From the IMG/VR virus record IMGVR_UViG_3300030060_000715, positions 3,655-27,969 of that record: a DNA stretch of 24,315 bases, one strand, 5' to 3'. Below, piece by piece: positions 1 through 24,315 of this stretch. The DNA is from a virus. The notes under the pieces are model-generated. The model saw nothing but the letters and a program-made list of their open reading frames with translations. It ran no database searches and was not told where the DNA came from. The position numbers were made by a program, and so were the translations under genes. Position 1 is the stretch's first letter. Each line of letters starts with the position of its first letter.

Positions 1-2
1 GT

Positions 3-2288
3 GGTTCAACTATTACTCCTTTAACTTTTGATATGTCTGATGCTGGTAAAGCTACATTTAGTGGTAATGTAATTGTATCTGGAGATCTTACAGTATCCGG
101 TGATGATATTACTATGGGTACAAACACTGCAGGTAATTTATTAGTTGCGGATGGTACAAACTTTAATTCAATTGCTGCAGGTAGTTTATCTGAAATATCT
201 ACAGTAGCATCAGACGATGTATTTATAGCAGTAGACACTTCAGGTGGTGGACTTAAAAAAATTACAAGATCAACTATTGTAGCAGGATTAGCTACATCAG
301 GTGCAATATCAAATTTAGTAGAAGATACATCACCTCAGTTAGGCGGTGATCTTGATACTAACTCTGCAAATATTTTAATTGACGATGCACACTTTATTGC
401 AGATGAAAACGGTAACGAACAAATTATATTTCAAACAACAAGTTCAGCAGTTAATCAATTTGATATAACAAACGCTGCAACAAGTGGTGCACCAAAACTG
501 TCAGCAACTGGTGGTGATTCTAATATTGATTTAGAAATTGAAGCAAAAGGAACAGGCCATGTAACTGTTAGAGGTAATACAAATGCAGGTGCTATCCAAT
601 TCAATTGTGAGTCTAACTCCCACGGCCAGATATTAAAATCTCAACCACACTCAGCAGCTGTTACAAACGTTATGTTATTACCAGATGGCGCTGACTCAAC
701 TTTAGTGTCTCTTGTTGCAACACAAACTTTAACAAATAAAACTTTAACAAGTCCAGTTATTAATTCACCTACAGGTGATTTTATAAAAATAGGAGGCACA
801 AGTTTTGCAAACAGTATAATAGTTGGTCATGCAAGTACTGGAACTTTAAATGATGCTAATAGAAATGTTGCTGTTGGGATTGAATCTTTAGATGCAGTTA
901 CATCAGGAGACGATAATACAGTTGTAGGTTATGGTGCAGGAACTAGTCTAACTACTGGTTCCACTAATACGGCTATTGGTAATATTTCAATGAAATATGG
1001 TACATCAGGTGGGAAAAACTCATCATTAGGTTATCAGGCTTTATTAAATGCTAATGGTGATGGTAATATTGGTTTAGGTTATCAATCTGGAAATAATATC
1101 ACATCAGGCTCTGGAAATGTCGTAATTGGAAATGCAGATGTTTCAAGTGCAACAGGAGACGATCAACTTTCAATATCTGATGGAGAAGATGGATCAGTTG
1201 TTTGGATAACAGGAGATAGTTCTGGTAATTTAGTTTTCCCTGCTGATGTTACATTAGGAGATGATTTACATTTAGATTCAGACGCAGCAGTTTTAAAATT
1301 TGGAGATGATGGTGAAATAACAATTACTCATGATGCTGATGTTGGATTAAAATTAAAACATACAGCAACCGCTGATGATAAACCAATTGTATTAACATTA
1401 CAAACTGGTGAAACAGACATGGCAGCAAATGATGTCATGGGTGCTATTAGATTCCAAGCTCCTGATGAAGGAACTGGAACAGATGCTATTTTAGTTGCTG
1501 CTGCAATTCAAGCAGTATCAGAAGGTGACTTTAGTTCATCTAGTAATGCTACAAAATTAGAATTTCATACAGGTGCTTCAGAAGCTGCATCTTCAAAAAT
1601 GACATTATCTTCTGCTGGATTATTAACAGTTACAGATGATATTGTATTTAAAGATGGTGGTACTATAGGTGTAACTTCAGCTACAGATGCTATGACAGTT
1701 TCTTCTGCTGGTATTGTAACATTTAAAGACGATATTTTAATTAAAGACGGAGGTACAATAGGTGTAGCTTCTGACGCAGATTCAATAACAATAGCATCAA
1801 ATGGTGCTGTAACATTTTCACAAACACCGGTATTTCCAGATGGAAGTTTAGCATTAGCAGATTTAGATATTGATGGTGGAACAGACATTGGTGCTGATTT
1901 AGTAGATGCTGATTTATTTATAGTAGATGATGGAGCAGGCGGAACTAACAGAAAAGTAGCAGCGTCTAGAATTAAAACTTATGTTGGTGGTGGTACATCA
2001 TGGCAAGCAGTTAAAACAGGAAACTTTACAGCTACAGCTGGTCAAGGTGTATTCTGTAATACAACAAGTGCAGCATTTACTTTAACATTACCTGCAGGAA
2101 GCATTGGTGATGAAGTTTCATTTATTGATTATGCAAGAACATTTGATACTAACAATTTAACAATTGCTGCTAATGGTTCAGAAAAAATTCATGGTTCTAC
2201 AGACGATTTAACAATTGCAACAGAGGGTGCAGCTAACACTTTAGTATTTACAGACTCTACTCAAGGTTGGTTATTGAAGAGTAAATAA
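3..2288 (+). CDS. Tail fibre / receptor-binding protein, 5' end missing
   Basis: The reading frame is open to the left edge, so the gene begins before the window; the first in-frame ATG (33) is probably internal. At least 761 residues are visible. They carry repetitive, Gly/Ser/Thr/Asp-rich beta sequence typical of marine phage tail fibres, including phrases such as EDTSPQLGGDLDTNS and TQTLTNKTLTSPVINSP. Nucleotides about 860-1150 encode repeats like NTAIGN and NSSLGYQAL, spaced by short turns, which resemble the left-handed beta-roll of YadA/Hep_Hag head domains. A 31-residue unit is then repeated in tandem (1635-1820). The C-terminus (about 2000-2285) looks like a compact beta domain ending in GWLLKSK. 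Expected role: trimeric host-binding fibre on the virion. It ends in TAATG, overlapping the next gene by one base. The family call rests on composition and motifs; which domain binds the receptor is unknown. Confidence 0.8.
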   Translation, partial: GSTITPLTFDMSDAGKATFSGNVIVSGDLTVSGDDITMGTNTAGNLLVADGTNFNSIAAGSLSEISTVASDDVFIAVDTSGGGLKKITRSTIVAGLATSGAISNLVEDTSPQLGGDLDTNSANILIDDAHFIADENGNEQIIFQTTSSAVNQFDITNAATSGAPKLSATGGDSNIDLEIEAKGTGHVTVRGNTNAGAIQFNCESNSHGQILKSQPHSAAVTNVMLLPDGADSTLVSLVATQTLTNKTLTSPVINSPTGDFIKIGGTSFANSIIVGHASTGTLNDANRNVAVGIESLDAVTSGDDNTVVGYGAGTSLTTGSTNTAIGNISMKYGTSGGKNSSLGYQALLNANGDGNIGLGYQSGNNITSGSGNVVIGNADVSSATGDDQLSISDGEDGSVVWITGDSSGNLVFPADVTLGDDLHLDSDAAVLKFGDDGEITITHDADVGLKLKHTATADDKPIVLTLQTGETDMAANDVMGAIRFQAPDEGTGTDAILVAAAIQAVSEGDFSSSSNATKLEFHTGASEAASSKMTLSSAGLLTVTDDIVFKDGGTIGVTSATDAMTVSSAGIVTFKDDILIKDGGTIGVASDADSITIASNGAVTFSQTPVFPDGSLALADLDIDGGTDIGADLVDADLFIVDDGAGGTNRKVAASRIKTYVGGGTSWQAVKTGNFTATAGQGVFCNTTSAAFTLTLPAGSIGDEVSFIDYARTFDTNNLTIAANGSEKIHGSTDDLTIATEGAANTLVFTDSTQGWLLKSK
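1635..1820 (+). repeat. Tandem 31-residue repeat inside the tail fibre
   Basis: Two adjacent 93-base units (1635-1727 and 1728-1820) encode DDIVFKDGGTIGVTSATDAM... and DDILIKDGGTIGVASDADSI..., each 31 residues with the same frame and a shared DGGTIGV core. Diverged copies of a beta repeat in the fibre shaft. Confidence 0.8.
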
Positions 2289-3292
2289 TGGCTAATTATA
2301 AAGGTATACATGGAGGCACTGTCCAAAACTTTGCAGGAGATCCTGGTAATGCTATTAATGGTCAAGTATGGTATGACAAAGCCGCAGCAGCATTTCAATA
2401 TGCAAAAGTTACTACAGCAGCAAGTTGGTCTACTGGAGGAAATTTAAATACTGCAAGAGGATATATTACAGGTTTTGGAAATCAAACAGCTACATTAGCG
2501 TCTGGAGGATATACAACCACTTCACTTGTAGTTAATGAATCATATAATGGATCTAGTTGGACTGAAGTTAATGATTTAAACACTTCTGCACAAGGTCGTG
2601 CAGGAGGTGGTTCATCAACATCTGCTGTAATTTGCGGTGGAAGACTTGGACCTCCAGGTTATACTGGTAATTCAGAAGAGTGGAATGGAACTTCTTGGTC
2701 AGAAGGAAATGATTTAAATGGAGCAAGAAATACTCACGCGGGCACGGGTGTTAGCAGTGATGCAGCTATAGTCACACAAGGATCAAATCCAGGATCATAT
2801 CCTCCAAGAGGACAAACAGGAGCAACAGAAGTTTACGATGGTTCTAGTTGGACAGAGGTAAATGATTTAAATACAATAAGAAGTAGTGGATCAACATCAG
2901 GTACAAGTACAGCTGCTTTAACAATTTCAGGTATACACCCCGGTCTTTCTCCGGTAACTAGAGCAGAGACTGAATCTTGGAATGGTACATCATGGACGGA
3001 AGTTAATGATATGAACAGTGGTAGATATAGCACTGCAGCTTTTGGAACAACAACAGCGACAATTGCAGGTGGAGGAAGCCCACCTGATACAGCAACAGAA
3101 ACAGAATCTTGGAATGGTACAAGTTGGACTGAAGTTAATGATTTAAATGTTGGTAGATATCGAGTAGGATATGGACCCACTGGAACATCTACTTCAGGAA
3201 TATGTATAGGTGGTAGAACCGATGCTTATGTGGCAAACGTAGAACATTGGTCAGGCGCTGGTACAACAGCTTTTACAGTTTCAACAACTTAA
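2288..3292 (+). CDS. Kelch-repeat tail protein A (six repeats)
   Basis: A 334-aa protein starting at the ATG of a TAATG overlap. Residues 1-30 form an N-terminal domain (YKGIHG...DPGNAINGQVWYD) shared with the two later paralogues, presumably the attachment part. The rest is six repeats of about 45-50 residues. Each has a hydrophobic strand ending in GG, a variable loop, then E-S/E-W/Y-NGTSW-E-VNDLN. A closing half-repeat, EHWSG, comes before a beta C-terminus (TTAFTVSTT). Hydrophobic-GG-aromatic-W spacing is the kelch signature, so a six-bladed beta-propeller is predicted, with the final half-repeat closing the ring against the first (SWSTGGNLN). Likely role: distal tail protein for receptor or glycan binding. 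No signal peptide or membrane segment is seen. The fold is inference; the repeats are directly visible. Confidence 0.75.
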   Translation: MANYKGIHGGTVQNFAGDPGNAINGQVWYDKAAAAFQYAKVTTAASWSTGGNLNTARGYITGFGNQTATLASGGYTTTSLVVNESYNGSSWTEVNDLNTSAQGRAGGGSSTSAVICGGRLGPPGYTGNSEEWNGTSWSEGNDLNGARNTHAGTGVSSDAAIVTQGSNPGSYPPRGQTGATEVYDGSSWTEVNDLNTIRSSGSTSGTSTAALTISGIHPGLSPVTRAETESWNGTSWTEVNDMNSGRYSTAAFGTTTATIAGGGSPPDTATETESWNGTSWTEVNDLNVGRYRVGYGPTGTSTSGICIGGRTDAYVANVEHWSGAGTTAFTVSTT

Positions 3293-3293
3293 T

Positions 3294-3300
3294 AAGGAGG
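3294..3300 (+). promoter_or_regulatory. Strong Shine-Dalgarno (AAGGAGG)
   Basis: AAGGAGG lies five bases before the ATG at 3306, right after the stop of kelch protein A. It is the longest anti-Shine-Dalgarno match I see in the window, suggesting high translation of the 105-aa gene. Confidence 0.75.
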
Positions 3301-3305
3301 AAACT

Positions 3306-3623
3306 ATGGCAAAAACATATCAATACTGCGTAGCAGAAAACTGGGGAAAAGGATTTATTGATCACGATGAATCTCATAGAATAACTTTTAAAAGTTATCC
3401 TGGTGATGTTTGGCAAATACCCGCATATAGTAAACATGGTAATCTTTGGATTGCTAAAGTTGCAGGTGCTGTTAAAACTAAAGATCAAGCTCAATCTATC
3501 GTTACTGATAAAGTAAATGGATATAAAACAGCTTGGGATAATGATAATGTTGATGGCGAATCATCTGATGAAAAAATTGAAAGATTAGGTGCAAGGCCAA
3601 CTGATATTACATTGGAGGAATAA
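3306..3623 (+). CDS. Conserved small phage protein of unknown function (105 aa)
   Basis: I cannot assign a function. The protein is soluble and mildly acidic towards the C-terminus, with many aromatic residues near the N-terminus (QYCVAENWGKGF, GDVWQIPAYSKHGNLWIAKV). This is followed by an alpha-helical stretch (TKDQAQSIVTDKVNGYKTAWDNDN) and a short tail ending ARPTDITLEE. It has no signal peptide or membrane segment. It has the best ribosome-binding site in the window and sits between two kelch-repeat paralogues. That context suggests a product needed in quantity together with the receptor-binding proteins, for example a small virion component or assembly factor, but this is inference from position only. 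Confidence 0.7.
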   Translation: MAKTYQYCVAENWGKGFIDHDESHRITFKSYPGDVWQIPAYSKHGNLWIAKVAGAVKTKDQAQSIVTDKVNGYKTAWDNDNVDGESSDEKIERLGARPTDITLEE

Positions 3624-3630
3624 AATTTAA

Positions 3631-5451
3631 ATGTCTGATTACAAAACCATTCATGGGACTACAATTAAAAACTATTCTACTGATCCCGATAATCCAATTG
3701 AAGGACAAGTGTGGTTTGATGAAACTGCCTATGCTTTGCAGTATCAAATACCTAATGTAACTGCAGCTGGAACCTGGAGAACTGGTGGAAACTTAAATCA
3801 AGCACGAAGATATCTTGGAGGAGCTGGAACACAAACAGCTGGCTTAGCTATTGGAGGTTATCAACCAGGTCAACCTAATTCAGGTAATTTAGCTCAAACA
3901 GAAGAATATAATGGTATTTCTTGGTCGGAGTCTGGTGATTTATCAACTGGTAGATATAATGCAAGTGGTATTGGAACACAAACAGCTGCTTTAGCGGCTG
4001 GAGGTCATCCACCTTATTATAATAATACTGAAGAATACAATGGAAGTAGCTGGACTGCAGGAGGAGATTTAAACACTGGAAGAATGGGCCACGCAGGTAA
4101 TTTTGGAAGTCAAACAGCAGGAATAATGGCTGGAGGTTTTGTACCTCCAGGTGAAACTGGAACAGATATAGTAGAATCTTATAATGGATCTGCTTGGACA
4201 GAAGTTAATGATTTAAATGCAGCTAGAGGATATGCTGGAGGATCTAATCAATCTCCATCAACAGATGGTGTAATTTTTGGAGGAGGTACAGCACCAATGA
4301 ATGGTAATCTAAAAAATGAAACAGAAACTTGGAATGGAACTTCATGGACAGAAGTTGCTAATTTAAATTCAGGTAGATGGTCTCTTGGAGGAGGTGGAAC
4401 TAGTTCGACATCTGCTGTAGGTTTTGGTGGAGCTCCTTATTCTGGAAAAACAGAACAATGGAATGGGACTGCATGGTCAGAACAAAATGATTTAGCGGCA
4501 GGAAGAAATTATTTATCAGGATGTGGAACAACAAGTGCAGCTTTAGCTTTTGCAGGTGAACCTGGTCCTGGAGCAAGTCCTACAACATCAACAGAAGAAT
4601 GGACTACTGACGTACCAATTGGTGCTTGGGCTACTGGCACTGCTATGAACACAGGAAGAAGAACTTTAGGAGGAGATGGAACTTATCTATCTGCTTTAGC
4701 TTTTGGTGGAGAAGTAGCACCACCAGCGCCTTCTCATAAAGATGAAACAGAGTCATGGAATGGATCAAGTTGGACAGAATTAAATAATTTAAATACTGCT
4801 AGAAAATTAATGGCTAGTGCAGGTGGCCCTGCATCCGCTACAGCTGCATTATGTGTTGGAGGAGAAGCTCCTATTACAGCTAGTAATGAATCTTGGAATG
4901 GATCAGCGTGGACTGAAGTAGGAGATTTAAATAGTGCTAGAAGTCAATTTTCAGGTGCAGGAACAACAAGTGCAGCAATAGCATTTGGTGGAGAAGCCCC
5001 TGGTGGTGTTACAGCAATTAATGAATCTTGGAATGGATCGGCATGGACTGAAGTAGGAGATTTAAACACAGCAAGACAAGCTCATGCAGGTGCAGGAATT
5101 GTGTCTACTGCTGTATTAGCTTTTGCAGGAGCTCCATCCGTAGCAAAAACAGAATCTTGGAATGGATCAGCTTGGTCTGAATTAAATGATATTAATACAT
5201 CTAGAAGTTTTTTTTCTGGAGCAGGAGTACCAACTGGAGCTTTAGCTATGGGACAACCAGCTATAACAGAAGATTGGAATGGAACAAGTTGGGTAGAAGT
5301 TGCAGATTTAAACACAGGAAGAGATGGAATGGCTGGCGCTGGAGCAACGAGCACCAACGCTATAATTTTTGGCGGTGCTCAACCTGGACAAACAACAGTT
5401 GAAGACTGGAGCGGTACAAGCGTTGTAAATAAAACTTTAAATACGAGTTAA
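3631..5451 (+). CDS. Kelch-repeat tail protein B (double propeller, twelve repeats)
   Basis: A 606-aa protein, nearly twice the length of its neighbours A and C. The N-terminus (YKTIHGTTIKNYSTDPDNPIEGQVWFD) matches the shared anchor domain. A first set of six repeats follows, beginning TWRTGGNLN and including EEYNGISW, EEYNGSSW, ESYNGSAW, ETWNGTSW and EQWNGTAW. It ends in the half-repeat EEWTT near residue 325. A second set starts at once with AWATGTAMN and again has five further repeats (ESWNGSSW, ESWNGSAW twice, ESWNGSAWSE, EDWNGTSW). It ends in the closing half-repeat EDWSG. The simplest reading is a fused duplication of one six-bladed propeller. GGAGG at 3614-3618 is a possible ribosome site, though 12 bases from the ATG is long. 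Likely role: virion receptor-binding protein. Confidence 0.75.
   Translation: MSDYKTIHGTTIKNYSTDPDNPIEGQVWFDETAYALQYQIPNVTAAGTWRTGGNLNQARRYLGGAGTQTAGLAIGGYQPGQPNSGNLAQTEEYNGISWSESGDLSTGRYNASGIGTQTAALAAGGHPPYYNNTEEYNGSSWTAGGDLNTGRMGHAGNFGSQTAGIMAGGFVPPGETGTDIVESYNGSAWTEVNDLNAARGYAGGSNQSPSTDGVIFGGGTAPMNGNLKNETETWNGTSWTEVANLNSGRWSLGGGGTSSTSAVGFGGAPYSGKTEQWNGTAWSEQNDLAAGRNYLSGCGTTSAALAFAGEPGPGASPTTSTEEWTTDVPIGAWATGTAMNTGRRTLGGDGTYLSALAFGGEVAPPAPSHKDETESWNGSSWTELNNLNTARKLMASAGGPASATAALCVGGEAPITASNESWNGSAWTEVGDLNSARSQFSGAGTTSAAIAFGGEAPGGVTAINESWNGSAWTEVGDLNTARQAHAGAGIVSTAVLAFAGAPSVAKTESWNGSAWSELNDINTSRSFFSGAGVPTGALAMGQPAITEDWNGTSWVEVADLNTGRDGMAGAGATSTNAIIFGGAQPGQTTVEDWSGTSVVNKTLNTS
4885..5066 (+). 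repeat. Near-identical kelch repeat DNA in protein B
   Basis: Bases 4885-4931 and 5020-5066 are two 47-base segments that differ at only two positions and lie 135 bases (45 codons) apart in the same frame. This is a recently copied or homogenised pair within the repeat array, and a likely substrate for recombination. Confidence 0.75.
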
Positions 5452-5452
5452 T

Positions 5453-6442
5453 ATGGCAGAATACAAAGACATACACGGAACTAATATTGAAACTGTAACA
5501 TCAGATCCATCAAATCCTATTGTTGGACAAATGTGGTATAATTCAACTTCTAGAACATTAAAAGGTTTTATACTTTCAGCTGCTTCTTGGGCAAGCGGTG
5601 GAAACTTTAATGCTGATGGTCACTTTCAAGCTGGAGGAGCTGGAATACAAACAGCTGGTTTAATTACTGGTGGAGGAAGCACGTGGCCTGGAGTAGGATT
5701 AATTGCTGATACAGAAACTTATAACGGAAGTTCTTGGACTGAAGTAAATAATTTAAATTCATCTAAAAGAAATATGAGTGGTTTAGGTTTAACAACTGCA
5801 GCTTTAATATGTGGGGGAGGACCACCTGCTAAAGTAGATACAGAAACATGGAACGGTACTAGTTGGACTGAAGTAAATAATTTAAATACTGCTAAAGATA
5901 ATAATCCTGGAGTAACTGGAATTTTAACAGCGGGAATAGCTTTTGCTGGTGAAGGATCACCAGGTGCAAAAATTACAAATGCAGAAACATTTAATGGAAC
6001 TAGTTGGACTGAAACTGGAGATTTAAATACTGGAAGACACTCTTTAGGAGCGGCAGGCACATACACTGCTTGTTTAGGTTTTGGAGGCGCTGCAGATTCA
6101 CCAGCGGACGGTGGTGAAGTAGAATCTTGGAATGGAACTAGTTGGACTGAAATTGCTGATTTAAATACTAATGGTAGAGAAGGTGTAGCTGGTTTTGGAT
6201 CACAAACATCTGCTTTAGCTTCTGGTGGAAGCACGGTTAATGTTGAATTATGGAATGGTTCTTCGTGGTCAGAACAAAATAATTTACCTGCAGTTTTATC
6301 TAATATGGGTCCAGCACAAAACAGTCCGGGATCACTTGGTATGGTGGCAGGTGGTTTTTATGGTCCTGGTATTAATGTTGTTCAAACTACTTATGAATGG
6401 ACTGGTGAAGTACAGTCAACAGTAACTTTTGACGTATCTTAA
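5453..6442 (+). CDS. Kelch-repeat tail protein C (six repeats)
   Basis: A 329-aa paralogue of A and B that begins two bases after B ends. The N-terminus (YKDIHGTNIETVTSDPSNPIVGQMWYN) is the shared anchor domain. Six repeats follow: SWASGGNFN, then ETYNGSSW, ETWNGTSW, ETFNGTSW, ESWNGTSW and ELWNGSSW, each preceded by a hydrophobic-GG strand. The closing half-repeat YEWTG leads into a beta C-terminus, TVTFDVS. Like A, it fits one six-bladed kelch-type propeller. It is the last gene of the receptor-binding module; a promoter-like sequence and a new gene set follow. Predicted to be a tail-tip or adhesin-like virion protein. Its ligand cannot be read from the sequence. Confidence 0.75.
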   Translation: MAEYKDIHGTNIETVTSDPSNPIVGQMWYNSTSRTLKGFILSAASWASGGNFNADGHFQAGGAGIQTAGLITGGGSTWPGVGLIADTETYNGSSWTEVNNLNSSKRNMSGLGLTTAALICGGGPPAKVDTETWNGTSWTEVNNLNTAKDNNPGVTGILTAGIAFAGEGSPGAKITNAETFNGTSWTETGDLNTGRHSLGAAGTYTACLGFGGAADSPADGGEVESWNGTSWTEIADLNTNGREGVAGFGSQTSALASGGSTVNVELWNGSSWSEQNNLPAVLSNMGPAQNSPGSLGMVAGGFYGPGINVVQTTYEWTGEVQSTVTFDVS

Positions 6443-6445
6443 TAC

Positions 6446-6474
6446 TTTACAAGTGTTTTTAAAAAGTATATATT
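6446..6474 (+). promoter_or_regulatory. Sigma70-like promoter before the oxygenase cluster
   Basis: TTTACA (6446-6451), a 17-base spacer and TATATT (6469-6474) match the sigma70 consensus at 10 of 12 positions with optimal spacing. Predicted transcription start is about 6481, just before the start codon at 6494. AT-rich sequence makes chance matches common, so this is a candidate only. It is placed in one of the few non-coding gaps of the late region. Confidence 0.4.
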
Positions 6475-6493
6475 AACAAAAATGGAGAAAGAC

Positions 6494-7171
6494 ATGAAAA
6501 AAGATATTAAAGATCTTATACAAAAAGAAGAGAATAACTTAAACAATTTGTTAGAGCCAACAGATCTATCCGATTTTAAAAGTATGGTAGACGAGCTTCG
6601 AGATACATGGACCAAGAAACAAATGTTTAGAACAGAAACTGAAGCAAGGTTTTCTGTATTACAAGACAATCGTTATCCAACTAAAGCTGCAAAGTATTGG
6701 CAGTGTGTTAGAGAACAATCAAGTTATTTAGACAATCTTATGGCTTTGTCTTTTGATTATAGAAGAAATGATGCAAAAATTAAATGGTTAGAAAAAAAAT
6801 TAGATACAGAAAAAGATGAATATAAGTTAAGTAAATATGAAATAGATTTAGATGAGTGTCGTTTTGGTAAAGCTTCCATGGAAAAAGTTGCAAGACATAG
6901 AATGCGTGAAATTAAAATGTGGTCTAAATTAAAAAAAGAATTTAATGATGGATCATTTAATGATCAAGATGTTAATCAACACCAATTAGAATCATATGGT
7001 TTAATGTACGCTGGAAAATCAAGAGCAATAAATGATCATACTTCAGAAGCAGAAAGATTTAATATTTTAGGACAACTTCAATCTTTACAAAGAATTAAAA
7101 AATCAGGTGAACTAGAAAATAAAACTGAAAAAAAAGAAGAACTTCCAAAATATGGAAAGCCAAACTCTTAA
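6494..7171 (+). CDS. Conserved helical phage protein (225 aa)
   Basis: A charged, mostly alpha-helical protein with coiled-coil character. It contains FRTETEARFSVL, the stretch YPTKAAKYWQCVREQ, and LSFDYRRNDAKIKWLEKKLDTE, followed by EIDLDECRFGKASME, REIKMWSKLKKEF and a C-terminal Lys/Glu tail. I recognise this as a type of conserved hypothetical protein common in marine podovirus-like genomes, but know no function. An ATG at 6482 is in frame, but GGAG at 6484-6487 lies six bases before the ATG at 6494, so I choose the latter. The 3' end overlaps the next gene by 20 bases. No membrane segment is seen. Position between tail genes and the oxygenases suggests a late or structural-associated role. 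Confidence 0.7.
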   Translation: MKKDIKDLIQKEENNLNNLLEPTDLSDFKSMVDELRDTWTKKQMFRTETEARFSVLQDNRYPTKAAKYWQCVREQSSYLDNLMALSFDYRRNDAKIKWLEKKLDTEKDEYKLSKYEIDLDECRFGKASMEKVARHRMREIKMWSKLKKEFNDGSFNDQDVNQHQLESYGLMYAGKSRAINDHTSEAERFNILGQLQSLQRIKKSGELENKTEKKEELPKYGKPNS

Positions 7172-7817
7172 ATTTGATTTTGTATTCTTAGGTCAATGTG
7201 TTTTAAAATACCAAGTTCCTTTGGATATTTTTACTACAATAAATTCATTATATGAAAGTAATATTAATAATCTACATTCAGCTAATAAACAATTAGTTGG
7301 CAAAATAGAAAATGAACATTCTTTATTTTATAGTGGAAAAGATGAATCTAAAATTAAAAGACATAATGTGTTACCTTTAAATATTACAGATTATTTTATG
7401 TCCGTTTTTAAACACTATTTAACATTTAATAAAATTAAAGATTATGATTTACATTTAAATTCTATTTGGGTTAATGAAATGAAAAAGCACGAGTATAATC
7501 CTACACATGTTCATAGAGGTATGTTATTTACAGGTTTATCTAGTGTAATGATTTTAAAATTACCCTCAACATATGGTAAAGAATATTCAGCGTCTAATAT
7601 ACCACAGAATGGTAGACTACAAATATTAGGAGCTGCGAATGGTCAGTTTGCAAAAATAGATTATCAACCACCAATGAACCTTAGAGATTTTTATGTTTTT
7701 CCATATGATATGAGGCATTGTGTTTATCCTTTTAATGGAACCGATGAAATTAGAAGAACACTTGCTGCAAATTGTGATGTTCAATTTGATCCAATACAAA
7801 ATAGAGGTGCCGCATGA
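7152..7817 (+). CDS. 2OG-Fe(II) oxygenase-like protein 1 (HxH type)
   Basis: A 221-aa protein with the layout of a double-stranded beta-helix 2-oxoglutarate/Fe(II) oxygenase. The core is SIWVNEMKKHEYNPTHVHRG (about residues 104-123), with H119-x-H121 as candidate metal ligands. A beta core follows (SSVMILKLP), then FYVFPYDMRHCVYPF with distal H189, and R201/R202 in IRRTLAANCDV as candidate 2-oxoglutarate anchor. The same arrangement is seen in the oxygenase at 8398, so the two are probably related (PF13759-like). It is more diverged than that protein, so loss of activity is possible. Substrate unknown. It overlaps the preceding gene by 20 bases and the next by four, so co-translation is likely. 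Confidence 0.6.
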   Translation: MESQTLKFDFVFLGQCVLKYQVPLDIFTTINSLYESNINNLHSANKQLVGKIENEHSLFYSGKDESKIKRHNVLPLNITDYFMSVFKHYLTFNKIKDYDLHLNSIWVNEMKKHEYNPTHVHRGMLFTGLSSVMILKLPSTYGKEYSASNIPQNGRLQILGAANGQFAKIDYQPPMNLRDFYVFPYDMRHCVYPFNGTDEIRRTLAANCDVQFDPIQNRGAA

Positions 7818-8398
7818 TAACAGAACCACGTTGGAAATCTTATATTGTTGAAACAACACAACCAATTTTTACACCAAAACAATGCCAAATGATTATTGAT
7901 GCAGGAAGATCTCAACCTAAAATAAAAGCAAAGGTAGGAGAAGATAAAAGTGTTAAAGGTGGGGTCTTAAATACTAAAACAAGAACTTCACATATTAGTT
8001 GGATACCATTTAAAAATATGCCAGATATGTATCGAGATATAGAAAGAATAATGAAACAAACTAATGGTAATCATTTTGGTTTTGAAGGAATGCAAATAAC
8101 AGAAAATGCACAGTATACAGAATATCCAGAAGGTGGGTTTTATGATTGGCATGTTGATAATGATGTTAATATGTCTAATGAACCACCTGTTAGAAAAATA
8201 TCTATGACTTGTTTATTATCTCCTGAAACAGAATATGTGGGAGGAGATTTAGAATTAATGACTGAAAGTAAAATTGCAAAAATTAAACAAGGACACGCTA
8301 TATTTTTTGCCTCTTTTATTAGACATAGAGTTACACCGGTTATACAAGGTAATAGAAAATCTTTAGTGATGTGGTTTGGAGGACCTCCTTTTAAGTAA
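7814..8398 (+). CDS. 2OG-Fe(II) oxygenase 2, PKHD/prolyl-4-hydroxylase type
   Basis: A 194-aa protein with the complete catalytic set of the prolyl-4-hydroxylase-like 2-oxoglutarate dioxygenases. Iron ligands are H113 and D115 in FYDWHVDND, and H171 in FIRHRVTPV. R181 in GNRKSLVMWFGGPP would bind the co-substrate carboxylate. GGDLELM and GHAIFFASF match the conserved strands around these residues. The overall sequence resembles PKHD-type (PiuC-like) hydroxylases. Predicted reaction: hydroxylation of a protein or small-molecule substrate with O2 and 2-oxoglutarate, giving succinate and CO2. Start overlaps the previous stop (ATGA at 7814), with GAGGTG just upstream; the end overlaps the next start by one base. 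The substrate cannot be read from the sequence. Confidence 0.85.
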   Translation: MITEPRWKSYIVETTQPIFTPKQCQMIIDAGRSQPKIKAKVGEDKSVKGGVLNTKTRTSHISWIPFKNMPDMYRDIERIMKQTNGNHFGFEGMQITENAQYTEYPEGGFYDWHVDNDVNMSNEPPVRKISMTCLLSPETEYVGGDLELMTESKIAKIKQGHAIFFASFIRHRVTPVIQGNRKSLVMWFGGPPFK

Positions 8399-8988
8399 TG
8401 TTTAGAGAACTGTATTTTCCAACACCTATTTATATTGCAGATATAAAACACCCAACTCTTAATCAAGAGTTAGAAAGAGACATTGTAGCTTGGGCAAATA
8501 AAGACAAAGGTATTAATAGAACTAATATTAATGGTTGGCATTCAGAAACTAATATGAGTGAACTACCTGAGTATCATAAATTAGTTAAATTGTTATATGA
8601 ATCACAAAGAACTATATATGAACAAGAACATTTAGATAGTGAACCTTATTTAGGAAACATGTGGGCAAACATTAATCCACCTGGCGGAATGAATAGAGCA
8701 CACATACATCCAAATTCTTTATGGTCTGGCGTTTATTATATTAAAGCTGAACCTAACTCTGGTCATTTAAAAATAGATGATCCAAGAGCTGCAGCATCAA
8801 TGTGTAGGCCAAGACAAAAACCAGGACAGTCTCCTGTTAGATTATGGAGAGAAACACATTTTGAACCTAAAGCAGGTAGATTAATTATGTTTCCTTCTTG
8901 GTTAACTCATGCTGTTGATCCAAATGAATCTAATGATATAAGAATATCAGTATCATTTAATTTTATGCAAAAGTGTATGGTAGTATAA
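8398..8988 (+). CDS. 2OG-Fe(II) oxygenase 3 (PF13759-like)
   Basis: A 196-aa protein with the recognisable signature of the 'putative 2OG-Fe(II) oxygenase' family (PF13759): MWANINPPGGMNRAHIHPNS followed by LWSGVYYIKAE, then GRLIMFPSWLTHAVDPN and IRISVSFNF. Candidate metal ligands are H102 and H104 (HIH) and H171; R182 would anchor 2-oxoglutarate. The first residues, FRELYFPTPIYIADI, are also typical of the family. It is full length. It starts at a TAATG overlap with oxygenase 2 and ends at a TAATG overlap with oxygenase 4, so it lies in the middle of a translationally coupled set. Members are frequent in marine phages and function is generally unproven. Substrate unknown. Confidence 0.85.
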   Translation: MFRELYFPTPIYIADIKHPTLNQELERDIVAWANKDKGINRTNINGWHSETNMSELPEYHKLVKLLYESQRTIYEQEHLDSEPYLGNMWANINPPGGMNRAHIHPNSLWSGVYYIKAEPNSGHLKIDDPRAAASMCRPRQKPGQSPVRLWRETHFEPKAGRLIMFPSWLTHAVDPNESNDIRISVSFNFMQKCMVV

Positions 8989-9632
8989 TGTTTCAAACTA
9001 AAAAATATCAAGTTATTAAAAAAGCTGTGTCTTACGAATTAGCTAATTTTATATTTAATTATTTTTTACTTAAACGTGATGCTGTTGATTTTATGTATAA
9101 AAATAACATTCATTCGCAATCTAGTTTGTTAGGAACTTGGTCTGATAAACAAGTACCTAATACTTATTCTAGTTATGGTGATTTTGTAATGGAAACGTTG
9201 ATGATGAAAGTTTTACCAACTATGCAAAAAGAAACAGGATTAAAATTAGTTCCAACATACTCTTATGCTAGAGTATATAAAAAAGGAGATATATTAAAAA
9301 GACACAAAGATAGACCTAGCTGTGAAATATCTACTACAGTGCATTTAGGTGGAGAGCCTTGGTCTATATTTATAGATGGCACAGGTCAAAATAATGTAAT
9401 AGATGAGTACAAAAATATACATAAACCTAATGCTCCAAAAGGTACAGAAGTCTTGCTTGATGTTGGCGATATGCTAGTATATAGTGGATGCGATTTAGAA
9501 CATTGGCGAGAGCCATTTGAAGGAAACATATGTGGTCAAGTATTTTTACATTACAATCATGTAAATGGCCCATTTGCTGATAAAAATATATTTGATGGAA
9601 GACCGATGTTAGGTATTCCTAAATTAAAATAA
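8988..9632 (+). CDS. 2OG-Fe(II) oxygenase 4 (HxD type)
   Basis: A 214-aa protein. GDILKRHKDRPSCEIS contains H106-x-D108, the usual first two iron ligands. LVYSGCDLEHWREPF gives distal H172, in the position expected for the third. The residue where Arg or Lys normally binds 2-oxoglutarate falls in CGQVFLHYN, where I see Gln184 instead, so co-substrate binding may differ. TTVHLGGEPWSIFID provides the core strand. An upstream ATG (8973) would overlap the previous gene by 16 bases. I prefer 8988 because it forms the TAATG overlap used repeatedly in this genome. It is the last of four adjacent oxygenase-like genes, and ends nine bases before the large structural gene. Substrate unknown. Confidence 0.75.
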   Translation: MFQTKKYQVIKKAVSYELANFIFNYFLLKRDAVDFMYKNNIHSQSSLLGTWSDKQVPNTYSSYGDFVMETLMMKVLPTMQKETGLKLVPTYSYARVYKKGDILKRHKDRPSCEISTTVHLGGEPWSIFIDGTGQNNVIDEYKNIHKPNAPKGTEVLLDVGDMLVYSGCDLEHWREPFEGNICGQVFLHYNHVNGPFADKNIFDGRPMLGIPKLK

Positions 9633-9641
9633 TGAAGCTAT

Positions 9642-11798
9642 ATGTTACAAAAAGTAAAATTTGCACCTGGATTTAATAAACAAGTTACTGGAACTGGCGG
9701 TGAAGGTCAATGGATTGAAGGTGATAATGTTAGATTTAGATATGGAACGCCTGAAAAAATAGGTGGTTGGGCACAACTAGGTTCAGTAGATTTAACAGGA
9801 CGTAACACAGCAATTCATCATTTTGTTAATGCTAGTGGTATTAAGTTTGCAGCTTTAGGAACAAATAGAATTTTATATGCATACTCTGGTGGTATTTTTT
9901 ATGACATTCACCCAATTAAATCTACTACAACTTTAACATCAGCTTTTTCTACAACAAACGGATCCGCAACTGTAACAATAACTTTTGCATCAGCACATAA
10001 TATAAACAAAGGTGATATTATTTTATTAGACAATTTTACATCTATAACAAATTCTGATTTTACTTCTTCTAATTTTGACGACAATAAATTTCAAGTAACA
10101 ACCATACCAACAAATACTACACTAACTGTTACCATGGCATCTAATGAAACTGGATCGGGAGCAAGCACATCTGGTGGTATTAGAGTTAAACATTATTATC
10201 CTGTTGGACCAGCAGTTGAAGTTGCAACAACAGGTTGGGGCCTTGGATCATGGGGTGGTGTTCAACAAGGACAATTTACATCTACCTTATCATCAGAAAT
10301 TAACTCTAGTGTAACATCATTAACTATGGCTAGTTCAACTTCGTTTGCATCATCAGGTACTGTATTAATTGGAAATGAGTTAATAACTTATACTGGAAAC
10401 AGTGGTGGAACTTTATCTGGATTAACAAGAGGTGCAAAAGGAACAACAGCTGCAACGCATTCGTCAGGTGCAACTGTAACAGATGCCTCTAATTATTTTG
10501 CATGGAATGGTGCAACATCTGGAGATATTGTAACAGCACCAGGACTATGGTCATTAGATAATTTTGGTAATAAACTTATTGCAACAATTAATGGTGGAGA
10601 AACATTTGAATGGGATTCTGATCCAACAGGTGCAACAGAAACAAGAGCAACTATACTTGCTAACGCACCAACATCATCATCTTTTAGTTTAGTATCTACA
10701 CCGGATAGACACTTAATATTTTTTGGAACAGAAACAACTATTGGTACATCTTCATCAAGAGATGAAATGTTTATACGGTTCTCGGACCAAGAATCTATTA
10801 ACGAAACAACATCATATGCACCTAGTGCAACTAACACTGCCGGCACACAAAGATTAGCAGATGGATCAAAAATTATAGGAGCTATTAGAGGTAGAGATGC
10901 TATTTATATTTGGACAGACACCGCGTTATTTATTATGCGTTTTGTTGGTGCACCTTTTACTTTTTCATTTCAACAAGTTGGTACAAACTGTGGATTGATC
11001 GGACAGAATGCAGCTGTTGAGGTTGATGGATCTGCATATTGGATGTCAGAAAATGGTTTTTTTAGATACACAGGTAAACTAGAATCACTACCATGTTTAG
11101 TTGAAGATCATGTTTACGATGATATTAATACAATTCCAAAACAACATATCAATGCAGGACTGAACAATTTGTTTGGAGAAGTTATGTGGTTTTATCCCAA
11201 CTCTGGATCAGGAACCGTAAATAGGATGGTGTGTTATAATTATTTAGATTCAACACCAGAACGACCGGTGTGGACCACAGGAACATTAGCTAGAACTTCT
11301 TGGCAAGACTCTGCTGTATTTGGTAAACCACACGCAACAGAATACGACGATGACGGCACAACAGCTACAAGTAATAAAGATCATGTTATTGGTTGTACTG
11401 ATGGCACAACAACATATTATGAACACGAAACAGGATTAGATCAAGTTAAAGAAGGTGCAACTACATCTATTACGGCAAACATACAATCAGGAGATTTTGA
11501 TATAGGTCAACAAGGACTTGCTGGTGATGGTGAGTTTATGATGAAAATTAGAAGAGTATTACCAGATTTTTTATCACAAACAGGAGATAGTGTTGTTACA
11601 TTAAATTTAAGAGACTTTCCTAATCAAACACAAGCTAGTTCATCACTTGGACCATTTACTATATCATCTAGTACAAATAAAATAGATACACGTGCACGTG
11701 CTAGATCTATATCGTTAAAAGTATCTAATAGTAGCACAAGTCAATTTTGGAAACTTGGTACATTTAGATTAGATATACAACCAGACGGAAGAAGATAA
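9642..11798 (+). CDS. Tail nozzle / DNA-stabilisation-like structural protein
   Basis: A 718-aa beta-rich protein. The N-terminus, GFNKQVTGTGGEGQWIEGDN followed by VRFRYGTPEKIGGW, is a phrase I associate with large phage tail or head-closure proteins. Two apparent beta inserts follow: about residues 92-190 (ending GGIRVKHYYPVGP), and about 217-288 (LIGNELITYTG...LSGLTRGAKGTTAATHSSGA). Propeller-like strands come next (LDNFGNKLIATINGGETFEW, GRDAIYIWTDTALFIMRF, GSAYWMSENGFFRYTG). The C-terminus (RARARSISLKVSN...FWKLGTFRLDIQPDGRR) matches the ending of P22 gp10-like packaged-DNA stabilisation and tail-tube B-type proteins. Probable role: the nozzle that closes the head and continues the tail channel. 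The exact family is uncertain, but a virion structural role is likely. It ends in a TAATG overlap. Confidence 0.65.
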   Translation: MLQKVKFAPGFNKQVTGTGGEGQWIEGDNVRFRYGTPEKIGGWAQLGSVDLTGRNTAIHHFVNASGIKFAALGTNRILYAYSGGIFYDIHPIKSTTTLTSAFSTTNGSATVTITFASAHNINKGDIILLDNFTSITNSDFTSSNFDDNKFQVTTIPTNTTLTVTMASNETGSGASTSGGIRVKHYYPVGPAVEVATTGWGLGSWGGVQQGQFTSTLSSEINSSVTSLTMASSTSFASSGTVLIGNELITYTGNSGGTLSGLTRGAKGTTAATHSSGATVTDASNYFAWNGATSGDIVTAPGLWSLDNFGNKLIATINGGETFEWDSDPTGATETRATILANAPTSSSFSLVSTPDRHLIFFGTETTIGTSSSRDEMFIRFSDQESINETTSYAPSATNTAGTQRLADGSKIIGAIRGRDAIYIWTDTALFIMRFVGAPFTFSFQQVGTNCGLIGQNAAVEVDGSAYWMSENGFFRYTGKLESLPCLVEDHVYDDINTIPKQHINAGLNNLFGEVMWFYPNSGSGTVNRMVCYNYLDSTPERPVWTTGTLARTSWQDSAVFGKPHATEYDDDGTTATSNKDHVIGCTDGTTTYYEHETGLDQVKEGATTSITANIQSGDFDIGQQGLAGDGEFMMKIRRVLPDFLSQTGDSVVTLNLRDFPNQTQASSSLGPFTISSSTNKIDTRARARSISLKVSNSSTSQFWKLGTFRLDIQPDGRR

Positions 11799-11962
11799 TG
11801 GCAAGAATAGTACAATCACTTACACAACCATTAGAAGATTACGATCAACAAGTGCAACAATCTTTTGTTAGAGATGTTGATAGTATAGTGCAAAAATTAA
11901 ATACTTCTTTTCAACAAGATTTAAAAGAAGAAGCAGAAGCGGAGGCTTTTTTCTTTGGCTAA
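11798..11962 (+). CDS. Small conserved phage protein (54 aa)
   Basis: A 54-codon frame starting at the ATG of a TAATG overlap (11796-11800) and running MARIVQSLTQPLEDYDQQVQ to ...EAEAEAFFFG. It is amphipathic and helical with an acidic run before an aromatic C-terminus. Support: exact stop/start coupling like other genes here, fully open between two coding genes, and no alternative use for the stretch. Its last 22 bases contain the ribosome-binding site and TTG start of the next gene. Function unknown. Position after the tail nozzle gene suggests a virion-associated or assembly role. Confidence 0.6.
   Translation: MARIVQSLTQPLEDYDQQVQQSFVRDVDSIVQKLNTSFQQDLKEEAEAEAFFFG
11941..11945 (+). promoter_or_regulatory. 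GGAGG ribosome site that decides a TTG start
   Basis: GGAGG is nine bases before TTG at 11955. No in-frame ATG exists near the beginning of the 113-aa frame, so this site supports TTG as the true start. Confidence 0.6.
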
Positions 11963-12296
11963 TACATTTGTAAATAAAAAGGTAGATTTAACTACTACAT
12001 CGGCTACGACATTATATACAGTGCCATCAGCAACAACAGCTGTAATTAAATCTATAATAGTGTCAGAAGATTCTGGTAATTCAGATACTATAACAGTAAC
12101 CATTACAGATACAGCTACTGCTGTATTTAGTTTATTTAAGACTAAATCGATATCTGCTAATGGGACCACGGAACTTTTATCAGCACCTCTTGTGTTACAA
12201 GAGAGTGAGATATTAAAAGTAACAGCAGCAACAGCAAATAGACTACATGTAGTGCTATCTGCGTTAGAAATTAAACCTAGAGAAGTTACAACATAG
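11955..12296 (+). CDS. Beta-rich virion protein, TTG start (113 aa)
   Basis: A 113-aa Thr/Ser/Val-rich protein without Cys or Trp. It is nearly all alternating beta sequence: TTLYTVPSATTAVIKSIIVS, DTITVTITDTATAVFSLF, then TELLSAPLVLQESEILKV and NRLHVVLSALEIK. This is the look of a small beta-sandwich decoration, tail or fibre-associated protein. The start is TTG, preceded by GGAGG. The first eight bases overlap the 54-aa gene in a different frame. It is the last gene before the 80-base gap at 12297. I know marine phage proteins of this kind only as uncharacterised structural proteins, so the virion role is inference from composition and context. Confidence 0.65.
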   Translation: MANTFVNKKVDLTTTSATTLYTVPSATTAVIKSIIVSEDSGNSDTITVTITDTATAVFSLFKTKSISANGTTELLSAPLVLQESEILKVTAATANRLHVVLSALEIKPREVTT

Positions 12297-12303
12297 GCTT
12301 GAT

Positions 12304-12324
12304 TTACTTGACAAAAACAAGTAA
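12304..12324 (+). other. Perfect 7-bp hairpin in the late-region gap
   Basis: TTACTTG (12304-12310) and CAAGTAA (12318-12324) are exact inverted repeats around a 7-base loop, ACAAAAA. It lies eight bases after the stop of the 113-aa gene. Stem and loop sizes resemble an anticodon arm, but no full tRNA can be folded here. Confidence 0.5.
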
Positions 12325-12337
12325 TGTAAGAAACCCA

Positions 12338-12352
12338 CAGGTTAAAATCCTG
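12338..12352 (+). other. Small hairpin with T-arm-like loop
   Basis: CAGG (12338-12341) pairs with CCTG (12349-12352) around the 7-base loop TTAAAAT, followed by CTTTTAAAC. It resembles a tRNA T-arm, or alternatively a weak intrinsic terminator. The stem is only four pairs, so significance is doubtful. Confidence 0.3.
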
Positions 12353-12376
12353 CTTTTAAACTAACATAAAAATTAT

Positions 12377-14926
12377 ATGAAAACAGGATTAGAATCATTA
12401 GATATAGGCGCGCCAAAAATTACTTACTCAGGTAATGAAGGACCTCAATCACCACAAGAAACTCAACAAAAAATGGCTGAGTTTGAATTACAAGAATACA
12501 TGGAAGAATTTGAAAAAGTGTTCCCTGAAATGAAAGAACTTAGAGGCACTCAAGAATATATGGATAACTTAGAAGATTATTTTCAAGGACTAGCATCTAA
12601 ACAAAATGAAGGTATTGGAAATTTAGCAATGGCAGATCCACTACTAGAAGAAGAATATCAAAAGTACGTATTTGAAATGGAAGAACAAGGACTACAACCA
12701 ATGTCTTTAGAAGAATTTAGACAACAAGCTATGTCAAACATGGCTGATGGTGGAAGAATAGGTTTGTATCAAGGTGGTGGTCCTCATGCTGGTGGTTATG
12801 GACCAAGCGGAAGTCAAGGACCTGCAGGTGGTCAATCATCTGGTGGAGATTATGGTGGTGGAAATGATGGTGGAAATAATAACAATAATAATAACGCAAA
12901 TAGCGGACTTGGTAGACAAGATCAAATGGGTGGTAAACCAGGTTTTACGGCAGCACAGATAAGAGCTGCAGATCCTATTGGATATGGTGGTGGTAATCCT
13001 GGTGATAACGTTACTGCATCTCAATTAAAAGAAATAATTAAACAAGAACAAGATTTATTAAATAGACCATTTGAAATAAAAGATACACCAAGTCCTCTTT
13101 TAAATATGGGTTTAAAATTATTTGAAGGAGCTCTTTCAAAAGGAGATAAAATAAATAGACAATTTTTTATAGATAAAGTTTTAGGATCTAAAAATTATAC
13201 TTACTCAGACATACAAAATTTATTAGAAGAGGACGACATTTCAACAATAGAAGATATATATAGTAATTACATGCAAAGTAGAATGGCTGGTACAATAGAT
13301 GCTTATGGTAATCCAATTGGTGGTGGTGATGGTCCACAACGAATAGCACAAGCAACAGGAATACCCGCAATAAGTTCAGCAGCATTAAATACAACACCAA
13401 TTAATACTGCAGCTACAACTGCGGCTGCGGCTACATCAAATCCATTTATACCAGCAACAAATTTTAATGAGTATGATGTAGATCAAGCAAATAAAAATAC
13501 TATGATAGCATTAGGAGTTGATCCTACAATGTTTGCAGCAGACGGCGGAAGAATAGGATATGCTGGTGGTGGAATAGCAGATTTAAGACAAGGATATTTT
13601 TTAGGTAAGTTAGTTAAGAAAGCAACAAGAGCAGTTAAAAAAATTGCAAAATCACCAATAGGTAAAGCTGCTTTGTTAGCAGGTGGTGCAGGACTTTTAG
13701 GTTTTGGACCTGCTGCAGGATTAAGAAGCACATCTTTAGGAAATTTTTTAATGGGAACTAAAGGTGCTGCAGGACAATTTACAGGAGGATTACTTAGAAA
13801 AGCATTTTTAAAAAATCCAGCAACAGCTTTTAGTATGGAAAATATAAGTCCATTTAGAACAATAGGACTTGCATCTTTGTTACCATTTATAATGCCACAA
13901 GAAGAAGAAGATAATTTAGATGAATATACAACATCAAGAAGAGGTGATTTTAATCCTTTTGCTGAGTTTGGTGGTGTTAGTGGTCTTAGAAGAAACGTAC
14001 TAGCAGGTGGTTTAAATCGTGGAGATTTTGCATTTATGGCACCACAATTTTATGCTGCTGATGGTGGATTAGCAGAAAATAGAATGGCTGCATTAAATCA
14101 AATTTATGGAATAAATGATGATGATGAAGAACAAAAATTATCAATGGGTGGTAGTGCAGGTTTACCTCCAATAACACAAGCAACAAATACTGTAGATACA
14201 AAATCTTTTGGTGATGATGAAACAACAGGTATAGCTCAAGCAACACCACAAAATCAAATGCCTATGCCAATGCCAATGCCAATGAGATCACCAATGATGA
14301 GTCCTATGATGGCTAGAAGTATGAACCCTATGATGATGAGAAGTATGAACCCTATGATGATGAGAAGTATGAACCCTATGATGATGAGAAATATGAACTC
14401 TATGATGGCTAGAGGTATGCCTATGATGGGTGGTAGAATTATGGCTCAAGAAGGTGGTATGATGATGGCTTCAACACCTGATCCTATGGATGAAGCATTT
14501 CAAATGTATAAGGACGCAATTGAAAAAGGTTTATTCAATGGAACTTTTGATGACTTCTTAGAAAAAATTGATGAAATGAGAGACTACGACAAAACTTCAG
14601 CTGTACCAAGAATCATGGCTCAAGAAGGTGGGATGATGGACATGGGTGGTATGGAAAAAGATTATAGAAATGAAGGTGGTTTTGTAGCAATTGGTGGCAA
14701 AGAAAGAGCAGATGATGTGCCAGCAAGACTATCAAAAAATGAGTTTGTATTTACTGCAGATGCTGTTAGAAATGCAGGAGGTGGAGATATAGATAAAGGA
14801 GCAGAGATCATGGAAAACATGATGGAGAATTTAGAAGCAGGCGGTAAAGTGTCAAAAGCATCACAAGGACTTGAAGGTGCTAGATCAATGTTTGCTACAC
14901 AACAACGATTGGAAGAAGTATTATAA
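12377..14926 (+). CDS. Large virion-internal protein with GGRIG and Met-rich repeats
   Basis: An 849-aa protein of low complexity. Residues 1-115 are acidic and helical. A Gly/Asn-rich linker (with an N7 run) follows at about 130-185. A helical part and a Lys-rich segment follow (about 410-425), then a hydrophobic Gly/Ala segment (GKAALLAGGAGLLGFGPAAG, about 429-448) that could insert into a membrane. GGRIG-type motifs appear near residues 125 and 390, with related GGRIMAQEGG later. Residues about 627-688 are Met-rich with tandem repeats. The C-terminus has VPARLSKNEFVFTADAVR (about 780-797), a motif I associate with phage tape-measure or internal proteins. It heads a four-gene set of large proteins before the lysis genes, where podoviruses encode ejected proteins, so a DNA-delivery role is plausible but unproven. 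No clear ribosome site precedes the ATG. Confidence 0.6.
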   Translation: MKTGLESLDIGAPKITYSGNEGPQSPQETQQKMAEFELQEYMEEFEKVFPEMKELRGTQEYMDNLEDYFQGLASKQNEGIGNLAMADPLLEEEYQKYVFEMEEQGLQPMSLEEFRQQAMSNMADGGRIGLYQGGGPHAGGYGPSGSQGPAGGQSSGGDYGGGNDGGNNNNNNNANSGLGRQDQMGGKPGFTAAQIRAADPIGYGGGNPGDNVTASQLKEIIKQEQDLLNRPFEIKDTPSPLLNMGLKLFEGALSKGDKINRQFFIDKVLGSKNYTYSDIQNLLEEDDISTIEDIYSNYMQSRMAGTIDAYGNPIGGGDGPQRIAQATGIPAISSAALNTTPINTAATTAAAATSNPFIPATNFNEYDVDQANKNTMIALGVDPTMFAADGGRIGYAGGGIADLRQGYFLGKLVKKATRAVKKIAKSPIGKAALLAGGAGLLGFGPAAGLRSTSLGNFLMGTKGAAGQFTGGLLRKAFLKNPATAFSMENISPFRTIGLASLLPFIMPQEEEDNLDEYTTSRRGDFNPFAEFGGVSGLRRNVLAGGLNRGDFAFMAPQFYAADGGLAENRMAALNQIYGINDDDEEQKLSMGGSAGLPPITQATNTVDTKSFGDDETTGIAQATPQNQMPMPMPMPMRSPMMSPMMARSMNPMMMRSMNPMMMRSMNPMMMRNMNSMMARGMPMMGGRIMAQEGGMMMASTPDPMDEAFQMYKDAIEKGLFNGTFDDFLEKIDEMRDYDKTSAVPRIMAQEGGMMDMGGMEKDYRNEGGFVAIGGKERADDVPARLSKNEFVFTADAVRNAGGGDIDKGAEIMENMMENLEAGGKVSKASQGLEGARSMFATQQRLEEVL
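14315..14410 (+). repeat. 24-bp tandem repeat encoding Met-rich octapeptide
   Basis: Three identical 24-base units (14315-14338, 14339-14362, 14363-14386) and a fourth diverged copy (14387-14410) encode RSMNPMMM, with RNMNSMMA as the last. Further partial copies lie on either side (SPMMSPMMA before, RGMPMMG after). Confidence 0.9.
14435..14638 (+). repeat. Direct repeat flanking a small helical segment
   Basis: Bases 14435-14464 and 14609-14638 differ at two of 30 positions and encode RIMAQEGGMM twice, in frame. Between them lies an acidic helical segment of about 45 residues (PMDEAFQMYKDAIEKGLFNG...), distinct from the Met-rich surroundings. Confidence 0.8.
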
Positions 14927-16209
14927 TGGCAATAACAGAAACACGAGCATTACCCGCACAGTTTATAGAAGATCTTGGTAAAGATTACGCAACACAATTA
15001 ACAGCAGCAACAGCTGCACCACTTGATACAAGTAAATTTGCACCATCAATTGCAGGGCAAACAGCATTACAACAAGAAGCAACACAAAGAACTCAAGCAG
15101 GTTTAGGTTCTTATCAACCATTTCTTACAGCAGCACAACAAGCAGGAACGACAGCTGGAACTGGTTTAGGTTTAGCACAAACAGGATTAGGAATTGCGGG
15201 ACAAGAATTAACAGGAGCAGGCACAGCTCTTGGTACAGCAGGAACAACAACTGCAGGTGCACAACCATTTATAGGTGCAGCAGGAACTGGATTAACTCAA
15301 GCCGGTACAACATTAGGTGGAGTATCTCCATTTATTAGCGCAGCAGGAACTGGACTTGGAACTGCAGCAGGATTGACTGGAACAGGAGCAGGAACTGGAA
15401 CAGGATCTATATCTTCTTACATGTCACCATATCAACAACAAGTTATTGATACTACATTATCAGAATTTGATAGACAAGCAGCACAAAGACAACAAGCAAT
15501 ATCAGACCAAGCAGTGGCACTTGGTGGTTTTGGTGGTGGTAGAGAAGGTGTTATGCAATCAGAATACCAAACACAATCAGATAGAAACAGAGCAGCATTA
15601 CAAGCGCAATTACAAGCACAAGGATTTAGTCAAGCACAAGCTGCTAGACAAGCAGATTTACAAAACCAAATGGCATTGTCACAAGGTCAATTAGGATTAG
15701 GTGCAGCTACATCTGGTTTAGCACAACAACAAGCACAATTAGGATTAAATCAATTAGGTTTAGGACAAGCACAATTAGGATTGGGACAAGCACAAGCAGG
15801 TCAAGCAGGACAACAAGCGGGTCTGGCAGGTCAAAGAGCAGCATTTGCACAAGCTCAAGCAGGATTAGCTGGTCAACAATTAGGATTAGGACAATTCCAA
15901 ACAGGATTAGGTTCAGCTTTACAAGGATTCCAAGGAACAGATATTGCAAGAGCGGGTCAGGTGGGCGCCGCAAACCAAGCTCAAGCACAAGCTGTACTAG
16001 GTGCACTACAAGAACAAAACAGGTTAGCTGCATACGAACCGTTAGAAAGATTAGGTATCTTCGGTCAAGGTGTAACTGGTCTAATGGGAGGATACCCAGC
16101 ACAATACCAATTTACATCGCAGCCTAATCCATCTCCACTAGCACAAGCTCTTGGAATAGGATCAACGTTGGGTGGTATCTATGGTAATGTAATGAATCCA
16201 GGTAACTAA
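14926..16209 (+). CDS. Gly/Ala/Gln-repeat virion protein (putative ejection protein)
   Basis: A 427-aa protein beginning at a TAATG overlap. The N-terminal third has Gly/Ala/Thr-rich imperfect repeats (AGTGLGLAQTGLGIAGQ, QPFIGAAGTGL, SPFISAAGTGL). About residues 165-240 form a more ordinary domain, YMSPYQQQVIDTTLSEFDRQ...GGFGGGREGVMQSEY...LQAQGFSQAQA, whose MSPY-QQ-VID-T pattern I know from internal or tail proteins of many phages. About residues 250-330 are QLGLGQAQ-type repeats, then a short C-terminal domain with a hydrophobic end (LAQALGIGSTLGGIYGNVM). No signal peptide is seen. Repeats of this sort may form extended helical or Gly-rich structures. Role in the virion interior or DNA transfer is inferred from neighbours. 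Confidence 0.6.
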   Translation: MAITETRALPAQFIEDLGKDYATQLTAATAAPLDTSKFAPSIAGQTALQQEATQRTQAGLGSYQPFLTAAQQAGTTAGTGLGLAQTGLGIAGQELTGAGTALGTAGTTTAGAQPFIGAAGTGLTQAGTTLGGVSPFISAAGTGLGTAAGLTGTGAGTGTGSISSYMSPYQQQVIDTTLSEFDRQAAQRQQAISDQAVALGGFGGGREGVMQSEYQTQSDRNRAALQAQLQAQGFSQAQAARQADLQNQMALSQGQLGLGAATSGLAQQQAQLGLNQLGLGQAQLGLGQAQAGQAGQQAGLAGQRAAFAQAQAGLAGQQLGLGQFQTGLGSALQGFQGTDIARAGQVGAANQAQAQAVLGALQEQNRLAAYEPLERLGIFGQGVTGLMGGYPAQYQFTSQPNPSPLAQALGIGSTLGGIYGNVMNPGN

Positions 16210-16210
16210 T

Positions 16211-17227
16211 ATGAACAGAACTTTAAGAAGACCAATGTTTAGAATGGGTGGTAACGCTGAAGGTATAACTTCTGGGTTAGATACACCTAAATTAAATGCG
16301 TCAAGAGAAAATTTTCAAAATGGTAATACTGACATGGAGTCAAGGTACAATCGTGCTATGGATTTTATTAAATCTAAACAAGCACCTAGAAGAAGTGACT
16401 TTAATGATTTTTTAATTAATATGGGACTTGACTTAGTGTCAAGACCAAGATCAGGTAATATATTTTCACAAGTAGCAACATCAGCAAAAGAACCATTTGC
16501 ACAATTTCAAGCAAGCAAATCAGCAACAAGAAAATCAGATGACGCATTATCGCAAGCTTTAGTCGGTGACATTATGGAACAAATGTCAGAAGAAGAAATT
16601 GCAAGAATTAAAAACAAAGGTGGTCAAGATGATTTTATGTTTGAAAGACAACAACAAGAATATACAAAATTAATACAACAACAAAGACAATTAGAAAAAG
16701 AATTAGAAAAAGCAGGAAAATTTGTAGGTCCTGCAGAAAAAGGTGCACCACAAATTGCACCGGATCAAGCAAAAATTAAAAATATAGAACAACAATTAGA
16801 AGACAATGCAAAACTACAAGCATTGTATACAGGAGCAGAAGACGATGCAACTAGAAAAGCTTTATTACAAGCAATAGGTGCTGGTCAATATACTTTTGAA
16901 GATTTAATTATATACGATCAAACAGGTAAATTACCGGTAGACGAAGATTTTGCAAAAGGTGGTAGAGTAGGATTACAGATAGGTGGAGACGTGATGCCTG
17001 AAACAATGCCCACGGACCAAGGACCTGTGCAAGCTAGTCCAACACAAGATTTAACTTTTGAAGAATTAAGAGCAAGATTACCTCAAACCATAACAGATGA
17101 TATTGTAACTTTAATTGCAAGCAGTGAACAAGCATTAACTGACTTTGCAAATATACAAACACAACAAGACGTTAACTCATTCAATCAAAAATACGAAGTA
17201 AATCTGCAATTACCAGCGGAGGCGTAA
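16211..17227 (+). CDS. Putative virion-internal coiled-coil protein (338 aa)
   Basis: It starts one base after the previous stop. The N-terminus, RPMFRMGGNAEGITSGL, is a phrase I associate with internal proteins of marine phages. A helical region follows (SDFNDFLINMGLDLVSRP, then GNIFSQVATSAKEPFAQFQA). About residues 143-170 form a Gln/Glu/Lys-rich coiled coil (FERQQQEYTKLIQQQRQLEK). AKGGRVGLQIGG near residue 250 repeats the GGRIG-type motif of the 849-aa protein. The C-terminus is helical and acidic. It ends in a TAATG overlap with the 1388-aa gene, with GGAGG at 17218-17222 serving that gene. Probably works in the same particle as its large neighbours; the precise function is unknown. Confidence 0.6.
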   Translation: MNRTLRRPMFRMGGNAEGITSGLDTPKLNASRENFQNGNTDMESRYNRAMDFIKSKQAPRRSDFNDFLINMGLDLVSRPRSGNIFSQVATSAKEPFAQFQASKSATRKSDDALSQALVGDIMEQMSEEEIARIKNKGGQDDFMFERQQQEYTKLIQQQRQLEKELEKAGKFVGPAEKGAPQIAPDQAKIKNIEQQLEDNAKLQALYTGAEDDATRKALLQAIGAGQYTFEDLIIYDQTGKLPVDEDFAKGGRVGLQIGGDVMPETMPTDQGPVQASPTQDLTFEELRARLPQTITDDIVTLIASSEQALTDFANIQTQQDVNSFNQKYEVNLQLPAEA

Positions 17228-20200
17228 TGGCTTCTAACCAACCGTTTAAAAAGAAAAAATTAGAATACAACGTTGATCAAAGCACCGTTGATAAAATTTT
17301 AAAAAAAAGATTTGGCACAGAAAAAAAACCTAAAAAGTTTACTTGGAAAGGTTTAATGCAATCTTTATCTGTATTAGAAACTAATCCATTTGATCCAATA
17401 AAACTACAAAGAATTAGAGATTTATCAGAAGGCAGTAAGGCTGAAGAAAAAGATTATATAGATACATTTGAAGATTTAGAAAAAGGATTTTATTCTGGTG
17501 CACAAAAACTAGGTTATGCAGTAGGTGATCTTGCAACAGCTGGTATAGATTTAACTGTAGGTAGATTATTTGATACTAATCTTAATGAAAAACTTACAGA
17601 AGTTTATGAAGATAATAAATTAAAAGAACCAGAAGCTTTAACAGGTAAATTAGTTGAAGTATTAACTCAATACGGTGTTCCTAGTAGTGCAGCTATTAAA
17701 ATTACTAATAGACTTAGAAAATTGTCTATGGTTTCTAAAGCTAAAGGTGCATCAGCAGCGGTTCTTGGATCTGGTATAACTAACATAGCATCTAAATCTG
17801 GTAATATGGCAACTATTTTTGGAATTACAGATTTTTTAGCCAGTGAACCTGGTAGAGGAAACATAGTTTTAAAAGAATTTGATACAGAAGGTTTGTCAGG
17901 TCGTGATTTAGCAGCGGCAAGATTTAAAAACAGGTTGAGATTTGGTGCAGAAGGTTTTGCTATTGGTCTTGGTTTTAGTTTGTTAGGTAAACCTGCATCT
18001 CTTGGATTAAAATATGGTATTATGAAACCAACAGGTCTAGGATTAAAATATGGTGTTGGTCCTGTTGTATCTGGTGCATCTTATTTGTTATCAAAAGATC
18101 CAATAGTCATACCAACTATATCAAAAAAATTAAAACAAGGAACACAATATAGTTTAGAAAGAATTATTGCACCTATGCTTGTAGGTAAAGCACCTATTAA
18201 AACACAATTGCCTGAATTTAGTAAATGGAGAATGTTTTCTGTAAACTCTGACGATCCATTAAAAAGAAGAGTAAAAAAATTAGATAATGTTTTATCATGG
18301 TTTAGATCTGTTGGTAAAAACACAGCACAACAATTTACATTATCAACAAGAGCAGCAAGAGAAATAAAAGGAAGATCTAGAACTATAGAAAAATATTTAG
18401 AATCTATTGAAAAACGAACTTATGATTTAGCTAAATCAAATAAAGATTTATACAACACAAAAACAACATCTCCATCAAGTCAAAAACATTATTTAGATCA
18501 AACATTAAGTTATCTACAAGGTAAAACAAGATTAAATCAATTACCTAGTTTAGTACAAGATAGTGCTAAAAATTTAAATGCAGAATTATTAAAAATTAAA
18601 AAATCTTTTGCTGGAATGTTACCAGAGAGTGAACTTAAAAAATATATGTTAAAAAATATTAGCACATACATGCGTAAATCTTTTTCTATATTTACAGACC
18701 CTACATTTAAACCAGATAAAAAAGTATTTGATGGTGCTGTAGATTACATGGTTAATCTTGTAAAAAATAATAGAGATTTAAGAAAAGCAGCGTTAGATGA
18801 ACCTGCATTTAAATCTTTTAAACCTGATGTTAGAATAAGAAAAAACGCTGAACAATTAGTTAAAAAAATATTACAAGATGGTAAAACTAATAATGGTGAC
18901 CCTTTAGATTTTTTACAAAGAGTTTCTAAAAAACAATTAAGATTAAAAGATATTATAAGAACAGGAGAAGAATTACCTGATGCAATTAAAAAATTATTAG
19001 GAGAAGAAAATAATTTAAAAGCATCCGTATTTACTACAACTTCACATGCAATAACACAGTCAACAAATAAAAAATTAATGGATCGTATTGCTGCGTTAGG
19101 TATAAAAGAAGGGTGGTTATTTAAAGATGAAGCAAGAGCAAATGCAAGAGGTATATTAGATGCACAAAAAATAGGCAATGTACCCGGTTTAGGTTTTTTA
19201 TCATCTAGACTATCAAAACTACATGCATCAAATGATATTGTACAAGCATTTAGAGGAACACCTGGTAAACTAGATGAGCTTATACAAAGTAATGCATACA
19301 GAGCAATACTACAATTAAAAGTTGCCACACAGTTTGGTAAAACTGTATTATCTCCAGCAACACAAGTTAGAAACGTTACATCAGCAAGTTTATTTCCATT
19401 AGCAAATGGACATATAGGTGGCGGTGCATCTGTTACTGAGGCATTTAGAATGACATTAGATGATATATTTGGTGCAGGAAAAGTTTTAAATGAAAAAGTA
19501 TTAATTGATAAGATAGAAGATAAAATTAGAAGAGGGGTGTTAGATGAAAACATTGTAGCATCAGAGCTTGGAGCCGTTCTTAAAGACATTAAAAAAGGAT
19601 CTGTAAATTCATTAGATGGTTTATATCTTAAGTTAACAAATGGTAAATTTATGAAAGGAGCAACACGTATTTATGCTGGTGGTGATAACGTTTGGAAGTG
19701 GTTTGGTGATGAGTATGTACAATCACAATTAAAAAATACATATAAAGATTTAAATTCAATTAAAAAATGGTTTCCTGAAATACAAGGACAAGAATATGTT
19801 GCAAGAGATTTGTTTACTAATAAATTAAAAACATATGATGATGCAATAAAAGAAGCTGCAGCGTGGTATATAAGAAACACTTATCCAACATACAGTAAAG
19901 TTCCAGAAGCAATTAAAGCAATAAGAAAATTACCGTTTGGTAACTTCGTATCGTTTCCTGCAGAAATGATAAGAACAACATTTAATATTATGAATATAGC
20001 AGCAAAAGAAATATCATCTAGTAATCCTCTTTTAAGACAAATAGGTTATAGAAGAATGATAGGTGCTTACACTGTTTTAGGTGGCGCAGGAACAGCAGCA
20101 GTTAACATTGCATCAGAGTTATCTGGTGTAACTATGGAAGAACTAGAAGCATATAAAAATTCATTTGCAGCAGATTGGAATAAAAATTCTATATTATTAC

Positions 20201-21393
20201 CAATTGATAAATGGAAAAAAGGACAAGGGAAAGCAATAAATTTTTCATACTTTAGTCCATACGATGTTGTGCAAAAACCATTTGAGGCGTTTATGAAAAC
20301 TTTACATGATGGTAAAACAAGAACTAATAAAGATTGGGATGACATAACAATGAACGCTTTTGCAGAATCACTTGGCGAAATATTTAGTTCATTTGTATCT
20401 GAGCCTTTAGGTTATGAAAGAATTATTGATGTATTACCAAGAGGATTTTTTGGTAGAGGCGGCACTAAAAAAGCAGGTGGTTCTGTTTATTCTGAAGACA
20501 CAGATGATATTGGAACTAAAATGTATAAAAGTTTTACACATTTTGCAGAGGGTATTGAACCAGGTGTTTTAACAACAGGAAAAAAAATAGTTGGTGCTAT
20601 AGATCAAGATTTAAAACCTGGTGGTCAACCATTAAGTTTAAGAGATGAGGCACTAGCATTATTTTCTGGTGTTAGAATTATAAATGTTGATGTGCCTAGA
20701 AGTTTTAACTACAAAATGACTGACTTTAGAAGAAAAAAATTATCTGTAACTAAAGCAGAAAAATTTTATAATTTAGAAAATGCAGTTGATAGAGGTGGTG
20801 ATGAGTACATAAAAGAATTTGAAAACATACAAGAAGAAATGTTTAAAGTACAACAAGAATTTTATAACGTGTTAAAAGACGCATCTGCATTAGGTCTAAC
20901 AAAACAAGATATAAGAAAACTTATGAAACGTAGAGATTTTAGTAATAGAGAAATTAACACTTTATTTAGAGGCAAGTTTACGCCGTTTAAAGTATCAGAC
21001 TCTTTAATGCAAAAAAGACTTAGAGATCTTAAAAAAGCGTATCCTAACGAAATTATTAATAAAGATTTCTTTTATCCAAGAAAAGATTTTAATAGAGTTA
21101 TGAGAAAATATAGAAATAAATCTTTAAAAGTTGAACAACCAGAAGAAGATGAAACATCTATATTTAATAAAATAACAGATGCAATAATATCACCAGCAGG
21201 TTCAGCAGAAATGGAACAACCAATTTTAAATAATAATCAAAAAATAGAAACACCACCATTACCTGATACACCTATGCCAAATAGACAAATGTCAACACTT
21301 CCAAGTTTACAAAAAAATCCAGTAACAGGCTTGACAAGAACGGAGAGTGCATTACTATCACCAACTGAACAAGTAATTGCTAGGAGAACATAA
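17227..21393 (+). CDS. Giant putative internal/ejected virion protein (1388 aa)
   Basis: The largest gene in the window, Lys-rich and mostly helical. Two segments are hydrophobic enough to touch membranes: about residues 238-262 (FGAEGFAIGLGFSLLGKPAS) and about 942-965 (MIGAYTVLGGAGTAAVNIAS). Residues about 698-730 (KTVLSPATQVRNVTSASLFP...) resemble the 'P-x-T-x-x-RN' core found in large phage polyvalent or internal proteins. The C-terminus is GLTRTESALLSPTEQVIARR. I see no lysozyme, protease or polymerase catalytic motif. Size and place, last of four large genes before the holin, resemble T7 gp16-type ejection proteins; this is analogy, not homology shown here. It starts at a TAATG overlap with GGAGG four bases upstream, and ends in another TAATG overlap. 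Confidence 0.6.
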   Translation: MASNQPFKKKKLEYNVDQSTVDKILKKRFGTEKKPKKFTWKGLMQSLSVLETNPFDPIKLQRIRDLSEGSKAEEKDYIDTFEDLEKGFYSGAQKLGYAVGDLATAGIDLTVGRLFDTNLNEKLTEVYEDNKLKEPEALTGKLVEVLTQYGVPSSAAIKITNRLRKLSMVSKAKGASAAVLGSGITNIASKSGNMATIFGITDFLASEPGRGNIVLKEFDTEGLSGRDLAAARFKNRLRFGAEGFAIGLGFSLLGKPASLGLKYGIMKPTGLGLKYGVGPVVSGASYLLSKDPIVIPTISKKLKQGTQYSLERIIAPMLVGKAPIKTQLPEFSKWRMFSVNSDDPLKRRVKKLDNVLSWFRSVGKNTAQQFTLSTRAAREIKGRSRTIEKYLESIEKRTYDLAKSNKDLYNTKTTSPSSQKHYLDQTLSYLQGKTRLNQLPSLVQDSAKNLNAELLKIKKSFAGMLPESELKKYMLKNISTYMRKSFSIFTDPTFKPDKKVFDGAVDYMVNLVKNNRDLRKAALDEPAFKSFKPDVRIRKNAEQLVKKILQDGKTNNGDPLDFLQRVSKKQLRLKDIIRTGEELPDAIKKLLGEENNLKASVFTTTSHAITQSTNKKLMDRIAALGIKEGWLFKDEARANARGILDAQKIGNVPGLGFLSSRLSKLHASNDIVQAFRGTPGKLDELIQSNAYRAILQLKVATQFGKTVLSPATQVRNVTSASLFPLANGHIGGGASVTEAFRMTLDDIFGAGKVLNEKVLIDKIEDKIRRGVLDENIVASELGAVLKDIKKGSVNSLDGLYLKLTNGKFMKGATRIYAGGDNVWKWFGDEYVQSQLKNTYKDLNSIKKWFPEIQGQEYVARDLFTNKLKTYDDAIKEAAAWYIRNTYPTYSKVPEAIKAIRKLPFGNFVSFPAEMIRTTFNIMNIAAKEISSSNPLLRQIGYRRMIGAYTVLGGAGTAAVNIASELSGVTMEELEAYKNSFAADWNKNSILLPIDKWKKGQGKAINFSYFSPYDVVQKPFEAFMKTLHDGKTRTNKDWDDITMNAFAESLGEIFSSFVSEPLGYERIIDVLPRGFFGRGGTKKAGGSVYSEDTDDIGTKMYKSFTHFAEGIEPGVLTTGKKIVGAIDQDLKPGGQPLSLRDEALALFSGVRIINVDVPRSFNYKMTDFRRKKLSVTKAEKFYNLENAVDRGGDEYIKEFENIQEEMFKVQQEFYNVLKDASALGLTKQDIRKLMKRRDFSNREINTLFRGKFTPFKVSDSLMQKRLRDLKKAYPNEIINKDFFYPRKDFNRVMRKYRNKSLKVEQPEEDETSIFNKITDAIISPAGSAEMEQPILNNNQKIETPPLPDTPMPNRQMSTLPSLQKNPVTGLTRTESALLSPTEQVIARRT

Positions 21394-21587
21394 TGGCTAG
21401 AAAAGACGAAGCATTACAAAAAATTGAATCACATGAAAAGCTTTGCAGGATAATGCAAAAGCAAACTCATGATAAAATACATTCTATTGAAACTCAAATA
21501 CAGAGAATAGAAAGTATATTATTAATTACTTCTGGTGCATTGATCAGCGGTTTGATCTATGTTATATTTCAACTAATCACAAAATAA
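21393..21587 (+). CDS. Holin-like protein (XhlA-type, 64 aa)
   Basis: A 64-aa protein with an N-terminal amphipathic helix/coiled coil (EALQKIESHEKLCRIMQKQT..., SIETQIQRIESIL) and one hydrophobic segment at about residues 43-62 (LLITSGALISGLIYVIFQLI). This is the layout of haemolysin XhlA-like small holins: cytosolic coiled coil and one C-terminal transmembrane helix. AGGAG lies six bases before the ATG, which is part of a TAATG overlap with the giant gene. The endolysin gene follows after eight bases. Expected role: timing of lysis by permeabilising the inner membrane so the endolysin can act or be released. A small spanin-like or membrane-anchored scaffold is an alternative. Confidence 0.65.
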   Translation: MARKDEALQKIESHEKLCRIMQKQTHDKIHSIETQIQRIESILLITSGALISGLIYVIFQLITK

Positions 21588-21595
21588 AATTTTTT

Positions 21596-22081
21596 ATGCA
21601 ACTTTCAAAACATTTTAAACTTGAAGAGATGACAAAGTCGATGACAGCGACGCGTAAAGGTATTGACAACTCACCAGGAGCAGGTGATATTAAAAATTTA
21701 GAGAATGTATGCTATGAAATACTAGAGCCGGTTCGTGCACACTTTGACAAACCAATTACAGTGACATCAGGGTATCGTTCAGAAGCGCTTTGCGAGGCTA
21801 TAGGTTCAAAAAAAACCAGCCAACATGCTAAGGGCCAAGCGGTAGATTTTGAAATAGCAGGCGTGCCTAATATTCAAACTGCATATTGGATTCAAAATAA
21901 TTGTGACTTCGATCAATTGATCCTCGAGTTTTACAAAAAAGACGACCCCGCGGGAGGCTGGGTCCACGTGTCTTATAATGAAGCGGGAGCCAACAGAAAA
22001 CAAGTTCTTACTTACGACGGGAAAAGCTACGAAAACGGACTACCGGAAATGAAATGGTCTGGTGGAAAAGTCGTAGGATAA
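21596..22081 (+). CDS. Endolysin, M15 family peptidase
   Basis: A 161-aa protein with the peptidase M15 (M15_3-like) core. It has ITVTSGYRSEALCEAIGSKK followed by TSQHAKGQAVDFEI, then GGWVHVSYN. H77, D84 and H124 are the expected zinc ligands. FDQLILEF supplies an acidic residue (E111) in the usual catalytic region. Predicted reaction: cleavage of peptidoglycan peptide cross-links, as L-Ala-D-Glu or D-Ala-D-Ala-type endopeptidase, at the end of infection. The length is that of a single-domain phage endolysin. No signal peptide is seen, so a holin would be needed; one lies directly upstream. The 3' 180 bases are about 46% G+C, clearly above the surroundings, which may mark separate origin. No obvious Shine-Dalgarno is seen (A/T-rich leader), perhaps limiting expression. 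Confidence 0.88.
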   Translation: MQLSKHFKLEEMTKSMTATRKGIDNSPGAGDIKNLENVCYEILEPVRAHFDKPITVTSGYRSEALCEAIGSKKTSQHAKGQAVDFEIAGVPNIQTAYWIQNNCDFDQLILEFYKKDDPAGGWVHVSYNEAGANRKQVLTYDGKSYENGLPEMKWSGGKVVG

Positions 22082-22107
22082 AAAATTCTAGCGCGCTACG
22101 CGTATAG
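22080..22107 (-). terminator. Intrinsic terminator of the helicase gene
   Basis: Read on the minus strand, a GC-rich hairpin (arms 22107-22099 and 22095-22088, 3-base loop, one bulged base and one G-U pair) is followed by AATTTTTTA. It begins six bases after the helicase stop codon. The plus strand has no T-run after the hairpin, so it should stop only leftward transcription, protecting the convergent lysis genes. Confidence 0.7.
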
Positions 22108-22112
22108 TCCTA

Positions 22113-23543
22113 CTAAATCCATGATTTAAGTTGTTCACCCAATACTTCAGAAGCTATATTTATTTTTTTTCTTAATGCTTTGACTATCTTTTCATCAACA
22201 GTATTTTCAGCATTTATATCTACGTAAGTTACAGGTTTTTTCTGTCCAACACGGTGTGCTCTATCTTCTGATTGTAAACGTTTTTCTAGGTCATATCCGT
22301 TAGAATAGTAAATTACGGTGTTTGCAGCTGTCAAAGTTATCCCATAGCCGCCCGTAGAAGGCGTTCCAATAAAGAATCGACACTTAGGGTCCTCTTGAAA
22401 ACGCTTAATATTGTCTTGCCTTTCTTCTTTTGGAGTTAATCCATAGTAGTCAACAAAAGATCCTGGACCATATTCATTATTAATAGCTTCTATAATTTTA
22501 TGAATGTCATATTGATAGTGAGCCCATATAATAGCTTTACCCTCTAAATCTTCTAACACACTCATTAATTCATCAATTCTATTATTTTTAATAGATTGTA
22601 TAGCACCATTATCATCTGTAAAATGACCACAAGTTATTTGTTGTAATCTCATTAATTGTGTCAAAGAATTTTTTGTACTAGATACTTTTCCTTGCAATAT
22701 AGCTAAAGCTTGTTCTTTCATTTGTTCGTACAATTTAAATTGATCTGGTGTCAGTTGTATTTGACGTTTGATAAATATTTTATCTGGTAAATCTAGACAA
22801 TCTTCTTTTAACACACGATAAGAAAAATTTTTAAGAGTGTCAGACAACTCACTTAAATTTTTAAATTTATCTACAACTTGTATTGATCTGCCATGTGCGT
22901 GCATAGTTTTCATTTCTGCATACCTGTTTCTAAATGCATAATAAGAAGAAAAATCTAAAAGATAAGAATCTAAAAACTCACATTGACTATATAAATCTAA
23001 TGGGTTTTTAGTAACAGGAGAACCTGTCATAATACGTCTGTATTTAGCTTGTTTTGCTAAATCTACAATGTTTTTTGTGCGTTTAGCACTAGGATTTTTT
23101 ATTGTAGTAGACTCATCAATAGCCATTAATGTATTATGTGATCGTAAAAATTTTTCTGCAAATTTTTTACCTTTTTCTGTGCTAAAAGCTTCAACGTTCA
23201 TAATTAAAATATGTAAAGCCGTTTCTACCTCAAATAAAGTTTCTAGTTTTTGTTGTTGTTTTTTGTTTATATTTGGCTGCCACAATACAGTCACATTTTC
23301 TATGTGACTTGGTAAATGCGTAGGTAATTCATTACTATACCAAGTGCCAACAACACCTTTTGGTGCTACAATTAAAGCGCCATCTAGTTTACCTTTATCG
23401 TAAAGCATAGACATGTTATCTATTAATACTTTTGTTTTACCTGTACCCATTTCCATAAAATATGCATAGGTTTCTTTGTTCCATGACTTTTCTAAAGCAG
23501 TCATTTGATGCTTGTATGGTTTTGTTTTAAATTTATAGTTCAT
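22113..23543 (-). CDS. SNF2-family DEAD/DEAH-box helicase/translocase
   Basis: A 476-aa superfamily 2 ATPase of SNF2 type (from the chosen start). Motifs in order: PYKHQ (9-13, Q-like), Walker A EMGTGKTKV (GTGKT at 33-37), Ia LIVAPKGVVGTW, Walker B AIDESTTIKN (DES rather than DEAH, 143-145), III MTGSPVTKNPLDLY (TGS at 173-175), V STGGYGITLTAANTVIYY (396-413) and VI RAHRVGQ (428-434). This is a complete two-RecA-domain enzyme without extra domains, as in many phage SNF2 helicases. It probably moves on duplex DNA in replication, recombination or transcription; the exact role is unknown. A start at 23576 adds 11 residues. I prefer 23543 because the purine-rich AGAAAGAAGA lies just upstream and the predicted leftward promoter would start RNA near 23560. 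It is the only minus-strand gene in the window. Confidence 0.85.
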   Translation of the reverse strand: MNYKFKTKPYKHQMTALEKSWNKETYAYFMEMGTGKTKVLIDNMSMLYDKGKLDGALIVAPKGVVGTWYSNELPTHLPSHIENVTVLWQPNINKKQQQKLETLFEVETALHILIMNVEAFSTEKGKKFAEKFLRSHNTLMAIDESTTIKNPSAKRTKNIVDLAKQAKYRRIMTGSPVTKNPLDLYSQCEFLDSYLLDFSSYYAFRNRYAEMKTMHAHGRSIQVVDKFKNLSELSDTLKNFSYRVLKEDCLDLPDKIFIKRQIQLTPDQFKLYEQMKEQALAILQGKVSSTKNSLTQLMRLQQITCGHFTDDNGAIQSIKNNRIDELMSVLEDLEGKAIIWAHYQYDIHKIIEAINNEYGPGSFVDYYGLTPKEERQDNIKRFQEDPKCRFFIGTPSTGGYGITLTAANTVIYYSNGYDLEKRLQSEDRAHRVGQKKPVTYVDINAENTVDEKIVKALRKKINIASEVLGEQLKSWI

Positions 23544-23561
23544 AGTTTTTCTTCTTTCTAG

Positions 23562-23589
23562 TTGACAAGATAACATTTATAACTATATT
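23562..23589 (+). promoter_or_regulatory. Rightward sigma70-like promoter, leaderless transcript predicted
   Basis: TTGACA (23562-23567, perfect -35), 16-base spacer and TATATT (23584-23589). A start seven or eight bases after the -10 falls at 23596-23597, i.e. on the ATG of the 119-aa gene, which has no ribosome-binding site. Confidence 0.65.
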
Positions 23590-23594
23590 GTCAA
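23567..23594 (-). promoter_or_regulatory. Leftward promoter for the helicase gene, overlapping
   Basis: On the minus strand, TTGACA (23594-23589) is followed after 16 bases by TATCTT (23572-23567; four of six -10 matches). Predicted start near 23560 gives a leader of about 17 bases before the ATG at 23543. Each -10 overlaps the other promoter's -35. Confidence 0.5.
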
Positions 23595-23596
23595 GC

Positions 23597-23956
23597 ATGA
23601 AAGAAAATAAAGTTTATGTAATTCAAGAAGTTGCTGGAACACAATCAGGCGCACCAAAAATTAACATTATGGGTGCTGCAAAATATGGTAAGTTTGAATT
23701 TTTACTACCAGAATTTTCACAAATAATATTTTCTCCTGGTCCATTAATTTTTAAATTACGAAAAGGATTAAAAAATTTTACGACAGAAGATTATTTATTA
23801 TTGACTGGTGATCCCGCAATTATTGGTGTAGCATGTTCTATAGTTTCTGACATGACAAATGGTAAATTTAATTTACTTAAATGGGATAAACAAGAAAGAG
23901 CATATTATCCTATTGAAATTAATCTATACGAGAAAGGAGAAATTGATGCCAATTGA
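23597..23956 (+). CDS. Conserved phage protein of unknown function (119 aa)
   Basis: A 119-aa soluble protein. Recognisable blocks are VYVIQEVAGTQSGAPKINIM, AAKYGKFEFLLPEFSQIIFS, FTTEDYLLLTGDPAIIGVAC and FNLLKWDKQERAYYPIEINL. I know this pattern (DYLLL-GDP...LKWD-QE--YYP) as a widespread conserved hypothetical of marine phages, usually near early or replication genes; no function is established to my knowledge. A TTG at 23588 is in frame. The ATG at 23597 is preferred because it matches the predicted transcription start of the promoter immediately upstream and no Shine-Dalgarno supports either. It overlaps the next gene by 11 bases. First gene of the rightward unit on the far side of the helicase. 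Confidence 0.75.
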   Translation: MKENKVYVIQEVAGTQSGAPKINIMGAAKYGKFEFLLPEFSQIIFSPGPLIFKLRKGLKNFTTEDYLLLTGDPAIIGVACSIVSDMTNGKFNLLKWDKQERAYYPIEINLYEKGEIDAN

Positions 23957-24315
23957 TTTCGAACAAGACCAAGAAAATGTTTTGCAAAAAACAACCAACA
24001 TACAAACACTTGCAGATCAAGTAGAAAAGTTAGAGGATTTAAACAAACGACTTGAACTACAAGAAGAAAATATAAAAAATACAAAAAAACAAATTGATAA
24101 TATATCTGGAGAGGTAATTCCAACCATGATGTCTGAGATGGGTTTATCACATCTTAAACTTATGGATGGATCTTCTGTAGATGTAAAACCAAATTACAGC
24201 GCAAGCATCACTATTGCAAATAGAGAGGCAGCGTTTGGATGGCTTCGTAACAATGGACTAGGAGATATAATCAAAAATGAGATATCCGTATCTTTTGGTC
24301 GTAACGAGGATAACA
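23946..24315 (+). CDS. Coiled-coil conserved phage protein, 3' end cut by window
   Basis: The frame begins at the ATG at 23946, with AAAGGAGA at 23933-23940 upstream, and stays open to the last base, so the protein is at least 123 aa. Residues about 20-56 are a coiled coil (TLADQVEKLEDLNKRLELQE...KKQIDNI). Then come EVIPTMMSEMGLSHLKLMDG, SSVDVKPNYSASITIANR and AFGWLRNNGLGDIIKNEISV. The GLS-LKL-DG...WLR-NG-GDIIKNE-SV pattern is familiar from conserved hypotheticals of marine podovirus-like phages, typically beside the preceding gene. Function unknown. Confidence 0.75.
   Translation, partial: MPIDFEQDQENVLQKTTNIQTLADQVEKLEDLNKRLELQEENIKNTKKQIDNISGEVIPTMMSEMGLSHLKLMDGSSVDVKPNYSASITIANREAAFGWLRNNGLGDIIKNEISVSFGRNEDN

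Follow-up and report, generated by a model that had tools for sequence, protein, structure and literature searches.

Four contiguous 2OG-Fe(II) oxygenase-like genes linked to fibre type in a relative of HTVC023P-type pelagiphages

In HTVC023P-type pelagiphages, 2-oxoglutarate (2OG) oxygenase genes are co-located with a gene named 'ferrochelatase', which, according to the respective study, always occurs together with a neighbouring 2OG oxygenase (Wittmers et al. 2022, PMC9599517). In seasonal viruses, both 2OG oxygenases and 'ferrochelatases' have been reported as enriched (PMC11561400). Overlapping arrays of small 2OG oxygenase genes, which include a homologue of the gene D described below, are present in the cyanophages and pelagimyophages S-CREM1, S-RIM44, HTVC008M and Mosig, where they are often accompanied by a tryptophan halogenase and located near neck or fibre genes. 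For the collagen lysyl hydroxylase L230 of mimivirus, a viral 2OG hydroxylase, an action on virion-fibre-type peptides has been proposed or shown. The same applies to the prolyl 4-hydroxylase of Chlorella virus PBCV-1 (cited in PMC9301287).

Here we analysed a window of 24,315 nucleotides of a phage that is a relative of the HTVC023P-type pelagiphages. A preliminary description of this window had pointed to four consecutive oxygenase-like genes, coupled by overlaps and placed between fibre genes and a tail nozzle gene. Indeed, we could confirm four adjacent plus-strand genes (A to D) at this place by the ORF coordinates as well as by Pfam and fold assignments, with three kelch-repeat fibre genes and a gene termed 'up' on the upstream side and the nozzle gene as the conserved right boundary of an exchangeable module (Table 1). 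The genes are tightly coupled: A starts 20 nt within the end of 'up', A and B overlap by 4 nt (ATGA), and at the B/C and C/D junctions the start codon lies in a TAATG, overlapping the preceding stop codon by one base. Because of this one-base overlap, D most likely starts at the ATG at position 8988 and not at the GTG at position 8973. Fibre 3 was modelled as a kelch propeller with six blades. The kelch-repeat peptide sequence is TESWNGTSWTEVNDLNTAR.

Table 1 Position, strand and supporting evidence of the oxygenase-like genes A to D and of the neighbouring genes in the window.
Feature	Position	Strand	Evidence and remarks
Kelch-repeat fibre protein 1 (~6 repeats, ...TESWNGTSWTEVNDLNTGR...)	2288..3292	+	repeat read directly; homology to fibre 3
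Small gene amid fibre genes	3306..3623	+	kept in most related loci; no PHROG match
Kelch-repeat fibre protein 2 (~12 repeats, probably two propellers)	3631..5451	+	weak Kelch_3 match
Kelch beta-propeller fibre protein 3, proposed substrate	5453..6442	+	AlphaFold2 pLDDT 89; Foldseek kelch domains E 3e-16
'up' gene, 229 aa	6482..7171	+	phrog_1409 (unknown); accompanies kelch fibres, oxygenases present or not
A: 2OG-FeII_Oxy_5 family, HxH...H...R	7152..7817	+	PF13759 2.6e-7; phrog_81; motif invariant, 9 sequences
B: prolyl-4-hydroxylase-like 2OG oxygenase (predicted), HxD...H	7814..8398	+	PF13640 1e-14; profile to P4H 5c5t E 4e-18
C: 2OG-FeII_Oxy_5 family, HxH...H...R	8398..8988	+	PF13759 2e-29; relatives 3bvc, 2rg4 (uncharacterised); HxH...H 23/23
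D: 2OG oxygenase fold, HxD...H	8988..9632	+	phrog_2954, labelled 'ferrochelatase'
Nozzle / P22 gp10-like stabilisation protein	9642..11798	+	phrog_3287 1.8e-97; homologues annotated stabilisation protein

All four proteins carry the His-x-His/Asp...His pattern noticed beforehand, which could be mapped to H119-x-H121...H189 in A, H113-x-D115...H171 in B, H102-x-H104...H171 in C and H106-x-D108...H172 in D, with little or no variation at these positions in alignments of homologues down to 15-38 % identity. While B and D contain the HxD...H triad, A and C have a third histidine in place of the usual carboxylate, an arrangement which is invariant and shared with the PDB relatives of C. B is predicted to be prolyl-4-hydroxylase-like by its profile match to 5c5t, which spans most of its length, by its HxD...H triad and by a basic, putatively 2OG-binding residue that follows the last histidine in the alignment; procollagen lysyl hydroxylase was also among its PDB matches in the profile search. 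Superfamily membership follows from the domain for A and C (PF13759) and for B (PF13640), and from the Foldseek result for D. Pairwise alignments of A to D score at background level, so that we reject an origin of the quartet by recent tandem duplication. The four genes, which are not paralogues of each other, share the 2OG-Fe(II) oxygenase fold and fall into three sequence families, namely PF13759 (A, C), PF13640 (B) and the so-called ferrochelatase family (D).

D belongs to a family that was published as 'ferrochelatase', i.e. as a haem-making enzyme. D had no Pfam match at all, ferrochelatase included, and no ferrochelatase was matched when its profile was compared with the PDB. The structural model of D (pLDDT 90) retrieved 2OG oxygenases including prolyl hydroxylases as best PDB matches in Foldseek (E 1.4e-8, prob 1.00), and HxD...H is invariant in the homologue alignment. 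From this we conclude that the name 'ferrochelatase' is unsupported for D, and we reject this assignment. The best structural match is the bacterial EF-Tu prolyl-4-hydroxylase (4iw3, 4j25), which has the double-stranded beta-helix in common with D, but shares only about 10 % identity and is a single cellular enzyme outside any oxygenase operon. In a bacterial genome, the neighbours of a D homologue are another 2OG oxygenase, a sulfotransferase, an asparagine synthase, an HPr-kinase-like gene and an ABC transporter, a neighbourhood resembling a peptide-tailoring cluster.

The order up-A-B-C-D-nozzle was intact in all 72 spanning loci, which had been fetched by A or D, and purifying selection acts on each gene of the quartet (pN/pS 0.22-0.32), from which we conclude that its conservation is more than chance. 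Together with the conserved catalytic residues, this is the opposite of single, scattered homologues with unconserved catalytic residues, the pattern that would have spoken against a system as initially suggested. Optional insertions comprise a fifth oxygenase and a sulfotransferase (PF13469 6e-14) and, in relatives, a tryptophan halogenase (PF04820 1e-101). Occasionally, unrelated ORFs, among them ParB-like ones, separate C from D. A DNA search of named phages for close relatives returned D only, at about 70 %, with zero matches for fibre 3 and 'up'.

The presence of the cassette depends on the fibre type rather than on the virus backbone. On HTVC023P-like backbones, oxygenases were found in 14/14 loci with kelch-propeller, glycine-rich or 'TIAS'-repeat fibres (K/G/P) and in 0/21 loci with jelly-roll (J) or LamG-like (L) fibres, counting nozzle-ascertained loci, which share ancestry and are hence not independent, and excluding L429 and L434, two loci that had been fetched by D. 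On a second backbone of the HTVC033P type, the respective numbers, for loci likewise related by descent, were 8/9 with G fibres and 0/19 with J/L fibres. D was absent throughout nine long J/L-fibre records (20-47 kb), in which positive controls were detected, and A was absent in four of these nine. When loci were ascertained by the fibre instead, 28 of the 30 with enough downstream sequence harboured the cassette. Nozzle genes that are 80-99 % identical occur both with and without the cassette, and we therefore reject the idea that it is a fixed part of the phage lineage. Since the module is also present beside T4-like neck genes (L391), it crosses virus families.

Between fibre, 'up', A and B, the distances are correlated (rho 0.62-0.89), whereas the module genes do not track the nozzle (0.04-0.22); for D this correlation is only 0.13, although the two genes are 10-20 bp apart. 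Judging from these distances, fibre, A and B co-evolve (rho 0.64-0.89), and the cassette follows the fibre and not the nozzle. Co-transfer of neighbours can produce linkage without function. The sharp break of the linkage at the nozzle, however, disfavours proximity alone. The cassette is not always found beside a matching fibre: kelch fibres without an adjacent cassette occur in an HTVC033P-type group (0/6) and in one myophage group (L393-L403). In four records, including at least one of the HTVC033P type, the fragment contains up-A-B-C-D but no kelch fibre, so that the linkage is not absolute. In the six HTVC033P-type fragments with kelch fibres the cassette was not found elsewhere, and none of them seems to reach the position it occupies in L148. 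The kelch repeat consensus is the same in fibres with and without a nearby cassette, so that a repeat change where the cassette is absent was dropped as an uninformative comparison.

In our estimate the chances are about even that the quartet represents the enzyme half of a transferable fibre-plus-modification module for host recognition, which hydroxylates its fibre and sometimes sulfates or halogenates it. The oxygenases are inherited jointly with a particular receptor-binding fibre, and both are exchanged while the tail backbone stays conserved. Late in infection, A to D would hydroxylate side chains on new fibre repeats with the help of Fe(II), O2 and 2-oxoglutarate, each enzyme presumably serving its own residue type or repeat position, and in some genomes a sulfotransferase or flavin halogenase may further decorate the same fibre protein. 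Such a modification would assist the folding of the receptor-binding surface or make it more stable or more diverse, which would account for the joint inheritance of enzyme set and fibre type. While location, linkage and fold are direct results of the analysis, substrate and activity are what we infer, the least certain parts being the identity of the modified residue and the 2OG dependence of A and C with their HxH...H site. The earlier suggestion of virion-protein modification thus gains support from the linkage to fibre type, while catalytic activity, substrate and an action of the four in sequence are putative. More tentatively, a mobile receptor-binding module might occur across several families of marine phages, its kelch-propeller or glycine-rich fibres being finished by a dedicated set of three to six 2OG oxygenases, with optional sulfation or halogenation thereafter.

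A linkage of this kind could also arise if a recombination hotspot between fibre and nozzle gathered cargo that accompanies the fibres in transfer but does not act on them. Exchange plainly occurs at this site, unrelated ORFs do enter between C and D, and HTVC033P-type kelch fibres can lack a neighbouring cassette, but the fixed four-gene order, the purifying selection and the specific way in which enzyme sets and fibre types pair on both backbones make such hitch-hiking unlikely. We regard it as likewise unlikely that the quartet consists of auxiliary metabolic genes reprogramming the host, e.g. its 2OG levels and nitrogen signalling or its iron and haem metabolism, which is the published reading for cyanophages (PMC3037559) and pelagiphages (PMC9599517, PMC11561400). 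The haem argument is removed by the 2OG oxygenase fold of D, and neither the dependence on fibre type, with absence beside J/L fibres on the same backbone, nor four non-redundant families in one order are predicted by this reading.

The enzymes could instead modify a host surface molecule bound by the co-inherited fibre, thereby blocking superinfection or the re-adsorption of progeny to debris. This would predict the same fibre-type linkage on both backbones; glycans are frequent targets of sulfotransferases, and pelagimyophage host-recognition islands with glycosyltransferases have been interpreted likewise (PMC7029224). We nevertheless consider it improbable, since the genes sit among late virion genes, the proteins look small and soluble without obvious signal or membrane segments, as read from their sequence, and, among characterised proteins, B and D match protein prolyl hydroxylases most closely. 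Modification of DNA or nucleotides, as in hypermodified phage DNA, appears very improbable. In its favour, oxygenases of the TET/JBP type act on DNA bases, the profile of D weakly matches a TET-like protein (E 0.28), and HTVC023P-type phages own separate DNA hypermodification genes (PMC9599517). Structure and profile matches, however, point to protein hydroxylases, and the genes are located in the fibre region and track the fibre type.

The locus differs from its closest described counterparts. The enzymes of PBCV-1 and mimivirus are single, directed at collagen-like targets and encoded by eukaryotic viruses, whereas here four enzymes accompany kelch or glycine-rich phage fibres. The cyanophage and pelagimyophage arrays are more variable in composition and order, with up to nine genes and no fixed A-B-C-D. 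In PMC9599517, the same gene families are co-located in the same virus group, but D is read as a haem enzyme, the oxygenases are near each other rather than adjacent, and a link to fibre type was not found in the passages considered, while the quartet described here is contiguous and fibre-linked. Literature phrase searches returned nothing relevant on fibre modification by phage oxygenases, on a correction of the ferrochelatase assignment or on a sulfotransferase link. The claim of an undescribed system therefore stands in part: the co-location of oxygenases and 'ferrochelatase' appeared in 2022 (PMC9599517), and annotations of cyanophages and pelagimyophages already contain such genes in series, but we found no published description of the corrected identity of D, the fixed quartet, the sulfotransferase and halogenase partners or the fibre-type dependence.

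Few supposed metabolic genes of ocean viruses are as frequent as 2OG oxygenases and phage 'ferrochelatases', and the quartet-bearing phage is of a very common ocean phage kind. Should the fibre be what these genes serve, much of what has been written on host reprogramming by them needs to be re-read, the ferrochelatase argument falls and the genes would belong to host recognition. Phage receptor-binding proteins would then be chemically diversified beyond the genetic code, and the related clusters, with relatives of B, C and D, in the cultured phages HTVC023P, HTVC033P and HTVC008M would offer a testable case of multi-enzyme fibre modification.

The window, bases 3655-27969 of a 32,782-base virus record, carries the oxygenase-like genes A to D (together the cassette) downstream of three fibre genes, a small gene and a gene here called up, and directly upstream of a P22 gp10-like nozzle gene. 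For D, the overlapping ATG at 8988 is a more likely start than the GTG at 8973, which gives the long ORF.

Features of the locus, with positions counted within the window.
Feature	Position	Strand	Remarks
Fibre gene	2288-3292		Upstream of A
Fibre gene	3631-5451		Upstream of A
Fibre gene	5453-6442		Upstream of A
up	6482-7171		phrog_1409
A	7152-7817	+	Starts 20 nt inside the preceding gene
B	7814-8398	+	ATGA overlap with A
C	8398-8988	+	Start at TAATG
D	8988-9632	+	Start at TAATG
Nozzle/stabilisation gene	9642-11798		9 bases downstream of D; phrog_3287 (1.8e-97); homologues annotated as stabilisation proteins
M15-type endolysin	21596-22081		phrog_894; marks the end of the late operon
DNA helicase	22113-23576		phrog_62; convergent; with the endolysin marks the end of the late operon

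The preliminary description had read all four genes as 2OG-Fe(II) oxygenase-like. In Pfam, A and C matched PF13759 and B matched PF13640. B resembles prolyl-4-hydroxylase along most of its length (5c5t, E 4e-18), and A and C, which share an HxH...H...R motif with histidines invariant in 9 and 23 sequences, respectively, are putative 2OG oxygenases with a three-His site; the motif also occurs in 3bvc and 2rg4, the uncharacterised closest solved relatives of C. Mutual protein alignments of A-D did not rise above background, and the genes are therefore not recent duplicates. Proteins named 'DNA endonuclease V' (phrog_274) were found within other 2OG oxygenase arrays (L158:5313-5795, L156:8672-9184, L155:6571-7206), and protein C itself matched phrog_274 at 1.6e-6; the endonuclease name has probably been carried over in error to a 2OG oxygenase.

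D had no Pfam match and belongs to phrog_2954, annotated 'ferrochelatase', a name that appears in GenBank records and in two papers building on it (PMC9599517, PMC11561400). The AlphaFold2 model of D (20-sequence alignment, mean pLDDT 90, pTM 0.87) retrieved prolyl hydroxylases as top Foldseek matches in the PDB (4iw3, E 1.4e-8; 6t8m; 4j25), followed by HygX, SnoN, EvdO1, PHD2 and others; Fe(II)/2OG enzymes made up nearly all of the 50 matches listed, and no ferrochelatase was among them. Furthermore, all 19 sequences compared, drawn from podoviruses, pelagimyophages and cyanophages, have H106-x-D108...H172. Because of this predicted fold and the invariant HxD...H, we conclude that D is, as modelled, a fourth 2OG oxygenase, and that its ferrochelatase identity is unsupported. 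A lone D homologue (54% identity, L431:6989-7699) lies amid apparently ordinary cellular genes of a Rickettsiales metagenome-assembled genome, perhaps reflecting transfer between phage and bacterium. Five other contigs with D homologues (L428, L430, L433, L434, L435) are assigned to metagenome-assembled genomes of Maricaulis and Flavobacteriaceae, probably as contaminants; the two that were read, L428 and L434, are phage-like.

The order up-A-B-C-D-nozzle was complete in 72/72 viral loci spanning both ends, which shows order and not frequency, since these loci were fetched with A or D themselves. Purifying selection acts on each of A-D (median pN/pS 0.22-0.32, 210-276 comparisons per gene). 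Insertions keep fixed places: a sulfotransferase between up and A (PF13469, 6e-14; 19 loci), an additional 192-aa 2OG oxygenase between A and B (55 ORFs), and ParB-like or additional 2OG genes between C and D (13 ORFs), with two distinct ParB_N-like small genes at the last position in several loci (L128:4695-5015, L009:5149-5583). Clusters of relatives with other fibre types contain a tryptophan halogenase (PF04820; L186, 1e-101; L434, 1e-88), which in these podovirus-type loci lies between B-like and C-like oxygenases and adjoins glycine-rich fibres (L186:4227-5762, L434:4766-6178). Flavin halogenases likewise lie beside the 2OG arrays in S-CREM1, S-RIM44 and Sf-FP1.

The cassette is not constant in this kind of virus: nozzles about 80-99% identical to that of the window were accompanied by it, by a three-gene version that has diverged, or by neither. 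Fibres were typed by repeat patterns and phmmer as K (kelch repeats), G (glycine-rich, PF21722), P ('TIASTGDATDFGDL' repeats), J (short jelly-roll-like proteins) or L (LamG/DUF7483-like). For loci fetched with the nozzle that had 3 kb or more of upstream sequence, leaving out two D-fetched and five untypable loci, oxygenases accompanied K/G/P fibres in 14/14 cases versus 0/21 for J/L fibres (Fisher's test about 4e-10 if loci were independent, which they are not, making it a guide only). Each bait search was limited to the 80 best loci, IMG/VR records are fragmentary, and neither E-values nor counts take shared ancestry into account. On a second backbone (HTVC033P/HMO-2011 type, internal virion protein as bait), oxygenases were present with 8/9 G and 0/19 J/L fibres; 0/6 K fibres had oxygenases beside them, which is the main contrary evidence to a fibre link. 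In four other records up-A-B-C-D is not placed next to fibres; the one tested, L148, is HTVC033P-type (DNA polymerase 77% identical), and its cassette lies where the early genes end, a position that the six K-fibre fragments appear to stop short of. In whole-record searches, in which positive controls were detected, D was absent from all nine of the long J/L-fibre records examined (20-47 kb), and A from the four tested.

Pairwise protein distances were compared across 42 distinct loci in which no part was missing. Those of fibre, up, A and B were strongly correlated (Spearman 0.62-0.89), those of C moderately (0.46-0.60) and those of D more weakly (0.28-0.52), and the nozzle was almost uncorrelated with the module (0.04-0.22) although D ends 10-20 bp upstream of it. 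The cassette was present in 28/30 fibre-fetched loci with sufficient downstream sequence, and the module adjoins T4-like neck genes in L391. Related D-containing clusters lie near glycine-rich fibres in phages from other families, either cultured or complete (HTVC033P, HTVC023P, 023Pt_psg01, HTVC008M, Mosig). A glycine-rich fibre, B, C, D and a matching nozzle on a 62-kb contig (L429) from the single Pelagibacteraceae cell AG-404-L13 support SAR11 as host of the phage group, and presumably of the window's virus.

Given the break between D and the nozzle, proximity on its own cannot account for the linkage of fibre and enzymes. The strongest rival explanations are hitch-hiking of the enzymes with fibres, a metabolic role and modification of the cognate host receptor. 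A metabolic role has been proposed before: a 2022 study gave the co-located 2OG oxygenases and 'ferrochelatase' of HTVC023P-type phages a metabolic and haem reading (PMC9599517), and numerous cyanophage 2OG genes were related in 2010 to 2OG/nitrogen modulation or DNA repair (PMC3037559). Ten such genes were noted in S-CREM1 in 2023. Modification of the cognate host receptor would track fibre type just as fibre modification would. A Baltic Sea study considered collagen-like tail fibres as possibly concerned by viral prolyl hydroxylases (PMC9301287). Co-location is already known; for the corrected identity of D and the fibre-type link, we found no paper in the open-access literature.

The model of fibre 3 (5453-6442) is a six-bladed kelch propeller (pLDDT 89; best match LZTR1, E 3e-16), which makes it plausible as a receptor-binding domain whose repeats expose many equivalent positions. 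The up protein accompanies kelch fibres even in myophages without oxygenases nearby, which suggests a partner of the fibre such as a chaperone or connector. In Mucilaginibacter (L436:4984-14279), a D homologue has as neighbours a second 2OG oxygenase, a sulfotransferase, an asparagine synthase, an HPr-kinase-like gene and an ABC transporter. Together these genes look like a peptide-tailoring cluster of the lasso-peptide type, which hints at fibre modification. The data establish the fold, the conserved sites, the gene coupling, the dependence on fibre type and joint inheritance; beyond that, we consider it most likely that active A-D enzymes would hydroxylate the repeats of the fibre, followed in some phages by sulfation or halogenation, and that this may affect binding.
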